Origin: a halophilic archaeon SHRA6
GTDB lineage: Archaea > Halobacteriota > Halobacteria > Halobacteriales > Haloferacaceae
Reading direction: 5' to 3'
DNA: 64,000 bases
Assembly (NCBI GenBank): GCA_005239175.1
Contig: SOPS01000004.1
Span: 744,001 to 808,000, forward strand
This document shows positions 1-64,000 of this stretch, one piece after another; the stretch's first letter is position 1; every line of letters starts with the position of its first letter. The notes below the pieces were generated by a model, which saw nothing but the letters and a program-made list of their open reading frames with translations, ran no database searches and was not told the DNA's origin. The position numbers were made by a program, and so were the translations under genes.

Positions 1-309
1 GTTGATCGCGGCGATCGTCGGCGCGGGAAACGCCGACAGCGCGTCCATCACCCGGTGGCCGAGTTCGGCGTACGCCTGCGCCTCAGGGGTCGAGAGATCC
101 TGCATGTACGAGATGTCTGCACCGGCGACGAACGATCGATCGCCCGCGCCAGTCAGAATCAACGCTCGGGTGTCGGGTTCAACATCGGCGAGTGCGTCGG
201 CGATCGACTCGAGCGTCTCGACGTTCAACGCATTGAGCTTCTCGGGCCGAGTAATGGTGAGTGTCGTGACGCCGCGATCGGTCGTCTCGACGGTGATTGT
301 GTCAGTCAT
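1..309 (-). CDS. Enoyl-CoA hydratase/isomerase family protein, N-terminal part (cut by window edge)
   Basis: The reverse strand reads from ATG at 309 off the left edge, giving about 103 residues. The N-terminus MTDTITVETTDRG is followed by the crotonase pattern ITRPEKLNALN and by GAGDRSFVAGADI, which matches the oxyanion-hole and CoA-binding region (G-A-D-I) of the enoyl-CoA hydratase family. Members hydrate or isomerise acyl-CoA in fatty-acid or butanoate metabolism in the cytoplasm. The catalytic glutamates and the specificity region lie outside the window, so hydratase cannot be told from other crotonase-fold enzymes. An acyl-CoA dehydrogenase begins at the far right end of the window, but the two are 63 kb apart and not an operon. 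Confidence 0.85.
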   Translation of the reverse strand, partial: MTDTITVETTDRGVTTLTITRPEKLNALNVETLESIADALADVEPDTRALILTGAGDRSFVAGADISYMQDLSTPEAQAYAELGHRVMDALSAFPAPTIAAIN

Positions 310-421
310 GGCTGTGTCGCTGGATAGATTCGGCGATCGGACAAAAGGATTGCCGGTGACTGGCTGACTGAGAGTGCTGGTGGCCAGCTTCCGGCCCGCC
401 GGTACTACTGCAGTCGAACGG

Positions 422-706
422 TTAGTGCTGGTGGCCGGTTGCTTCCGCCAGCGTGACGCCGAACCGCTCTTCGAAGAGTTCTTCGGCGGTCTCGTTCATC
501 TCGACGAGTTCCTGTGGTGTCTCTCCCTGCGAGTGGTGGGCGAGCGCATGGGCGTGCTGGGCGAGCGCCTGCAGCACGATGTCGCTGATTACCTTCGAGG
601 GCTCCTCGCCCTGTTCTGCGAGCGTGTCGACGAGGCCTGCGGGAAGTTCAACGGTGTCGCTGTCGCCCTCGGGGCTCTCGATCGTGTAGGTTTCGGTGTC
701 TGCCAT
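422..706 (-). CDS. Small acidic conserved haloarchaeal protein
   Basis: A 94-residue acidic protein beginning MADTETYTIESPEGD. It has a predicted helical middle with several histidines (QALAQHAHALAHHSQ) and ends in GHQH. No catalytic motif or membrane segment is visible. It looks like one of the widespread short haloarchaeal proteins without assigned function, possibly the DUF7545 type, though I am not certain of the family number. It is read divergently from the SRPBCC gene at 819. Composition and codon use match the neighbours, which supports it over the overlapping plus-strand frames. Function unknown. Confidence 0.7.
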   Translation of the reverse strand: MADTETYTIESPEGDSDTVELPAGLVDTLAEQGEEPSKVISDIVLQALAQHAHALAHHSQGETPQELVEMNETAEELFEERFGVTLAEATGHQH

Positions 707-818
707 ACCCGAAAGAGGATAGGGCCACGTAAGGGTTTGTGGGATTCGGCACGCGAGTTGGGCAAATACGACTGCCCCGGCCTGTAGGAATTAAGACGCT
801 CTCGCTCTAAGGAGCAGT

Positions 819-1361
819 GTGGACGAACTCACCGTCAGCACGCTCGTGTACGCGCCGCCAGAGCGAATTTACGAGTTGCTCATCGACTTCCCACGATACG
901 ATCGCTATACGGAGTACCTCGATCGAGTCCGCCGCATGGAGGGCGACGGTGGCCCGGGAACGCGATACGCGCTGCGGTTTTCGTGGTGGAAAATCACCTA
1001 CACTGCCCATTCGCAGGTAACAGACGTCGAGCCACCCGGCCGAATTGACTGGCGGATTACGAAAGATATCGACGCGAACGGCTGCTGGCGGATTGAACCA
1101 CTCGACAGCGTGCCAGAAGATGCCCCTGCGGGGACTGAGACCGCAACGAGAGTGAGCCTGGAGGTCAATTTTGATCCCCACTCTGCGGACGCAGATTCGC
1201 TTGACCTCCCAATGTTCGTCAATGTCGGCTGGGTACTCGACAAGGCGATTCCGCTCATCAGACAGGAGGCAGAGCGCGTATTCGAGCGAGCAGTCGCCGA
1301 CATCGAAGGCCAGCGGCGATCGATCAATCTCGAGGTGCAAACGGATTCCGATCGCCTCTGA
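819..1361 (+). CDS. SRPBCC (START/polyketide-cyclase-like) family protein
   Basis: 180 residues from a GTG start (MDELTVSTLVYAPPERIYEL). The pattern 'v-yappe-iyell-dfp-y-ryteyl' is typical of the helix-grip START/SRPBCC fold (coenzyme Q-binding/polyketide cyclase-like), which encloses a hydrophobic ligand. Length and ending (about 30 acidic residues after the last helix) fit single-domain members. There are no catalytic residues to define a substrate. An overlapping minus-strand frame (807-1340) is an uninformative shadow. A second SRPBCC protein lies at 60729. The ligand is unknown. It may bind lipid or quinone, but this is inference only. Confidence 0.8.
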   Translation: MDELTVSTLVYAPPERIYELLIDFPRYDRYTEYLDRVRRMEGDGGPGTRYALRFSWWKITYTAHSQVTDVEPPGRIDWRITKDIDANGCWRIEPLDSVPEDAPAGTETATRVSLEVNFDPHSADADSLDLPMFVNVGWVLDKAIPLIRQEAERVFERAVADIEGQRRSINLEVQTDSDRL

Positions 1362-1395
1362 GTCTGGCTATCGTTGGGACTGGCTCAGAACAAGA

Positions 1396-2667
1396 TTAGC
1401 GTTCGATCGCGCTTGCGGCGCGGATGATCGTCTCCTCGCCGAATTTTGGGCCGATTAGCTGAAGTCCGACCGGGCGATCGTCAGCCGTGCCAGCCGGAAC
1501 CGAAATTGCCGGAAGGTTCGCGAGGTTCACCGGTACGGTGTTCGCGTCCATGAGGTACAACTGGAGCGGATCCGAGAGGCTTTCTCCGAGCGCCGGCGGC
1601 AGTACCGGCATCGTCGGTGAGGCCAACACGTCGACAGACTCGAACGCCTCATCGAAGTCCTGTTTGACCCACGCTCGGGCGTCCTGGGCCTTCTTGTAGT
1701 ACTTGTCGTGGTAGCCGGCCGACAGAGCGTACGTGCCGAGCAGAATCCGGCGTTTGACCTCTGGGCCAAAGCCTGCCTCTCGGGCAGCAGCGAACGACTC
1801 GTTCCAGTTGCCGTCTGAGCCACCACTCGTGCCGTAGCGAACTCCGTCAAACCGCGCAAGATTCGAAGACGCCTCCGACATCGCGATGACGTAGTACGCC
1901 TGAACGGCGTGTTCCAGCGAGTCCAGTGAGACCTCCTCGATCGTCGCGCCGGCCGCTTCAAGCGCGTCGATTCGGTCGTCGAAGACATCGACAACGCGAT
2001 CATCTGCGCCCTCCAGTAGATCAGTTATGACACCGACAGTGAGCGTGTCTATTTCACCGTCGGCCGCGGCCGCGTACGCCGAGTCTGCGCCCCCATCGTT
2101 GGTCGTCCCGTCGTTCCCGTCGGGGCCGGAGATGACGTCGAGCAGGCGCGCAGCGTCCTCAACTGTGTTCGCGAGTGGGCCGATCTGTTCGAGGCTGTTA
2201 GCGTAGGCAACGAGGCCGTACCGCGAGACCAGCCCGTAGGTCGGCTTGATTCCAACGACGCCACAGAACGCTGCGGGGTTGCGAACTGAGCCGCCAGTGT
2301 CCGAACCGATCGCCACGTCCGCCTCACCGGCGGCGACCGCAGCCGCCGAACCACCAGAGGAGCCGCCAGGCACGTGCCCTGGGGCGGCCGGGTTCTCTGT
2401 CGGCCCAAACGCGGAGGTTTCGGTCGTGCCGCCCATCCCGAACTCGTCCATGTTCGTCTTGCCGACGATCGTCCCGCCGGCGGCTTTGATTTTCGAGACA
2501 ACGGTTGCGTCGTACGGCGGGACATAGTCTTCAAGCATCGCCGAGCCGCACGTGGTCGTGACACCGGCGGTTGAGATGTTGTCCTTGACCGCAACGGTCA
2601 ACTCCGACAGCGGGCCATCGCCGTCAGGTTCGATCGTTTCCTCGGTGATGAAGGCGTTTGTGCTCAT
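1396..2667 (-). CDS. gatA: Aspartyl/glutamyl-tRNA(Asn/Gln) amidotransferase subunit A
   Basis: 423 residues. It is the amidase subunit of GatCAB, which releases ammonia from glutamine to convert misacylated Asp-tRNA(Asn) or Glu-tRNA(Gln). The amidase-signature triad is intact: Lys28 in AVKDN, cis-Ser103 in GGSSGGS and nucleophile Ser127 in GSDTGGS. The spacings of 75 and 24 residues equal those of well-studied GatA proteins. It is slightly shorter than bacterial GatA (about 480) because of a short N-terminus, as is usual in haloarchaea. The ATG at 2667 overlaps the gatC stop by four bases (ATGA), so the two are translationally coupled. gatB is not in the window. Confidence 0.95.
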   Translation of the reverse strand: MSTNAFITEETIEPDGDGPLSELTVAVKDNISTAGVTTTCGSAMLEDYVPPYDATVVSKIKAAGGTIVGKTNMDEFGMGGTTETSAFGPTENPAAPGHVPGGSSGGSAAAVAAGEADVAIGSDTGGSVRNPAAFCGVVGIKPTYGLVSRYGLVAYANSLEQIGPLANTVEDAARLLDVISGPDGNDGTTNDGGADSAYAAAADGEIDTLTVGVITDLLEGADDRVVDVFDDRIDALEAAGATIEEVSLDSLEHAVQAYYVIAMSEASSNLARFDGVRYGTSGGSDGNWNESFAAAREAGFGPEVKRRILLGTYALSAGYHDKYYKKAQDARAWVKQDFDEAFESVDVLASPTMPVLPPALGESLSDPLQLYLMDANTVPVNLANLPAISVPAGTADDRPVGLQLIGPKFGEETIIRAASAIER

Positions 2668-2942
2668 GAAACCGTCGGCCCCTTGAAGTAGCCGTCTTCG
2701 GTTTCTTCGGCGTTGGCCAGTGCTTCCACCTGGGAGAGACTCGATTCAACCTCGTCGGGGCGCATGACGTTGACTAGTTCCGTCTCGCTATCGACCGCGG
2801 GCACCTCGTCCAGCGCATCGAAGTACGAGAGAATTTCATCGAACTGTTCGGCGAATTCGGCGACATCCTCGTCGTCGAGTTCGATTCGGGCAAGCTCGGC
2901 GACGTGTTTGACCGCCTCACCGTCGACAGACGATTCGCTCAT
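2664..2942 (-). CDS. gatC: Aspartyl/glutamyl-tRNA(Asn/Gln) amidotransferase subunit C
   Basis: 92 residues from ATG at 2942 (MSESSVDGEAVKHVAELARI). The segment VKHVAELARIEL and the later 'fae-fd-il-yfdaldevp' are the GatC signature. GatC stabilises GatA in the amidotransferase complex. An upstream in-frame ATG at 2996 would add 18 basic, leucine-rich residues foreign to the family, so 2942 is chosen. First gene of a gatC-gatA operon with a four-base overlap. The 257-base divergent intergenic region to the TFB gene is markedly AT-rich and should hold both promoters. Confidence 0.93.
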   Translation of the reverse strand: MSESSVDGEAVKHVAELARIELDDEDVAEFAEQFDEILSYFDALDEVPAVDSETELVNVMRPDEVESSLSQVEALANAEETEDGYFKGPTVS

Positions 2943-3199
2943 ACAGTGGAGCAACCGTGCGCGGAGAGTAAGGGTTTCGATCGACCAAAGATACATACAG
3001 AGTCAGTTTCCTTCTCGTAAAATCGCAAGGCGTGATCGGACCGAACCGAACGATTAATCATCCCCGTCGCGTCGTTTAGTTTTCCAGAAAATATTTTTTG
3101 AAATTAACTGATAGTATTAAGTAGTTAGAAAACGATGTTATTGATACACAGAACAGTGGAAAAGAGACGCATCTTTCCCACCTGTTCTAGGATTCATAC

Positions 3200-4177
3200 A
3201 TGAGTGAGAACGTCCAACGTTTCACCGATCAGCGTACGACGGAGTACACGCGAGAAAGCGAGAAAACGGAGTCCTCCGAAGATGTCCGATGTCCCGAATG
3301 CAACGGGCAGTTGGCCACCGACACCGAGCACGGCGAAACTGTCTGTCGGGACTGTGGCCTCGTTGTTCAAGAAGACGAGATCGACCACGGCCCCGAATGG
3401 CGTGCGTTCAACTCCAACGAGAAGGACAAAAAGAGCCGCGTCGGTGCGCCGACGACGGAGATGATGCACGACAAGGGGCTATCGACCAACATCGGCTGGC
3501 AGGACAAAGACGCCTACGGCAAGTCGCTGTCGTCGAGACAGCGCCAGAAGATGCAGCGGCTGCGGACGTGGAACGAACGGTTCCGTACCCGCGACTCAAA
3601 AGAGCGGAACCTGAAGCAGGCCCTCGGCGAGGTCGATCGCATGGCCTCCGCACTTGGGCTGCCAGACAACGTTCGTGAGACGGCGTCGGTGATCTACCGC
3701 CGCGCACTTGGCGACGATCTGTTGCCCGGGCGATCGATCGAAGGCGTTGCCACGGCTGCGCTGTACGCAGCGGCCCGTCAGGCTGGAACACCCCGGAGCC
3801 TCGACGAGTTGGCGAACGTCTCGCGGGTTGAGAAAGACGAGATTGCCCGGACCTACCGCTACATTGTCCGTGAGCTGAAACTGGAAATAAAGCCCGCTGA
3901 TCCGGGGAGCTACGTGCCGCGGTTCGCAAGCGATCTTGACCTGTCTGACGAGTCCGAACGGCGCGCGCGAACGCTGCTTGAGACCGCAAAGCACGAGGGG
4001 ATCCACAGCGGCAAGTCGCCGGTCGGCCTCGCGGCCGCCGCGGTGTATGCCGCGTCGCTATTGACCAACGAGAAAGTCACCCAAAGTGAGGTCAGTGAGG
4101 TGGCAAACATCTCAGAGGTCACGATCCGCAACCGCTATCACGAGCTACTCGAAGCCGAAGAGAACGTACAGGTCTAG
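3200..4177 (+). CDS. tfb: Transcription initiation factor TFB
   Basis: 325 residues. TFB is the archaeal homologue of TFIIB and bridges TBP-bound promoters to RNA polymerase. Zinc ribbon: Cys31, Cys34, Cys49 and Cys52 (CPECNGQ...CRDCG). It is followed by the B-reader/linker region (DHGPEWRAF, with a DDKSRVG-like segment) and two cyclin folds from about residue 120 to the end (VYRRAL..., SPVGLAAAAVYAAS). Haloarchaea carry several TFB paralogues, so I give no number. The long AT-rich upstream region (about 3085-3160, with GATAGTATTAAG) is likely its promoter area. Full length and intact. Confidence 0.97.
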   Translation: MSENVQRFTDQRTTEYTRESEKTESSEDVRCPECNGQLATDTEHGETVCRDCGLVVQEDEIDHGPEWRAFNSNEKDKKSRVGAPTTEMMHDKGLSTNIGWQDKDAYGKSLSSRQRQKMQRLRTWNERFRTRDSKERNLKQALGEVDRMASALGLPDNVRETASVIYRRALGDDLLPGRSIEGVATAALYAAARQAGTPRSLDELANVSRVEKDEIARTYRYIVRELKLEIKPADPGSYVPRFASDLDLSDESERRARTLLETAKHEGIHSGKSPVGLAAAAVYAASLLTNEKVTQSEVSEVANISEVTIRNRYHELLEAEENVQV

Positions 4178-4351
4178 TGAACACACAAGAAGTGTAAGAC
4201 GTCTGGTTGATCGGTGGCCGCCCTGCCCCGCCGATCCCGCGATCGCGCCACAATCCTTCCTCCTCAGACAGGTGACGACTTGCCGGCCGTGCAGTCGGTC
4301 GTCGATCGCCGCGTCCGTAATCGCTAACAGCGACGTCACAGACCGTATGGT

Positions 4352-4831
4352 ATGGAGACGACGCGGCACTTTACCGCGACGACGTACATCGTCCACGATG
4401 GCGCAACGGCACTGCATCACCACGATCGCCTCGGAATCCGGGTTCCACCGGGTGGACACGTTGATCGCGACGAGCTTCCGCACGAGGCCGCGCTCCGAGA
4501 GGTCCGTGAAGAGACCGGATTAGCGCCGACACTCGTTGACGATACCGAACCGGTCGACGCGCCAGCAGGAGAAACGCTCCCCGACCCCAGACACATGATG
4601 CTGTACAACATCAACGTCCACGAGGACGGCACGATCGGTCACCAGCACATCGATCACGTCTACTTTGCAGCGGTCGACAGCCGTGAGATCGATCCTGCGC
4701 CGGGCGAGGCCGATCCATCGCTGTGGGAGTGGTATACTGCCGAAGAACTCCGATCGAGCACGGTCGACAGCGATACTACCTCGATCGGCTGTGAGGCAAT
4801 CGACACAGTCGGCCGAGCGGTGCGCCGATAG
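4352..4831 (+). CDS. NUDIX hydrolase
   Basis: 159 residues from ATG at 4352 (METTRHFTATTYIVHDG). The NUDIX box is complete: G-x5-E-x7-R-E-U-x-E-E-x-G-U is seen as GGHVDRDE LPHEAALREVREETGL at roughly residues 34-58, with the metal-binding glutamates in REVREE. It hydrolyses a nucleoside diphosphate linked to another moiety. The substrate cannot be told from the motif. The N-terminal 'RHFTATTYIVHDGA-ALHHHDRLG' is common in haloarchaeal members. Monocistronic, starting 174 bases after tfb. A minus-strand frame over its start (4145-4483) is a shadow. Confidence 0.9.
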   Translation: METTRHFTATTYIVHDGATALHHHDRLGIRVPPGGHVDRDELPHEAALREVREETGLAPTLVDDTEPVDAPAGETLPDPRHMMLYNINVHEDGTIGHQHIDHVYFAAVDSREIDPAPGEADPSLWEWYTAEELRSSTVDSDTTSIGCEAIDTVGRAVRR

Positions 4832-4871
4832 GCCTGCGAGTATTTATTCTGTCAACTGTATCGGTTCCTAT

Positions 4872-6170
4872 ATGGAGTTTCCCGACCGGGCGACTGTCGC
4901 CGAGTTGATCGACCCGATCGAGTTGCCCACCTTTGTGCGAATACGGTACGAACCAGCCGCCGAGCGCGTCGAATCCCCGGGCGAGCGGGCCAGAGCAGAG
5001 CTCGATCGGCTCTCGTTTTCGGCGGTCGATCGCGGGGGGACCGTCGCGGTCGCCGTCGGGAGCCGAGGGATCGACGCGATCGACGAGGTGGTCGCAGGCG
5101 TCGTTTCGGGACTCCACGATCGCGGCTTCGAGCCGATACTCGTGCCGGCGATGGGGAGCCACGGCGGAGCGACCGCTGACGGACAACGAGAGGTCCTTGC
5201 GTCGCTTGGGATCACGCCCGATCGAGTCGATGCGCCGATCGACGCCCGAATGACAGTCGACTCGATTAGCAGCGTCACCGTCGGTAGACAAGAGATGCCG
5301 GTGTACGTTTCGACGGCCGCCGCAGCCGCAGACGCGATTGTTGTTATCAACCGGGTGAAAGCACATACTAATTTCACGGGTCGAATCGAAAGCGGCCTGA
5401 CGAAGATGGCCGTCGTCGGGCTGGGCAAACAGCGGGGCGCAAAGGCGTTTCACTCAACCGCGATCGCGGCGGGCTACGTCGAAACACTGGATACCGCCTT
5501 TGAGAAAATCCAAGAACACACGCCGATCGTCGGCGGAATCGCGCTCGTCGAAAACTTCTACGAGGAGCTCGCGGTTGTCGAAGGGATTCCAACAGCGGCC
5601 TTTCGCGATCGCGAGCCCGAGCTGTTGACAGAGGCGAACGAGGCGATGGCGACGTTGCCGGTCGACAGCCTCGATCTGCTCGTCGTCGACGAGATGGGGA
5701 AAGATATCTCCGGAGCGGGAATGGATACGAACGTAATCGGGCGGTATCGTGTCCTGAACGCGCCCGATCCCCAAACGCCGGATATCGATCTGATCTACGC
5801 CCGCGGGCTTACCGACGGGACCGAGGGAAACGGGATCGGGATCGGTCTCGCCGATGTCACTCGGCGGGCGGCGGTTGAGGAGCTCTCACTACAGAAAACG
5901 TACACCAACGCGATCACGAGCGGCTCGCTGTCGAAAGCGTCCGTGCCGCTCGTAGCGCCCGACGATGAACTCGCGCTCGCAGTTGCGTGCTCGGCGCTGG
6001 GCGGATACGACCCTGAGACAGTACGGATCGCGTGGATCGAATCGACGGCCGAACTGAGCGATATGTGGGCCTCACACGCCTTGCTCGAAGACCTTCCAGC
6101 CGGCGCGACCGTCATTGAGAAAGCGAAACTTTCGTTTGAAGATGGAACGGCCGCTTTCGAATTGTTATAA
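4872..6170 (+). CDS. LarA-like (DUF2088, lactate racemase domain) protein
   Basis: 432 residues from ATG at 4872, where a TATA-like 'TATTTATTC' lies about 30 bases upstream. An in-frame start at 4665 would run back through the NUDIX gene and is rejected. The N-terminal 'VPAMGSHGGATADGQ' and the central 'NRVKAHTNFTG...ESGLTKM' and 'GLGKQRGA' segments are hallmarks of the DUF2088/LarA superfamily. The founding member racemises lactate with a tethered nickel pincer cofactor. Whether this protein binds that cofactor is unclear. No larB/larC/larE homologues are adjacent, so racemase activity is not implied. Cytoplasmic, no signal peptide. Its stop is two bases from the convergent gene at 6173. Confidence 0.78.
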   Translation: MEFPDRATVAELIDPIELPTFVRIRYEPAAERVESPGERARAELDRLSFSAVDRGGTVAVAVGSRGIDAIDEVVAGVVSGLHDRGFEPILVPAMGSHGGATADGQREVLASLGITPDRVDAPIDARMTVDSISSVTVGRQEMPVYVSTAAAAADAIVVINRVKAHTNFTGRIESGLTKMAVVGLGKQRGAKAFHSTAIAAGYVETLDTAFEKIQEHTPIVGGIALVENFYEELAVVEGIPTAAFRDREPELLTEANEAMATLPVDSLDLLVVDEMGKDISGAGMDTNVIGRYRVLNAPDPQTPDIDLIYARGLTDGTEGNGIGIGLADVTRRAAVEELSLQKTYTNAITSGSLSKASVPLVAPDDELALAVACSALGGYDPETVRIAWIESTAELSDMWASHALLEDLPAGATVIEKAKLSFEDGTAAFELL

Positions 6171-6172
6171 GC

Positions 6173-7297
6173 TCACGCACACAACGATCGGATGTACTGG
6201 CCGACGTGATCGTCCATTCGGCGTTTGAACCCGTTTTGGCGGGCGAGCCGATCGAGTTCACGGCTCACGTAGGTTCCGTACTGGACAGCCTTTTTGTCAG
6301 CGGTGGCGATCCGATCGGGGAGTGTCTCCGCGGCGATCTGTCTGAGTGCGATTTTTCGCTCTGTCGGTGTCGCAAGGAGCGACGGAGGTAGTCTGAGCGC
6401 CGAGGCAACGACGCGATCGTGGAGATATGGGGTGACTGGCTCGACATCAACCGCACCCAACGCGAGCACGTCGCGTTCGAGCTGGTCAGGGAGCGTTCTG
6501 AGAATTTCGCGGACGGCCCCACGGACCGTCGTCGCATCAACGCGGTGGTCGTCCGCCGGCTCGACGTGTTTCGCGTAGCCGCCGAACAACTCGTCAGCGC
6601 CCTGGCCGAGCACAAGCCGATCGTACCCGTCATCGGCTGCGGCCTCAGCGGCGAGAAACAGCGGGAGAGCGATGGCAATATCCATCGGGTTCGTCCGACC
6701 GATCGCCTGGGCGAGCCGCGGAACCGCCTCAATTAGGTCGTCGTGAGAGAGCTCGACGACTCGAAGTTCGCGGTGCATGAGCGAGGCCGCCTCGCTCGCT
6801 GCCTCGATGTCGTGTGAGCCAGGAAACCCCGCGACGTAGCAAGGGGCGTCCTCGAATCCGGTTGCGACAAGTGCTGAGTCGACCCCACCGGAGAACGCAA
6901 CCGCAACTCTGTCTGGATCGATCGACCTCAGCGTGTCCTCTATCGCCGCGGCGAGATCCTCGATCGCGTCGCGCTCGGGGCGCACCTCGGGCTCAGGGAG
7001 CGACCATCGCTGCTCAGTGCCGTTCTCGGCTGTCGCGATCGATCCTGCAGCGAATGAAACTGGGTCTGCGAGCGCGGTTGGGTCGAACGCGATCGACGCC
7101 GATTCCGGCGAACTGGTTCCAGCAGCGGCCTCGTAAAACAACGGTTGTCGGCCGAGCACGTCACGGACGATCGTTGGGCCATGTTCAGGGTGCGTGAGCC
7201 GCCCCCCAAACCCCGCGGTTCCCGGAAGCGGGTCGGCGGTGTCGATCGCCGTGCGAACAGTCAGTTCGTCGGTGCCTCGGAGCATCGACACGGTCAC
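6173..7297 (-). CDS. Asparagine-synthase-like ATP-pyrophosphatase domain protein
   Basis: 374 residues. The C-terminal AsnB synthetase domain contains the PP-loop SGGVDSA (about residues 134-140), followed by 'LGQGADELFGGY' and a conserved helical end. Asparagine synthases make asparagine from aspartate, ATP and glutamine. Here the N-terminal glutaminase half is reduced to about 100 residues and starts MTVSMLRG, with no Cys at position 2. It therefore cannot act as a glutamine amidotransferase in the usual way and may use free ammonia or adenylate another substrate. Its start overlaps the stop of the PHP gene by four bases (ATGA), so the two form an operon. Confidence 0.82.
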   Translation of the reverse strand: MTVSMLRGTDELTVRTAIDTADPLPGTAGFGGRLTHPEHGPTIVRDVLGRQPLFYEAAAGTSSPESASIAFDPTALADPVSFAAGSIATAENGTEQRWSLPEPEVRPERDAIEDLAAAIEDTLRSIDPDRVAVAFSGGVDSALVATGFEDAPCYVAGFPGSHDIEAASEAASLMHRELRVVELSHDDLIEAVPRLAQAIGRTNPMDIAIALPLFLAAEAAADDGYDRLVLGQGADELFGGYAKHVEPADDHRVDATTVRGAVREILRTLPDQLERDVLALGAVDVEPVTPYLHDRVVASALRLPPSLLATPTERKIALRQIAAETLPDRIATADKKAVQYGTYVSRELDRLARQNGFKRRMDDHVGQYIRSLCA

Positions 7298-7977
7298 AGG
7301 AACTCGCCGATCGCCCGCCGGACACGGCGTTTCACACCGCCGGCGGCCTGTTGAAAGCTGATATGCCAGGGCGTCCGTTGGCCGATCACACTCGTGCGGC
7401 CGGTCCGAATTGCGTCGAGGATCGCCTCCTCGGAGCGATCGTCCACGCCGACCTCCGTAACGGCCTGGCCGACCATTTCGGAGATGTGGGCGTCGCTTCC
7501 GGCGGTCATGGGAAGACCGTGTTCGATCGCGAACTGCTCGGCTTTGCGGTTCGCAAGCCCAGTCAACAGCCGTGAGTTGTACACTTCGATCCCGTCAGCG
7601 CTCGCCAACTGCCCGGTCGTAATGTGTGGCGCGACGCCGTGGCGGGACTTTTGAAATGGGTGAGGAACCACTGCGATACCTCCCTGTTCGCGAATTCGAT
7701 CGAGCGTTTCGTCGTAGGAGAGTCCGGCGGGGATGCGCTCGGAGATCCCAAACGCGAGAACGTGGCCAGCCGCGGAGGTGACTTCCATCCCGCGGATGCC
7801 GACGAGTCCGTACTCCTCGGCGAGGTCGGCGGCGGCGAGGCTCGCGTCGATCTCGTCGTGGTCGGTGACCGCGATCGCGTCGAGCCCAACGGCCTCTGCC
7901 TGCTCCAACAGCAGTTCGATTGGATCCCGGCCGTCGTACGAAAGCGCGGAGTGGGTGTGGAGCTCGACGGTTAACAC
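7294..7977 (-). CDS. PHP-domain metal-dependent phosphoesterase family protein
   Basis: 227 residues from a GTG start (MLTVELHTHSALSYDGRDP). The start is chosen because HTH must lie close to the N-terminus in this family. An ATG nine codons upstream would add an arginine-rich stretch. PHP motifs visible are ELHTHS (HxH), 'LDAIAVTDHDEID' (DHD), a middle 'VVPHPF' and a late 'GSDAH'. These residues bind the metal cluster of the polymerase-and-histidinol-phosphatase superfamily. Likely a cytoplasmic phosphoesterase of unknown substrate. It is translationally coupled to the asparagine-synthase-like gene, which suggests a common pathway. Confidence 0.85.
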   Translation of the reverse strand: MLTVELHTHSALSYDGRDPIELLLEQAEAVGLDAIAVTDHDEIDASLAAADLAEEYGLVGIRGMEVTSAAGHVLAFGISERIPAGLSYDETLDRIREQGGIAVVPHPFQKSRHGVAPHITTGQLASADGIEVYNSRLLTGLANRKAEQFAIEHGLPMTAGSDAHISEMVGQAVTEVGVDDRSEEAILDAIRTGRTSVIGQRTPWHISFQQAAGGVKRRVRRAIGEFL

Positions 7978-8052
7978 GGCTCTGTGTAAGCGGGATGACC
8001 TCAAAAATCGCCCGATACGATTCGCCGCGGAGCGATCACGGCGATTCGGCGA

Positions 8053-8229
8053 TTAGGCGCTCCGCAGCGAGGGCCCAACGATGAGGACCGTCACAAGCGC
8101 CGCGAGAATGACGCCAACGCCGTACAGTTGTGTGAGAAGGTCAGCCTGTGTCATTTCGAGGGCGATAACTGCCGCGCCGGCAATCGCGAGCAGGACACCG
8201 ACCCCGCCCCAGATAGCGTTTTCGTCCAT
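8053..8229 (-). CDS. Small two-helix membrane protein, haloarchaeal
   Basis: 58 residues starting MDENAIWGGVGVLLAIAGAA. There are two hydrophobic segments, roughly residues 6-23 and 31-51, separated by a short loop with DLLTQ. The ATG at 8229 is preferred over one three codons upstream because it sits directly before the acidic N-terminus and 25-30 bases after an AT-rich stretch. No catalytic motif. Many haloarchaeal genomes hold a similar protein of unknown function. It is divergent from the CinA-like gene at 8301. Confidence 0.65.
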   Translation of the reverse strand: MDENAIWGGVGVLLAIAGAAVIALEMTQADLLTQLYGVGVILAALVTVLIVGPSLRSA

Positions 8230-8300
8230 ATTCGGCACTCACACCACGGCCTTTGAATAATCAATCGGTTTAATCCTGTGGCGCTCGTCGTCCACAGCGT

Positions 8301-9008
8301 ATGCACGTGGCGATCGTGACGGTGGGCGACGAACTGCTCTCGGGTGACACGACGAACACGAACGCGACGTGGCTGTGTGCCCGCCTCGACGAGCGCGGGG
8401 TCACCGTCGAACGCGTGACGACCGTTCCCGATCGGATCGAGGACATCTCCCGGGTCGTCAATGAGTACCGCGCGGACTACGACGCGGTGATCGTCACCGG
8501 CGGCGTCGGACCGACACACGACGACGTGACGATGGACGGCGTCGCCGCAGCGATCGGTCGAACAACAGCGCCCAACGAGGCGGCGCTGTCGTGGCTCACA
8601 GAACACGGCGGCTACAGCGCCGACGACCTCACTGAAGGGACCACAGATCTGCCCGCGGGCGCAGAGATGATCCCAAACGACGTGGGCGTCGCACCGGGAG
8701 CGATCGTCGAAGATATCTACGTGCTTCCCGGCGTTCCCGCCGAAATGAAGGCGATGTTCGAGCGGATCGACGGCCACTTCGAGGGAACAGTGACGTATTC
8801 GACTGTCGTCGCCATCGACGAGCCCGAAAGTACGCTCCTCGATCGGTTTACGGCGCTTCGCGAACAATTTCCAGTCGGCGTCGGAAGCTATCCGGGCGAG
8901 CACGTCCGGGTGAAACTCACCGGCGCGGATCCCGAAGTAGTCGAAGCGGCTGCCGCGTGGCTGGCGGAGCGATCGGACGTGCTCGAAGACGAACCCACAG
9001 AAGAGTGA
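8301..9008 (+). CDS. CinA-like molybdopterin-binding (MoCF) domain protein
   Basis: 235 residues: MHVAIVTVGDELLSGDTTNTNATWL. This is the standard beginning of the CinA N-terminal/MoCF-BD fold, followed by 'VTGGVGPTHDDVTMDGVAAA' (the conserved GG(V/L)GPTxDD motif) and 'LPGVPAEMKAMFE'. In CinA proteins this domain acts as an ADP-ribose pyrophosphatase. The C-terminal nicotinamide-nucleotide amidase domain of bacterial CinA is absent, as is usual in archaea. Probably cytoplasmic, monocistronic, with an AATAATCAATCGG box upstream. A role in molybdopterin handling is an alternative. Confidence 0.88.
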   Translation: MHVAIVTVGDELLSGDTTNTNATWLCARLDERGVTVERVTTVPDRIEDISRVVNEYRADYDAVIVTGGVGPTHDDVTMDGVAAAIGRTTAPNEAALSWLTEHGGYSADDLTEGTTDLPAGAEMIPNDVGVAPGAIVEDIYVLPGVPAEMKAMFERIDGHFEGTVTYSTVVAIDEPESTLLDRFTALREQFPVGVGSYPGEHVRVKLTGADPEVVEAAAAWLAERSDVLEDEPTEE

Positions 9009-9056
9009 GACGATCGAGTAGCGTAATCAGCGGTACAAGACGATTCAGTGACGAAA

Positions 9057-9170
9057 TCAGCGGTACAGGTAGACGAGCCACGCGACGACACTAACGATTC
9101 CGACCAGCAGGATCGCTGCGGCGGTCGCCTCGGTCGGGAGCGGTCCCATCGGGGCTTCGAGCGGTATCAT
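9057..9170 (-). CDS. Very small single-pass membrane protein (37 residues)
   Basis: An open frame from ATG at 9170 to TGA at 9057. It encodes MIPLEAPMGPLPTEA followed by a strongly hydrophobic helix and a short tail VYLYR. The composition (acidic/proline N-terminus, one helix of about 20 residues, aromatic-basic end) is that of a genuine small membrane protein rather than a random frame. Such short proteins are common near oxidase and transporter genes in haloarchaea. The last 13 bases of its coding region (revcomp AATCAGCGGTACA) occur again 30 bases further along at 9025-9037. Function unknown. Confidence 0.5.
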   Translation of the reverse strand: MIPLEAPMGPLPTEATAAAILLVGIVSVVAWLVYLYR

Positions 9171-9284
9171 GTCCGATCGTTGCACAAGCTCTGATTAAAA
9201 TCATTCGAGTCAGTCGGCTCCACAACGCTGCCAGAACGCGCCACTGGCCCCCAGACATTTCGGTCCTCGACGCAAACTACCAGT

Positions 9285-10403
9285 ATGAAGATTGGCGTCG
9301 TGCTCAACCCGATCGCCGGCATGGGCGGTCGAGTCGGGCTGAAAGGAACCGACGGGAAGGTCGAGGAGGCCCGAGAGCTGGGCGCAGAACCCCGATCACC
9401 CGATCGCGGCCGGCGAGCGATGACAGCGCTGTACGATCGACTCCCCGATGCGGATATCTACGCTGTTGGCGAGCCGATGGGCGTGTCGATTGTGCGTGAG
9501 GCGGGCTACGACCCGACGATCGTATACGACCCAACAGGAACAGAAACCGAGGCAAAAGATACGAAGGCCGCCGTCGAGGCGCTCGACGACGAGCGTGTCG
9601 AGTTGATTCTGTTCGTGGGCGGCGACGGGACGGCGACGGACGTGGCGACAACGCTGGCCGATCGCAACAGTACCACGCCGATTTTGGGCGTTCCAGCCGG
9701 CGTAAAGGTGTACTCCTCGGTATTTGCGGTCTCTCCAGAGGATGCGGCCTCGATCGCCGCGACGTTTGAACGAACAGAAAAACGCGAAGTCATGGATATC
9801 GACGAAGACGAATACCGTCAGGGAGAGGTCCACACCGAACTTCGAGCGGTTGCGACGGTCCCTGTAGCAGACGACCTCCAGTCCTCGAAACAGCTTGGGG
9901 GTGGAACCGTGGAGGCGCTTGTCGCAGGCGTCGTCGATGATATCGAGCCGGGTGTAACCTATGTGCTTGCCCCCGGATCGACGGTTGGTGCGGTCAAGGA
10001 GGCGCTCGGGTTTACCGGATCGCCGATCGGTGTCGACGTGTGGCGAGCGGTCCCAATCGACGAAGCCGACTCTGCGACACACGACACCCAACGAGAGTGG
10101 GAGGGTGAAGTCATCGTCAAAGACGCCGCCGAGTCAGATATTTTGGACGCGCTGGGCGATCGGAACGTAATCGTGGTATCGCCAATCGGCGGTCAGGGAT
10201 TTGTGTTCGGACGCGGCAACCCACAACTCTCGCCGACCGTGATCAGACAGTGTGATATCGAGATCGTCGCCTCGCGATCGAAACTCGACGCCCTTCGGAC
10301 ACTGCGGGTCGACACGGACGACCCAGCCCTCGACAAGGAACTCCGTGGCTGGACAAAGGTCCGTGTCGGCAGGTTCGAACGACGAATGATGAAGATTACC
10401 TAG
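9285..10403 (+). CDS. ATP-NAD kinase (AcoX/PpnK-like) family protein
   Basis: 372 residues: MKIGVVLNPIAGMGGRVGLKG, then the diagnostic GGDGT motif (LFVGGDGTATDVA, about residues 110-122) of the NAD kinase/diacylglycerol kinase superfamily. A later segment is 'ILGVPAGVKVYSSVFA'. The length and the glycine-rich N-terminus fit the AcoX-like subgroup rather than classical NAD kinase (about 280 residues). Expected reaction: phosphorylation of NAD or a related substrate. It is not tied to an operon. The promoter of the next gene starts 35 bases after its stop. Confidence 0.82.
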   Translation: MKIGVVLNPIAGMGGRVGLKGTDGKVEEARELGAEPRSPDRGRRAMTALYDRLPDADIYAVGEPMGVSIVREAGYDPTIVYDPTGTETEAKDTKAAVEALDDERVELILFVGGDGTATDVATTLADRNSTTPILGVPAGVKVYSSVFAVSPEDAASIAATFERTEKREVMDIDEDEYRQGEVHTELRAVATVPVADDLQSSKQLGGGTVEALVAGVVDDIEPGVTYVLAPGSTVGAVKEALGFTGSPIGVDVWRAVPIDEADSATHDTQREWEGEVIVKDAAESDILDALGDRNVIVVSPIGGQGFVFGRGNPQLSPTVIRQCDIEIVASRSKLDALRTLRVDTDDPALDKELRGWTKVRVGRFERRMMKIT

Positions 10404-10437
10404 CAATCATACGCAGTGGGCGATATTACATAATTCT

Positions 10438-10524
10438 CCCTTTGATATCTCGTCTTACCCTTTGATATTACCGGGGATATATTTCGCATATAGACAAGAT
10501 TAAGGTCACCCCCGCGATATCAAA
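10438..10524 (+). promoter_or_regulatory. Repeated TTTGATAT sites upstream of the phoU-like gene
   Basis: CCCTTTGATAT occurs at 10438-10448 and again at 10458-10468, exactly 20 bases (about two helical turns) apart. An inverted copy GATATCAAA lies at 10516-10524, just before the start codon. Between them is an AT-rich 'GATATATTTCGCATATAG', a likely TATA region. The arrangement looks like operator sites flanking a core promoter. Inferred function: autoregulation, or phosphate-dependent control by the gene's own AbrB-like domain. Confidence 0.5.
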
Positions 10525-10528
10525 TGCC

Positions 10529-11560
10529 ATGGAAACGCGGAAAGTCCAGCGGCTCGGCCCGTCGACGCTCGCGATGACCCTCCCTGCGGAGTGGGCTCGT
10601 GAGCACGGCGTCAACAAGGGCGATGAAGTCTCGATCCGTCTCGGTGGGAAGGGAACGCTCACCGTCCTCCCGAAGTCGGCGAACACCGAAGAGTCAGAAG
10701 CGATTATCAAGGCGGACAACCTCGATGCGGGCGCTTTAGAACGAGCGATCGTCGCCCAGTACGTACTCGGTCGGCGTGTGATTCACGTCCGAAAAGAAAG
10801 CGGCGCGCTCGAAAGCGAACACATCAACGCGGTCTACCAAGCAGAGACGCAGCTCATGGGTCTCGGTGTAATTGAGGAAACGCCTGAAGACATTTCGATC
10901 CGGTGCTCTGTCGATCCCGAGGATTTCACCCTCAACAACCTTCTCGAACGGCTCGAAAACACCGGCTCGACGATGCGCGGAGAGGCAATCAAAGCGATCG
11001 CCCACTCGAATCCCGACCTCGCCCAGCGTGCGTTGAACCGCGAGCGACAGGCGAACAAGATCTTTGTCCTGTTGTTGCGGCTCATCTTCACCGCCTACCA
11101 GAATCCGAACCTCTGTCGAGCGGTGGGATTGGAGTCGAGCTTCCCGCTCATTGGGTACCGATCGGTGGCAAAGAACCTCGAACTAACCGCAGACAACGCC
11201 GAAGACATCGCAGATATCGTCCTCGAAGCGGAGGGCAACTCCCTGGATGTCGACGACTCGACAATCCGACGGATCCGTGACTTTACCGATCAGGTCGACG
11301 AGATCACGGCGCTGGCGGTGCGGGCAGTGGTCGAACGCGACTACGATCTGACCGTCGAGTGTCGCTACCGGTTCAAAGAGATCTCCGACAAAGAAGACGA
11401 GATACTCAATGACCTCCCTGAGCTGTCGAACAACGAGCTACTGCAGGTCAGAGAGGTACTCGTGAGCCTCCAACAGACCGCCCAGTACGCGATGCGAAAC
11501 GCCGAGATCGCAGCTAACCTCGCGCTGAACGAAGAGTCAGAACACGTCGAGATCATCTGA
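10529..11560 (+). CDS. PhoU-family regulator with N-terminal AbrB/SpoVT-like domain
   Basis: 343 residues. The N-terminus METRKVQRLGPSTLAMTLP...GVNKGDEVSI is a swapped-hairpin AbrB-type DNA-binding domain (about residues 1-50). Two PhoU-type helical repeats follow (about 110-210 and 230-335), the second containing 'VECRYRFKEISDKEDEIL'. In haloarchaea such proteins accompany phosphate transport control. PhoU proteins sense or relay phosphate transporter status, and the DNA-binding domain suggests direct transcriptional control. No pst transporter genes are adjacent, so the target is open. The repeated TTTGATAT sites upstream may be its own operator. Confidence 0.88.
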   Translation: METRKVQRLGPSTLAMTLPAEWAREHGVNKGDEVSIRLGGKGTLTVLPKSANTEESEAIIKADNLDAGALERAIVAQYVLGRRVIHVRKESGALESEHINAVYQAETQLMGLGVIEETPEDISIRCSVDPEDFTLNNLLERLENTGSTMRGEAIKAIAHSNPDLAQRALNRERQANKIFVLLLRLIFTAYQNPNLCRAVGLESSFPLIGYRSVAKNLELTADNAEDIADIVLEAEGNSLDVDDSTIRRIRDFTDQVDEITALAVRAVVERDYDLTVECRYRFKEISDKEDEILNDLPELSNNELLQVREVLVSLQQTAQYAMRNAEIAANLALNEESEHVEII

Positions 11561-11583
11561 GCCGATCTGTACTAGTGGACGCA

Positions 11584-12060
11584 TCAGGTCGATCGTTTTA
11601 CTTTTTCGAGCACTCGGACTGACTCGATCGCCGTCCCCGGATACTGCCCATCAGCGTCTTTTTCTGCGGCTTTGACCATATCCCAGACGACGTTGAGCCC
11701 GGTCGTCACGCCTTCGAGGGCCTCCATCTCACAGCCCGTCTTGCCTGTCGTTTCGACCGCCACCGTGGCGACGATTCGATCGTCGTGGACATCGAACTCC
11801 GTGTCGACGTTCGTGATCGGGATCTGATGGCACATCGGAATCGTTTCCCAGGTGTGTTTGACCGCCTGGACCGCGCCGATCCGGGCCGTTGCGAGCACGT
11901 CTCCCTTTTCGAGATCGTTTTCGCGGATCGCGTCGATCGTCGACGCCGACAGGTGAATCTCGCCGGAGGCGACCGCCCGTCGGGTCGTGTCTGGCTTCGA
12001 CCCAACGTCGACCATGTTGACGCTCCCCGATTCGTCAGTGTGCGTAAGTTTGTCACTCAT
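11584..12060 (-). CDS. moaC: Cyclic pyranopterin monophosphate synthase
   Basis: 158 residues. MoaC converts the 3',8-cyclo-GTP product of MoaA to cyclic pyranopterin monophosphate in molybdenum cofactor synthesis. Signature segments: 'VNMVDVGSKPDTTRRAVASG' near the N-terminus, MCHQIPIT (active-site region) and 'TTGKTGCEMEALEGVTTGLN'. Length is typical (about 160). Its ATG overlaps the end of the nnr gene by eight bases, so it is translated from the same transcript as nnr. moaA is not in the window. Confidence 0.95.
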   Translation of the reverse strand: MSDKLTHTDESGSVNMVDVGSKPDTTRRAVASGEIHLSASTIDAIRENDLEKGDVLATARIGAVQAVKHTWETIPMCHQIPITNVDTEFDVHDDRIVATVAVETTGKTGCEMEALEGVTTGLNVVWDMVKAAEKDADGQYPGTAIESVRVLEKVKRST

Positions 12061-13513
12061 CAGTGCGAAAAGCGTCCGGGACCCGATCGATTAAATCCGT
12101 CGCCACCAGTCCGGATCCGCGATCGTCGACAACAAGATCTCCCGCGCGGCCGTTCACGTACGCCGCGATCGAGGACGCCTCGACAGCCGGTTCGAGACAG
12201 AATATCGACGCCGAAACCCCAGCGAGCACGTCGCCGGTTCCGCCGACGGTCATCGACGGATTCCCCGTGCGGTTGACGCGAGTCGTCTCGCCATCTGAGA
12301 CGATATCATACGCACCTTTGAGGAGGATCGTCGCGTCAAGGCCGCGATCGGTCAGTTCACCCGCGAGGTCGACAGCCGCATCCCGGCGCGAGCGCCAGGT
12401 GTCGCCGGGATCGTCGCCGCCCATCTTCTGGAACTCCCCGGCGTGTGGCGTACAGACGAGTTCGGAATCCGTGTCGAGGTCTGCAATGACAGCGAGTGCG
12501 TCAGCGTCGACGACCGCCCGGCCTGAATGACTCGCAAGGAACGATCGCACTGCCGCCAGCGTGGTATCTCGTGCGCCCAACCCCGGACCAATAACCGTCA
12601 CGTCGGCCGTCTTTGCGGTCGACCGGACCGTCTCAAGCGCAGTCGGTGTCAGGTGGTCACCCGGATACGAGCGGACGATCAGGTTCTCGGAGAATCCCTG
12701 AATCGTGTCTTCGATCGCACTCGGAACCACGAGATATGCGAGATCCGCGCCGGCACGAAGCGCCGCCTGGGCGGTTAACGCCGGTGCACCGGTATAGGGG
12801 CCCCCACCGACGACGGCGACTGTGCCGTGATCGCCCTTGTGGCTGTGCGATCGGCGCGCCTCTCGCTGGATGTCGCCCGGACCCACAAACGTTTCCGCAG
12901 CCGCTGGGATCCCGATATCGGCGACCGTAACGTCGGCGGCGATCGACGTGAGTCCGGGCTTCATGTCGTGAAAGGTCACGACGGCATCAGCGTCGACTGC
13001 ACGACCCGCCGTTTCGCCGGTGTCTGGATCGAGCCCGGTCGGGACGTCAACGGAGACGACCGTCGCCTCGGCGGCATTGACCGCGCTGACGGCGCTCGCT
13101 TCCGGTTCGCGCAGTTCGCCCGCGACGCCAGTACCCAGTATTGCGTCGACGATGACATCGGCATCATCGAGCGCGAGTGAGTCGATCGCGGTGCTGTCGC
13201 GGATCGTTCGGGTCGAGAGTTCGGCGCGATCGAGTGCCTCCCAGTTTTCACGGGCGATGTCGGTCCCGATCAGCTCCGGGCGACCGAGAAGCACAGTTTC
13301 GGTATCGTATGCTGAAAGAAACCGCGCGGCGACGAACGCGTCGCCGCCGTTGTTGCCGCGACCACAGCAGAGGACAACCCGCGATCCAGGTTCAGCGTGA
13401 TCTTTGACTGCTGTCGCGACAGCGTTGCCGCTCGACTCCATCAGCTGTTTCCGAGGAATACCGAGTGCGGCCGCGTTCGCATCGACCGCAGCCATTCTGC
13501 CAGCACTGATCAT
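12053..13513 (-). CDS. nnr: Bifunctional NAD(P)H-hydrate epimerase / ADP-dependent NAD(P)H-hydrate dehydratase
   Basis: 486 residues from ATG at 13513 (MISAGRMAAVDANAAALGI). A longer frame to 13705 runs back into aroA and is rejected. N-terminal YjeF/NnrE epimerase domain (1 to about 215): 'LMESSGNAVA', 'CGRGNNGGDAFVAAR', 'DAILGTGV'. C-terminal NnrD kinase-like domain (about 225-486): 'KGDHGTVAVVGGG', 'TPHAGEFQKM', 'GTGDVLAGV'. Together they repair hydrated NADH/NADPH, the dehydratase using ADP. Upstream partner of moaC in a two-gene operon with overlapping ends. A 40-base gap separates it from aroA. Confidence 0.95.
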   Translation of the reverse strand: MISAGRMAAVDANAAALGIPRKQLMESSGNAVATAVKDHAEPGSRVVLCCGRGNNGGDAFVAARFLSAYDTETVLLGRPELIGTDIARENWEALDRAELSTRTIRDSTAIDSLALDDADVIVDAILGTGVAGELREPEASAVSAVNAAEATVVSVDVPTGLDPDTGETAGRAVDADAVVTFHDMKPGLTSIAADVTVADIGIPAAAETFVGPGDIQREARRSHSHKGDHGTVAVVGGGPYTGAPALTAQAALRAGADLAYLVVPSAIEDTIQGFSENLIVRSYPGDHLTPTALETVRSTAKTADVTVIGPGLGARDTTLAAVRSFLASHSGRAVVDADALAVIADLDTDSELVCTPHAGEFQKMGGDDPGDTWRSRRDAAVDLAGELTDRGLDATILLKGAYDIVSDGETTRVNRTGNPSMTVGGTGDVLAGVSASIFCLEPAVEASSIAAYVNGRAGDLVVDDRGSGLVATDLIDRVPDAFRTDE

Positions 13514-13553
13514 ACACGCGGATTCGGTGGGCAGGTGGTTAAGCGTACGTTGA

Positions 13554-14879
13554 CTACGAGACGTCCACACCGAGTTCTTCGAGCACTGTAAAGAACGCAG
13601 GGAACGAGACATCGACGTGCTCAGCGCCGATAATTGTTGTAGGGTCCTCTGCGACGAGTCCGGCGATCGCGAGCGACATGATGATTCGGTGGTCGTGATA
13701 GCCATCGACCGTCGCGCCGTGGAGATCAGTTTCGGCGCCGTGGATCGTCAGCGAGTCTTCGGTTTCGGTGACCGACGCGCCCATCCGTTCAAGTTCGGTT
13801 GCCATCGCCGCCACGCGATCGGTTTCTTTCAGCCGGACGTGCGCACAGTTTTCGATAACCGTCTCGCCGTCGGCGACAGCGCCGAGCGCCGCGATCGTCG
13901 GCAAGAGATCGGGCGTGTTCCCAACGTCGACCGTCGTTCCAGACAACGAAGATCGCTCGATCGTAATCTCGCCAGCCTCGCGGTCCCACGAGATCGACGC
14001 GCCCATTTGTTCGAGGATCTCCACGATCGCGCTGTCACCCTGTGCGCTCGGATACGCACCCTCGACGACGACTGCCTGGTCGGGCGCGGCGGCGATCGCC
14101 CCCGCCGCCAAGAGATATGACATCGACGAAAAATCGCCTGGCACGTTGTAGCTCCCGCCAGTCGGCTCGTACGCCTGTCCGCCTGCGACGGAAAAGCCGT
14201 CTGCGCCCGCGGATCGAACGCCACCAGCGCCGGTCGCGCCGATCGGCTCGGCACTAATGCCAAAGTCCGCCAGTACTTCGAGCGTGATGTCGACGTACGG
14301 CGCTGATTTGAGCTCGGTCGTCAAGTCGATCTCGATCCCGTCTGCTGTGACGGCACCTGCCATGAGAAGCGCCGAGATGTACTGCGAGGAGACGTCGCCG
14401 GGGATCGACACCTCACCGCCTGCGAGCGGACCCTTGATCGCGAGCGGTGCCTGGCCGTTCGCCCGAGTGCTCTCGGCGCGGACCCTGAGATCCGACAGCG
14501 CGTCCAGTAGCGGCCCGTGCGGGCGCGATCGGAGTGATTCGTCGCCAGTGAGGACGGTGATCCCATCGACCAGCGCCGCGGCAGCAGTGACGAGTCGCGT
14601 CGTCGTTCCGCTGTTTGCACAGTCGATCACGTCCGCAGGGACGGCAGGCTCGCCTGCAAAGCCGTCGATCGAGAGCGGTCCCTCCTCTGTGCGATCGACC
14701 TGCCCGCCGAAGGCCTCGACCGCCCGCATCGTTGCCTGGGTGTCTGCGCTGTCAAGAAAGCCGTGGACGGTCGCGCCGTCGCTATAGCCGGCCGCGAGAA
14801 TCGCCCGATGGGTGTAGCTCTTCGACGGTGGCGCTCGAACCCTCCCCTCGACCGCTGATGGAGTGACTTCCGCGTTCAT
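13554..14879 (-). CDS. aroA: 3-phosphoshikimate 1-carboxyvinyltransferase (EPSP synthase)
   Basis: 441 residues. It joins phosphoenolpyruvate and shikimate 3-phosphate in the shikimate pathway. Motifs: '[16 protein letters not shown]' (substrate-binding Lys-Ser near residue 20), '[14 protein letters not shown]', '[12 protein letters not shown]' and '[11 protein letters not shown]' (the conserved RxKE(S/T)DR). Length and order of the two pseudo-symmetric domains are normal. First gene of a leftward run aroA-nnr-moaC. Upstream lies a degenerate 33-34-bp repeat. A TyrA homologue (another aromatic amino acid gene) is at 17973 on the other strand. Confidence 0.97.
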
Positions 14880-14913
14880 ATCCGATCGTCTCTCCGTATC
14901 CGTATGAGACTAC

Positions 14914-15010
14914 CGAAGCCGGGAAATATCTGCGTGGACCGATCTCTCGAAGCCGAGAATTTCTGTGTGGACTGATTCACCGAACCAGGACACTCTGCAT
15001 GGATCGATCG
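14914..15010. repeat. Three degenerate tandem units of 33-34 bp
   Basis: Units start at 14914 (CGAAGCCGGGAAATATCTGC), 14948 (CGAAGCCGAGAATTTCTGTG) and 14981 (CGAACCAGGACACTCTGCAT). Each continues with a 'GTGGAC(C/T)GAT' or 'ATGGATCGAT' block. The array fills most of the intergenic space between aroA and the divergent M24 peptidase gene. It overlaps no convincing gene. Confidence 0.7.
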
Positions 15011-15054
15011 CCGCTATGATAACGGATATGGGCGTTTATCACCCACCCAGTGGT

Positions 15055-16230
15055 ATGCAACCCGATCTCTCGCGCTTGGACAGCTACCTCGCCGATCGCG
15101 ACCTCGACGGCTACCTCGTTGACGCCGCGAGCAGCGACTCGACCCAGCGATACCTCTCGGGGTTCGACGCGCCCGATCCGTTCGTCACCCTCTACGCTGA
15201 CGGTGCGGTCCACCTGCTCGTGTCTGGATTGGAGTACGGTCGAGCGAAGTCCGAAAGCCACGCGGCGACGGTCGTCCGGCCAGCCGAGTACGGCCTCGAG
15301 GAGTATCGAGAGGAGTACGGCACGGCAGGAGCACGCGATCGCGTCCGCGCAGACTTCGTTGCGGACCACGGCGTGGATTCCGTCGCGGTTCCCGAGCGGT
15401 TCCCCGTCGGTGCCGCAGACGGACTCCGCGAACAGGGCGTCGAGGTGGCCGTCGATTCCTCAGACGTGATCACAGAAATCCGATCGGTCAAAACCGACGC
15501 AGAACTCGATCACGTTCGCGTCGCCCAGCGGGCCAACGAGGCCGCGATGGCGGCCGCTGAGGAGTTGCTTTCGGCCGCCAGCGTCGAGGATGGTATGCTC
15601 GTCCACGAGGGCGAACCACTCACGAGCGAACGGGTCAAGACCGCGATCGAGATCGAACTGCTCGAACACGGCTGTGCGCTCGATGAGACGATCGTCGCCT
15701 GTGGCGCGGACGCCGCAGATCCGCACAACCGCGGCAGCGGCCCACTGCAGGCCGGTGAGCCGATCATCATCGACATCTTCCCACGAGACAAATCCACGAA
15801 GTACCACTCGGACATGACCCGGACGTTCTGTAAGGGCGAGCCGACCGAGACAGCCAAAGAGTGGTACGAACTAACCGAAGCGGCGCTCGACGCCGCGTTG
15901 GCTGCGGTCGAAGCGGGTGCGACGGGTGCAGACGTCCACGCCGCCGCCTGCGAGGTGTACGAAGACGCTGACCTGCCGACATTCCGAACCGACCCGACCA
16001 CCGAAGTCGGATTTATTCACAGCACCGGCCACGGTGTCGGGCTCGACGTTCACGAGAAGCCGGGGCTGAATCCTCGCGGCGAGGAGCTACAGCCCGGACA
16101 GGTCATCACGGTCGAACCCGGCCTCTATGATCCCGATGTGGGCGGAATCAGGATCGAGGATATCGTCTTCGTCACCGAGGACGGCTACGAGAATATTACC
16201 GAGTATCCGATCGAGTTCGTTGTCGAGTGA
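15055..16230 (+). CDS. M24 family metallopeptidase (Xaa-Pro dipeptidase-like)
   Basis: 391 residues from ATG at 15055 (MQPDLSRLDSYLADRDLDGY). This start is favoured by a TATA-like GTTTATC about 20 bases upstream and by the family alignment. In-frame starts further upstream lie in the repeat array. N-terminal creatinase-like domain (1 to about 140) and C-terminal pita-bread catalytic domain. Metal ligands are visible: Asp in IDIFPRD, Asp in YHSDMTRTF, His in STGHGVGLDVHE, Glu in TVEPGLY and Glu in IRIEDIV. Hydrolyses Xaa-Pro peptides in the cytoplasm. The exact substrate is uncertain. Confidence 0.92.
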   Translation: MQPDLSRLDSYLADRDLDGYLVDAASSDSTQRYLSGFDAPDPFVTLYADGAVHLLVSGLEYGRAKSESHAATVVRPAEYGLEEYREEYGTAGARDRVRADFVADHGVDSVAVPERFPVGAADGLREQGVEVAVDSSDVITEIRSVKTDAELDHVRVAQRANEAAMAAAEELLSAASVEDGMLVHEGEPLTSERVKTAIEIELLEHGCALDETIVACGADAADPHNRGSGPLQAGEPIIIDIFPRDKSTKYHSDMTRTFCKGEPTETAKEWYELTEAALDAALAAVEAGATGADVHAAACEVYEDADLPTFRTDPTTEVGFIHSTGHGVGLDVHEKPGLNPRGEELQPGQVITVEPGLYDPDVGGIRIEDIVFVTEDGYENITEYPIEFVVE

Positions 16231-16318
16231 GCAACAGCAACGGACGCGCCCCCAAAGATACCCCCCACGGGCAACCGGGAACGCAACCGGTTTGACCCTC
16301 TCCGGATAACCGCAGACA

Positions 16319-17491
16319 GTGAACTGGCGGTACCGGCACACAGCTCTTGTCCTCTGTACACTCGCGTTCTTCGCGACGATGGTCGCCCGGTTGGTGATAA
16401 GCCCCGTCGTCTCGTCGATCGGCGCCGAGTTCACGGTGTCAAATGGACTCGTTGGCCTTGCGCTTTCAGCGATGTGGTTCGCCTACGCGCTTTCGCAGTT
16501 TCCAAGCGGCGTCCTCGGCGATCGCCTCGGCGAACGCACGGTCATTCTCACCGCAGTGGGCCTCACGGCGGTCGCAAGTCTGCTGTTAACGGTGTCACCG
16601 ACCTTCATCGCCTTTTTCGCGTTCGCGATCGTCCTCGGAGCCGGCGCGGGACTGCACTACAGCGTCGCGACGACGTTTCTCTCCCGGCAGTACGACAACA
16701 TCGGCCGGGCGATCGGCTTCCACGTCGCTGGCGGTCCCGCTGCTGGGTTGCTCGCACCGGTGTTGGCTGCAGTCGTCGCGGCACGGTACGGCTGGCGCGA
16801 AGCATTGCTTCTCGGAACGGTCGTTGCGGTCCCCGTGTTCGTCTTGTTTGCGTGGAAGATTCGCCCGACAGAGCCACGCCGACCTGAGCAGCCGATCGGC
16901 GAACGCTTTCGGCTCGGTCCCCTAATCGAGTTACTCTCACGCCCGGAAATCATCTATACGACTATTCTCGCGATTCTCGGCGCATTCTCCTGGCAAGCGA
17001 CCGCCTCGTGGCTGCCGACGTTTCTTTCGACGCACCATGGGTTCTCGACGCCGATGGCAAGCGTGTTGTTTTCGGCGTATTTCGTGATTCACGGAGCAAC
17101 CCAGCCGATCACGGGGTGGCTCTCGGATCGCTTCTCCCGAGACGCTGCCGCGATGATTACGATGGGTGTTGGGATCGTCGGCTACGCCGGGATCGTCCTC
17201 GCTGATGGATTGTTGCAGGTCGCCGTGGCGATCCCGCTCGTCGGCTTGGCGATGAGCTGGGGTGCGCCGGTCCAATCGCGCTTTATTGACCGTCTTTCAG
17301 ACGCCGAGCGAAACGCCGGCTTCGGGCTCGTTCGAACCGTCTACATGACTGTCGGCGCGAGCGGAAGCGGGGTCATCGGCGCGCTCTCAGAGTGGTTCGG
17401 CTGGGGGGTTGCGTTCGGAGCGATCGCCGCCGTGCTCTCTATTGGCTTTTTGACCCTGCTTGCGAACCGCACGCTTCGGCTAGGGCTGTAA
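16319..17491 (+). CDS. Major facilitator superfamily transporter
   Basis: 390 residues from GTG at 16319 (MNWRYRHTALVLCTLAFFAT), with about 12 hydrophobic segments. The loop after helix 2 reads 'FPSGVLGDRLGERTVI', the MFS motif A (GxLxDRxGxR). A matching 'WLSDRFSRDAA' follows helix 8, so both halves carry the signature. An inner-membrane secondary transporter of unknown substrate. The nearest recognisable relatives are NNP/CynX-like or general haloarchaeal MFS members. Single gene, 87 bases after the M24 gene and 58 before the next small gene. Confidence 0.88.
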   Translation: MNWRYRHTALVLCTLAFFATMVARLVISPVVSSIGAEFTVSNGLVGLALSAMWFAYALSQFPSGVLGDRLGERTVILTAVGLTAVASLLLTVSPTFIAFFAFAIVLGAGAGLHYSVATTFLSRQYDNIGRAIGFHVAGGPAAGLLAPVLAAVVAARYGWREALLLGTVVAVPVFVLFAWKIRPTEPRRPEQPIGERFRLGPLIELLSRPEIIYTTILAILGAFSWQATASWLPTFLSTHHGFSTPMASVLFSAYFVIHGATQPITGWLSDRFSRDAAAMITMGVGIVGYAGIVLADGLLQVAVAIPLVGLAMSWGAPVQSRFIDRLSDAERNAGFGLVRTVYMTVGASGSGVIGALSEWFGWGVAFGAIAAVLSIGFLTLLANRTLRLGL

Positions 17492-17549
17492 ACCGCGGTG
17501 CGTACCGCAAGGTCGAAAGACACTCTTTCAGCTGGGTGCTATCGGAGCT

Positions 17550-17912
17550 ATGAGCCGAGAGGACGGAACTGCGAGGACAGTCGCCGTGATCGCCACAGCC
17601 CCAGAGGGCGTTCAAAAGTACACGGCGCACATCTCTGTAGACGAGGGCGGCTCGATCGCCGCAGTCGATGCGGGTGCGCTCGAACGCTTCTTTGAGGTCG
17701 TCGAAGGTGGCACCGGGTCAGCGTTCGCTCGCGTCCGGGCTGTCGACATGACCGGCGAGGCCCGGCACCTCGACGGCGAAGATCCCCTGTTTTCGGTGAC
17801 GTTCGACGAGCCTGTCGCTGCCGAGTCGATCTCGCTGCGATTCGAGACGCTTGTCGGTCACGACGGCGAGACGATTCCGACCGAATCCGTCCGCTTCGAG
17901 GTCGTCGACTGA
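17550..17912 (+). CDS. Conserved haloarchaeal hypothetical protein
   Basis: 120 residues, beginning MSREDGTARTVAVIATAPEG and ending ESVRFEVVD. Acidic, mostly beta-strand pattern with no membrane segment, no cysteine pair and no catalytic motif that I recognise. It lies between an MFS gene and the tyrA homologue on the same strand with gaps of 58 and 60 bases, so co-transcription is possible but not shown. Codon use and acid content match genuine neighbours. Function unknown. Confidence 0.7.
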   Translation: MSREDGTARTVAVIATAPEGVQKYTAHISVDEGGSIAAVDAGALERFFEVVEGGTGSAFARVRAVDMTGEARHLDGEDPLFSVTFDEPVAAESISLRFETLVGHDGETIPTESVRFEVVD

Positions 17913-17972
17913 CGCTTTCAGCCCGCGTCTCCTCACCGAACGGCTTTTGCTCGATCGACCGCACGAACGGGT

Positions 17973-18728
17973 ATGGAACTGCTCGTTGTCGGTGCCGGCG
18001 AGATGGGCCGATGGCTCGCCGACACTATCGAACTCCCGGTCGCCTTCGCGGATCTCGATCAGTCGATCGCCGCTGACGCCGCCGCGAGTCGCCCAGACGC
18101 ACGCGCTGTCGACCCCGAGACCGACGAGCGGTTCGCCGCAGTGTGTCTCGCAGTGCCGATCTCGGCGGTCGAGTCGGCGATCGAAGCATACGCGCCGAAC
18201 GCCAGCGACGCGATCTTTGACATCTCTGGAGTGATGACCCCCGCGATCGAGGCAATGGACGAGTTCGCCGCCGACCTCGAACGCGCAAGCTATCACCCGC
18301 TTTTTGCGCCGCCGCGCGTCCCCGGCAACATCGCGGCGGTCTCACACGCGATCGGGCCAACCCTCGAAGTCGTTTCCGCGGATTTCGAGGCCGCCGGCAA
18401 CACCGTCTTCGAGACGACACCCGAGGAGCACGATCGGGCGATGGAGAGCGTACAGGCGGCTGCCCACGCGGCAATTTTGTCGTACGCGCTGGCCACAGAG
18501 GACGTCCGCACAGAGTTTTCGACACCCGTCTCAAAGCGCCTCGGCGGACTCGTCGGCACGGTCACTGAAGGCTCGCCGGACGTGTACGCCGAGATTCAGT
18601 CGGCGTTTTCCGGGGCCGATCGGGTCGCAGAGGCGGCCGCCGAGATCGCCACCGCCGATCGCGATCGGTTTGTCGAGCTGTATCGAAACGCAGGTACCGA
18701 CACGGCGGCTCGACAGAGACATGACTGA
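17973..18728 (+). CDS. Prephenate dehydrogenase family protein (TyrA-like)
   Basis: 251 residues. The Rossmann start MELLVVGAGEMGRWLADTI has the GxGxMG NAD(P)-binding motif. It is followed by 'CLAVPISAVESAIEAYAP', 'IFDISGVM' and 'HPLFAPP' (the His-Pro region conserved in prephenate/arogenate dehydrogenases), and a helical C-terminal dimerisation domain. It would oxidise prephenate to 4-hydroxyphenylpyruvate in tyrosine synthesis. Short single-domain form without chorismate mutase or ACT domain, common in haloarchaea. The next gene starts 36 bases downstream. Confidence 0.85.
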   Translation: MELLVVGAGEMGRWLADTIELPVAFADLDQSIAADAAASRPDARAVDPETDERFAAVCLAVPISAVESAIEAYAPNASDAIFDISGVMTPAIEAMDEFAADLERASYHPLFAPPRVPGNIAAVSHAIGPTLEVVSADFEAAGNTVFETTPEEHDRAMESVQAAAHAAILSYALATEDVRTEFSTPVSKRLGGLVGTVTEGSPDVYAEIQSAFSGADRVAEAAAEIATADRDRFVELYRNAGTDTAARQRHD

Positions 18729-18764
18729 CGGACAAGCAGAGCTCGCACTAACTGGTGAGCAACG

Positions 18765-20372
18765 ATGATCGACAGGGAGGCCGTCCGATCGAACGCCAAA
18801 TACCTCCGACGGGTCAGACCGATCGACCCAGAGGAGATCGCCGAGTACATCGAGGGCTACCCGCACCCAGCGGTCGTCCGCCAGACACTCCGGGAGGAGG
18901 CGTTCGATCTCGGGTTGTGCGAACGCGAAGACGGGACGTTCGTTCCCGTCGACGAGGAGCCACTGCCCGCACAGGGGTGGTCCCCAACCGCGTTCCCCGA
19001 AGAGTACGCGTTCGCACTCGAGGACCTCCTCGTCGACGCCTACGGCGCAAACTGGCACGTCGGCGACAGCGGCGATCGCCTGCGAGCGGCCATCCGCCGG
19101 CTCAAAACGGACTACTACTTCCGTAACGACGTCGAGTACGACGAGGTCGCCGCCCACGGCTACGCGATCTACCACCTGCCGGATTACTACGCCGTGATCG
19201 GCTACGTGCTCGAGACGATCGCTGAGCGCGGCTTGCTTCCGAGACAACTGCGGGTTCTCGACGTGGGAGCCGGCTCCGGCGGGCCTGCGCTCGGGCTTGC
19301 GGACTACGTCGGTGAAAGCGGGCTCGTCGAGTACCACGCGATCGAACCCAGCCCTGCCACCGACGTGTTGAAACGACTGCTCGAAGAGACCGGACGAAAC
19401 GTTCACACGAAAGTCCACGAGACGACGATTGAGTCGTTCTCTCCTGAGTCGATCGAGTCGATCGACTCGACTGATTTGAGCGAAGAGGCTGATTCGAGCG
19501 AGGAGGCTGACTCGAACGAGGAGACTAACTCGAACGAGGAGGCTGAGTCTATAGAGCCAGCCGATCGTGAGGATGCCGGAGCCCAGACGGACGGACCCTT
19601 CGATCTCATTCTCTTTGGAAACGTTTTGAGCGAACTCGACGATCCGGCCGCTGCGGTCGAGCGATCGCTCTCGTGGCTCGCCTCAGAGGGCTCGCTTGTC
19701 GCCTTCGAGCCGGCGGATCTGAACACCGCGACCGGCCTTCGGGAGGTCGAGCGCGCAGTCGCGCCACCGGCTGGCGACGTAACCGTCTACGCGCCGACGC
19801 TGCGACTGTGGGATGGGATGGGGCCGAGCGATCGCGGCTGGTCGTTCGACGTTCGTGACGACCTGGCGGTCCCACCGTTCCAGCAGCGGTTGGCCGACGG
19901 TTCGACGGATGACTCTGAGCACGGTGACAAATCGGCCGGCGCCGACGAGTCCGACGATACTGGTCCGGAGGCGTACATCAACACCGACGTGCAGTTCGCC
20001 TACAGCGTTCTGCGGACCGACGGCGAGCGTCGGTTCCAGGTGCGATCGAATCCACGGCGCTACGCGCGGATGGCAGACATGGAATCACACGTCACCGATC
20101 GAATCGACCTCCTGGCGGTGAAGCTGAGCCACGACCTTACTGGTGGGTCCGCGGACCGAAACGCACTCTTCAAAATCGGCGATGGGAGTCAAAAGCTCGA
20201 ACACTACGCGGTGCTCACACGAGAAACGACGTTGAACAGCGATCTGCAGGCGGCAGCGTACGGCTCCGTGCTGGCGTTCGAGAACGTCCTCGTTCTCTGG
20301 AACGATGACGAGGGTGCGTACAACCTCGTCGTTGACGATGAGACGATTGTTGAGACGATCGCCGGGCGGTAG
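18765..20372 (+). CDS. Rsm22-family (small ribosomal subunit) methyltransferase-like protein with acidic insertion
   Basis: 535 residues. The N-terminal helical region (1 to about 150) contains 'LRRVRPIDPEEIAEYIEGYPHP'. The SAM-binding motif VLDVGAGSGGPALGL is at about 163-177 and a post-I acidic loop reads EYHAIEPS. Later 'FDLILFGNVLSELDD' is the catalytic-side motif of Rsm22-type methyltransferases, which act on small-subunit rRNA or its assembly. A low-complexity insertion at about 224-275 is rich in Glu, Ser and Asp and built from hexapeptide repeats (see 19485-19556). It falls between strands of the methyltransferase fold. Substrate not shown. Confidence 0.8.
   Translation: MIDREAVRSNAKYLRRVRPIDPEEIAEYIEGYPHPAVVRQTLREEAFDLGLCEREDGTFVPVDEEPLPAQGWSPTAFPEEYAFALEDLLVDAYGANWHVGDSGDRLRAAIRRLKTDYYFRNDVEYDEVAAHGYAIYHLPDYYAVIGYVLETIAERGLLPRQLRVLDVGAGSGGPALGLADYVGESGLVEYHAIEPSPATDVLKRLLEETGRNVHTKVHETTIESFSPESIESIDSTDLSEEADSSEEADSNEETNSNEEAESIEPADREDAGAQTDGPFDLILFGNVLSELDDPAAAVERSLSWLASEGSLVAFEPADLNTATGLREVERAVAPPAGDVTVYAPTLRLWDGMGPSDRGWSFDVRDDLAVPPFQQRLADGSTDDSEHGDKSAGADESDDTGPEAYINTDVQFAYSVLRTDGERRFQVRSNPRRYARMADMESHVTDRIDLLAVKLSHDLTGGSADRNALFKIGDGSQKLEHYAVLTRETTLNSDLQAAAYGSVLAFENVLVLWNDDEGAYNLVVDDETIVETIAGR
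19485..19556 (+). repeat. 18-bp tandem repeat encoding acidic hexapeptides
   Basis: Four in-frame 18-bp units inside the Rsm22-type gene encode EADSSE, EADSNE, ETNSNE and EAESIE. The flanking codons (GATCGAGTCGATCGACTCGA) are also internally repetitive. This is a coding minisatellite that expands an acidic loop. Confidence 0.85.
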
Positions 20373-20444
20373 TAATATTCGACAGCAACTCAAGCCATCT
20401 GGACAGGCGTCGGGTTCATACCAGTAGAACCCCTAGATGTGGGT

Positions 20445-20993
20445 ATGTCAACTGAAACTGCGACGTTCGGCGGCGGCTGCTTTTGGTGCATCGAAGCCCC
20501 GTTCAAAGAGATCGACGGTGTGGAGTCGGTCATCTCCGGATACGCCGGCGGCCACGTCGAGAATCCGACGTACGAGCAGGTCTGTTCTGGCAATACCGGC
20601 CATGCCGAAGTTGTCCAGGTGGAGTACGACCCCGATCGACGCAGCTACGCAGATTTGCTGGAAGTCTTCTTCACGGTGCATGACCCGACCCAGCGAAATC
20701 GTCAGGGGCCGGACGTGGGCAGTCAGTACCGATCAGCGATCTTCTATCACGACGAGCGCCAGCGCGAGGAGGCTGAGGCATTCATCCAAGAACTCGAGGC
20801 CGCTGACGCGTACGACGACAGCGTCGTTACCGAGGTCGAACGGCTTGAGACGTTTTACGAGGCCGAGCCGCACCACCAGGACTACTACGAAAAGAACCCC
20901 AATCAGGCGTACTGTTCGTTCCACATCCCACCAAAGCTCGAGAAGGTACGATCGAAGTTCGCCGATCGGCTAAAGCCTGAACAGGTCCACTAA
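20445..20993 (+). CDS. msrA: Peptide-methionine (S)-S-oxide reductase
   Basis: 182 residues from ATG at 20445 (MSTETATFGGGCFWCIEAPF). The GCFWC motif is near the N-terminus, with the catalytic Cys12 and a second Cys15. The family continues with 'SGYAGGHVENPTYEQVCSG', 'HAEVVQVEYDP', 'FFTVHDPTQRNRQGPDVG' and 'YHQDYYEK-NP'. Reduces methionine sulfoxide in oxidised proteins, in the cytoplasm. A GTG two codons upstream is possible but unnecessary. Converges with the MFS gene at 21000, leaving six bases between stops. Confidence 0.97.
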   Translation: MSTETATFGGGCFWCIEAPFKEIDGVESVISGYAGGHVENPTYEQVCSGNTGHAEVVQVEYDPDRRSYADLLEVFFTVHDPTQRNRQGPDVGSQYRSAIFYHDERQREEAEAFIQELEAADAYDDSVVTEVERLETFYEAEPHHQDYYEKNPNQAYCSFHIPPKLEKVRSKFADRLKPEQVH

Positions 20994-20999
20994 CTGCTG

Positions 21000-22196
21000 T
21001 TAGCCTGTCGTCACTGTTGATGAATCCGCGGTGCGGGTTAACCGCCTGACTGCGCGGAGCGCGACGATCGCGATCAGGATCTCGGCACCGCCGACAACGA
21101 CAAACGCCGTGAGATAACTGTACGCGTCGGCGACAGAACCACCGATTAGAAACCCAGCCAGGAAGCCAAGGCTTCCGAAGACGTTGAACCCACCCATCGC
21201 GACCCCACGCTCACCTGGCGGAACCGTATCTGTCACGAGTGCCATCGTCGCTGGCGCGACGAGCGCGCCGCAAACCCCGACGAGAATCATGAGTGCGATC
21301 GCAACCTCGACGATCGGTGCGAGCCCGACCGCAATAATCGCGGCCCCATAACAGACCGAGCCGATCACGACCGGGACGAACCGGCCGATCCGATCGGACA
21401 GCGATCCCAAGGGGTACTGCAACAGCGCAAACGGGAGGAAAAACGACGCGAGCGCGATCCCCACGCCGGCTGCGTCGAGTCCGAACACGTCGCTGAAGTA
21501 GTAGACGCCGACGAGCGAAAAGAAGCCGGCTGTGAGCCGGTCGATGAAGCCGAACGCGTAGGGGATCCGCAACGCTGGGCGGTCACGAAGCGTCCCCAAA
21601 ACCGACGTCAACGCCAGCCCACCCGACGGAGCCCGATCGGTGACGGTCGCCGCAATCACCCCGGCAACAATGAGCGCGCCTGCCCCGGCGTACACCGGCG
21701 CAAACGGGTCCACCGAGGCGAGTTGTCCGCCAACGACAGAGCCGATTGCCGCCCCGAGGCCGATCGCAATTCCCGCTGCGCCCATGTTCCGACCGTGGCC
21801 GCCACTGAGATCCATGAGCATCGTGATCGAGAGTGAAAACGCGCCGATCGTGAACGCGCCGCCGGCCACTCGAAGGAGCAACACCGCCTCAAAACTCGCA
21901 CCGATCGACGCCAGCACGGGCAACAACAGGTAGCTACTGGCCCCACCGATCGCGCCGAGGACGACAAGCGGCATCCGGCGTCCGAGGGTATCGCTTACTG
22001 CGCCCCAGACGGCCGCGAATGTCACAAACGCTCCGACCTCCGCGACGAGAAACCACATCCCTGCACTGATGCCACCCGGTGCCCCGAGGGCGATTACCAG
22101 CCCATCAAGCCCAGGATACAACAGTACCTGCGAGATGAGCACCATCCAGACGACCATCGCGAGCCGGACCCGATCGAATAGAGGCTCGCGTTCCAT
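21000..22196 (-). CDS. Major facilitator superfamily transporter (efflux type)
   Basis: 398 residues from ATG at 22196 (MEREPLFDRVRLAMVVWMVL). Twelve hydrophobic segments. Motif A occurs after helix 2 as 'WGAVSDTLGRRMPLVVLG' and in the second half as 'GSLSDRIGRFVPVVIG'. The overall pattern resembles drug-efflux (DHA1-like) carriers. Substrate unknown. A GTG seven codons upstream is possible, but the hydrophilic MEREPLFDR start is typical. A 36-base gap follows to the next leftward gene (22233), which encodes a lipoprotein. Confidence 0.88.
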   Translation of the reverse strand: MEREPLFDRVRLAMVVWMVLISQVLLYPGLDGLVIALGAPGGISAGMWFLVAEVGAFVTFAAVWGAVSDTLGRRMPLVVLGAIGGASSYLLLPVLASIGASFEAVLLLRVAGGAFTIGAFSLSITMLMDLSGGHGRNMGAAGIAIGLGAAIGSVVGGQLASVDPFAPVYAGAGALIVAGVIAATVTDRAPSGGLALTSVLGTLRDRPALRIPYAFGFIDRLTAGFFSLVGVYYFSDVFGLDAAGVGIALASFFLPFALLQYPLGSLSDRIGRFVPVVIGSVCYGAAIIAVGLAPIVEVAIALMILVGVCGALVAPATMALVTDTVPPGERGVAMGGFNVFGSLGFLAGFLIGGSVADAYSYLTAFVVVGGAEILIAIVALRAVRRLTRTADSSTVTTG

Positions 22197-22232
22197 ACCC
22201 ACTTTTAGCGCCCCCAACGGAAAGTGTGTACG

Positions 22233-23285
22233 CTACTCGAGCTCGACGGTTGGTGTCCCAAAGAATGCCGTCTCATAGCCTTCGTGTCTAGCGATCTGCG
22301 TCGGTGTTTTTACCGAAACTGAGACCGCCGAGTTCGCGTTCAGATCGGCTACTGACGCGCCGTAGTGGAACCCGAGTTCGGGATCGATCGCCGGCGACAG
22401 CCGGATCGAATCGCCGCCCTCGACTGAGGCCGCTAATCCAAGAAGCGGAATCGCCAGATCGTTGTACCGCGTTCCCGCCGTGACCGCAAGGTATGGCTCT
22501 GAGCCAAAGCGATCGGCGTCGATCGCCGCAGCCCGATACTGGATGTCGTCCGCCAGCGCGCTTCCGAGCCGATCATCAGGGAGTTCCTCAACGAAGCCAA
22601 GTGGCATTCCTCCCATCGACATCACCTCAAGCGCGCCCGGTTCGCCCTGTCGGTCGGGGTACTCCTCGAAGGACAGGTCGTTGCGATCGGATTCACTGTA
22701 CTCGAAGTCGATCGAGACGGTACTCGCACCGTCGAATCGACCCTCGTATTCCCCGTATGCGGCGCCGGAGATCCCTTCGATCGTTACGTCAGCGGTGTAG
22801 GTGCCGTCGCCGTCAAGGTGGTAGTTGTCGCCGTAGTGAAAGCCCATCTGCTGAGAGAGCATCGGGTACACCGTCTCGCGTTCGTTTACGTCGTTGCCGC
22901 CGGTGACGGCAACGTTGACCCCTGAGACCGGCAACGCGGTCTCGGTTTCGGTATCCCACACGCCGACCATCAGGTGCACCGCGTCCTCAGCTTCGACGTC
23001 AAACTGGCGGGGCTCGTAGCCCGAATCCGCGGAAAAGACCCGCCAGAACCGGTGTGGAAAGGTGTACATGAGTGCGGCCGCGAGACCGTTTTCAGCCTGT
23101 CCGCGGCCGGCCATCCGCATCGCTTCGGTGTGTGTCGGGACGTAGATCGCATCGGGGCGATCCTCGACGAGCGGCGGTTCGCGCCCGTAGGTCGTCTCCC
23201 CGAGCACCGAAATCCCGTCGGTGCAGCCAGCGAGTCCCGCGGCAATAGCAGCCCCTGAGCTGGCCAGAAGCCTCCGTCTGTGCAT
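22233..23285 (-). CDS. Tat lipoprotein with two P19-like (iron-transport associated) domains
   Basis: 350 residues. The N-terminus MHRRRLLASSGAAIAAGLAGC carries a twin-arginine motif and a lipobox (LAGC, Cys21), so it is exported folded and anchored by lipid. The mature part has two similar halves. Each contains a 'GFHYG' segment (MGFHYGDN about residue 153, LGFHYGAS about 316) and 'GTYTADV'-like strands, resembling the P19/Tp34 immunoglobulin-like iron-binding proteins. Inferred role: metal, probably iron, binding at the cell surface. It is divergent from three genes at 23386-25622 that look functionally linked. Confidence 0.7.
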   Translation of the reverse strand: MHRRRLLASSGAAIAAGLAGCTDGISVLGETTYGREPPLVEDRPDAIYVPTHTEAMRMAGRGQAENGLAAALMYTFPHRFWRVFSADSGYEPRQFDVEAEDAVHLMVGVWDTETETALPVSGVNVAVTGGNDVNERETVYPMLSQQMGFHYGDNYHLDGDGTYTADVTIEGISGAAYGEYEGRFDGASTVSIDFEYSESDRNDLSFEEYPDRQGEPGALEVMSMGGMPLGFVEELPDDRLGSALADDIQYRAAAIDADRFGSEPYLAVTAGTRYNDLAIPLLGLAASVEGGDSIRLSPAIDPELGFHYGASVADLNANSAVSVSVKTPTQIARHEGYETAFFGTPTVELE

Positions 23286-23385
23286 ATAGATGAGAGTTGA
23301 TCCGATCGGTTACGGGTTCTGGTTCAGTCGTCGAAGGCGGGGCTCGAACCGAATACGTTAGCCGTCTGTAGTACCAAAATTGCGT

Positions 23386-23748
23386 ATGCACGGTGTCGCA
23401 CCGGCTCACAGCGTCACCGGCGGCACTGCGCTCTCCGTGATTACGATCGCGGGGGTGCTGTCGGCGATCGTCTTCGGCATCAGCGCCGCGGCGTTCCTCC
23501 GACGACGTTCGGTCGCGTACCTGCTGTTGACGATCGCGTTTGGGCTCCTATTTGCCCGCTCGGCTGTCGGGTTCGCATCGCTCACGGGGATGATTCTGGA
23601 CGGAACGCACCACCTCCTCGAACATGCGATCGATGCCCTCGTGGCTGCGGTCGTCATCGCAGCCGTGTACTACGCCAGACAAGCCGAACGGCGAGCCGCA
23701 AACTATCCCGAGACGGGAGGATACGACGACGAGCCGGGCGAACCATAG
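23386..23748 (+). CDS. Three-helix membrane protein next to iron-related genes
   Basis: 120 residues from ATG at 23386 (MHGVAPAHSVTGGTAL). Three hydrophobic segments (about 18-38, 44-66 and 80-102) are separated by short basic loops (RRRS). The histidine-bearing segment 'GTHHLLEHAIDA' falls just before the third helix. A TTG two codons upstream is less likely. No known domain assignment from memory beyond a haloarchaeal family often beside the P19-like lipoprotein. Possible partner in metal sensing or transport, which is inference from context. 55 bases before the regulator gene. Confidence 0.65.
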   Translation: MHGVAPAHSVTGGTALSVITIAGVLSAIVFGISAAAFLRRRSVAYLLLTIAFGLLFARSAVGFASLTGMILDGTHHLLEHAIDALVAAVVIAAVYYARQAERRAANYPETGGYDDEPGEP

Positions 23749-23803
23749 GATCGAACCAACAACCAACGAATCCAGCGCACACGAGACACGCTACAGCCAA
23801 CCA

Positions 23804-24316
23804 ATGAACGAAACACGACAACGGATCGAACAACACGTCCGCGATCGACCTGGAATCCACTTCAACGGGCTGGTTCGGGAACTGCAATTGGCACCTGGAC
23901 AGGTACAGTACCATCTCAAGCGACTGCTGAGATCGGACGTACTCGTGTCGGAACCGCGAGATGGGCGGACCCACTACTTTCCGCCGTCGTACGATCCCTG
24001 GGAACGGCGCGTGCTCTCGCGGTACCGTCGCGAGACAAGCCGAGACATCCTTACGTGTTTGTTAGAGAACGGGCCGATGCGATCGACCGAGGTCACAGAC
24101 AGCGTCGGTATCGCTCGAAGCACCCTCTCGTGGCATACGACCCGGCTCGCAGAAGACGGAATCGTCGAGCGGGACAAAGATTCCCGTGGTCGGACAATCC
24201 TCTCGCTGGCAGATCCAGAGTCGACTGCAGCGCTGTTAGACGAGGTGACGCCGTCGAAGACAGCACGGGCGACCGATCGGTTCACGCGGCTGTTTGACGG
24301 ATTGTTTGAGGGGTGA
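23804..24316 (+). CDS. Transcriptional regulator with two winged-helix domains
   Basis: 170 residues from ATG at 23804 (MNETRQRIEQHVRDRPGIHF). First winged helix about 1-70 ('HFNGLVRELQLAPGQVQYHLKRLLRSDVL'). Second about 80-150 ('ILTCLLENGPMRSTEVTDSVGIARSTLSWHTTRLAEDGIVER'). This tandem MarR/ArsR-like layout is common in archaeal regulators. The longer in-frame extension to 23624 would overlap the preceding gene and is rejected. Its stop is four bases before the EfeB-like gene start, so it is probably co-transcribed with and controls it. Confidence 0.85.
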   Translation: MNETRQRIEQHVRDRPGIHFNGLVRELQLAPGQVQYHLKRLLRSDVLVSEPRDGRTHYFPPSYDPWERRVLSRYRRETSRDILTCLLENGPMRSTEVTDSVGIARSTLSWHTTRLAEDGIVERDKDSRGRTILSLADPESTAALLDEVTPSKTARATDRFTRLFDGLFEG

Positions 24317-24320
24317 GCCG

Positions 24321-25622
24321 ATGGGAGAGCGTGACGCTGATCGATCCCGACGATCGTTCCTCAAAGCTGCTGTCGCTGTCGGCGGAACCGCAGCGCTGTC
24401 GGCCTGTCTCGAGCGGTTCGACGACGAGGAACCGATCCCGACCGGTACAGACGATCCCTCATCACTCCCGACGGGCCAACACGAATGGAACGACACACTC
24501 GATCGTGACGAAGCGGGCAACGTCGTCCTCCCCGAACACCACCTACTACTGTACCTCTCGATACGCGACGACGGCTCGCCGACCGAGGAGGATCGCGAAA
24601 CCGTTGGGGCCGCGCTCGAAACGATCGAGCGCGCCTACGAGCGGAGCAACCGCGGCGCAATCGCGGAGATCGCCTACTCGCCGGCGTACTTCGATCGCTT
24701 CGAAACCCCGCTGGCAGAATCCGTCGACCTCCCTGAACCCAAGACGCTCTCACCGATCGAGAATCCGACGTTCGACACCCACGACGCGCTGTTGCACCTC
24801 ACCTCCGATCGCGGCGAGGCGCTGCTTGCGATCGAGACGACAATGTTCGGCGAGGAGAGCGATCGTCCCGACGAACTCAATGGGATTTCGGTGGCCGATC
24901 GGCTCAACGAGGTGTTCACCGTCGCGGATCGCCGAACCGGATTCATCGGCCCCGGCCTTCCCGCGGCGAACCAGGATATCGACGGAATCCCAGACGGCGA
25001 TCCAGTCCCCGAGGCCTCGCCGCTGTTTATGGGATTCAAAGCCGGGTTTATTGGAAATCAGGCTAGCGAGTCTGCAGTGACGATCGAGGCGGGGCCCTTC
25101 ACCGGGGGGACGACGAAACACGTCTCTCGGATTAGACAGGAACTCGACAAGTGGTATCCAGAAAACGACTACGAGACGATGGTCGCTCGGATGTTCAGTC
25201 CCGAACTCGCAGATCGCGGGGCAGTTGAAGGCGTCGGCGAGAACCTCGGCGAGACCAATGGAATCACTCCAGAAGTGTTCGATCGCATCCGCGAACACGC
25301 AGAAGAGTATGGGCTCGTCGGTCACGCCGAGAAGGCCGCGCGGGCGAATCGAGACGAAAACGGCGAGCCGCTGTTGTTGCGCCGACACATCGAGTCGACC
25401 GACGGTGACGTTGCCGCACTACACTTTCCGTCGTATCAGCGCGAAATAAGTGCATTCGAGCGGGTGCGGGAAGCCATGAACGGCACCGATCTCACCGACA
25501 TGCCCCAAATCCAACAGCGGGTCAACAACGGAATATTACGATACATTTTCACGACTCACCGGGGGAACTTTCTGGTCCCGCCGCGATCGCTTCGGTCACT
25601 GCCAACACCGACTGGCGATTAG
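24321..25622 (+). CDS. Tat-exported lipoprotein resembling DyP/EfeB-type peroxidases
   Basis: 433 residues from ATG at 24321. SRRSFLKAAVAVGGTAALSAC gives a canonical twin-arginine signal and a lipobox (Cys29). The mature region has DyP-like landmarks: 'LLLYLSIRDDG' near the start, 'FTVADRRTGFIGPGLP', 'LFMGFKAGFIGN' where DyP enzymes carry a GxxDG loop, and a late 'LLLRRHIES'. The catalytic Asp of the GxxDG motif is not obvious, so peroxidase activity is uncertain. By analogy with EfeB, a role in heme or iron handling outside the membrane is possible. Preceded four bases upstream by a double-wHTH regulator. Stop is 10 bases from the convergent DsbA-like gene. Confidence 0.65.
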   Translation: MGERDADRSRRSFLKAAVAVGGTAALSACLERFDDEEPIPTGTDDPSSLPTGQHEWNDTLDRDEAGNVVLPEHHLLLYLSIRDDGSPTEEDRETVGAALETIERAYERSNRGAIAEIAYSPAYFDRFETPLAESVDLPEPKTLSPIENPTFDTHDALLHLTSDRGEALLAIETTMFGEESDRPDELNGISVADRLNEVFTVADRRTGFIGPGLPAANQDIDGIPDGDPVPEASPLFMGFKAGFIGNQASESAVTIEAGPFTGGTTKHVSRIRQELDKWYPENDYETMVARMFSPELADRGAVEGVGENLGETNGITPEVFDRIREHAEEYGLVGHAEKAARANRDENGEPLLLRRHIESTDGDVAALHFPSYQREISAFERVREAMNGTDLTDMPQIQQRVNNGILRYIFTTHRGNFLVPPRSLRSLPTPTGD

Positions 25623-25632
25623 CTAATGATCG

Positions 25633-26295
25633 CTACTGGAGTTCTGCGTCGATCGCATCGGCGATCGGCCCGTAGGACTCCTCGACTGAGTCGTAGCCAC
25701 TGACGATCGATCCCTCGACAACAATACCAGGCGTGCCAGAAATCCCGATGTTGGTCCCGCGCTCGCGATCGGCATCAGAGACGGCCTCATACGTGCGGTT
25801 GCTCCCTGCGGCGATCGTCGTGCACGGATCCGCATCGAGTCCATCTGCCTCGTCGCCGACAAGCTGCCAGCTGTAGTTGTCGATCGACTCGTACATTGCC
25901 TTCGAAAACGCGAAGAACGCCTCGTTCCCGGCAGAATCTTGAACGCTGCGAGCGGCGCTTGCGATCTCGTAGGACCACTCGTCGCTGACGGGGATGGGGA
26001 AATCCCGGTGGACAATGTGTGCGTCACCTGCGTCGACGTATTCGGATTCGAGGTCTGGGAGCACTCCGGTGGAAAACGTCGCACAGTGTGGACACGAAAA
26101 GTCCTCGAACACCTGCACCGTCACCGGCGCGTCAGACTCACCGAGCACCGGTGCGTCCATCGACGACACCGGCTCGGGAGCGTCAAGCGAACAGTCGTAG
26201 CTGGTATCGATTTCATCGTCGCCAAGACAGCCCGCGACACCGACGATCGTACCGGTTCCGATCGCCGTGAGAACCGATCGGCGTGTGGGGTTCAT
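25633..26295 (-). CDS. DsbA-family thioredoxin-fold lipoprotein
   Basis: 220 residues. MNPTRRSVLTAIGTGTIVGVAGC has a twin-arginine motif and lipobox (VAGC, Cys23). The thioredoxin-fold domain holds 'FEDFSCPHCATFS' with the redox pair Cys68-Pro-His-Cys71 and the cis-Pro loop 'GISGTPGIVVEG', both diagnostic of DsbA-like oxidoreductases. Expected to form or reshuffle disulfides in exported proteins at the cell surface. The window encodes several cysteine-containing exported proteins (49859, 57396). Two further cysteines, at about 35 and 143, may form a structural pair. Confidence 0.92.
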   Translation of the reverse strand: MNPTRRSVLTAIGTGTIVGVAGCLGDDEIDTSYDCSLDAPEPVSSMDAPVLGESDAPVTVQVFEDFSCPHCATFSTGVLPDLESEYVDAGDAHIVHRDFPIPVSDEWSYEIASAARSVQDSAGNEAFFAFSKAMYESIDNYSWQLVGDEADGLDADPCTTIAAGSNRTYEAVSDADRERGTNIGISGTPGIVVEGSIVSGYDSVEESYGPIADAIDAELQ

Positions 26296-26423
26296 GTTCC
26301 GAATATCGATCGGCGCGTATTTAGGCGCGTTGAACCGGAATCGTCGGAATCAGACCGTAGGTTCTGTGGCGAGTGAGATCGCTGTCCGACAGTACTTTGA
26401 CAGGCCACTCCCAAGCGTTGTGT

Positions 26424-26771
26424 ATGCCTACCGTGGAGTTCCGAGGCAAGTCGATCAAGTGCGAAGAAGGCGAAGTGCTCCGTGACGTGCTCAAACGTGA
26501 GGGACTGTCAGTGTACAATGGAAAAGCCAAGAAGCTAAACTGTCGCGGCATGGGGTCGTGCGGTACCTGTGCGGTGCGGGTCGACGGCGAAGTCAGCGAC
26601 AAGACGAGACGAGAAAAAGTACGACTGCTTGTTCCGCCGCACCATCCGAACTACCGGCTGCGGCTCTCGTGTCAGACCAAGGTCCTTGGCGACGTAACAG
26701 TCGAGAAGTACCCCGGAACGTACGGAACAAACGTCGGTGACGACCCACTCGGACCGATCGACGAGGAGTGA
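26424..26771 (+). CDS. Plant-type [2Fe-2S] ferredoxin
   Basis: 115 residues from ATG at 26424 (MPTVEFRGKSIKCEEGEVLR). The cluster-binding cysteines are Cys40, Cys46, Cys49 (CRGMGSCGTC) and Cys83 (LSCQTKV), the spacing of chloroplast-type ferredoxins. It lacks the long acidic insertion of the major haloarchaeal ferredoxin, so it is a minor, specialised electron carrier. Its TGA overlaps the GTG start of the methyltransferase gene, suggesting a coupled operon. An upstream in-frame start at 26373 is rejected because the family begins at PTVEF. Confidence 0.92.
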   Translation: MPTVEFRGKSIKCEEGEVLRDVLKREGLSVYNGKAKKLNCRGMGSCGTCAVRVDGEVSDKTRREKVRLLVPPHHPNYRLRLSCQTKVLGDVTVEKYPGTYGTNVGDDPLGPIDEE

Positions 26772-27796
26772 CCCGACACGAACCCGAGACGTACTCGTTC
26801 ACCCGATACCTCACCGCAAAGCAGACCGTCGACGACCGCGCCCTCCACCGTCCGACCTGTGATGCCCTGCACCAGTCGCTCGCGTCGACGGCTGCGGCGA
26901 TCGATCGCCCGCTCAGGATCCTCGAAGTCGGTACCGGCGTCGGCACGATGCTCGATCGGCTGCTCGAGTGGGGGCTGCTCCCGAGCGGCGCGATCGAGTA
27001 CGTCGGCGTCGACACCGATGAGCAGTGCATCGATCGAGCCAGAGCTCGGGCCCGTGACCGGGTCGGCGGAGTCAAAGCCGAGACTCCAGACGATCTAAAC
27101 GACTTAGACGAGTCGATCGAGACTGAGCCCAAAGAGCCGATCGAGATCGAAGCCGAGGACACGAGCGTCTCCGTGCGCTACGTGTGCGAGGACGCGATCG
27201 CCCATGTCGCAGATGCCGACGGGTTTGACTGTGTGATCGCGATGGCGTTTCTCGACCTGATTGACCTCCCCGCAGGGCTCAAACGGCTCGCTTCGGCACT
27301 CACACCCACCGGTGTCCTGTATGCACCGGTCACATTTGACGGGCTGACGTGTTTTCGACCAGTCGCGGACGAGGAGTTCGAACGTGCGCTGTTGGCGGCG
27401 TACCATGAAACGATGGACGCGGCCGGCAGAGCGGGCAGCTCGACAACCGGCCGGATGCTGTTCGACGTTGCAGAACGCTGTGGGCTGTCGATCGTCTCTG
27501 CTGGCGGGTCCGACTGGGTTGTCCACCCCAACGCAGCGAGTGAAAGCGAAGGCGCGTACACGGGTGACGAAGCCTACTTTTTGCACCACATTGTCGATAC
27601 AGTCGATGGGGCGGTTCGGGGCGCGATCAACGAGACCGGCAGTGACAACGAGAGCGACCGTAGCGACGAGAGCGTCCTCTCACCCGATCGCGTGGCGGGG
27701 TGGGCCGACCGTCGACACCGCGAAATCGAAGCCGGCGCGTTGACATATATGGCGCATCAGTACGACGTTCTCTTCGAGCGATCGAAGCGTCGGTAG
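26768..27796 (+). CDS. SAM-dependent methyltransferase
   Basis: 342 residues from a GTG that overlaps the ferredoxin stop (GTGA). Motif I 'RILEVGTGVGTMLDRL' is at about residues 50-65 and the acidic motif II 'VGVDTDEQCIDRA' follows. Motif-like 'DCVIAMAFLDLIDLP' is further on. A short acidic low-complexity insertion (about 105-135, 'DDLNDLDESIETEPKEP') lies between strands, as in the Rsm22-type protein at 18765. Target unknown. The coupling to a ferredoxin gene is odd for an ordinary methyltransferase. Confidence 0.82.
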   Translation: MTRHEPETYSFTRYLTAKQTVDDRALHRPTCDALHQSLASTAAAIDRPLRILEVGTGVGTMLDRLLEWGLLPSGAIEYVGVDTDEQCIDRARARARDRVGGVKAETPDDLNDLDESIETEPKEPIEIEAEDTSVSVRYVCEDAIAHVADADGFDCVIAMAFLDLIDLPAGLKRLASALTPTGVLYAPVTFDGLTCFRPVADEEFERALLAAYHETMDAAGRAGSSTTGRMLFDVAERCGLSIVSAGGSDWVVHPNAASESEGAYTGDEAYFLHHIVDTVDGAVRGAINETGSDNESDRSDESVLSPDRVAGWADRRHREIEAGALTYMAHQYDVLFERSKRR

Positions 27797-27799
27797 TAG

Positions 27800-28162
27800 C
27801 TACGATTCTGTGACAGCTGCGAGTACCTCGGTCACCACGGGAGAGCTACGGTATCGGATCTCGCGATTTTGAACATCATACTCAATGACGCCGAGTTCAT
27901 CCAGTTTCGGGAGGGCACAGTGATGAAATCGCAGTTGCAGTCGATCGCGCGGGAGAGCTTCCGGCATTGAGTCAACTGTGTGGTCGACGAGGTCTGCAAC
28001 GGAGGCGACGCTCCGATCTGTTGACTCGAAGTACAGTACCACCTGACGTCGGTGCGCATCAGCGAGCGCGGTAAAGACATTGTCAAGACGCTCGCGACGG
28101 TCTAAAGAATTCCCATCAAAACCAGGTGGGTGAATCATACTCACAGGATTATATACTGACAT
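27800..28162 (-). CDS. DUF7344-type winged-helix protein
   Basis: 120 residues. The core 'LDRRERLDNVFTALADAHRRQVVLYFES' and 'LRFHHCALPKLDELGVIEYD' match the HTH of the DUF7344 family, which is frequent beside regulatory and surface genes in haloarchaea. The start is uncertain: ATG at 28162 overlaps a TATA-like TTATATA at 28149-28155, so the internal ATG at 28138 is an alternative. A neighbouring HTH_10 protein lies just upstream on the same strand. Likely a transcriptional regulator, target unknown. Confidence 0.75.
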   Translation of the reverse strand: MSVYNPVSMIHPPGFDGNSLDRRERLDNVFTALADAHRRQVVLYFESTDRSVASVADLVDHTVDSMPEALPRDRLQLRFHHCALPKLDELGVIEYDVQNREIRYRSSPVVTEVLAAVTES

Positions 28163-28197
28163 ACTAGGTAGTTAGGGTTGACTGGTCAATCACATTT

Positions 28198-28866
28198 TTA
28201 TCGAGTATCCTCAACGGAGGTGGCCGGCGAGAGCAGTACCCCTCGAAGCACTTTTTCATTGCCTCGTCGGATTCGCTTGGACAGTGCCTGTCGGGTGATA
28301 TCCAGTTCTTCGGCCAACTCGTCAAGTTCCACCGCTCTTGGTGTTGCAAAGTAGTTCCGTTGGAGCGCCAGCATGAGCGCCTCGTGTTGTTCTGAGGTAA
28401 GGTTGAACCGGTGGCCGTAATTAATTGCTTCCGACAGAGAGTAGGTCCGATCGATATGCAACGGGATCGACTCTTGGATTATATAGTTGTGAAACTGTGA
28501 GAGCCGATCGTGATCGGCGAACCGCACCTGAAAGATCCACTCGTCGGTCCCGCGAGCCTGAAGAACGCTCCCTTCGGCCTCGGCGATGGCATCGATGAGG
28601 TCGGTCGGTTGTTCGCGCCACTTGATCCGGTAGAGCCGCTTGGTATCGACCTCGTCCAACAGGAGTAACTGGGCAATTTTCGGGTTGTTTCGGACTCGTT
28701 CTTCAAATTGTCCGTGGCTGGTACCAGTCGCCCAGATAAAAGGCATCATCATATCCCCGGTCGGGACAATGGGCTCGAGTTCGACCTGCATCCCTTCTGC
28801 TCCAGAGAGTATCTGACCGAGTTGGAAATCCTCAGCGGCGATGGTAAACTCAAGCGTGACGCTCAT
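28198..28866 (-). CDS. Bat-type (HTH_10) transcriptional regulator
   Basis: 222 residues. The N-terminal ligand-type beta domain (about 1-150) begins MSVTLEFTIAAEDFQLGQIL. The C-terminal 'FNLTSEQHEALMLALQRNYFATPR-VELDELAEELDITRQALSKRIRRG' is the bacterio-opsin activator HTH (HTH_10) found in many haloarchaeal regulators. No PAS or GAF domain is present, so it is the short form. An upstream regulator of unknown target genes, 35 bases before the DUF7344-type gene on the same strand. Confidence 0.88.
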   Translation of the reverse strand: MSVTLEFTIAAEDFQLGQILSGAEGMQVELEPIVPTGDMMMPFIWATGTSHGQFEERVRNNPKIAQLLLLDEVDTKRLYRIKWREQPTDLIDAIAEAEGSVLQARGTDEWIFQVRFADHDRLSQFHNYIIQESIPLHIDRTYSLSEAINYGHRFNLTSEQHEALMLALQRNYFATPRAVELDELAEELDITRQALSKRIRRGNEKVLRGVLLSPATSVEDTR

Positions 28867-29040
28867 GTGTTTCCGGTAGAAGAGTGATCATCGTGAGATA
28901 CAGTCATCATAGTTGACTGACACACCACGTCGGTCCCCAGTTTGAGACTGTTTCCTCATAAATCACACGCCAAACTGACTCGATCGACTACAAACAGATC
29001 AGCTGACGTACTTCGTCCGCCTGCCGAAAATCAGCTCGCC

Positions 29041-29898
29041 CTACAGGGCCGCGCCGACGTACAACACGACGACGAGGAACACCCACACGAGGTCGACGAA
29101 GTGCCAGTACATCGAGGCCGTGCTGACAGAAAGGTGCCGCTCGGCGGAGTACTGTCCGTACACCGCCCGAACAAAGACGATCGAGAGGATCACAACACCC
29201 ATGGCGACGTGCAGCCCGTGCAGGCCAGTCAAGCCGAAGAACGCCGAGCCGTAGACGCCCTCCGCGTAGGTGAACCCGTAGTGGCCGATAAACTCGTAGT
29301 ACTCAAGCGCCTGTCCGCCGAGGAAGACCACGCCCAAAAGCACGGTGAGGCCCATCCCTCGAACGAAGCTTTTGCGATCGTTGTGCCGGATGGCGTGGTG
29401 CGCCCAGTGGAGCGTGAACGATGAGGCGATCAGGATCAGCGTGTTGACGATGATGAGCGAGCCGGTCAACGACTCGATCGGAACGGCGTCCGGCAGCGCC
29501 CACTCTGTTCCCGCGCGGTAGTAGAAGTAGTACGTGAAGATGGCGCCGAACGTCGCAAGTTCGCTGCCGAGGAATGCGATCATTCCCCAGCGCAACGACA
29601 CCGGCCCCGCGCTTGTGATCTCTCGGGACCAGAACTTCGTGATGAACGCGTGATACAGCCAGCCGTAGATGCCGGTCAAGAACAGCCCGATCGCCCCGAC
29701 TGCGACGCCGACGCCGATGAGCGGCGTTCCGACGACGTCCTGGAGGATCCAAAGCGCCATGCCGATGTAGATGCCTGCGCCGCCGATCGCGGTGACGAAG
29801 GGCCACCAGCTCGCTTCGCCGAAGCCTCTCGGCCAGTCCTCGACGGCCGGGAGATGGTGACCGTGATCGTCGTGCCCATCCTCGGTTTGGGTACTCAT
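29041..29898 (-). CDS. Cytochrome c/quinol oxidase subunit III
   Basis: 285 residues from ATG at 29898 (MSTQTEDGHDDHGHHLPAVE). Seven hydrophobic segments. Family motifs are 'FWSREITSAGPVSLRWGMIAFLGSELATF' and 'ITFLGLHG(L/A)HV-GV' seen as 'FFGLTGLHGLHVAMGVVIL', plus the C-terminal 'YWHFVDLVWVFLVVVLYV' (HFVDxVW is typical of subunit III). It stabilises the heme-copper oxidase core. The longer frame to 30015 adds 39 residues unlike the family and overlaps the divergent gene. Other oxidase subunits are not in the window. Confidence 0.95.
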   Translation of the reverse strand: MSTQTEDGHDDHGHHLPAVEDWPRGFGEASWWPFVTAIGGAGIYIGMALWILQDVVGTPLIGVGVAVGAIGLFLTGIYGWLYHAFITKFWSREITSAGPVSLRWGMIAFLGSELATFGAIFTYYFYYRAGTEWALPDAVPIESLTGSLIIVNTLILIASSFTLHWAHHAIRHNDRKSFVRGMGLTVLLGVVFLGGQALEYYEFIGHYGFTYAEGVYGSAFFGLTGLHGLHVAMGVVILSIVFVRAVYGQYSAERHLSVSTASMYWHFVDLVWVFLVVVLYVGAAL

Positions 29899-30006
29899 GG
29901 CCGTCCCTTGTGATCGAACCGCTAAAAATCCTCCCAACCCGTCCCGCCGACCGAGGCTTCGATCGAAGTCGCAAGCTACTCGGTCGGCCTGACCGTAGCG
30001 TCGACA

Positions 30007-31464
30007 ATGCGGCACGAGGGAGATCCTGCCGAAGACGGTCGTCCTATCTCCGAATCAGGTGGACACATACTGAGACGACCGGCAGCGGTTGCTGTGGCTG
30101 TCTCGATTGCTGCCGTACTCGTCGCGTTCGCTGCGCCGGCGGCCGCCCACGCTGCGGGGTTGCGGGATGCAGGACCGAGCGGCGTAGAGGTTCCGACATG
30201 GCTGTTTCTCACAACCGGCGGCGGTGCCGTTGGGGCGTCGTTTCTCCTTTCGAGTTTTGTGACCGATCGCGCGTTTATCCGATCAGTCCACGCGTGGGGC
30301 GCGACTCTTCCCGCGCCGGGGCAGCTCGCGCGGTGGGTAATCCGTGCGCTCGGCATTGGCCTCCTCGCAGTGACCATCTACGTCGGCTTCGTCGGGCCAA
30401 CAACAGGGTACCGGAACTTCGCCATTCTCTTTGTCTGGGTCGTCTGGTGGGGTGGGTACGTCGCCTCGACGTACCTCATCGGCAACACCTGGCCAACACT
30501 TAATCCGTTTCGGACCATCGCGGAGTTGCTGCCGACTCTCGGCGTGAACTACCCTGACCGACTCGGATCGTGGCCAAGCGTCGTCGGCCTGCTGGCAATC
30601 ATCTGGATCGAGGTGGTGAGCCCGCTTGCCGACGACCCACGAGCGCTTGCGACTGCGATCGTTGTATACGGCACAATCACGGTCAGCGGGGCAGTTACAT
30701 TCGGCACCTCGGTGTGGTTTCGAAACGTCGACCCGATCTCGCGGGCATTTGTCTGTTTTGGCCGCGTTGCCCCGATCGAACGGACAGACTCTGGACTCTC
30801 GTTTCGACTCCCTGGGACAGCACTCTCAGCGGACGGACTTGTCGAGGGGCGAGCCGATGCGGCATTCGTCATTGCGCTGTTGTACGTAACGACGTTCGAC
30901 GGCTTTGTCGCGACGTGGCTCTGGCGCGATCTCGCGACGTGGCTCGTCGGAGCCGGTCTCCCGCCGCTTTTCGTCTATTTCAGTGTCTATCTCCTCGGAT
31001 ACGGGGCGTTTTTGGCTGTGTTCCAGTGGGCGATCGGGCGCGCTCGATCGGACGCCAGTACCTTCCGCTCGCGGTCGGCACTGTTGCGGCGGTTCGCCCC
31101 GTCGTTTCTGGCGATCGCAGCGGGCTATCACCTTGCACACAACCTCGTCGTTCTCATTGGTCTCGCACCCTCAGTCATCGCAGTTGGGGCTGCGCCGTTG
31201 TCGCCGCCACAGCAGCCGCCGGTCCTCGCAAGTGTTCCTGGCTGGCTGACCGGCGTCGAACTGGCATTCGTGCTCGCGGGACACTTCCTCGCGGTCTGGG
31301 TCGCACACGCGATCGCCTACGAGCTGTTCCCGGCCCGAATGGACGCAATCAGAAGCCAATACGGGATCACGCTCGTCATGGTTGCGTATACCGTCATCAG
31401 CCTGTGGATCGTGACCACGCCGATCGTTGAACCACCGTTCCTCGCAGGTGAGTCCCTCTCATGA
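30007..31464 (+). CDS. Polytopic membrane protein near oxidase subunit III
   Basis: 485 residues with about 11 hydrophobic segments, beginning after a hydrophilic 24-residue N-terminus (MRHEGDPAEDGRPISESGGH). Histidines occur in several predicted helices ('AHAAGLRD', 'GYHLAHNLVVLIG', 'AGHFLAVWVAHAIAYELF'), which could be heme or metal ligands. The location divergent from subunit III and overlapping the next gene suggests oxidase assembly or a linked electron or copper function. I do not recognise a named family. The stop overlaps the next ATG by four bases. Confidence 0.75.
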   Translation: MRHEGDPAEDGRPISESGGHILRRPAAVAVAVSIAAVLVAFAAPAAAHAAGLRDAGPSGVEVPTWLFLTTGGGAVGASFLLSSFVTDRAFIRSVHAWGATLPAPGQLARWVIRALGIGLLAVTIYVGFVGPTTGYRNFAILFVWVVWWGGYVASTYLIGNTWPTLNPFRTIAELLPTLGVNYPDRLGSWPSVVGLLAIIWIEVVSPLADDPRALATAIVVYGTITVSGAVTFGTSVWFRNVDPISRAFVCFGRVAPIERTDSGLSFRLPGTALSADGLVEGRADAAFVIALLYVTTFDGFVATWLWRDLATWLVGAGLPPLFVYFSVYLLGYGAFLAVFQWAIGRARSDASTFRSRSALLRRFAPSFLAIAAGYHLAHNLVVLIGLAPSVIAVGAAPLSPPQQPPVLASVPGWLTGVELAFVLAGHFLAVWVAHAIAYELFPARMDAIRSQYGITLVMVAYTVISLWIVTTPIVEPPFLAGESLS

Positions 31465-31769
31465 CTCGTCAGACAGCCGAAAACCGGAGTGAACCTGGGG
31501 AAGTCGAGGAGTCAGCTTTCGATGTTCCAGCGGATAGTGAGCCGATCATTTGTCCGTACTGCTCGATGCCGCTTTCGACAGAGCGGCAGCGATCGCTGCA
31601 CATTGGGCTCGATCACTACCACGAGAGCACCGATCGCGAACAAGCGGCGTTTCGCGAGGCGTACGCCGAGGAAGAAAAAGAACTCAGTCGGTTTCGGATT
31701 GTTGCGCTCGGCGGGCTCGTCGCCCTGTATTTCGGATTCCTGCTCGTCTACGCGCTCTTGGCGGTTTAA
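31461..31769 (+). CDS. Zinc-finger membrane-anchored small protein
   Basis: 102 residues starting at ATG 31461, overlapping the previous stop (ATGA). A C2H2-like motif 'CPYCSMPLSTERQRSLHIGLDHYH' lies at about residues 31-54, followed by an acidic helix and one membrane helix at the C-terminus (about 79-101, 'LGGLVALYFGFLLVYALLAV'). The family seems restricted to haloarchaea and linked to oxidase loci. Perhaps a metal- or DNA-binding accessory protein. Function inferred only from context. Confidence 0.8.
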   Translation: MTRQTAENRSEPGEVEESAFDVPADSEPIICPYCSMPLSTERQRSLHIGLDHYHESTDREQAAFREAYAEEEKELSRFRIVALGGLVALYFGFLLVYALLAV

Positions 31770-31909
31770 AAGCCACTCACGATTTCAGTCGTGGGCATTG
31801 TGCTCGACGCTGTGTACGTGGGTCCGAGATTGCTTCGCGCTCTTTGGGCTGTAAGCAACGTCTGACGGTCCGGAAAGTATTTCCCTCGGCTGACGGGAGG
31901 TTACGCCAA

Positions 31910-34102
31910 ATGGATAGCGAGATAATTGAGACGATTACCGAGTGGGACTCGGCCTCGTTCGAGGACGGCCACGAGGAGCTCAGGGCACTCGCCGATCGTC
32001 GATTCTCGGGCGCGATCAGCGACGGGATGTCTTGGGCATTCATGTCCAACGGGAAGCTCGTCGGGATCGTCGATGGAGACATGAATAGCTTCTCGGAAGC
32101 TTCGGGCACGGTATACGAGGCACCCGAACCGGTGCTGCCGCTCTTGTGTATGATGCGGACACAGGGCGGCGAAGAGCGCGGAAAGTACTATACTGAAGAC
32201 ACCCCCGTTGAGACAGTCAACGAAACGCTCTCATCTGGTGGGTTCACGGGCTATCTCGAACTCTCTGAAAACGTCCTGTCGGGCGATTACTACGTGGTCT
32301 ACTACGGCGGCAAGGCGATGAGCGTCGCGTTCGTTGGCAACAGCCGAAAGCTCCACACCGACGAGGAGGCGTTCGATCTACTCACCGACGAGGTCGGTAT
32401 CTATACTGTCAGAAGTGTCGATATTGCGGTGACAGAGATTCCGAGCGCAGATTCTGATACCGCAGTCGGCGCGTCAAGCGGTGGCGATAGCGACAATGAG
32501 GGCGAGATGGAAGCCACGAGCGACCCTGCTGAGACGAGCGAAGCAGGCAACATAGACGACACCGCAAGAGCAACCGATACAGCCGACGCTGACGCCGGCG
32601 ACGAGGCAATTGATGCGGGTAGTGACGCGGATAGTGACACGGAACCAGAGGCTGACACCGCCGCGGCGATCGAATCAATTTCAGACACAGCAGCCGAAGA
32701 GACAACGGCACCGCCGAGTGAGTCGACAGCACCTGAGTCAGACGCGCCGGTCGATCAATCGACAACAACTGCGTCAAACGACGCTCGAGAAACAGCTGAA
32801 TCACCGCCAGAGCCAGACGAATCCGACGATCCGCTGGCAGACGATACCCATCCTCGGGCTTCCGAACGAGACTCGGGCTCTTCTGAGAGTTCATCGGTAA
32901 GCGCGGACAACTCGAGGGCATTTCGTGGAGAGGCCCAGTGGCGCGAGACACGATCGATCCCGTCGCTCGATCCGGCAAAATCCCGCCCCGACTCAAACGG
33001 TGCATCGGGTGCGAAAGCATCTTCCCAACAGGGAGGTGCAAACAGCGTCCGGACAGTGAAACAAGCAAACCAGCCCTCGCAATCAGCCCAGTCAGATCGT
33101 TCGCGACAGCGCCGATCGGCCCGGCCTTCCGACCGTGCTGGAGCTGAGGCAAAGCTCGCGCGTGCAAAAAAACTCTACAAGCAGCTCCAGGAGAAAGCCG
33201 AACGTCTCGAGGCCGAACGCGACAGTGCCCGCGAAGAGCGCGATGAGGCGCGGAAGCAGGCCGATCGACTCAAATCGAAAGTCGAAGGCCTCGAATCCGA
33301 AATCGACCGTCTCAACACGGAAATCGAACGGCTAGAGGCAACCCAGACAGACACAGCCAGTGACGAGAGCGGGCGATCGATTTCGACGGCAGAGGCGATC
33401 GCCGGCACGAACCTCTTCGTTCGGTACGCCAGCAAAGGCAAAACGACGCTCGAGGATATACACGGCGGCGACGGCACACAGACAGATCTGCGGGAAAACC
33501 TCCGGCTGGAAAAACACACCTCCTTCGACAGCGAGGACTGCAGCGTCGAAGGTGACTCCTACGAGGAATTCCTGACTGAAACGATCCAGTACCGCTTTAC
33601 CCGGTGGGTCGTCGAAGAGCTGTTGTTCGAAATCATCGACACCGGCAATCAACACGGACTCGGAGACCTCTACGACTGTATCCCACACATCGATCGTGCA
33701 GAGTTCGACGGTGAGGTTGAACTCCAACCGGCGGAAGGAGAGGGCGACGAACCGCTCATGGCAACGTTTGACGTCGTGTTGCGCGATCGAATGGGCGAGC
33801 CGCTTTTGATCGCGAACTTCAACGACACCAGACAGCCCGCACGATCGGGGATGATCGAATCACTCGTGCGGTCGGGGAAGGATCTCTGTGAGCGAAGCGA
33901 TGCCTTCGGCGGATCGATCGCCGTCACGTCGAGCTTTTTCGATCCCAGTGCACTAGAGGCAGCCGGCGACGCGACTGGCGGTGGGCTGCTGAGCAGAAAT
34001 AAAGCAAAAAGCTACGTCAAGATCGGACGAAAGCTGGGGTTCCATCTGTGTCTAGTCGAGAGCCGTGAGAACGACTTCCATATGAGCGTCCCCGAACTCT
34101 GA
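31910..34102 (+). CDS. Large acidic coiled-coil protein (DUF7527-like)
   Basis: 730 residues from ATG at 31910 (MDSEIIETITEWDSASFEDG). Four parts: a globular N-terminal domain (1-165), a long acidic Thr/Ser/Asp/Glu-rich linker (about 170-400), a strong coiled coil (about 425-480, 'LYKQLQEKAERLEAERDSAREE'), and a C-terminal conserved domain (about 490-730). I believe this matches the haloarchaeal DUF7527 family, whose function is not established. The frame is open far upstream (to 31550), but that part overlaps the preceding gene and is not used. Possibly a sensor or a chromatin- or DNA-associated protein. Confidence 0.72.
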   Translation: MDSEIIETITEWDSASFEDGHEELRALADRRFSGAISDGMSWAFMSNGKLVGIVDGDMNSFSEASGTVYEAPEPVLPLLCMMRTQGGEERGKYYTEDTPVETVNETLSSGGFTGYLELSENVLSGDYYVVYYGGKAMSVAFVGNSRKLHTDEEAFDLLTDEVGIYTVRSVDIAVTEIPSADSDTAVGASSGGDSDNEGEMEATSDPAETSEAGNIDDTARATDTADADAGDEAIDAGSDADSDTEPEADTAAAIESISDTAAEETTAPPSESTAPESDAPVDQSTTTASNDARETAESPPEPDESDDPLADDTHPRASERDSGSSESSSVSADNSRAFRGEAQWRETRSIPSLDPAKSRPDSNGASGAKASSQQGGANSVRTVKQANQPSQSAQSDRSRQRRSARPSDRAGAEAKLARAKKLYKQLQEKAERLEAERDSAREERDEARKQADRLKSKVEGLESEIDRLNTEIERLEATQTDTASDESGRSISTAEAIAGTNLFVRYASKGKTTLEDIHGGDGTQTDLRENLRLEKHTSFDSEDCSVEGDSYEEFLTETIQYRFTRWVVEELLFEIIDTGNQHGLGDLYDCIPHIDRAEFDGEVELQPAEGEGDEPLMATFDVVLRDRMGEPLLIANFNDTRQPARSGMIESLVRSGKDLCERSDAFGGSIAVTSSFFDPSALEAAGDATGGGLLSRNKAKSYVKIGRKLGFHLCLVESRENDFHMSVPEL

Positions 34103-34119
34103 TCGACCGACAGTTGGCG

Positions 34120-34425
34120 CTAATTTTCGATTTCTGCGGCGTCATCGATCCGCATCGTCGAGAGCTTCTCGACGGTTTCGTCGAGTTTCTCGTCGAGTTC
34201 GTCGACGAATTCTGCGGTGCGTTCGGTTGTGATCGCACCCTGGCTCGATGGCTCGATCAGGTTCTCCTCTTCGAGCACCCGTAGGGAGTATCGAACCTTG
34301 TGGTGTGGGTACCCGGTCTCGTTCGACATCTTGACGATGCCGATCGGCTCGTTCTCGATGACCATGCGGAGCACTTGCAGATGCCGTTCCAGCATATCAA
34401 CTTCTTTTTCAAGTCGGTCTATCAT
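34120..34425 (-). CDS. Winged-helix regulator with coiled-coil end
   Basis: 101 residues. MIDRLEKEVDMLERHLQVLRMVIENEPIG starts with a helix, then the wHTH 'VKMSNETGYPHHKVRYSLRVLEEENLIEPS', and a C-terminal acidic coiled helix 'FVDELDEKLDETVEKLSTMR'. Typical of small haloarchaeal regulators that dimerise through the helices. Stop is 17 bases from the convergent DUF7527-like gene. The gap to purA upstream is 246 bases and holds the purA promoter. Target unknown. Confidence 0.82.
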   Translation of the reverse strand: MIDRLEKEVDMLERHLQVLRMVIENEPIGIVKMSNETGYPHHKVRYSLRVLEEENLIEPSSQGAITTERTAEFVDELDEKLDETVEKLSTMRIDDAAEIEN

Positions 34426-34601
34426 GCCATTTGTTAACTTGTCTTTTTGGGTTTTAAAAGTTGCTGTCTACGATGCGGGTCAACTGCGTGATTCGAACGT
34501 TTATCATGAGAGGAGTTAACAGTTCGGGTTTGTGTGAGCACGACGCACAACCATGAACAATACATATCATTGCACTACCGCTGTTTTTGAAACTTTCATA
34601 T

Positions 34602-34649
34602 ATACACATATGTGTATTGCGTGCGGTCGACGACCGTAATGTGTTTATC
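34602..34649 (+). promoter_or_regulatory. Palindromic site and TATA box upstream of purA
   Basis: A perfect 16-bp palindrome ATACACATATGTGTAT lies at 34602-34617. A TATA-like TTTATC is at 34644-34649 and the purA ATG at 34672, so the palindrome sits just upstream of the core promoter. A related sequence occurs between purNH and purB. Inferred: binding site for a purine-pathway regulator. Confidence 0.55.
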
Positions 34650-34671
34650 GGGCGCTCGAGAACCTCCGAAC

Positions 34672-36018
34672 ATGACCGTCACTATCGTCGGTTCCCAACT
34701 TGGCGACGAGGGCAAAGGTGCGCTTGTCGACCTGTGGGGTGGCGACGCGGACGTCGTAGTTCGATATCAAGGCGGCGACAACGCCGGCCACACTGTCGTC
34801 GAGGGAGGCACTGAATACAAGCTGTCGCTCGTGCCGAGCGGGGCTGTACGAGGAAAAATTGGCGTGCTCGGCAACGGGTGCGTTGTCAACCCGAATACGC
34901 TATTTTCGGAAATTGATGATCTGCGTGATCGCGGACTCGACCCCGACGTTCGGGTCGCAGAGCGCGCACACGTGATCCTCCCATATCACCGCGTGCTGGA
35001 TGGGATCGAAGAAAAGGCAAAGAGCGGCTCTGATCTTGCAGCAGGGACGACAAAGCGCGGCATCGGCCCGACGTACGAGGACAAGGCCGGCCGCCGCGGG
35101 GTTCGCGTCGGCGACCTGCTTGATCCGGACGTCCTGCGCGATCGGCTCGAATACGTCGTTCCACAGAAGCGCGCACTTGCAGAGGCCGTCTACGGCCTGG
35201 ATGTCGACGAAGGCGAACACGCCGACGCCTTCGATGTCGACGCGTTATTCGAGCGCTACCGGGCGATCGGCGAACGGCTCGCCGGTGAGGAGATGACCGT
35301 CAACGCCGGTGATTTCCTCGGTGATCGGCTCGATGGCGGCGACGAGTTGCTGTTCGAAGGCGCACAAGGAACGTCGATCGACATCGACCACGGCATTTAC
35401 CCGTACGTCACCTCCTCGAACCCGACTGCGGGTGGCGCAGCAACCGGCACCGGTGTTGGCCCGACTGTTATTGGCCGCGGCGAGGTTGTTGGTATCGTCA
35501 AAGCCTACCTTTCGCGGGTTGGCACCGGACCGCTCCCGACCGAGCTCGACGGCAACGAAGCCGACGAGGAACTCGCCGACTACATCCGCGAAAAAGGCGG
35601 CGAGTTCGGAACTGTCACCGGCCGGCCGCGCCGGATCGGCTGGCTCGATATGCCCATGTTGCGGCACGCAACGCGCGCAAACGGGTTTACCGGCCTTGCG
35701 GTCAATCACATCGACGTGCTCGCCGGGTTGGACGCGATCGAGGTCGGCCACGCCTACGAACTCGACGGGGAGACGATCGAAACCATGCCCTCGACAACAG
35801 AGCGGTGGGGTGACTGTGAGCCAGTGCTCCGATCGTTTGAGCCGTGGCCAGAGGTCGATTGGACCGACGTTTCAGAGTCCGGCTACGACGCGATTCCTGA
35901 GAACGCGCAGGCGTACCTCGAATACATCAGCGATGAACTTGATGTGCCGATCTACGCGATCGGCGTCGGTCCGGATCGCGAAGAGACGATCGCGCTCGCG
36001 AATCCGTTCGAGCAGTAG
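34672..36018 (+). CDS. purA: Adenylosuccinate synthase
   Basis: 448 residues from ATG at 34672 ([20 protein letters not shown]). An upstream start at 34612 is rejected. Converts IMP and aspartate with GTP to adenylosuccinate, the first step from IMP to AMP. The GTP-binding loop [10 protein letters not shown] is at the N-terminus. 'GDNAGHTVV' (IMP/Asp contacts), '[17 protein letters not shown]' and '[23 protein letters not shown]' follow. Length is a little above the bacterial 430. Preceded by a palindrome. The next step in the pathway, purB, is at 37872. Confidence 0.97.
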   Translation: [448 protein letters not shown]

Positions 36019-36100
36019 CTACCAGTTGCGAATCTTTTCGAGCAGTACGCGGTCACAAAAACACAGCCCACCGAGGAGCCAGAGCGCTTGGCAGCTGAGT

Positions 36101-37684
36101 TCAGTCGTGTCTGAACGATCGCATGCCAGTGAACGCCATCGCAACGTCATGTTCGTCAGCGGCGGCGATCACGTCCTCATCGTTAACAGATCCGCCGGGT
36201 TGGATCACCGCGCGCACGCCGGCTTCGGCGGCAACCGCCACGCCGTCAGGGAAGGGGAAGAACGCGTCAGAAGCCATCACCGTCCCTTCGGCGTCTTTGC
36301 CGTCGGCGTCGCGATCGGCCTTTTTCACCGCGAGTTCGACCGCGTCAACGCGGGAGACCTGCCCAACCCCGAGGCTCACGGTCTCTGTGCCCGTCGCGAA
36401 GAGGATGCCGTTCGATTTGACGTGTTTGAGTGTTTTCCACGCAAACAGCATCGTTTCAATCTCTTCATCGGTCGGAATTCGCTCGGTCACAAACTCGAGA
36501 TCATCGGCGGTGACTGTCGAGAGATCGCGCTCTTGAACGAGGCGGCCGCCGACGATCGGCTTTTCGGCCATCCGCTCTGTGATCGTCGAGACGTCACCGA
36601 CCGCCAACACGCGGAGGTTCTCCTTGCGAGTAAGCACATCCAACGCGGCGTCGGTGTATTCGGGCGCGAGGACGACCTCCTTGAACGAGTCGACGATCTG
36701 TTCGGCGGTCGCGGCATCACACTCGCGGTTGAGCGCGACGATGCCGCCAAAGGCGCTCTTTGCGTCGGTCCGCAGTGCGCGATCGTACGCGTCTGCGAGG
36801 GTGTCGGCTACGGCTGCGCCGGCGGGGTTCGTGTGTTTGATGACCGCCGCAGCGGGGCGATCGAACTCCTTGATCAGGTTTAGCGCACCGTCTGCGTCGT
36901 TGTAGTTGTTGTACGACAGGGCCTTTGCGCCCTCGTTGAGCTGTGTCGCGGTGACGACGTTCGCCTCCTCGCAGCCATCGTCGGCGTACACCGCAGCGTC
37001 TTGGTGGGGGTTTTCGCCGTAGCGAAGCGAGTCTGCGAGGTCGTCGGAGACGACTCGTCGCTGGGGAAAGTCTCCGCCAGTATCACCGTCGACTTCGACG
37101 GTTCCCGCGTCCCGATCAACTCTCACACGATCCTCCGCGAACCACCGCACCGCTCGTGGGTAGGCGCTGAACTCTGCGTCGTACAGCACCCGCTGTTTCA
37201 GGCTGTCGACGTCGTCATCCTCGTAAACAGGGACTGCCTCCTGGGTGACGATCGGGCCAGCGTCGATTTCCTCTGTAACCACGTGGACCGTACAGCCGCC
37301 CATCCGAACGCCGGCGTCGAGGACCTGTTCGTGTGCGTCCATTCCGGGGAATGCCGGCAACAGCGAGGGGTGAACGTTCAGGATCGTTGGCGCCTCGGTG
37401 ATGAATGTCTCCGTCAAGACACGCATGTAGCCGTCCAGACAGACGAGATCGAAGTCGTACGCCTCCAGTCGCTCGAGGATCCGCTGCTCGTGGGACGCTC
37501 TCGATTCGCCGTCCTCGCGGGTGACGACTTCCGTCGGGATGCCGTACTCGCTGGCGGATTCAGTGATCGGCGCGCCCTCCTGATTTGTCACCACGACAGA
37601 GACCATCGCGTCGCCGGGTTCGGTTTCAGCGATGTGCAGCAGATTCCGTCCGCGGTTGCTCGCCAGGCCTGCGATCTTTCGCAT
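36101..37684 (-). CDS. purNH: Fusion of glycinamide ribonucleotide formyltransferase and AICAR formyltransferase
   Basis: 527 residues in two domains. The N-terminal PurN-like formyltransferase (about 1-190) has the catalytic 'ILNVHPSLLPAFPG' (Asn-x-His) and 'EEIDAGPIV' Asp regions. The C-terminal AICAR transformylase domain (about 215-527) has 'VIKHTNPAG' (the catalytic Lys-His), 'DAKSAFGG' and 'SDAFFPFPDG'. The IMP cyclohydrolase (MGS-like) domain of bacterial PurH is missing, so another enzyme (PurO in archaea) must close the ring. Uses N10-formyl-tetrahydrofolate for both formylations. Divergent from purB with a shared regulatory region. The PurN-PurH arrangement is known in haloarchaea. 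Confidence 0.92.
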   Translation of the reverse strand: MRKIAGLASNRGRNLLHIAETEPGDAMVSVVVTNQEGAPITESASEYGIPTEVVTREDGESRASHEQRILERLEAYDFDLVCLDGYMRVLTETFITEAPTILNVHPSLLPAFPGMDAHEQVLDAGVRMGGCTVHVVTEEIDAGPIVTQEAVPVYEDDDVDSLKQRVLYDAEFSAYPRAVRWFAEDRVRVDRDAGTVEVDGDTGGDFPQRRVVSDDLADSLRYGENPHQDAAVYADDGCEEANVVTATQLNEGAKALSYNNYNDADGALNLIKEFDRPAAAVIKHTNPAGAAVADTLADAYDRALRTDAKSAFGGIVALNRECDAATAEQIVDSFKEVVLAPEYTDAALDVLTRKENLRVLAVGDVSTITERMAEKPIVGGRLVQERDLSTVTADDLEFVTERIPTDEEIETMLFAWKTLKHVKSNGILFATGTETVSLGVGQVSRVDAVELAVKKADRDADGKDAEGTVMASDAFFPFPDGVAVAAEAGVRAVIQPGGSVNDEDVIAAADEHDVAMAFTGMRSFRHD

Positions 37685-37734
37685 ACGTCACCTCTCAGAG
37701 CGGTAGCGAAAAACAGTTGCGGTCGACCTGAGGC

Positions 37735-37816
37735 GTGTACACAAATATATGTATTCAAATCCTGAATATCCGGGATGAATCGCCGGGTTGTATCCACAAT
37801 TTTGTATACAATTGTG
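37735..37816. promoter_or_regulatory. Palindromic operator-like sites between purNH and purB
   Basis: Within the 187-base divergent region, GTGTACAC (37735-37742) runs into TACACAAATATATGTATT (37738-37755). That resembles the purA palindrome with two bases inserted. A perfect palindrome TTGTATACAA occurs at 37802-37811, bracketed by CACAAT (37795-37800) and ATTGTG (37811-37816). These lie where the two divergent promoters should be and probably bind a common regulator. Confidence 0.5.
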
Positions 37817-37871
37817 TCGGATACTGTTGATAACCGACATCCTTTTTGCGAGTTCGTCTCGACGTTGCGGT

Positions 37872-39284
37872 ATGACACTGCCCAGATCGGATCCGCTTTC
37901 GGCGGTCTCGCCGATCGACGGCCGCTACGCGGGTCGGACCGCGCCGCTGTCGCCGTACACCAGCGAATCCGCCCTGATGCGGGCTCGAACCCGCGTCGAG
38001 GTCGAGTATCTGATCGCGTTGGCCGCACACCCCGAGACAGACGTATCAATTTCTGACGCGGAAGTCGATGGGCTCCGTTCGATCGTTTCGGGGTTCGACG
38101 CCGAGGACGCACGCGTAATCAAACAGCTCGAAACCGAGGGTTCCCACGGCTACAGCGCGACAAATCACGACGTGAAGGCCGTCGAGTACTTCCTCCGAAT
38201 TCGGATCGACGATGCGACGGCGATCACTGACGCTGAGCGACTCTATCCGTGGATTCACTTTGGACTGACCAGTGAGGACGTAAACAACCTCGCCCACAGA
38301 ATACTCGTCTCGGGGGCGATGGAGTCTGTGGTGATTCCGGCGGCCAGAGACGTCCGTGACTCGCTCGTCAAGCTCGCCCAGGAGAACCGCGACGTGGCGA
38401 TGCTTGCGCGGACCCACGGCCAGCCTGCAACGCCGACGACGTTCGGCAAAGAGATGGCCGTCTACGCTGCACGACTCGGACGAACGATCGCCCGCACGGA
38501 GGCTGCCCGCGAAGAACTGAGCGGCAAACTCGCCGGCGCGTCCGGGACATACGCCGCCCACGTGGCAGCGTACCCAGATATCGACTGGCAGGCATTCGCG
38601 GAATCGTTCGTCACCGACCTCGGGCTACAGCACACCCCGCTTTCGACACAGGTCAACCCCTGTGACGACCTTGCGGCAGTCTTTGATGCGCTGGCGGCGA
38701 TCAACAACGTCCTCCTCGACCTCGATCGCGATATGTGGCTGTACATCTCCGATCGCTATCTCGGTCAAGAGACCGCCGCTGGCGAGACGGGCTCCTCGAC
38801 AATGCCGCACAAGGTGAATCCGATCGACTTCGAAAACAGCGAGGGGAACCTCTCGAAAGCCACGAGCGACCTCACGTTTCTCAGAGACTACGTGACGACC
38901 TCGCGGCTACAGCGAGACCTCTCGGATTCGACAGTCAAACGCAACATCGGCGCGGCGTTCGCCCACTGTTTGATCGGGTACCGGAAAACAGAAACCGGTC
39001 TCTCGAAGGTCGTTCCCAACGAGATCGTCATGCGCGAGGAGCTTGCGGCGACACCCGAGATTATCGGCGAGGCCGTCCAGACGATCCTCCGCCGGGAGGG
39101 CGACACCGAAGCCTACGAGCGTGTCAAGGGACTCACCCGCGGCCAAGAGGTCACGATCGAGGACTTTCACGAACTGTTCGGCGATCTCGACATCCCCGAA
39201 TCGGTCCGTGACGAACTGCTGGCACTCACGCCGAACGGGTACACTGGGGTCGCCTCAGCGCTCGTCGATCGGATTAACGAGTAA
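37872..39284 (+). CDS. purB: Adenylosuccinate lyase
   Basis: 470 residues from ATG at 37872 (MTLPRSDPLSAVSPIDGRYA). An upstream ATG at 37788 would lie in the promoter and is rejected. Cleaves adenylosuccinate to AMP and fumarate, and SAICAR to AICAR. The fumarase/aspartase signature GSSTMPHKVNP is at about residues 293-303, with 'THGQPATPTTFGKE' and 'HFGLTSEDVNN' (catalytic His and Ser regions) earlier. Full length. Divergent from purNH. Together with purA it covers AMP formation. Confidence 0.97.
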   Translation: MTLPRSDPLSAVSPIDGRYAGRTAPLSPYTSESALMRARTRVEVEYLIALAAHPETDVSISDAEVDGLRSIVSGFDAEDARVIKQLETEGSHGYSATNHDVKAVEYFLRIRIDDATAITDAERLYPWIHFGLTSEDVNNLAHRILVSGAMESVVIPAARDVRDSLVKLAQENRDVAMLARTHGQPATPTTFGKEMAVYAARLGRTIARTEAAREELSGKLAGASGTYAAHVAAYPDIDWQAFAESFVTDLGLQHTPLSTQVNPCDDLAAVFDALAAINNVLLDLDRDMWLYISDRYLGQETAAGETGSSTMPHKVNPIDFENSEGNLSKATSDLTFLRDYVTTSRLQRDLSDSTVKRNIGAAFAHCLIGYRKTETGLSKVVPNEIVMREELAATPEIIGEAVQTILRREGDTEAYERVKGLTRGQEVTIEDFHELFGDLDIPESVRDELLALTPNGYTGVASALVDRINE

Positions 39285-39436
39285 ACTCAGCGCTCGTCGA
39301 TCGGCTCGACGAGAAAATCGTCGGTGAGATCTCTGGGCGATCGAAACCACCGCAATGGAGACGCGAGGATCTGGACAGGATCTGACCGTGAAATCGAGAG
39401 CAACGTTTTTCAGTTTTCCGCGAGCAGTGCCGATCG

Positions 39437-39739
39437 ATGCCCTCCGACGACTACTCGGTCTTCGAAGAGACCGATGATGGATCGACAGAGCCCTCGAAAA
39501 CCAACGAAGAGACGGCCGAGACGCCCAAATTGGGCCACGACGACGAACGCGGCTGTCCGAAGTGTGGCTGTACAGAAGCTGACTTCGACGAAATAGCCAC
39601 GAGTGGCAGCGGCCTCACTAAACTATTCGACATCCAGAACAGACAGTTTACCGTCGTCTCCTGTGTCGACTGTGGCTACTCGGAACTGTATCGCGGCCAG
39701 TCAAAACACAACGTGTTAGACTTCTTCCTCGGCGGCTGA
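39437..39739 (+). CDS. Zinc-ribbon nucleic-acid-binding-type protein
   Basis: 100 residues: an acidic disordered N-terminus (1-40), then 'GCPKCGCTEADFDEIATSG' and 'FTVVSCVDCGYSELYRGQ', two Cys pairs forming a zinc ribbon. The end is NVLDFFLGG. This is the small 'predicted nucleic-acid-binding zinc-ribbon' family found in many archaea and bacteria. Cytoplasmic, function unassigned. It stands alone, 152 bases after purB and 40 bases from the convergent UspA-type gene. Confidence 0.85.
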   Translation: MPSDDYSVFEETDDGSTEPSKTNEETAETPKLGHDDERGCPKCGCTEADFDEIATSGSGLTKLFDIQNRQFTVVSCVDCGYSELYRGQSKHNVLDFFLGG

Positions 39740-39779
39740 TCGCCGTCGAATCTCGGTGGCTGACGACAGTGGATACAGA

Positions 39780-40583
39780 CTACTGCTCGGCTCGTGCGTG
39801 GGCAACCACAACCGGAGAGACTGCGTGGTCTGTAACGTCAGCGGCGGTCGACCCAAACACGAAGCGCTTGAGTGGCCCCGACTGGGGTGCACCGATAACA
39901 GTCACGTCATAGTAGGCTGACTGCTCGATAATCGCCTCAGTGGCCGACGGTGCCTCGTAGTGCCACGTATCGACTTCGACATCGGTGTCACTGATTCCAG
40001 CGCGTGCATTTGAGAGCAGCCGCTGTCCATCGACCGTACTGTCCGGCGTCTGGACATGAAAGAGATCAACCGCCGCACCGGAAACTTCCGCCAGTGCGAT
40101 CGCGGTCTCGATCGCCAACGGCGAGTTTGGGCCCTCAGTAATGGGGACGAGGATCGAGGCGAGCGTGTTAAATTGGCTGCCGCGATCGACAGTCAACACG
40201 TCTGCCTCCCCGTTGCGGGCGAGCTTTGCTGTCGTTGTCGGTCGGAGGTCGTCGAGCAGCCCAGCGCGCCGTTCACGATCGGTGACAACCACAGAGGCGT
40301 CAACGCGATCGGCCAACAGATCTAGGCTCCGATCGGGATTGGGAACAGATTGTACATCGACGCGATGATCCGGAGAGCGGTTGGCCACAGCCGAGACTGA
40401 CTCGGACTCAACAGCGGCATACAGCGGAACGTCCCGCCAGGCAGCGATCGCCTCTGCGAGCGCGGTGGGCGCCGCAGACGCGAGATTCTCACCGTCGTCG
40501 ACATCAGGCGCAAACAAACAAGCACCCGAGGGGCCGCTCCTGTCGAGATTGAGATCGACGGAACCGCGAACGTCCGTGAGCAT
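39780..40583 (-). CDS. Universal stress protein (UspA) family, two-domain
   Basis: 267 residues. The second half (about 130-267) is a Usp domain with 'ASILVPITEGPNSPLAIETAIALAE', 'GAAVDLFHVQT' and the ATP-site end 'GAPQSGPLKRFVFGSTAADV...VSPVVVAHA'. The first half shows a weaker Usp-like fold without the glycine motif, so the protein is a tandem Usp of which one half may bind ATP. Predicted cytoplasmic stress or nucleotide-binding protein. No operon partner. The direct neighbour dapE, also leftward, starts beyond a 90-base gap. Confidence 0.82.
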   Translation of the reverse strand: MLTDVRGSVDLNLDRSGPSGACLFAPDVDDGENLASAAPTALAEAIAAWRDVPLYAAVESESVSAVANRSPDHRVDVQSVPNPDRSLDLLADRVDASVVVTDRERRAGLLDDLRPTTTAKLARNGEADVLTVDRGSQFNTLASILVPITEGPNSPLAIETAIALAEVSGAAVDLFHVQTPDSTVDGQRLLSNARAGISDTDVEVDTWHYEAPSATEAIIEQSAYYDVTVIGAPQSGPLKRFVFGSTAADVTDHAVSPVVVAHARAEQ

Positions 40584-40673
40584 GTACTCTCAGATGAAAC
40601 GGCATCTTACATAAATCACCGCGATCGATCTCACATGCTGGCGATCTTGCGTTCGGTCACCGCCGCTCGGTGG

Positions 40674-41807
40674 CTATGACGTGAGCCGATCGACAACCGT
40701 CGAGAGAACCGCTGCAGCGGTCTGAACCTCGTCTGTTGAGACATACTCGCGATCGCTGTGGGCGACGGCGCCGGACTCGTCAGCGAGGGCGCCGGGCCCG
40801 AACACGACGGTGGGTGCGGGCGCGAAATACGACGCCTCAGTCGCGGCGGTGAACGGGCGCACATTGCCGGCTGTGCCGGCGGTCAGTTCGGCAGTCGTGT
40901 CGGCGAGCGTTCTAACGAGCTGGTCGTCGGGATCAGTACTGAACGGACCCAGAAACGGCGACGGCCGATCGGTCAGCTCGAACGACACCTCGACTGACTC
41001 CGAAACGGCCTCGCGAACGGCAGATTCGATCGCGTCACTGAATTCACCTTGGGTCTCCGGGGGTATCGAGCGGCGATCGAGGGTGAGCTGACACTGTGCG
41101 GGCACCTGATTCGTGGACTCGCCCCCGTCAACCACTGTCGGTGTCACCGTTGCGGTCCCAAGCTGTGGGTGCGGTGACCGCCCCGCATCGAACGATCGAA
41201 TTGCCCCGAGAGTAGCCTCCAACGCGGCAATCGCGTTCACCCCACTCTCGGGCTCGGCGGCGTGTGCACTCACGCCCGAGAGGATCAATTGACCCTGAAA
41301 TCGGCCTTTGGCGGCAGTACACACATCCAGACCAGTCGGTTCGCCGACAATGTAGCAGTCGCCGTCGATTGGATCAACGCCCTGATGGTCGAGTTTGCCA
41401 GTCAACGCGGCCGCACCGGTCGACAGCGTTTCTTCATCTGGTGATACCGCAAGTGTCACCTGGCCGCAGTCTGGATCGACCGACAGAAACGCCGCGAGCA
41501 ACGCGGCCAGCGGCCCCTTCGCGTCACAGGACCCCCGCCCGCGAATGACACCGTCTTCGCGTTCGTAGGGCACGTGTGGACGAACCGTATCGATGTGTGT
41601 GTTCAAAACGAGATGCGGCCCGTCGTCTGGCCGATCGCTCCGCTTGGTCGCGATCGTGTTTCCCGCCTGATCGACACTAACGTCGATTCCGTGGCCTTCG
41701 ATCGTCTCAACGAGAAACGATCGCATTGCCGTAACGTCCGCTGTGGAGTCGATTTGGACCGCATGTTCGAGGAACTCAATCGGATCGAATGCAGACGCCG
41801 CAGCCAC
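40674..41807 (-). CDS. dapE: M20 family deacylase, probable succinyl-diaminopimelate desuccinylase
   Basis: 377 residues from GTG at 41807. Metal-site motifs are 'LVLNTHIDTVRPH' (His), 'GRGSCDAKGPLAALLAA' (bridging Asp) and 'AVSPDEETLSTGA' (catalytic Glu-Glu). The M20 family also includes ArgE-type deacetylases. The operon position after dapF and lysA, and the presence of dapD (succinylase branch), favour removal of succinate from N-succinyl-LL-diaminopimelate. Last gene of the lysine operon, five bases after the dapF stop. Enzyme specificity is inferred. Confidence 0.85.
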   Translation of the reverse strand: MAAASAFDPIEFLEHAVQIDSTADVTAMRSFLVETIEGHGIDVSVDQAGNTIATKRSDRPDDGPHLVLNTHIDTVRPHVPYEREDGVIRGRGSCDAKGPLAALLAAFLSVDPDCGQVTLAVSPDEETLSTGAAALTGKLDHQGVDPIDGDCYIVGEPTGLDVCTAAKGRFQGQLILSGVSAHAAEPESGVNAIAALEATLGAIRSFDAGRSPHPQLGTATVTPTVVDGGESTNQVPAQCQLTLDRRSIPPETQGEFSDAIESAVREAVSESVEVSFELTDRPSPFLGPFSTDPDDQLVRTLADTTAELTAGTAGNVRPFTAATEASYFAPAPTVVFGPGALADESGAVAHSDREYVSTDEVQTAAAVLSTVVDRLTS

Positions 41808-41812
41808 GGTGG

Positions 41813-42703
41813 CTACGCCACCTCCGGTGCCACAACCGCCAACTCCCCGTCAAACTCAAGCGCAACAGGGCCGGTCAGCGTCGCAGGGCTGCGATCGGGA
41901 ACGGTGATCGTGAGCGTCCCGCCCGGCGGGCTCACGTCGACGGGAACGTCGGCCTCGAGGCGTCCGGTTCGCTTCGCGGCGGCGACCACCGCGACCGCCC
42001 CGGTGCCGCACGAACGGGTCTCGCCCTCGACGCCGCGCTCGAACGTTCGCTGCCGATAGCCGGCAGTGTGATCGCTCGCATCGACCGGGGAGGCAAACGT
42101 CACGTTCGCTCCCTTGGGGAATGCATCGGCGTGCCTGATCGGCGGGGCAACCGCCTCAAGCTCTATCTCGTCAACATCTGAAACGAACGCAACCGCGTGC
42201 GGTACACCCGTATTAACCGCAGTGACGGCTTGACCCTCAATCGGCGTGTCAATGAGCGGATCATCGAACGACGCCGACAACGGTACACGACGAGGATCGA
42301 ACGCCGGCACACCCATCTCGATCGTGATTGTCTCCTCGCCGATCTGTGCGTGACGAGTCCCCGCCTGGGTGTCGATCATGATCTCGGTTGCGCCAGTTCG
42401 CTCGGCGGCCCACGCGGCTGCACAGCGCGCGCCGTTGCCACACATCGCTGCAACCGAGCCGTCTGGTTGCACCAGCGTCATAATTATCCGCGGCGGCGTG
42501 AAGCGATCGCTGAGATCCAAAAACAACACTCCGTCTGCGCCCGTCCGTTCGGTTCCGTCAGCACTCACCCCTGTCTCACGATCGCAATATCTCCGTGCGA
42601 ACGCGCTCCTGTCAGGAACTGATTCAGTCGCATCGACAATAATAAAATCGTTGCCAGTGCCGTGGTACTTCTCGAATGGCACAGTGTGTTGATGGAGACT
42701 CAT
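41813..42703 (-). CDS. dapF: Diaminopimelate epimerase
   Basis: 296 residues from ATG at 42703 (MSLHQHTVPFEKYHGTGNDF). Catalyses LL- to meso-diaminopimelate conversion with two cysteines: one in MCGNGARC (about residue 87) and one in RSCGTGA (about residue 239). 'GTGNDFIIVD' and the 'NTGVPHAVAFV' motif are present. A longer frame to 42964 runs into lysA and is rejected. Third from the 3' end of the lysine operon. A 28-base gap separates it from lysA and a 5-base gap from dapE. Confidence 0.96.
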   Translation of the reverse strand: MSLHQHTVPFEKYHGTGNDFIIVDATESVPDRSAFARRYCDRETGVSADGTERTGADGVLFLDLSDRFTPPRIIMTLVQPDGSVAAMCGNGARCAAAWAAERTGATEIMIDTQAGTRHAQIGEETITIEMGVPAFDPRRVPLSASFDDPLIDTPIEGQAVTAVNTGVPHAVAFVSDVDEIELEAVAPPIRHADAFPKGANVTFASPVDASDHTAGYRQRTFERGVEGETRSCGTGAVAVVAAAKRTGRLEADVPVDVSPPGGTLTITVPDRSPATLTGPVALEFDGELAVVAPEVA

Positions 42704-42731
42704 GGGTCGAAACTGATCTGCTGTGGTACGG

Positions 42732-44111
42732 TCATCGTTCCTCTGGTAGGTGAGCCGATCGAGTGGTCCCCGTGACGGATTGTACCGATCGCCCCTTGCT
42801 ATCAGTTTCCAATGCGGACAGTGCTGAAAGCTCTTCCGCCCGCCTGACGAGGCGATATTCGCCGCCTTTTCCGGCGACCTCTGGCGGCCGCGGCCGAGAG
42901 TTGTACGTGCTCGCCATCTCGTATCCGTACGCGCCGGCGATCCCGATCGCAAGGATATCCCCACGTTCCGGGCGAGCCATCAGGCGATCCTCACAGAAGA
43001 CATCTGCAGTCTCACAGATCGGTCCGGCAACGGTGACTGGTGTCTCAGGGCCGTCTCGCGAGAGATTCGAAATTGGGTGGTAGGCGTCGTACATCGCCGG
43101 ACGGAGCAGTGTGGTCATTCCGGCGTCGGTGCCAGCCACGAGCGTGTCACGAGCGGATTTGACTGTGTTCACGCGTGTCAGGAGGACGCCTGCGTCGGCG
43201 ACGACGTATCGCCCAGGTTCGATGGCGAGCTCAACAGGATCGCCTGCGGTAGTTTCGAGTGCTCCGATCGCCGCACGCGTCGTTTCCGCAACCGCATCCA
43301 GGTCCAGTGGCGGTTCATCTTCTCTGTAGGGAACGCCGAACCCACCGCCGACGTCGACGTATTCGAGGTCGATCCCCGCCGAAAGCACATCTCGAGCGAG
43401 ATCACCCATTCGCTCGACGAGCGCGCGGTGATTCGAGAGGTCCTCGCCGGAGATTCCCGAGCCTGCGTGTGCGTGAATCCCCACGACGTCGAAGTGCTCG
43501 GCCGCGTCACGGATGAGCGATTCGGCGCGCTCGATTGGGACGCCGAACTTCGCGGCCGCACCCGTTCGGACCTTCTCGTGGTGGCCCGCGCCGACGCCTG
43601 GGTTGACCCGCAGACAGACGCTGCCGTCAAAGCCGCGCTCGGCGAGGCGCTCGAGCGTGTCTTCTGCACCGACAGTGATCGTGAGTTCTGGGCGATCGAC
43701 CCACAGATCGGTGACATAATCGAGATCTGCGGCTGGCGGGTTAACTGCGGTGTAGTGGATCCGCTCGCCAGGAAACCCGGCGGCGATCGCACGCATGACC
43801 TCGCCCGCGGAGGCACACTCGGCGTCAAAACCCGCCGCACGGACCGTTTCGAGCACCGCCCGTCCAGTGTGTGCCTTCACCGCGTACCGAACGTCGGCGT
43901 CCGGAAACGCCGCGGAAAGTCGGGCACAGTTCGCCGTAACACGGTCGAGGTCTGTGACGTACAGCGGCGACCCGTACGTTTCGAGTAGCGATCGAAGGAG
44001 TTCCTCGTCCCAATCAGCGAGGCGCCGGACCGAGGGGTTCTCACTGGATACAGCCTCGCCGTCTTCGGACTCGTGGCGATCGTCGGACGATGCTCCCTCG
44101 TCAGTTGTCAT
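42732..44111 (-). CDS. lysA: Diaminopimelate decarboxylase
   Basis: 459 residues. Decarboxylates meso-diaminopimelate to lysine. The PLP-binding lysine lies in VRYAVKAHT (about residue 79). 'GIHAHAGSGI' and 'VDVGGGFGVPY' (phosphate-binding glycine loop), 'EPGRYVV' and 'GPICETADVFCEDR' (substrate Cys/Glu region) follow. There is a low-complexity acidic N-terminus of about 30 residues not seen in bacterial enzymes. The ATG overlaps the dapD stop by four bases, so it is coupled to dapD. Confidence 0.96.
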   Translation of the reverse strand: MTTDEGASSDDRHESEDGEAVSSENPSVRRLADWDEELLRSLLETYGSPLYVTDLDRVTANCARLSAAFPDADVRYAVKAHTGRAVLETVRAAGFDAECASAGEVMRAIAAGFPGERIHYTAVNPPAADLDYVTDLWVDRPELTITVGAEDTLERLAERGFDGSVCLRVNPGVGAGHHEKVRTGAAAKFGVPIERAESLIRDAAEHFDVVGIHAHAGSGISGEDLSNHRALVERMGDLARDVLSAGIDLEYVDVGGGFGVPYREDEPPLDLDAVAETTRAAIGALETTAGDPVELAIEPGRYVVADAGVLLTRVNTVKSARDTLVAGTDAGMTTLLRPAMYDAYHPISNLSRDGPETPVTVAGPICETADVFCEDRLMARPERGDILAIGIAGAYGYEMASTYNSRPRPPEVAGKGGEYRLVRRAEELSALSALETDSKGRSVQSVTGTTRSAHLPEER

Positions 44112-44947
44112 TCCCGGAGCGCCTCCTCGCGCCGCGTCGCCTCGAGGGTTTCCTCGGCGACGTCGGTGGCGACGACTGCAGGTTTGTACGCGCCGCCTTC
44201 AAACAGCTCGTGATCGCTCACAGACGACTCGACGTAGCGGGTGAACGCTCGTCGGTTGGCCGGCAGATGACCGAAGATGACCGTCTCCTCGACGAGATCG
44301 TACACTGGGATCCGAGGGGTGAGTAGCGTGTTCTCGCCGACGATCGAGTTCTCGCCGATCCGAAAGCCCGAGGTGACCCGACAGCCCGCCCCAAGCGAGA
44401 CGTTGTCTTCGAGCACAACGGGCGCGTCCTCGACGGGTTCGAGCACGCCGCCAATGAGGGTGTTCGCGCCGAGTTTGACGTTTTCGCCGATCTGTGCGCA
44501 CGAGCCAACGGTGTCACAGGAATCGACAAGGGTGCCGTCCCCGACATAGGCGCCCGCGTTGACGAAGGAGGGACTCATCATGATGCAGTCCGAACCAAGG
44601 TAGGCACCCCGACGGATCGTCGTCCCGTCGGGCGTGTTTCGGGTCCCCCGGTCGCCAAGGTCCTCGGTGTCTCGAAGCGGTAACACGTCGTAGTAGGTCA
44701 CGTCGCCGTAGCGGCGCGGCAGCGTCTCTCTGAGCCCGAAGTTCAGGAGGATTCCCCGTTTGACCCACTCGTTTGCCTCCCAGCTCGTTACGTCGTCGCC
44801 GGTCTTTTCGGCGGCTCGCACCTCCCCGGCTTCGAGGGCCTCCAGAAACGCCTCGAGCGTCGCGTACTCCTCGTCGCCGGCGTCCGCAGCAGTCAGTCCG
44901 TCCTGGTATCGGTCCCACAGCGCCGTAATTTCGGATTGAATTGTCAT
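44108..44947 (-). CDS. dapD: 2,3,4,5-tetrahydropyridine-2,6-dicarboxylate N-succinyltransferase
   Basis: 279 residues. Succinylates tetrahydrodipicolinate with succinyl-CoA. The N-terminal helical domain (1 to about 100) is followed by a left-handed parallel beta-helix with hexapeptide repeats (about 105-230, 'GAYLGSDCIMM', 'GAYVGDGTLVDSCDTVGSCAQIG', 'LGANTLIGG'). Length matches bacterial DapD (about 275). It shows that this archaeon uses the succinylase variant, consistent with dapE. Gap of 24 bases after dapB and four-base overlap with lysA. Confidence 0.95.
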   Translation of the reverse strand: MTIQSEITALWDRYQDGLTAADAGDEEYATLEAFLEALEAGEVRAAEKTGDDVTSWEANEWVKRGILLNFGLRETLPRRYGDVTYYDVLPLRDTEDLGDRGTRNTPDGTTIRRGAYLGSDCIMMSPSFVNAGAYVGDGTLVDSCDTVGSCAQIGENVKLGANTLIGGVLEPVEDAPVVLEDNVSLGAGCRVTSGFRIGENSIVGENTLLTPRIPVYDLVEETVIFGHLPANRRAFTRYVESSVSDHELFEGGAYKPAVVATDVAEETLEATRREEALRE

Positions 44948-44971
44948 TGAGTGTACCTGCGTCTTCGTCGG

Positions 44972-45745
44972 TTAAGTATCGTCGATTACGTCAAAAAAGT
45001 CGTAGCGTCCGGGGGGTTGCTCGGCCAGCCACTCCGCAGCGTCGATCGCCCCGATCGCGAAGATCGATCGATCGCCCGCGCGGTGGCGCAGCGACACCGT
45101 CTCGTTGTTGCCGGCGAGAAGCACCTCGTGTTCGCCCGCAATATCGCCGGCGCGTCGTGCGTGGACGCCAATCTCGCCGGATGACCGGGGGGCCTCACCG
45201 ACTCTGCCGTGGACCCGATCGTCGAGATCAGTCCGAACGCCTTCGATGTCGTCGATGAGCGTGTTGGCGGTCCCGCTTGGCGCGTCGCGCTTGCCGTTGT
45301 GGTGCGTTTCTGTCACCTCGATGTCGTAGCCGGGCAGCGCCTCGACTGCTTGTGTGACCGCACGTCGAAGCGCGGCAATGCCCCGCGAGAAGTTCGTCGC
45401 GTGCAACAGCGCCGTTCGCTCGCTGGCTTCTGCAAGGGCGGTCTGATCGGCCTCGTCGAAGCCGGTCGTCCCCGTGACGAACGCAACGCCGTTGTCCGCA
45501 CAGTGGGCGGCGTACGCCGTGGACGAGGCGGGACCGGTAAAGTCGACGACTGCGTCGGGCGATCGTGCGGCCAGCAGGTCCGCGAAGCGATCGGCCGATT
45601 CGATCTCGACACCGGCGATCGGCTCGTCGACTGGACTTCGGTTGACCGCGAAAGCCACCTCAACAGCTTGGCTGTCCACCGCAATACCGAGTATCTCCCT
45701 GCCCATTCTGCCGTTCGCGCCGGTGACGGCGATCTGTACGGCCAT
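44972..45745 (-). CDS. dapB: 4-hydroxy-tetrahydrodipicolinate reductase
   Basis: 257 residues. The Rossmann start MAVQIAVTGANGRMGREI has the GxxGxxG pyridine-nucleotide motif. The catalytic segment 'TETHHNGKRDAPSGTA' (His-His and Lys) is the DapB signature. Reduces hydroxytetrahydrodipicolinate with NAD(P)H. The ATG overlaps the dapA stop by one base (TAATG). Full length. Second gene of the operon. Confidence 0.96.
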   Translation of the reverse strand: MAVQIAVTGANGRMGREILGIAVDSQAVEVAFAVNRSPVDEPIAGVEIESADRFADLLAARSPDAVVDFTGPASSTAYAAHCADNGVAFVTGTTGFDEADQTALAEASERTALLHATNFSRGIAALRRAVTQAVEALPGYDIEVTETHHNGKRDAPSGTANTLIDDIEGVRTDLDDRVHGRVGEAPRSSGEIGVHARRAGDIAGEHEVLLAGNNETVSLRHRAGDRSIFAIGAIDAAEWLAEQPPGRYDFFDVIDDT

Positions 45746-46662
45746 TATCCGGTCGCCTCCGCGGCCGCTACCTCGTGGTCGCCATCCAGCTCGTCGAGCA
45801 GTTCCTGGAGCCGATCGCGATGCTCCTCGGAGAGCTCCGACAGCGGTGAGCGGATGTGCGGCGGTGTGTGCCCGCGCATCGCCATCGCGGCCTTGACGGG
45901 GATCGGGTTCGTCTCGACGAACAACTGGCGAATAAGCGGTCCCAGTTCGTGGTGAATCGCCCGCGCAAACGCGTAGTCACCGTCCAGTGCTGCACCGACC
46001 ATCGCGCACGTCCGCTCGGGTTCGAGGTTCGCGACGACCGAGATCGTTCCCGTGCCGCCGATCGACAGAACCGGCAGCGTGAGTCCATCGTCGCCTGACA
46101 GGACCGAAAAGTCTGCATCGCGGGTGCGTTCGACCACTTCAGAGATCTGGTTGAGATCGCCCGAAGCGGCCTTGTACGCGCGGATGTTTTCATGCTCAGC
46201 CAGCGCGACGGCAGTGTCCGGCTGGATGTTCTGGCCGGTCCGTGAGGGCACGTTGTAGACGATCTGTGGCAGATCGACCGCGTCTGCGACTGCCGCGAAG
46301 TGATCGTACATCCCCTGCGGTTCGGGCTTGTTGTAGTACGGCGAGATGAGAAGCAGCGCGTCCGCGCCGGCGGCTTCGGCCCGTGCTGAGAGCTCCAGCG
46401 CCTCTGCGGTGTTGTTCGAACCGGTGCCCGCGATGACCGGGACGTCCTCGACAGCGGCAGCGACGGCCTCGATGACCTCGACGTGTTCGTCGTGGGTCAG
46501 GGTCGCGGATTCGCCGGTCGAGCCGACCGGCACCAGACCGTCAACGCCAGCGGCTTCGAGCCGTTGAGCGTCCGCCTGGAGTGATTCGATGTCGATGCTG
46601 TTGTCGTCGGTGAAGGGGGTCACCATCGCCGGAAAAACCCCGTTGAAGTCGATGTTTGTCAT
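45745..46662 (-). CDS. dapA: 4-hydroxy-tetrahydrodipicolinate synthase
   Basis: 305 residues from ATG at 46662 (MTNIDFNGVFPAMVTPFTDD). Condenses pyruvate and aspartate semialdehyde. The Schiff-base Lys164 is in AYKAASGD, the tyrosine relay Tyr136 in VYNVPSRTG, and 'GSTGESATLTHDEH' forms the phosphate/substrate loop. First gene of the six-gene lysine operon. An upstream start at 46821 (arginine/histidine-rich) is rejected. A stem-loop lies 32-54 bases upstream of the start. Confidence 0.96.
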   Translation of the reverse strand: MTNIDFNGVFPAMVTPFTDDNSIDIESLQADAQRLEAAGVDGLVPVGSTGESATLTHDEHVEVIEAVAAAVEDVPVIAGTGSNNTAEALELSARAEAAGADALLLISPYYNKPEPQGMYDHFAAVADAVDLPQIVYNVPSRTGQNIQPDTAVALAEHENIRAYKAASGDLNQISEVVERTRDADFSVLSGDDGLTLPVLSIGGTGTISVVANLEPERTCAMVGAALDGDYAFARAIHHELGPLIRQLFVETNPIPVKAAMAMRGHTPPHIRSPLSELSEEHRDRLQELLDELDGDHEVAAAEATG

Positions 46663-47068
46663 GGCTGTGGATTCGTGTTGGTCGTGGGTCGCATGTCGGG
46701 AGCGATCGTCCCGACAGCAGCGTTTGTGATTGCGTATCGGTGCGTCGCGATCGATGCACACAATGCGTCGACGATCGCATCGCTGTGGGAGTCGGGTGCT
46801 CACCCGGAACGGGGTCGCCACGCCCGCACCGAGCGATCGTTACGCGCGTTTTTTGAGAAAATCTACAGACGCTGCTTTCGAGAGATGTCCGGCCGTGTCG
46901 ATCGCAGCGTGAGTCACACGTGTACGATGGTGAGGAATTGGATTTATACCTTTTGACTCACGGATGAGATCGGCCATCCGCGAGCGGCGATCTGCGGTCG
47001 GTCGTGTGAACCAGAGCCACAAACTACAGAGCGGTAGCTTCAATTACAACCCGAAACAGCGATCGGAC
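46663..47068. other. Divergent intergenic region between dapA and the IMPase gene
   Basis: About 400 bases without a credible gene. It holds an 8-bp-stem inverted repeat near dapA (46694-46716), a T-rich stretch 'GCGTTTTTTGAGAAAA' around 46847-46862, and a TATA-like TTTATA at 46943-46948 pointing toward the IMPase gene. That last box lies about 120 bases before the chosen start, so a leader or an alternative upstream start remains possible. A plus-strand frame 46675-46956 has no recognisable sequence. Confidence 0.6.
46694..46716 (-). promoter_or_regulatory. Inverted repeat in the dap operon leader
   Basis: TGTCGGGA (46694-46701) and TCCCGACA (46709-46716) are perfect reverse complements flanking a 7-base loop GCGATCG. 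The element lies 32-54 bases before the dapA ATG on the transcribed strand. It could be an RNA hairpin in the 5' leader or a protein operator. Role in lysine control is inferred from position. Confidence 0.6.
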
Positions 47069-47866
47069 ATGTCCGATCGAGCACCGACTACACCGTCGAT
47101 CGACGAGTTTGTCGCTGTGGCCGAATCCGCAGCCCGTGCCGGCGGCGACTACGTCCGCAGTGTCTTTCGCTCGCGCGCTGTCGACGGTGAGTTCAACGGG
47201 ACCGACGTCAAGACCCGGACCGATCGCGAGGCTGAATCCCGTGTTCTCAACAGTATTACCGATCGGTTCCCCGACCACGCGGTGCACGCCGAGGAGTCTG
47301 GAAAACGCGGTGACAGCCCCTACCAGTGGGTTATCGATCCGCTTGACGGAACGAACAACTTCGCGAGCGGAATTCCGATGGTCGCGACCGCTGTCGCGCT
47401 ATTGGAGGAGAGCGAACCGATCGTCGCCGCGATCTACGCGCCGCTCACTGACGTGATGTACGTGGCCCGTCGAGGCGAGGGCGCGACGCTCAACGGCGAG
47501 CCACTGACCGCACAGTCGGACCTTCCGTTAGAACACGGGACTGTTTCGTTCGTCGTTGGGCTCGATGCTGTTCGCGATCCAGCGGCTGTGCCGATCGTTC
47601 GCGGGATCAAGGACGCAATCGAACCGACGTGTAAGCGGGTCCTCCAGACGTGGGCGCCGTGTCTCGACTGGGGGCTGGTGTCCGGCGGATCGATTGAGGG
47701 GATCGTCTGCTACCGACCGGATGTGTACGAACACTACGCTGGGAGTCTCCTCGCACGTGAAAGCGGCGTACATACAACCGAAACTAAGGATGTATTCGTT
47801 GGCGCTGCGGAGCAATCTGTTCACGATCAGCTACTCGAACACGTACATAACGGGATGAAGCCATAG
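47069..47866 (+). CDS. Inositol monophosphatase family protein (IMPase/FBPase)
   Basis: 265 residues from ATG at 47069 (MSDRAPTTPSIDEFVAVAES). A start at 46964 adds 35 basic residues and is less likely. Metal-binding motifs are 'HAEESGKR' (Glu), 'VIDPLDGTNNFASG' (Asp-x-Leu-Asp-Gly-Thr) and a late 'CLDWGLVSGGSIEG' in place of the usual WDxAAG, still with the Asp. Hydrolyses a sugar phosphate such as inositol 1-phosphate or fructose 1,6-bisphosphate. Haloarchaeal members act on different substrates. Single gene, divergent from the lysine operon. Confidence 0.9.
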   Translation: MSDRAPTTPSIDEFVAVAESAARAGGDYVRSVFRSRAVDGEFNGTDVKTRTDREAESRVLNSITDRFPDHAVHAEESGKRGDSPYQWVIDPLDGTNNFASGIPMVATAVALLEESEPIVAAIYAPLTDVMYVARRGEGATLNGEPLTAQSDLPLEHGTVSFVVGLDAVRDPAAVPIVRGIKDAIEPTCKRVLQTWAPCLDWGLVSGGSIEGIVCYRPDVYEHYAGSLLARESGVHTTETKDVFVGAAEQSVHDQLLEHVHNGMKP

Positions 47867-48008
47867 TCGTCGTGTCGACCGAGCGTGTCGCTGGGCGATC
47901 GGTCTCGAAAAAGGGGACGGCCGTGGTGTTAGTGTTGGGTGTGGGTTGATTGTGTCACGGATTGCGACAGTTGCCGCGGTGTCCCCACCAGTGGCGTATT
48001 AAGAGGGA

Positions 48009-48017
48009 TTATATAAA
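48009..48017. promoter_or_regulatory. Isolated strong TATA-like element in a convergent intergenic region
   Basis: GATTATATAAATTTTC (core TTATATAAA at 48009-48017) is the most AT-rich site between the IMPase gene and the convergent operon end at 48143. No gene start lies downstream on either strand. On the plus strand it would start transcription into the antisense of the acidic-repeat gene. Confidence 0.35.
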
Positions 48018-48142
48018 TTTTCTCATGTACATCATTGAGGTATTTCCTGTGTGACTGAGGAGCCTCAGACGCGGGATCTGCGGATTTCGTCTTTGACGCT
48101 CACGTTGTCGTCAGTGCTATCAGTTGGGGGGCGATCGGATTC

Positions 48143-48820
48143 TTATGCTTCGTCACTGGAGGTTTTCTCAGTTTCCTCAGTTTTCTCAGTTTCCTCAGAG
48201 TCGTCCTTGTCGTCTTGTTCAATCAAATCGTCGCGTGGCTCTTCTTGTTCAGTCTGACTGTCTTGTTCAGTCTGACTGTCTTGTTCAGTCTGACTGTCTT
48301 GTTCAGTCTGACTGTCTTGTCCAGTCTGACTGTCTTGTTCAGTCTGACTGTCTTGTCCAGTCTGATCGTCTTGTTCAGTCTGATCGTCTTGTCCAGTCTG
48401 ATCGTCTTGTCCAGCCTGATCGTCGCCTGTGTCATCTCCTACCACACGATCGTCGCCTTCAGTGCCCGGCTCAGTGCCAGTATCCCCGTTGCTATTTTGC
48501 TCGATATCGAGGTCGTCTTTTCCATCGTGTCCTTCTCCAGTGCCGTTATGTTCGTGCTCGTCGCTGGATCTGCCCTCGCCGCTTTCGGCGTTTTCAGGGG
48601 CCCCGTCCTGTGCAGCGGTTCCGTTTCGATCGCCCCCGGCTCCGAGAGGTCGCGGCGCAGGATCTGCGTAGGCGGACTCGTCTGCGGTCGCAGCGAACGT
48701 CCCGGCCGCACTCCCGCTGGCCGAAAAGAACGCGAGCGTGAACCCACCACCGAAACTCGCAGCAAGCACGACGATGACGCAGGCGATTACGACGATCGGT
48801 TTCACGGCGATCGCGCTCAT
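48143..48820 (-). CDS. SipW-tagged acidic protein with hexapeptide repeats
   Basis: 225 residues. The N-terminus MSAIAVKPIVVIACVIVVLA is one membrane helix that ends in 'GGGFTLAFFSASGSAAGTFAAT', the SipW-type tag. The expected cut is after Ala30, as in TasA/camelysin precursors (A|FF). The mature chain is extremely acidic, Gly/Asn/Asp-rich, and carries ten hexapeptides of the form D-(D/S)-Q-(T/A)-(E/G)-Q at residues 133-192. The last segment is Glu/Thr/Lys-rich. There is no TasA fold. Its start overlaps the SipW gene stop by four bases, so it is the last gene of the operon. Probably secreted or surface-associated. Could be a hydrated spacer or matrix polymer. Confidence 0.8.
   Translation of the reverse strand: MSAIAVKPIVVIACVIVVLAASFGGGFTLAFFSASGSAAGTFAATADESAYADPAPRPLGAGGDRNGTAAQDGAPENAESGEGRSSDEHEHNGTGEGHDGKDDLDIEQNSNGDTGTEPGTEGDDRVVGDDTGDDQAGQDDQTGQDDQTEQDDQTGQDSQTEQDSQTGQDSQTEQDSQTEQDSQTEQDSQTEQEEPRDDLIEQDDKDDSEETEKTEETEKTSSDEA
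48245..48424 (-). repeat. Ten 18-bp tandem repeats in the acidic-repeat gene
   Basis: On the given strand the unit is close to GACTGTCTTGTTCAGTCT, with variants (GATCGTC, TCCAGTCT). The 180 bases are exactly 10 units of 18, encoding hexapeptides DDQAGQ, DDQTGQ, DDQTEQ, DSQTEQ and DSQTGQ. The units nearest the C-terminus are nearly identical, suggesting recent expansion or contraction. Confidence 0.92.
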
Positions 48821-49854
48821 TGTTCCCTCCCGTCGTGGTCACTGGTAGATGGCACGTCCGCGTGTGGATGCGTGCCCGCGTCAGCTACGAAGTCAGCGCC
48901 AGGGATCGATTCGGATGCAGTTTGACCGTCTGCATCCGGCACGTCCGGTTCCTCGGCCATCGCAGGGATCCAAGGCTCTGCCGGCGCGTGCTCGTCCAAT
49001 ACGTTGGCGTCTCCATCGCCTCCAGTCTCAGCAGTAGTCCCGCCGTCGGTCGCCGGCACGGCCGTTCCGGGGGTTCGCCCGGCGCTCAGGAGCAGCCCGA
49101 TCGCACCGAGAAACGCGACTGACGTGGCAACCGTGACGGAGATCGACAGAGTCGATCGGAGTGTGTACGCGGTGTACCCGCTGTACGCCGCGAACGGGAG
49201 CAACATCGCCGCAGCACCGATGACGGTGTCACGGGTGATCTCTTCGCCGTTCGTTGCGTCCGCACTGACAGGCAGGACCTCAGTGGCTGATTCCCCCGGA
49301 TCAGCAGTCGTGTCCGGATCGTCCGTCGTGCCGTCGGCTCCGGTGGTCGTCTTCCTGCGTGAGGCGTATATCGACCACAGTTCGGTGACCAAGAGCAAAC
49401 CGAACGGGATCACCACGAGCGCGATAAAGCCGTACGTGGAGTTCCCGAACTGGATGACGTAGCCGATGTAGGGAATCGTCAGCATGACCGTCCCGATGAC
49501 GTTCGTGGCTGGAACCAACCCTGAATCGACGTTGTCGTTGGCGTCACCCTTCGTTTCGAACGCCAGTGTGCCGCCGCTGGTCGTGACCGCAGTCACCCGG
49601 TGTGTGACCGGTGTTTCGGAGGTCCCGCGGAGGAACGTGATTACGTCACCTTCGGCGATCGTACTCGGGTCGCGTTCGTCGACGATGACGACGTCCCCGG
49701 GCGCGATTGCGGGCGTCATGCTCGCGGTGAGGACCACGAAGCTATGATCCGCCCCGACGGTCACGGGGGCCGCGTACACCACGAACGGGGCGACGACGGC
49801 GATCAACAGCAGTACCGCAGCCAGATTGGCATATTTTTTGAGTTGTAGATTCAT
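48817..49854 (-). CDS. SipW-like (archaeal/ER-type) signal peptidase I with C-terminal extension
   Basis: 345 residues from ATG at 49854 (MNLQLKKYANLAAVLLLIAV). The N-terminal membrane helix is followed by the catalytic Ser45 in 'LTASMTPAIAPGDVVIV', His85 in VTHRVTAV (His replaces Lys, the SipW/ER class) and an Asp cluster at 104-110 (TKGDANDNVD). Two or three further membrane helices and a long acidic tail follow. This class cleaves the SipW-tag signal peptides of TasA/camelysin proteins. It lies within the operon of its likely substrates (gap four bases from 49859, overlap four bases with 48143). It is the maturation enzyme of the locus by strong context. Confidence 0.93.
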   Translation of the reverse strand: MNLQLKKYANLAAVLLLIAVVAPFVVYAAPVTVGADHSFVVLTASMTPAIAPGDVVIVDERDPSTIAEGDVITFLRGTSETPVTHRVTAVTTSGGTLAFETKGDANDNVDSGLVPATNVIGTVMLTIPYIGYVIQFGNSTYGFIALVVIPFGLLLVTELWSIYASRRKTTTGADGTTDDPDTTADPGESATEVLPVSADATNGEEITRDTVIGAAAMLLPFAAYSGYTAYTLRSTLSISVTVATSVAFLGAIGLLLSAGRTPGTAVPATDGGTTAETGGDGDANVLDEHAPAEPWIPAMAEEPDVPDADGQTASESIPGADFVADAGTHPHADVPSTSDHDGREQ

Positions 49855-49858
49855 GATA

Positions 49859-51331
49859 TCAATCCTCCGTGCCGTCGAGGCAGACGGATTGGTTGTGTTT
49901 GTTCGTTGCACTGACCAGTGTCAGCGTGTACGCCCCATTGGTAGCGGACAGTTCGGCTGGGAGCGGCCGTGAACAGCTCGTGTGGATGGCTGGCTCGAAA
50001 GTGACGATCGTTCCGTCAGTCGTTGTGCCGCTGAACACGAAGTCCGGGCTATTCGACCCGTTGAAGTCAACCGTTACGTCTTCGCCGACGCGAGCATCGT
50101 AGTTCCGTGTCTCTTGAAGACCATTTCCGGTGACCTGCTGCTCGACGTCGAGAGAGATATCCTCGGGTCCATCGTACGCGAATTGCGCTTGGATTACTCG
50201 GGATTCGCCGTTTTCACACGGGACACAGCCATCATCGGCTTCGTCCTCAAGGGTATTGTCCGCCTCTGCACAGACGAACACGCGGATGTGACTGATCGCA
50301 AAGCGATCGGCGTCTGATCCGTCCCCAGTGCCCGCGCCGTTGTCGTTTTGTCCGGTGTTATCGTTATTGGCGTTGCTCTCGGTGTCATCGTCAGTTTCCG
50401 GCGCAAACCAGATGAGTTCTGGATCGTTGATCTCCGCCTCGTCGTACGTAGACTCTTCGGGGCCACCTTTGACGAGTACCTTGCAGAGTTCACGGTCAGG
50501 CGCATCCTCGAGTGAGACGAGATCGAACCGAACGCCGATCGTTTCGTCGCCGTCTTTCTGGATTGCGTCCGTGATTTCGAGTTCGTAGTTCCCAGCACCG
50601 GGGCCTTCATCGAGTACCAGCCGGTCGCCGACTGCGATCGGCATGCGCTCGTCCAAGCCATCGGCCTTGCCGAGTTCGATACACGAGATGCACTCAGATT
50701 CTGGGACGGGACCGCAGGATCTGCCCTCGAATGGGTTCGTGGCAGCACCGTTCTCGATGTGTCGACACTGCTCAGCACCGAACAACAACTCGAGGGTTGC
50801 TGTCGATCCAGCGAGCGACGGGGGAACATCCGGGAGGAACGTCCAGTACACGTCGATGTGTATTGGATCGTCGGGCTCAACACACCCCTCGTCAGGAATT
50901 TGTACCCCATCGACGAAGGCCCGATTGAACTCACGCAGAGAGTCCCGCTCGAATAGCCGATCGTTGTTGACACTGACCGAGACGTCAATGTACGATGCGA
51001 GCGGGCTTTCGGGGCTCGGACAGAGGGTCGCAAGCCAGACTCTGGCTGGATTTCCGGAGACCGAGACGGTCAACCGCTCTTTTCCACCAGAACCCGGTTC
51101 GATCGGTCCGCCGCCAAAGTCGAACACCACATGGCCGTTCGACTCCTCGCAGTTGGCACAGTCGATCGACAGAGCAAGATCTCCAATGACGAACGAGGAG
51201 GTCATGGCTGTTCGATCGGTAAGGAATGCGTGAGTGCGCGCGCCGGCGCTTCCACCGACAGTGGTGAGCACGCCGACGCCACCGAGTCCCATCAGTAGTT
51301 CTCGGCGTCGAATGCCCGTTTCGCGGCTCAT
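49859..51331 (-). CDS. Diverged TasA/camelysin-like exported protein
   Basis: 490 residues. The N-terminus MSRETGIRRRELLMGLGGVG has a twin-arginine motif, then 'ARTHAFLTDRTAMTSSFVIGDLALSID', a degenerate SipW tag (FLTD for FFSD). The first half (about 40-205) has TasA-like strands 'GPIEPGSGGKERLTVSVSGNPARVW' and ends 'LLFGAEQCRHIENG', the recurrent end motif of the cluster. The second half (about 210-490) has several Cys pairs ('CISC', 'CVPC') and an Asn/Asp/Gly-rich linker, with no named domain. Its start overlaps the 51328 gene (ATGA). Exported surface protein. Role inferred from the cluster. Confidence 0.75.
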   Translation of the reverse strand: MSRETGIRRRELLMGLGGVGVLTTVGGSAGARTHAFLTDRTAMTSSFVIGDLALSIDCANCEESNGHVVFDFGGGPIEPGSGGKERLTVSVSGNPARVWLATLCPSPESPLASYIDVSVSVNNDRLFERDSLREFNRAFVDGVQIPDEGCVEPDDPIHIDVYWTFLPDVPPSLAGSTATLELLFGAEQCRHIENGAATNPFEGRSCGPVPESECISCIELGKADGLDERMPIAVGDRLVLDEGPGAGNYELEITDAIQKDGDETIGVRFDLVSLEDAPDRELCKVLVKGGPEESTYDEAEINDPELIWFAPETDDDTESNANNDNTGQNDNGAGTGDGSDADRFAISHIRVFVCAEADNTLEDEADDGCVPCENGESRVIQAQFAYDGPEDISLDVEQQVTGNGLQETRNYDARVGEDVTVDFNGSNSPDFVFSGTTTDGTIVTFEPAIHTSCSRPLPAELSATNGAYTLTLVSATNKHNQSVCLDGTED

Positions 51332-52104
51332 TGGGTAACCTCTGACTCGTCGAATGGATTGACCGTGTTGTCACAGTCGATCGCGCCGATCTCGATGTCG
51401 AACCCGACGGTACTCTGTTGGTATGCGTTGCCGACCGACTCGTCGATCGACCATGCGAGTCCAAGACAGAGGCGCTCGCCCGGCTCGAAACACGGCGCAT
51501 GTGCCGGTGGATCGAGGAGAACGCCCGTGCCGAGCGGTCCGTCGGTGAGCACATCGAGAGTGCCCGAGTACGGCGCGTCTTGGGGTGCCCCAGCTTCGGC
51601 GCCTTGACAGCCGCCGATGCCGAATATGCCCGTATCGTACCACAGATCGATGTCGAGTACGTCCGAGAGCGCGCCCCCGGAGTCAGTGAGTCGAAGCCAC
51701 AGCTGTGCAGGCGCTGACTCCGGCTCCGGCGTGATGCCGATACTGAGAGTGCCCGAATCACCCGGGAGCACGTCGTCGATCGCGACGACGGGACCGGACT
51801 GTTCGATCGTCGACGCGACGTCGTCTTCATAGCCCGCAGTGTTGTTGTAGTCCCACTCGCCGCCGTCGATCGGCTGGCCGGTGAGAAGCTCCTGGCCGTT
51901 GCCCGTGTCGTAGGTCCCGTACCAACCGACGAGGATGTTGATGTTGCTCGAGTCGGTCTGTGCGAGGGTATAGTTCGTATATTCCGGCTCGTTTGCCGTC
52001 TGCGAACCGAAGCGTCGTGTCAATCCGAGTGCTCCGATCCCGACGGCGCCGGCGCTCGCGAGGAGTTCGCGGCGACCCAGTTGTGGTGGTGTAGTTATTG
52101 TCAT
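51328..52104 (-). CDS. Distant TasA-like exported protein without SipW tag
   Basis: 258 residues from ATG at 52104 (MTITTPPQLGRRELLASAGA). Twin-arginine motif (GRRELL) and hydrophobic segment, but no FFSD tag. The mature part shows the TasA-style block 'DDVLPGDSGTLSIGITPEPESAPAQLWLRL' and the end 'VGFDIEIGAID', parallel to its neighbours. It precedes 49859 with overlapping stop and start. Either cleaved by another peptidase or left membrane-anchored. First gene of the second transcription unit (51328, 49859, SipW, 48143). Confidence 0.7.
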   Translation of the reverse strand: MTITTPPQLGRRELLASAGAVGIGALGLTRRFGSQTANEPEYTNYTLAQTDSSNINILVGWYGTYDTGNGQELLTGQPIDGGEWDYNNTAGYEDDVASTIEQSGPVVAIDDVLPGDSGTLSIGITPEPESAPAQLWLRLTDSGGALSDVLDIDLWYDTGIFGIGGCQGAEAGAPQDAPYSGTLDVLTDGPLGTGVLLDPPAHAPCFEPGERLCLGLAWSIDESVGNAYQQSTVGFDIEIGAIDCDNTVNPFDESEVTQ

Positions 52105-52413
52105 GTGTATGTGGTTCCGGAATCTGTTCGTGTGCCTCCGGACCCGTTTCCGCAATGGGGTGTGGGTGCCCCGGATTGGTTTTCTGTAGCGCGTCTCAGG
52201 GCATATGTATGCATCTGATACCGCTTCCGATTGGGCAGGTAGGATGGTCGATCCACAGTCGTAGACCACCGACAGGAGGTGAGTACCACCCGGTCCGTGG
52301 TCCGTACTGCTCTAATTACTTCGAGATCATGGATGCGCCCAAGGGGTGCCTCCGGAGATTCAGGCTCGAAGATCGAGATGGAAGGCGACGAACGCCGTCG
52401 GTCCGAATCGGCT
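52105..52413. other. Intergenic region between two transcription units of the TasA-like cluster
   Basis: About 309 bases. It holds an inverted repeat GCATATGTATGC (52201-52212) that contains a TATA-like core and may be the promoter of the 51328 unit on the minus strand. No credible gene is seen. A minus-strand frame here (52101-52445) lacks any recognisable sequence. Confidence 0.45.
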
Positions 52414-53970
52414 CTATGCGGGCTGTTCGAACGGATTCGTCTCACCGTCGTTGTGGCGGCACTGCTCTGCAGCGAATCCGATCGCGAACTCGACAGCGTC
52501 TGTCTGGACCTCGTTTCCGACTGTCGTGGGGAGTTCCCATTCGAAGCCGAAACACCGGGTCACCGAATTCGTAAAGCAGACACGTCCCTCCTCTCGAAGG
52601 TTGGCATCCAGCGGGATTCCCGCTTCGAGTGCATCCAGTACTTCCCGCAGCGAGCCCTCGGCGATCACCGTCTCACCGGTGAGGATGACCGATGAGATTT
52701 GTGAGTAGATCTCATCGAGCTCAGTCCCAGTCGGCGAGTCGTAGTACAGGACGGTCCCGTTGCTCGAACTCGCCATGGAGATGAGTGTATTCTGCGCGGT
52801 GCTGCCCGAAGAAACACCCAGCCCGATCGTAAACATCGTGATGTCCGCAGCTTTGGCGTCGGCTGCCGCATCGATCGCGTTCTGAACGTGGTCAGTACCG
52901 GCGCGTTGGGAGATAGTCGGCTGGCCATCGCCGAGAAGGATGATTGCTTGATCGACATCTCGACCGTTGGTGAGCAACTCGTCGGCTGCCAGATCGACAC
53001 CGGCATCCATCATCGTGTTGCCGCCGGCCGTGATCCCCGCGTTGCCGGGCTGGAGATCGTCCGCGACGAGCGAGTGATCAGACGTGAGCGCCTGGACGAG
53101 CGAGCCGCTGGTGTCGAACGTCACGAGCCCGACTCGATCGTTCGGCCCAAGATTGTCTACGAAAGCCAGCGCTGCCGCCTTTGCGTTCTCCATTTTGCTT
53201 CCGCTACCGGAGCCCATCGAGCCGGAGGTGTCGATTGAGAGCATGACGTCTGCGCCCTCGCTCTCCTCACCATCCGCTGCCTGATGGATGTTGTCACAGT
53301 TGTCGTCGTACCAGACCTTCGCCTGGATCGCATCAGCAAGTTGGCCTTCACCATCTGGATCGTCGGTCGGGAATCCGAGGTCGTCAAGTGCCCTGATTTC
53401 CGGGTTGGTGTAGCCGTTCTGCTCGTTGCCGGTCAGCCTCCCGCCGATCCACATGTAGCCGGGGTTGTCGTAGAGGTGTGTACTGAACGTGACCTCGCCG
53501 TAGTCGCCCGGTTTGACGTCAGCGAGGCGGATGAGCGCCGCGTCAAGGTCGCCGGCATCAATCAGCTCTTCGCGACGGAAGCCCTCGCCCTCGCCGGTCT
53601 CGGGATCGAAGATCCCGTTCGCCCCGATGACCCAGTCCTCGGCGCCGGGGTAGCTGTCTCGGCTGGGCACCTGATCAAGCAGGTACACGCCGGTATCCTC
53701 GTCGGTCGGCTCCATGTCCTCGTCGACGAACGTGGCGTCCGGGTAGTGCTGCTGGAGTTCCGCAAGCCGACCACGACCGCCGCGGTAGGTCATCCGGTAG
53801 TCCATCTTCAGGTCGAGCTCCCCAGCGGTGAGCGTGTTGTTCTCGAAGCTCTCCTCGTCGCTGAAGAACGCAGTCGTTCCAAGGCCGGCGCCTGCAGAGG
53901 CGATCCCGATCGCTCCCAGCCCGCCGAGTAAGCGGCGTCGCGAGAGTCCAGTTAGGTTGTTTGTTGTCAT
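52414..53970 (-). CDS. TasA/camelysin-like protein with inserted von Willebrand A domain
   Basis: 518 residues from ATG at 53970. 'LSRRRLLGGLG' twin-arginine signal, then 'GTTAFFSDEESFENNTLTAG' SipW tag (cut expected after Ala34). TasA strands follow with 'ADVKPGDYGEVTFSTHLYDNPGYMW'. A vWA domain occupies about 240-430: MIDAS D247-x-S249-x-S251 (DTSGS), Thr319 and Asp348 (LLGDG). The fold then resumes with 'EWELPTTVGNEVQTDAVEF' and the end motif 'AEQCRHND'. A typical metal-dependent adhesion domain thus sits in a fibre-type subunit. A longer frame to 54063 is not needed. A minus-strand neighbour (54080) has an almost identical signal region. Role as adhesin is inferred. Confidence 0.88.
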   Translation of the reverse strand: MTTNNLTGLSRRRLLGGLGAIGIASAGAGLGTTAFFSDEESFENNTLTAGELDLKMDYRMTYRGGRGRLAELQQHYPDATFVDEDMEPTDEDTGVYLLDQVPSRDSYPGAEDWVIGANGIFDPETGEGEGFRREELIDAGDLDAALIRLADVKPGDYGEVTFSTHLYDNPGYMWIGGRLTGNEQNGYTNPEIRALDDLGFPTDDPDGEGQLADAIQAKVWYDDNCDNIHQAADGEESEGADVMLSIDTSGSMGSGSGSKMENAKAAALAFVDNLGPNDRVGLVTFDTSGSLVQALTSDHSLVADDLQPGNAGITAGGNTMMDAGVDLAADELLTNGRDVDQAIILLGDGQPTISQRAGTDHVQNAIDAAADAKAADITMFTIGLGVSSGSTAQNTLISMASSSNGTVLYYDSPTGTELDEIYSQISSVILTGETVIAEGSLREVLDALEAGIPLDANLREEGRVCFTNSVTRCFGFEWELPTTVGNEVQTDAVEFAIGFAAEQCRHNDGETNPFEQPA

Positions 53971-54079
53971 GGTTTGTATATCCCCGAAGGGAAACTCCCA
54001 CCAGTGGAGTTGAACCACTGTTGCGGCCGCCGGGGGTTCGGCGTGGGAGGGGCAATAATTCACATCGCTCGAGGTGTGG

Positions 54080-55453
54080 TTATACGTCGATACGGAATCC
54101 CAACCCCTCGCTGCTCGGTGGACTCCCTGCTGGCCACGACATTGTGACAGTTCCGGAGATGACGTCGCCTTCGCCGAACGAGACAGTTTGCAGCGTCACG
54201 TTCTGTTGGCCACCGACGTTACCGTCGACCGCGACAGAGTCGGACCCTGTCGGCGAGGTACCGTTAAACGCGATATCGGATACCTCGATGCTCGAGTCGG
54301 CTGCAGACGCTTTCGCCATGACGACGACTGCATCTGCGATCGGGAGCGGCGCGGGTGAGACAACCACTTCTGAGCCGCCGATGTCCCACTTCGCGTCGCC
54401 GTTTTCGATCGTCAGTTCAAACGGAACGGCCTGGCCGTTAGGCCACGCGAAGTTCTCGGTACCCGAGTGAACTGGCGTGTCGTCAGGCAGCCGGATATCG
54501 AGTTCACGGTTCGCCGCGCCGCCGCCACTGCCGTAGATGCCGCGTGCGTGCCAGACCGTCTCGTCAAGCTCAGGGAACCCCTCGCCAGGGACGCTCACGA
54601 TGCACGGGTTTGTCGTCCCGTCGTTGTGTCGTTCCTGCTCGGCGTAGAACTCGAAATCGAACGCAACAGAGTCCGTCTGAATCTCGTTGCCGACATCGGC
54701 ATCGACTTGCCACTCGAAGCAGACACACGTTTCAGCGACGTTCGGAACGTCCATGCCGTCGACTTCGACGAACGGGGTGTCGACGCCTTCGAAGGCGGGA
54801 CGGTTGGCGATCGGCTGGTTCGGATCCCCGTCGCCGTACAGTGGGACACCGTTTTGTAGCGCAGCCATAACTTCGGCGAGCGATCCGGTGGTGATCTCAT
54901 CACCAACCACACCGTCTGGGTCGCAATACGACACCGTGATTTCCATAGCGTCTGCGAGCTCTCCCGCTCCCGGGCCGGGGTCGCCGCCAGTAGCGTCAAC
55001 CGAACTTTCTGGCTCTGTCTGGCCGTTCTCGTCGTTCGCGGTCAGCGCCCCACACATCCACATGTATGCCGGGTTATTGACGATCGAAAAGCAGAACTTC
55101 CCCTCTCCGGAGTCGCCGGGTTTCAGGTCGACGACCTGGATGCTGAGCGGCTCACCAGCCTGAAGGGAGATCCCGGTTTCGTCGTCAGAGACGCTCTGGC
55201 CGATCAGGCCACCCTGGACGTACGTTCCTGTCGGAGCAGACCACTGAGCGAACGAACCCTGATCTTCGGCGTAGTCGACGTGAACGTAGAGATCAAGCTC
55301 ACCAGCGGTGAGCGTGTTGTTCTCGAAGCTCTCCTCGTCGCTGAAGAACGCAGTCGTTCCGAGGCCGGCGCCCGCAGAGGCGATCCCGATCGCACCGAGG
55401 CCGCCAAGTACTCGTCGTCGCGACAGTCCGAATGTATTGTTGGTGTCTGTCAT
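54080..55453 (-). CDS. TasA/camelysin-like protein with extra C-terminal beta domain
   Basis: 457 residues from ATG at 55453 (MTDTNNTFGL). Twin-arginine SRRRVLGG and SipW tag 'TTAFFSDEESFENNTLTAG' (cut after Ala35). The TasA-like domain (about 36-280) has 'VDLKPGDSGEGKFCFSIVNNPAYMW' and ends 'DSVAFDFEFYAEQERHND'. A second domain (about 284-457) has alternating strands and 'GTVTMSWPAGSPP' near the end. It may be an adhesive or sugar-binding beta-sandwich, which I cannot name. In contrast to 52414 and 55581 there is no vWA domain. Probably another fibre subunit or cap. Confidence 0.83.
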   Translation of the reverse strand: MTDTNNTFGLSRRRVLGGLGAIGIASAGAGLGTTAFFSDEESFENNTLTAGELDLYVHVDYAEDQGSFAQWSAPTGTYVQGGLIGQSVSDDETGISLQAGEPLSIQVVDLKPGDSGEGKFCFSIVNNPAYMWMCGALTANDENGQTEPESSVDATGGDPGPGAGELADAMEITVSYCDPDGVVGDEITTGSLAEVMAALQNGVPLYGDGDPNQPIANRPAFEGVDTPFVEVDGMDVPNVAETCVCFEWQVDADVGNEIQTDSVAFDFEFYAEQERHNDGTTNPCIVSVPGEGFPELDETVWHARGIYGSGGGAANRELDIRLPDDTPVHSGTENFAWPNGQAVPFELTIENGDAKWDIGGSEVVVSPAPLPIADAVVVMAKASAADSSIEVSDIAFNGTSPTGSDSVAVDGNVGGQQNVTLQTVSFGEGDVISGTVTMSWPAGSPPSSEGLGFRIDV

Positions 55454-55580
55454 GGTTGTGTTTTCCCGGTTGGGAAAGACCCCGTGCGGTCTCGAACCGC
55501 TCGATCGGCCGGCCATGTCGGGTCCGAACGGGGTGGGCGATGTCCTCGCCCGTGGTCGTAATTCGATCAGGCCGGTGCGA

Positions 55581-57302
55581 TCAGGCTGGGCTCTGTTCCA
55601 TACCCGATCCGTCGTTGTGCCGCGCCTGTTCGGTGTAGAACGTCAGGTCGAACCCGAGGGTATCGCCCTGGACTTCGTTGCCGACGGTAGTGGGGAGTTC
55701 CCACTCGAGGGCGACACAGTGCATGACGCCATCACCGGCGAACGGGTCTCGGCCCGCATCGTCCGCGGGATCCGAGAGTTCGTCGTACGCCGTCGCGCGG
55801 TTCCCGTCGAGTGGGATCCCGTCGCCGCTGGCCAGTTCAGCGAGGATGTTGCCGAGCGTATCCTGCATGATGACCTTCTCGGCGATCGTCTGTGCGGCGA
55901 GGTTGCCGAACACCGACGGGATGTCGAGGGGATCGTCAATGTCGTTGAAGAACAGCGGATCGCCGCCCGATCCGCCGGCAGGACCGGCCATCGCCTGGAG
56001 AACGCTGGCACTGCCGTTGACGTTGATCGTGTACAGGTTCGTCTCAGGTGACGGCGGCGACGGGGGGATTACCCCGGACGCGTCAGCCCGTGCGCTGTCC
56101 GCAGCGTCCTCGGGTGAGGAGAACTGCGATGGACCACTGCCGTTGAACGACTCGCCGTCCGAGAGGACGATGTTCGTCTTCTCGACGCCGGAACGCCCGT
56201 TCGTATCGAGCTCTACCTGCGCATCGTCAATGCCTTCGCCGATGAACGTCCCCGTCGCGATACCGCCCGCGTTCGAGAATGGGTCGGAGTTACCCTCGTT
56301 GACGTTCGGATCGTTTGTCGGTCCAGTTACCACGTTTGCGAGCTTCTGGCGAAGACCCGAGAGCGCGGCGTCAACATCACCCAGATCGCTCGTCAGTCCC
56401 TGGAGGATACCGGTCCGTGGCCCAACGTCATCGTTGTTCTCGCCGTCGAAGTACGCCACGCCGACCTGTACGTCCGCGTTTTCTGCCTGCAGGTAGTCGA
56501 TAAACTGGCGAGCGCCGAGTTCGACGAGGTCGATCTTCGTCGTCTCGTCGTAGGTCGTTCCGTTGACCTGGATCTCGTCAGTACTGACAACGCCGCCGTA
56601 CTGGTTGTACAGCATCGATCCGGAGAAGTCGAGCGTCAGCATGATGTCTGCGGGCTCGGCTTCGTCGTACACGTTGTCGCAGTCCTCGTCGTACCACAGG
56701 GTTGCCTGAATCGCGTCGCCAAGGTTCCCGAGGTTGTTGGGATCGACTGCCAGTTCGGGCTCCGTGGAGGCACCGCCTTCGTCAGAGACGTTGGCCGCCT
56801 GCATCCAGATGTAGCCAGGGTTGTCACACAGGTGCAGCGAGAACGTGATCTCGCCGGAGTCGCCGGGTTTCACGTCGGAAAACTGCACGAGGGTCTCCAT
56901 CTCTTGGCCGGTCACGGGATCGGTCCCGAAGTTTGCCTCCGAGAGGGGTGGAATGTTCTCACAGTCCAACAGGGGAATGTTCGCTCCGTTGCTGTTGTCG
57001 TCGGTCTCATCTGGGAAGTCGCTGTAGCGAACGACCTCGTTGTCGATGACGAGCGACTGCTCGCCGTCGCCGTCGTGGTCTGGGTGAGCACTGACGAACT
57101 CACGGCCCTGGCCGTAGTCGTACGTCTGTTGCCAGTCGACCAGCAGGTCGAGCTGGCCGGTCGTGATCGTGTTGTCGGTGAAGCTCTCTTCGTCGCTGAA
57201 GAACGCGGTTGTTCCGAGGCCTGCGCCGGCGCTTGCAACCCCCACGGCACCGAGGCCGAGGAGCATCTTTCGCCGCGAGATTCCGATTTTCTGAATTGTC
57301 AT
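55581..57302 (-). CDS. TasA/camelysin-like protein with inserted von Willebrand A domain (second copy)
   Basis: 573 residues. 'ISRRKMLLGLGAVG' twin-arginine motif, SipW tag 'TTAFFSDEESFTDNTITTG' (cut after Ala33), then 'FSDVKPGDSGEITFSLHLCDNPGYIW'. vWA at about 218-475: MIDAS D225-F-S227-G-S229 and a late 'IVLSDGESF'. The TasA-like fold resumes with 'ALEWELPTTVGNEVQGDTLGFDLTFYTEQARHND'. The insertion point equals that of 52414. Only one CGATCG occurs in the gene, far fewer than in most of the window. Likely the larger adhesin. Confidence 0.87.
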   Translation of the reverse strand: MTIQKIGISRRKMLLGLGAVGVASAGAGLGTTAFFSDEESFTDNTITTGQLDLLVDWQQTYDYGQGREFVSAHPDHDGDGEQSLVIDNEVVRYSDFPDETDDNSNGANIPLLDCENIPPLSEANFGTDPVTGQEMETLVQFSDVKPGDSGEITFSLHLCDNPGYIWMQAANVSDEGGASTEPELAVDPNNLGNLGDAIQATLWYDEDCDNVYDEAEPADIMLTLDFSGSMLYNQYGGVVSTDEIQVNGTTYDETTKIDLVELGARQFIDYLQAENADVQVGVAYFDGENNDDVGPRTGILQGLTSDLGDVDAALSGLRQKLANVVTGPTNDPNVNEGNSDPFSNAGGIATGTFIGEGIDDAQVELDTNGRSGVEKTNIVLSDGESFNGSGPSQFSSPEDAADSARADASGVIPPSPPSPETNLYTINVNGSASVLQAMAGPAGGSGGDPLFFNDIDDPLDIPSVFGNLAAQTIAEKVIMQDTLGNILAELASGDGIPLDGNRATAYDELSDPADDAGRDPFAGDGVMHCVALEWELPTTVGNEVQGDTLGFDLTFYTEQARHNDGSGMEQSPA

Positions 57303-57395
57303 TGATATGTATTGGTGGTTGGGGTTCGATTCACCCGACGTGGGTGGACTATCCGGCCGGCGATCGGCCGTGGTTATTGCGTACCGTTTGGTTGA

Positions 57396-58259
57396 TTAGT
57401 CGACGATGTCACCGCCGTCGTCTTCCTCACCGCTGAACGGATCGTCGTTGTGGCGGCATTGTTCGGCCTCGAAGAGGACGTCTGCCTCGAAGGAGGCACC
57501 CTGGACAGCGTTGCCAGGCGAGTCGTCCGGCTCGATATCGAATTCCACACCGCCGACGGTGACGATCTCGCCGACATCCGCGTGGCTCGGGAGGTACAGG
57601 TAGACGCAGACCTCTACGGGGTCAGCGACATCGCCTTCGACGCCTTCCATGAGTTCGCACGGGGCGTGACAGTACTCCGGTTCACTACCGCCGATCGCGT
57701 GGATGAGACCACCCTCGGAGAATTCTGCGACAAGCTCACCGAGCGTGCCTGCGAACACCATTTCGGTGTCGCCGTTTTGATCCTCGAGGGAGACCACAGC
57801 GAGCATGTACTCGCTGAGAAGTCCCTCAGAAGTGACGTGGGTAACGCCGTTGGCAGTTCCGGTCGACTCCTCGCTAGCGAGGGTGATCTGCACGTAGCCT
57901 GGGTTGTACTTCACGCACGGGTCCCAGCAGACCTTGTAGCTGTCTCCGGGCTTTGCGTCGGTGATTTCAAGAATACCTGCAACAGATTCCGCCGCAGAAT
58001 CGTCGAGCTCGGCCAGCGCCTGCTCGAACGTGAGCTGGTCGGGGCCGATGCCGTCCTGGTCAACCTCGTAGATCATCTGCGTGACATCGAGCTCGAACTG
58101 GCCGGCGGTGATCGTGTTGCCCTCGAAAGATTCCTCATCGCTGAAGAACGCGGTGGTCCCGAGACCTGCACCCGCACTCGCGACGCCGACGGCGCCGAGA
58201 CCGAGGAGCATTTTTCTGCGGGATAGTCCGATCGTGATTGGTTGTTGGTTTGAATCCAT
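57396..58259 (-). CDS. TasA/camelysin-like protein, single-domain (candidate major fibre subunit)
   Basis: 287 residues from ATG at 58259 (MDSNQQPITI). Twin-arginine 'LSRRKMLLGLGAVG' and SipW tag 'GTTAFFSDEESFEGNTITAG' (cut after Ala37). Strands with 'TDAKPGDSYKVCWDPCVKYNPGYVQI' are the TasA-type KPGD block, and the end is 'LFEAEQCRHNDDP'. No vWA or extra domain. It is therefore the simplest member, and being first it may be most strongly expressed. Cysteines occur at about 111, 115 and 197-201 and may form disulfides. Beginning of the leftward cluster after a 429-base regulatory region. Confidence 0.85.
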   Translation of the reverse strand: MDSNQQPITIGLSRRKMLLGLGAVGVASAGAGLGTTAFFSDEESFEGNTITAGQFELDVTQMIYEVDQDGIGPDQLTFEQALAELDDSAAESVAGILEITDAKPGDSYKVCWDPCVKYNPGYVQITLASEESTGTANGVTHVTSEGLLSEYMLAVVSLEDQNGDTEMVFAGTLGELVAEFSEGGLIHAIGGSEPEYCHAPCELMEGVEGDVADPVEVCVYLYLPSHADVGEIVTVGGVEFDIEPDDSPGNAVQGASFEADVLFEAEQCRHNDDPFSGEEDDGGDIVD

Positions 58260-58688
58260 TGTTGCGTTCTCGACGCCAGAGTGACTCCGACATCGGATAC
58301 CCTCCCCTGGAACTGCAGGGGGGATAGTTACGATCAGCCACGTCACCACAGAACGACTCGTTGAGCGCTCTAAACGCCATATACAGCAAAATTAGATCTG
58401 AGCTAAAGATCCGGATCGGTCTGCATACCAGTGGCAGATTCACCCGGGCGGATGCTCCTACTGAACGGTTCGGTGAGCGTACGCATCGAGACACAAGCGC
58501 CTACCCTCTCCTCCGATGACCGGTTCGAGGGGCCTACGCAACGGTTCAGTATACCTACATGAGGGACCAATCGCGGTATGAGCTTCATTCATATGCCTGT
58601 CGGAGATCATCTGTCATCACATGCGATACGGGGGACAACTGCTCGGCAAGGACTGCACAGATGGACACGTACAGGGGATCAACGATCA
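58260..58688. other. Regulatory region between the TasA-like cluster and the divergent regulator
   Basis: About 430 bases with no credible gene. A hairpin-capable CCCCTG...CAGGGG sits at 58302-58323 on the leader side of the 57396 gene, and 'CATATACAGCAAAATTAGATC' at 58378-58398 is the most AT-rich box, a candidate promoter. The divergent gene at 58689 starts on the other side. Confidence 0.5.
58302..58323 (-). promoter_or_regulatory. Inverted repeat in the leader of the first TasA-like gene
   Basis: CCTCCCCTG and CAGGGGGG flank a short GAACTG loop, giving a stem of six Watson-Crick pairs plus wobble. It lies about 45 bases upstream of the 58259 ATG on the minus strand. It may be an RNA hairpin in the leader. 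Confidence 0.45.
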
Positions 58689-59204
58689 ATGACCCTTGCG
58701 GCCGTACAGATTCACGCAATCCTCGCGAACGAGCGTCGACGTCGAGCGATCGATCAGCTCGTGGCAGCCCGAGCGCCATTGTCTGTCAGCAATCTGGCGA
58801 CCTATATCGCCGAGGACGAGTCGGGCGAGTCACCACCACCCAAGGCGCTTCGTGAGAGCGTCTACGGCTCGCTCGTGCAGACGCACCTGCCGACACTCCA
58901 GTCGGCGGGAGTGATCACGTACGATCTTGAGTCCAAGATAGTCTCGTTGACCCCACAGGCGCGGAATCTCCGCATGTATCAGGAACTGGTTGGCCCCGGC
59001 GGTGTTACGTGGGCAGATTGGTATCGACTCTGTGGACTGGTTGGATTGCTCGTCATTCTCGGCTCGTTACTCTCGGTTCCGATCGTCGCTGCCGTTGACC
59101 CGATCCTCTGGACGAGTGCGGCGCTGTTCGCGTTTGCAGTGCTAAGCGCGAGTCACCTGTGGAGTTATCGATTCTCAATGCCGTTGTGGTTTCCTCGGCG
59201 ATAG
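58689..59204 (+). CDS. DUF7344-type winged-helix protein with two membrane helices
   Basis: 171 residues from ATG at 58689 (MTLAAVQIHAILANERRRRA). The wHTH covers about 10-95 ('RRAIDQLVAARAPLSVSNLATYIAED', 'LVQTHLPTLQSAGVITYDL'), followed by two membrane helices (about 120-140 and 145-165) and a basic end. A longer frame to 58578 adds 37 residues without family features. Divergent from the TasA-like cluster and so a plausible local, membrane-bound regulator of it. Confidence 0.7.
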   Translation: MTLAAVQIHAILANERRRRAIDQLVAARAPLSVSNLATYIAEDESGESPPPKALRESVYGSLVQTHLPTLQSAGVITYDLESKIVSLTPQARNLRMYQELVGPGGVTWADWYRLCGLVGLLVILGSLLSVPIVAAVDPILWTSAALFAFAVLSASHLWSYRFSMPLWFPRR

Positions 59205-59248
59205 TCGATCGGGAGTCCGTCTCACAGTCAACGCTTGAGTTAGCGGTT

Positions 59249-60043
59249 TCACTCCGTGTGCTCGTCCACAACAAAGAACTCGAAGAGCCGGTCGTTACAT
59301 CCCTGACAGATCCCCGCAATCGGCTGTTCGACCGTCGATCCGTGCGTTGATCCAACGCTGACAGAGATCTCTCCCTCACAGGTCGGGCACTCGTCGAGGA
59401 ACAGCCTGAATCCGGTGAGAATCCGACTCCGCTGATCAGTCGAGAGTTCATCCCAGTACGGCAGTCGGCCGCGAAATACCTGATCGGCGGCTACATCGGC
59501 GAGGAATGCCGATCGGGAAGGCCACGATCCGAGTAGTTCGTCGCCATCAAGCGCAGTGTACTGATCGCCAACCCACTGGAACTGTGCCGCGGTGGGTCGG
59601 TCACCGGCTATTCCGGATAGCAGCACAGGATCCGAGCTGTGCGCGACAGCAAGTACCTCATCCCACCATTCACGGCGGGCCGACGGTGAAAGCACGAGGT
59701 CACCGGTGAACCGGTCGACAACCACGAACTCGTAGGCCCTGAGCAATCGTTCGATAGAGACGGAATCTGGGCTGCGTCGCATCTGTACAGTGACAATTGT
59801 TTTCAAGAGTATCCGGCCGATGGAGTGAATCCCCGATCGAATGGTGTTGATCCGCGAGTCGTTGTGTTTTCGATCCACCAAGACGCCAGTGACGTGGGCA
59901 CCAATGAGCCGGGAAAAAACCACAACACTGAGAATAGCGTTCAGATGCTCCACTGGTCGCATCACGGCAGAGATCCGCCGTTGGATGCCTGAGAGGACCC
60001 TACGCTGCTCTGAGGGTACCCGGTCATCGAAGTCCTCCGACAT
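59249..60043 (-). CDS. Uncharacterised haloarchaeal protein with C-terminal zinc ribbon
   Basis: 264 residues from ATG at 60043 (MSEDFDDRVPSEQRRVLSGI). The frame is open to 60124 but the first 27 residues look unlike the family. The central part has two moderately hydrophobic segments (about 32-52 and 70-88). The C-terminal 'WDELSTDQRSRILTGFRLFLDECPTCEGE...GICQGCNDRLFEFF' has two Cys pairs. Similar 'LP-W--L---QR--IL-GLR-FL--CP-C-G' endings recur in haloarchaeal proteins of unknown role. Convergent with the DUF7344-type gene, stops 44 bases apart. Possible membrane-linked sensor. Function unknown. Confidence 0.55.
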   Translation of the reverse strand: MSEDFDDRVPSEQRRVLSGIQRRISAVMRPVEHLNAILSVVVFSRLIGAHVTGVLVDRKHNDSRINTIRSGIHSIGRILLKTIVTVQMRRSPDSVSIERLLRAYEFVVVDRFTGDLVLSPSARREWWDEVLAVAHSSDPVLLSGIAGDRPTAAQFQWVGDQYTALDGDELLGSWPSRSAFLADVAADQVFRGRLPYWDELSTDQRSRILTGFRLFLDECPTCEGEISVSVGSTHGSTVEQPIAGICQGCNDRLFEFFVVDEHTE

Positions 60044-60223
60044 ACCCTCTATAGATCGACGAGTGGTGTAGTTATGGTCAACGTACTGTTCAATGAGACG
60101 ACATAACCCGCTATTGACGGCCAACAGCCAGAGTTAATTACCAACTGTCCACAGTAGTCTCCTGCTACACGGCACGTCGTTTCGGGTCGAACAAACTAAG
60201 TTTCTCCCCGAGGAGTGTCAGCT

Positions 60224-60406
60224 ATGGCAACAGGGACCGTCGAAAGTGACAAAGCGATCGGAATCGGGATGGCGTTCACGGCTGTGACCCTCCTCGGCGT
60301 GGTGCTCATGTACGCCGGCGAGACACAACTGCTCAAAGCGTGGGGGTTCGCGGCGGCAATGATCGCTGCTTCGATCGCGGTTGTCGGAATCCACGCCTTC
60401 GAGTAG
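60224..60406 (+). CDS. Small membrane protein, two helices (DUF7525-like)
   Basis: 60 residues from ATG at 60224 (MATGTVESDKAIGIGMAFTA). Two hydrophobic segments (about 12-28 and 38-57) with a short loop 'YAGETQLLKAWG'. Similar proteins are widespread in haloarchaea (DUF7525, from memory). It is preceded by 'GGAG' nine bases before the start. A TGG-rich helix pair without catalytic residues. Function unknown. Confidence 0.65.
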   Translation: MATGTVESDKAIGIGMAFTAVTLLGVVLMYAGETQLLKAWGFAAAMIAASIAVVGIHAFE

Positions 60407-60421
60407 CGCGAAATTGTTAAT

Positions 60422-60673
60422 ATGCCAAATCCCCAAGAGCGAGCGAGGATGACCGAATATACCGACGAAGAACAGCGGATAATCGCCTACCTCCACGACA
60501 GCGTTTCGCGTGGGGAGCGGTACTTCCGCTCGAAAAATATCGCTGAGGCGATCGGCCTCACGGCGAAGCAGGTTGGCTCCCGGCTTCCCCGGCTTGCGGA
60601 GAAATCCGACGACGTCCATATCGAAAAGTGGGGTCGTGCACGATCGACGACGTGGCGCGTCGAACCCCTTTGA
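60422..60673 (+). CDS. Winged-helix DNA-binding protein (DUF7123-like)
   Basis: 83 residues from ATG at 60422 (MPNPQERARMTEYTDEEQRI). ATG at 60449 is an alternative start. The body 'IIAYLHDSVSRGERYFRSKNIAEAIGLTAKQVGSRLPRLAEKSDDVHIEKWGRARSTTWRVE' is a compact winged helix, with the recognition helix around 'AKQVGSRLPRL' and a basic wing ending 'ARSTTW'. Predicted cytoplasmic DNA-binding protein. Lies 15 bases after the small membrane protein on the same strand, so possibly a two-gene operon. Confidence 0.75.
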   Translation: MPNPQERARMTEYTDEEQRIIAYLHDSVSRGERYFRSKNIAEAIGLTAKQVGSRLPRLAEKSDDVHIEKWGRARSTTWRVEPL

Positions 60674-60728
60674 GGCGGCCAGACGAAGACCCTCGGTATT
60701 TTGCTTGCGCCCCCCGTAGGGGACAACA

Positions 60729-61169
60729 ATGACGGTACGTGTGTCCCGTAGCTTCGAGTTTGCAGTCCCAAAAGAGCGCATCTGGGAGTTTATCTCAGAC
60801 CCGAGAAAGCGGGTCGGTGCGATCAGCGTCGTTGAGACGTTTGATCTGCACGACGACGGGACTGCGACGTGGCACGTGGAGTTGCCGATCCCGATGATTC
60901 GCTCAACAATCGACGTCGAGACCGAGGAACTCATCAACGACCCCCCAAACCGCGTGAAGTTCGCCGGCCGATCGAAGGCGTTCAACGTCACCGGCGAACA
61001 CCGGATTACCGACACCACCGAGGGCTGCCGGATGGACAATGAATTCGTCGTTGAAGGGCGGCTGCCGGGCGTCGAGCGGTTTTTCAAGCGGAATTTCGAC
61101 GCCGAGCTGGACAACCTCGAGCGCGCCCTTCGAGAAGATATTGACGGCAGTACACAGGACAGTGATTGA
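60729..61169 (+). CDS. SRPBCC family protein
   Basis: 146 residues: MTVRVSRSFEFAVPKERIWEFISDP. The helix-grip fold pattern 'v-rsfefavpke-iwefisdp' is followed by 'TATWHVELPIPMIRSTIDVET' and 'FVVEGRLPGVERFFKRNFD', like CoxG or general polyketide-cyclase/START proteins. The ligand is unknown. The nitrilase-type gene starts 27 bases downstream on the same strand, so co-transcription is likely. Confidence 0.85.
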   Translation: MTVRVSRSFEFAVPKERIWEFISDPRKRVGAISVVETFDLHDDGTATWHVELPIPMIRSTIDVETEELINDPPNRVKFAGRSKAFNVTGEHRITDTTEGCRMDNEFVVEGRLPGVERFFKRNFDAELDNLERALREDIDGSTQDSD

Positions 61170-61196
61170 GTTGCTGTCGATCGCAGGTGAACGTCG

Positions 61197-62015
61197 ATGA
61201 CGGTCTCACTCGCCCTTGCCCAACTCGACATCGAACCGGCAGCGGTAGAGACCAATCTCGATCGCGCGGCTTCGGCGGTATCACAGGCCGCAAATCGAGG
61301 TGCAGATCTCGTGGTGCTCCCGGAGCTTTTCACGGTTGGATTCTTCTCGTTTGACTCGTACGCGCGGACCGCGGCTGGCTTAGACGGCGAGCCTGTCGAT
61401 CGGCTCCGGTCGATCGCCGTCGACAACCAGGTCGGACTGGTCGCCGGAAGCTTTGTTGAGGATCTCGAAGCCAGCGCCGACGCGGGATTCGAGACGCCAG
61501 CGGCGGAGGGTTACGCCAACACAGTTCCGGTGTTCGATCGAGACGGAACGCTCGTTGGAACGTATCGAAAGCGACACCTGTTCGGCTACGACTCCGAGGA
61601 GACCGCGCTTTTGACCCCTGGTGAATCAGCCTGTACTTTTGGGTTCGACGGACTCACCGTCGGCGTGTCAGTCTGTTATGACCTTCGGTTCCCCGAACTG
61701 TATCGGTCGATGGTTTCCGACGGGGTGGACACGCTATTGATTCCAAGCGCGTGGCCGTATCCGCGGATCGAACACTGGCGGACGCTTGCACGCGCACGGG
61801 CAATAGAAAACCTCGCGTATGTCGGTGCAGCGAATGGTGTCGGGACGTTCGAGGACGCGGCGTTGTGCGGACGATCGACGATCTACGATCCCTGGGGAAC
61901 GACACTCGCAAGCTCAGACGACGAAGCAACGCTCGTTACGGCAACGGTGGATCCCGATCGCGTCGCAGCGGTACGAAGTGACTTCCCTGCCCTTCGCGAT
62001 CGGACAGTTGAGTAA
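61197..62015 (+). CDS. Carbon-nitrogen hydrolase (nitrilase superfamily)
   Basis: 272 residues. The Glu-Lys-Cys triad is visible: Glu43 in VVLPELF, Lys125 in TYRKRHLF and Cys160 in SVCYDLRFPE. The sequence resembles omega-amidase/Nit-type members (CYDLRFPELYR) that cleave amides such as alpha-ketoglutaramate. The substrate is not defined by sequence alone. Cytoplasmic. Preceded by an SRPBCC gene 27 bases upstream. Followed by a 641-base non-coding stretch that carries the 31-bp repeats. Confidence 0.9.
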   Translation: MTVSLALAQLDIEPAAVETNLDRAASAVSQAANRGADLVVLPELFTVGFFSFDSYARTAAGLDGEPVDRLRSIAVDNQVGLVAGSFVEDLEASADAGFETPAAEGYANTVPVFDRDGTLVGTYRKRHLFGYDSEETALLTPGESACTFGFDGLTVGVSVCYDLRFPELYRSMVSDGVDTLLIPSAWPYPRIEHWRTLARARAIENLAYVGAANGVGTFEDAALCGRSTIYDPWGTTLASSDDEATLVTATVDPDRVAAVRSDFPALRDRTVE

Positions 62016-62159
62016 GACGGTGGGTTTTTATCAGATGCAGCCAAACGATCTGTTACCGACAGACGACGCTTTTCTCGTCGATGTCGGTACAACAACACGG
62101 CCCGGATCGATCTCACAGTGCCGGTGCGAGCTCGGGGCGCACTGTCACTGATCACACTC

Positions 62160-62370
62160 CTCGGTGTCCGCCTTTCGCACTCTTTCAATCCACAGAGTCA
62201 GTCGTTCACACTGTTTCGATCCGTAGTGTCCGTCTTTGGTACTCTTTTGATCCGTAGTGTCCGCCTTTGGTACTCTTTTGATCCGTAGTGTCAGCCACTC
62301 GTACCGTAGTGTCCGCCGTTTGCACTCTTTTGATCCGTAGTATCTTCCTTTCACACTCGCTCGCTTGTGA
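62160..62370. repeat. 31-bp tandem repeat, about seven units
   Basis: The consensus unit is TAGTGTCCGCCTTTGGTACTCTTTTGATCCG (read across two adjacent copies, about 62223-62284). The two best units are almost identical, older units on both sides are degenerate, and one is shortened to 21 bases (around 62285-62308). Period 31 is not a multiple of three, and there is no spacer variation as in CRISPR arrays. A minus-strand frame (62145-62354) across it is not a credible gene. Confidence 0.88.
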
Positions 62371-62656
62371 CTTGATTGTGCTCGCTAAGCCAATATTAAT
62401 TCTGATATTTTGAACCCATATTTTATATGTTTCAAGTTATAAGACGTAGGCGTCACGAGACGGGATCACCGATTGACACCACTGCTCCCCGGTGTTGATC
62501 AGGATGTGCCCCTAACCGACCGTCTGATCCGTCCGTGGCGATCGGAGCGTGGCTCCGACGACCGCGCGGGCACCGACGCCTCCTGCTCCCTTTTCGGGCG
62601 TCGATGCCTTCGTGGCCGTTTTACTGGGAAAAGACGCCAACAGCGGTGTCACTGTG
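62371..62656. other. AT-rich promoter-like stretch and following non-coding segment
   Basis: About 286 bases between the 31-bp repeats and the kinase gene end. The segment around 62385-62445 is the most AT-rich of the region, with TTTTATAT at 62421-62428. A stem-loop TCGGAGC-GTG-GCTCCGA is at 62542-62558. On the plus strand no gene start is credible. On the minus strand the kinase gene ends at 62657. It may hold a small RNA or the kinase terminator. Confidence 0.4.
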
Positions 62657-63472
62657 TCACCGGGTCGCTTCGTCGTCAGTGGCTCGCTTTTCGAGTTCAC
62701 TTTTCAGCGCGGTCGTTTCACAGTCGTGGTCGGGTCGGATGTTGACGAAGTCAAGAAAGTCGACGGCGGTCAAAAGCTCTCCCGGAGCGTACGCAGCTAG
62801 GCCTGCCTCGACCGCCTCTCTTGCGCCGATAAGCGGCTCCAGCGCCGCAAGCGCACACGCCACATCGTAGCCCATGGCATCGTCCATGCCGGACTCATTC
62901 ACGTTCGTCGCGTCAATAAAGTACAACTCGCCGTCGCGGATCAACACGTTTTCCGCGCGCAGATCGCCGTGGGCCAAGCCGTTGTCGTGGAGTGTTCGAA
63001 GCGTCTCGAAAACCACGGGCGCAAGCTCGCGCTCGGTCGAGACATCTAGCTCGTCGAGCGATCGAAAGCTGGGCAGATACTCGAGCACGACGAGCCCGAA
63101 GCCGTCGTGTTCGAATGCCTCGATCGGTTCGGGTGCGTTGACGCCGAGCGATCGCATGCGCTCTGTTGCGGCTAACTCATGGCGGGCCATCTCGATCGGC
63201 GTCCGGAACGGCTCGAAGAACCCCGCTGCGCCGCTCGAGAGCGCACCGAGATTTCGCCCCGTGGTAAACACAGAGTGCACCAGCGTGTTCTGCGGGGAGA
63301 TCACTTTGACGAACAGCTCCTCGTCGACGACCATCGGTGTCGACAGCCAGTTGTCCGCGTCTAGAAACCGCACCGACAGCGTCTCGCGATCGTACCGCTC
63401 GCGGAGGGCGAGAACGATCGATTCGAGGTCCTCCCACGAGACCGTCCCTCGAACAAGCTGTCGGAGCTCCAT
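62657..63472 (-). CDS. RIO/Bud32-like protein kinase (haloarchaeal)
   Basis: 271 residues from ATG at 63472 (MELRQLVRGTVSWEDLESIV). An upstream start at 63499 gives nine extra residues and is less likely. ATP-anchoring Lys56 in 'LFVKVIS', catalytic 'HGDLRAENVLI' (Asp170, Asn175) and 'FIDATN' in place of DFG (Asp187) define an atypical RIO/Bud32-like kinase. The N-terminal lobe contains an HTH-like helical region (1-40). Predicted cytoplasmic protein kinase, substrate unknown. It stands between the non-coding repeat region and the acyl-CoA dehydrogenase gene. Confidence 0.82.
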   Translation of the reverse strand: MELRQLVRGTVSWEDLESIVLALRERYDRETLSVRFLDADNWLSTPMVVDEELFVKVISPQNTLVHSVFTTGRNLGALSSGAAGFFEPFRTPIEMARHELAATERMRSLGVNAPEPIEAFEHDGFGLVVLEYLPSFRSLDELDVSTERELAPVVFETLRTLHDNGLAHGDLRAENVLIRDGELYFIDATNVNESGMDDAMGYDVACALAALEPLIGAREAVEAGLAAYAPGELLTAVDFLDFVNIRPDHDCETTALKSELEKRATDDEATR

Positions 63473-63585
63473 ACCTCTATGGTGGCCACGTGTAGGCATA
63501 AACAGTTGGCTCGCTGCGGAGCAGACCCCAGATATCCTTCACGGTTGTTCGTATGGTTTATGTCCGCGCTCGGTAAGGGTCAAGT

Positions 63586-64000
63586 ATGGACTTCGCCGTT
63601 TCCGCCGAGGATCGCATGATCCGCGACACCGTCCGGGAGTTCTGTGAGAACGAGATCGAGCCGATTGCCCAGGAGGTCGAGTCCGAACACCGGTTTCCCG
63701 CGGACGTGTTCGAGGCGCTCGGCGAACTCGATATGATGGGTGTACCGATATCTGAAGAGTACGGCGGGCTCGGGGCGGGCCAGTTGACGTACGCCCTCGT
63801 CACCGAAGAACTAGGTCGTGTCTCAGGCGGAATCGGGCTCTCGTATGCCGCGCACGTCTCACTCGGCGCGAAGCCGATCGAGGCGTTCGGGACTGAAGCA
63901 CAGAAGCGTCGGTGGCTCGAACCACTCGCGACCGGCGAGGGGATGGGCGCGTGGGCGCTCACGGAACCCAACAGCGGCTCTGATGCCAGCGACATGGACA
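63586..64000 (+). CDS. Acyl-CoA dehydrogenase, N-terminal part (cut by window edge)
   Basis: 138 residues to the window edge, starting MDFAVSAEDRMIRDTVREFC. The N-terminal helical domain of the family is present ('EPIAQEVESEHRFPADVFEALGELDMMGVPISEEYGGLGAG'), followed by 'GAWALTEPNSGSDASDM', the FAD/substrate-binding (A/L)TEPxxGSD motif. Oxidises an acyl-CoA to enoyl-CoA with FAD. The catalytic glutamate lies beyond the edge. Its substrate class (short, medium or branched chain) cannot be told. Confidence 0.93.
   Translation, partial: MDFAVSAEDRMIRDTVREFCENEIEPIAQEVESEHRFPADVFEALGELDMMGVPISEEYGGLGAGQLTYALVTEELGRVSGGIGLSYAAHVSLGAKPIEAFGTEAQKRRWLEPLATGEGMGAWALTEPNSGSDASDMD

Follow-up and report, generated by a model that had tools for sequence, protein, structure and literature searches.

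We analyzed a 64-kb window of the genome of the haloarchaeon SHRA6 (GCA_005239175.1, contig SOPS01000004.1, 744,001-808,000 of the forward strand) and found at 48143-58259 of this window a locus that is fairly likely to be an operon encoding a heteropolymeric, TasA/camelysin-type surface fibre, with tRNA-like elements, most likely cut, between its tagged genes. The tRNA-like elements constitute a conserved RNA structure and are a more surprising part of the locus than the fibre genes.

A previous sequence-only reading of this region described eight consecutive leftward genes, and all eight open reading frames were confirmed at their coordinates, with preferred starts at 58259, 57302, 55453, 53970, 52104, 51331, 49854, and 48820. 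The genes (named here by their left coordinates, all on the minus strand) begin with four tagged TasA-like subunits. Gene 57396 (57396..58259, 287 aa) encodes a plain core behind a Tat signal and an FFSDEESF tag (TIGR04088, 27.9 bits; core alignment). The product of 55581 (55581..57302, 573 aa; TIGR04088, 25.0 bits) carries a divergent vWA-like insert with a weak Pfam VWA match (17.2 bits), that of 54080 (54080..55453, 457 aa; 28.1 bits) has a C-terminal choice-of-anchor W domain at ~54086-54559 (profile NF041928, 70.2 bits, cut-off 45), and in 52414 (52414..53970, 518 aa; 27.9 bits) a vWA domain is nested in the core at ~52702-53250 (Pfam VWA, 58.9 bits). These are followed by 51328 (51328..52104, 258 aa), a TasA-like subunit with a Tat signal and no tag (hhalign and an alignment of 30 orthologues); by 49859 (49859..51331, 490 aa), a Tat-signal protein that has a degenerate tag, is TasA-like in its N-terminal part, and varies in its C-terminal part (alignment of 24 orthologues); by a dedicated SipW-like signal peptidase I, 48817 (48817..49854, 345 aa); and by 48143 (48143..48820, 225 aa), a membrane-helix protein with a degenerate tag and an acidic repeat tail. 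Divergent from the operon, 58578..59204 (+) encodes a putative regulator of the DUF7344 winged-helix type (Pfam PF24035, 78.9 bits), and almost every complete related locus has a divergent regulator of this type next to its operon. Overlapping or near-overlapping starts and stops, claimed before for the cluster, were found at the 51328/49859, 49859/48817, and 48817/48143 junctions and not between the tagged genes and 51328, where the gaps are 93, 127, 109, and 309 nt; two of these four gaps contain structured RNA. Short tandem DNA repeats at 48230-48420 encode the acidic (EQDSQTG/T) tail of 48143, and the tails of 48143-type proteins vary widely among relatives, being acidic or Asn/Thr/Pro-rich. 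Nearby and outside the fibre operon is an ordinary-looking cluster of leftward lysine-biosynthesis genes at 42732-46821 (lysA, dapD, dapB, and dapA by sequence).

A SipW-type tag, intact or degenerate, had been counted in five of the proteins. TIGR04088 (cognate_SipW) supports four intact tags, scoring exactly 52414, 54080, 55581, and 57396 above its curated cut-off of 19 (25-28 bits); the total becomes six rather than five if the degenerate tags of 49859 and 48143 are both counted. These degenerate tags are plainer in orthologues, among which the 49859-type proteins pass TIGR04088 and the 48143-type proteins fall just under the cut-off (up to 18.7 bits). Genome-wide, only seven genes score above the cut-off, four in the window operon and three in a paralogous operon, and all seven adjoin the two SipW-like peptidases. 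The four intact tags sit behind twin-arginine signals, the signal of 48143 is without a consistent twin-arginine motif, and a TatC gene was found in the same genome. FFSDEESF, KPGD, and a Q-x-R-H-N end motif are common to the four tagged proteins in alignments, as had been noticed, and 51328, earlier read as a TasA-like member lacking the tag, is homologous to the tagged core (hhalign 98.8%, E = 1.2e-16). Pfam Peptidase_M73 (PF12389) matched 54080 at 25.8 bits (cut-off 22.5) and the other three tagged proteins at 17.5-21.4 bits, the matches spanning the signal and the tag only; a Pfam M73 search of the whole genome gave no match at E <= 0.001. The assignment of 48817 as a dedicated SipW-like peptidase with Ser45 and His85 also held: it scored 108 bits with TIGR02228, a model of archaeal signal peptidase I (cut-off 51.85), and both residues are invariant between the two peptidase copies of the genome. 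With the Bacillus SipW model the score was 104 bits, the cut-off of that model being 190.

The predicted mature form of the subunits had been proposed to adopt a TasA-like fold. An AF2 model of the 54080 core, comprising the residues after the presumed cut (pLDDT 83), was compared by Foldseek with 350,542 PDB chains; the top match was the TasA fibre 8aur (E = 3.2e-4, probability 1.00) at a TM of only 0.37-0.39, so that the proposal stands as far as the top match is concerned and the similarity is partial. By sequence, the family profile matches TasA (E = 0.016) over the KPGD and N..Q....F.A.Q motifs, and hhalign against a single TasA sequence aligned only the C-terminal N..Q....F.A.Q motif (65%). 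Sequence and model together suggest that the tagged core and TasA are probably homologous, short of proof. Sialoadhesin matches of the same profile were taken as chance, due to a KPxDSG stretch. In the AF2 model of 52414 (pLDDT 71), an alpha/beta domain interrupts the beta core; the PDB matches of this model are vWA domains, including those of the pilus adhesins Mfa5 and SpaC, and the D-x-S-x-S part of the MIDAS site is present in the sequences of 52414 and 55581.

The paralogous operon (contig C3, 75-85 kb) is diverged and has the same gene order as the window: a divergent DUF7344-like regulator, three tagged genes, a 51328-like gene, a 49859-like gene, the peptidase, and an acidic-tail protein. 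Identities between the two operons are 39% for the 51328 pair, 34% for the 49859 pair, and 45% for the peptidase pair. At the position where two window proteins hold vWA, a tagged protein of the paralogous operon contains a propeller-like insert, which Pfam matches only weakly. When the peptidase was used to query bacterial and archaeal genomes, 33 haloarchaeal loci emerged, mostly in Halorubrum, the nearest being that of Halalkalirubrum salinum (93% identity). Loci cut by contig ends apart, the order of regulator, two to four tagged genes, 51328-type gene, 49859-type gene, and peptidase is kept in ~30 of the 33, and a 48143-type gene follows the peptidase in all 33. Haloferax profundi (L052) seems to have a minimal set consisting of a single tagged gene along with the peptidase and the tail protein. 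In Natronocalculus amylovorans a second, inverted set of fibre-operon genes (L023, 12244-18857, minus strand) adjoins the first. Co-occurrence of the peptidase and tagged genes in related genomes, which had been expected of a dedicated system, was confirmed with the gene order conserved: among 40 relatives including the genome of the window, 17 have tagged genes and all 17 of those have the peptidase (P = 2e-10, genome kinship ignored); 65 of the 72 tagged genes in these relatives lie within 15 kb of a peptidase.

These genes could assemble a fibre as follows. The subunits, with their twin-arginine signals, would be exported via Tat, and the SipW-like peptidase would cut after the signal helix and free an N-terminal strand, FFSDEESFxxN, that may, like the corresponding strand of TasA, insert into the beta-sandwich of the following subunit. 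The donor strand of TasA is the strand just after the SipW cut (PMC9674648), and in TapA the short post-cut peptide alone supports biofilm formation (PMC10151520). By analogy with this donor strand and this peptide, 48143, which has a tag and a low-complexity tail and no sandwich, would act like TapA, starting or anchoring the fibre as a pure strand donor; the tagged subunits would form the shaft and provide adhesion, whether they are plain, contain a nested vWA, or end in an anchor-type domain; and 51328, a predicted sandwich without a tag, is a candidate for the acceptor-only fibre end. A surface fibre or matrix resembling that of tasA-sipW loci, as the sequence-only reading had it, is partly supported by genes and models. 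The peptidase co-occurrence, the gene order, and TasA as the top structural match speak for it, and we grade it no higher because the structures resemble each other only in part (TM 0.38), the signals are of the Tat type, unlike the Sec export of Bacillus, the tRNA-like elements had been overlooked, and the fibre itself is deduced.

We consider it unlikely that the locus instead encodes surface adhesins or matrix proteins that have a camelysin-like domain, are secreted separately, and anchor singly to the envelope without polymerising. The nested vWA and C-terminal anchor-type domains and the strong diversity of the subunits would agree with such proteins, and the fibre has so far been read from genes. 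However, the tag region FFSDEESFxxN is conserved beyond the need of a mere cleavage site and is located where TasA has its donor strand (PMC9674648). Furthermore, a tag-only protein is found in every locus and a tagless homologue in most, as expected of a two-ended polymer, which argues for the fibre.

Each tRNA-like element combines an acceptor-like helix with a variable arm and with a T-arm whose T-loop is canonical; next come a small hairpin and the start codon. The acceptor/T-arm helix is 12-13 bp, and the T-loop is UUCRANN, or UUCGCGA in one subclass. The element before 52414 (53995..54049, minus strand) has a 7-bp acceptor, a 4-bp arm, and a 6-bp T-arm with the loop UUCAACU; it scored 56.4 bits with our covariance model R1, of whose training set it is a member, and when folded by itself it takes up the proposed structure (z -2.7). 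RNA folding placed a small hairpin (53981..53992, minus strand) between this element and the start codon at 53970. The element before 54080 (55478..55535, minus strand; loop UUCGAGA) is less regular. It scored 56.0 bits, likewise as a training-set member, its MFE fold on its own differs from the proposed structure (z -1.5), and the folded hairpin at 55462..55477 (minus strand) stands between it and the start codon at 55453. No tRNA-like element precedes 55581 in the window. First genes, here (leader at 58260-58500) and in related loci, are preceded by another conserved leader (GTAACTATCCCCCC..., including a GC-rich hairpin) and in no case by a tRNA-like element.

When both strands of 1.42 Mb of related loci were searched with a strict pattern of the element, 46 matches resulted, vs. 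0.3 in composition shuffles; 43 of these matches fall, in sense orientation, within the leaders of these operons, and the elements stand 25-70 nt before the start codon. Because the acceptor strand was broken up when all natural elements were aligned with MAFFT, R1 was built from 16 long elements; it gave 65 matches at E <= 0.0014 in the related loci. According to the R1 matches, an element precedes 53 of 66 internal tagged genes (the other 13 have none), none of 33 first genes, and 8 of 30 51328-type genes. Eight of 13 helix pairs have changed on both sides (covariation score 0.361 vs. 0.156 in shuffles), which is partly by construction since the acceptor 5' strand was chosen by pairing, the T-arm being the cleaner part. 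GG occurs in each of the 18 distinct short linkers, as it does in the D-loop of tRNA (shuffle P = 0.0055, kinship ignored). At E <= 1e-3, R1 found five matches in the genome of the window: two in the locus, two in the second operon, and one after a small gene. This lone element (contig C2, 677413-677457) is located just after the stop of a 141-aa ORF and has a strong hairpin behind it. Neither the window nor eleven related loci contain a tRNA gene according to ARAGORN, and the elements match no Rfam family; real tRNA genes and known Rfam families were thus ruled out as the identity of the window elements. In one relative (genome G011, contig C1, 2905968-2906012), an element stands upstream of a gene whose product is secreted and S-layer-like, and ARAGORN calls tRNA-Lys at this element; elements of this kind are a possible source of false tRNA annotations.

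In Haloferax volcanii, a t-element upstream of 5S rRNA is a tRNase Z processing signal (Holzle 2008, 2012, both as cited in PMC4326828), and t-elements are described there as RNase P and tRNase Z substrates in general. Holzle 2012 may list other t-elements. The elements found here are tRNA-like as well: their T-arm bears a canonical T-loop and stacks with the acceptor-like helix, in a regular form before 52414 and a less regular one before 54080. They differ from the Haloferax t-element in being repeated between protein-coding cistrons of fibre operons, and their cleavage is presumptive. Since the Haloferax t-element is a known tRNase Z substrate, we infer "tRNA punctuation" of the fibre mRNAs: the elements are most likely cut by tRNase Z, and possibly by RNase P too, which would yield separate mRNAs with 5' hairpins and would let the subunits be made in different amounts. 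An RNase Z gene is present in the genome. The broader proposition is that tRNA punctuation acts on archaeal protein-coding operons, the elements of at least two unrelated Tat-exported fibre families being cut by tRNase Z and/or RNase P and setting the ratio of TasA-like subunits; this may or may not be so, and we judge the two about evenly.

The elements might instead be binding sites for a translation or stability factor, e.g., a T-loop-binding tRNA-modifying enzyme, and not processing sites, an explanation that we find doubtful. Their distance from the start codon would suit translational control, and cleavage is at present deduced. On the other hand, an acceptor/T-arm helix of the observed length is what tRNase Z reads, the Haloferax t-element is cut (PMC4326828), and the first genes, where translational control would be equally useful, have no element. 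It is highly improbable that the elements are DNA-level recombination junctions for shuffling subunit cassettes: near-identical sequences do recur in adjacent gaps, and the number of tagged genes and the type of insert vary among the loci, but the compensatory helix changes indicate selection on RNA, and the strict matches are nearly all sense-oriented.

Elements were also found directly upstream of TafA-type-signal genes in two relatives (G009, contig C2: 59031, 61625, 62307, 63658, and 66120; G015, contig C2: 2540048 and 2540747), so two different Tat-exported families share the element. Tat-fimbriae (tafi) are Tat-exported haloarchaeal surface filaments (Galeva 2025, as cited in PMC12687288). 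The locus resembles them in its presumed Tat export and in the elements before tafA-like genes of those two relatives; it differs in that its subunits have no TafA-profile match, and in its signal motif and peptidase type. That the locus is itself a set of tafi genes, as the Tat signals, the signal peptidase in the cluster, the weak TafA-profile matches over the signal, and the elements before tafA-like genes might suggest, is so improbable that we rejected it, given a best TafA (NF052520) score of 18.3 bits, over the signal only, against a cut-off of 190 and the separate TafA-signal clusters with a different peptidase type in this genome. NF052520 had no match above 190 bits in the genome. 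The two further clusters with TafA-type signals, Tat-fimbria-like, are at 206000-220000 of contig C3 and 590000-602000 of contig C2, and a separate, different signal peptidase gene is located near each of them.

Compared with the tapA-sipW-tasA operon of Bacillus subtilis, the haloarchaeal locus is alike in its tagged, predicted sandwich proteins, its dedicated SipW peptidase, its protein of tag plus extension, and its best structural match, 8aur. Unlike the Bacillus operon, which uses Sec, it has Tat signals, several subunits, nested vWA domains, an untagged homologue, and intercistronic tRNA-like elements, and the overall structural similarity is low. Among archaea, the bundling pili of Pyrobaculum calidifontis, formed by AbpA, are a TasA-like fibre with reported donor-strand exchange (as cited in PMC9905601 and PMC9674648). 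The best PDB match of the 54080 core is 8aur and not AbpA. To our knowledge, no operon with nested vWA or SipW has been associated with AbpA.

With this locus the haloarchaea would gain a TasA-type fibre operon that is defined and conserved. Its peptidase, its plain and adhesin-bearing subunits, and the candidates for initiator and terminator are individually testable in tractable Halorubrum strains. If the elements are cut, the processing of archaeal polycistronic mRNA becomes a directly testable question, and mRNA processing by the tRNA maturation machinery would be a possible route to fixed stoichiometry of archaeal surface fibres.
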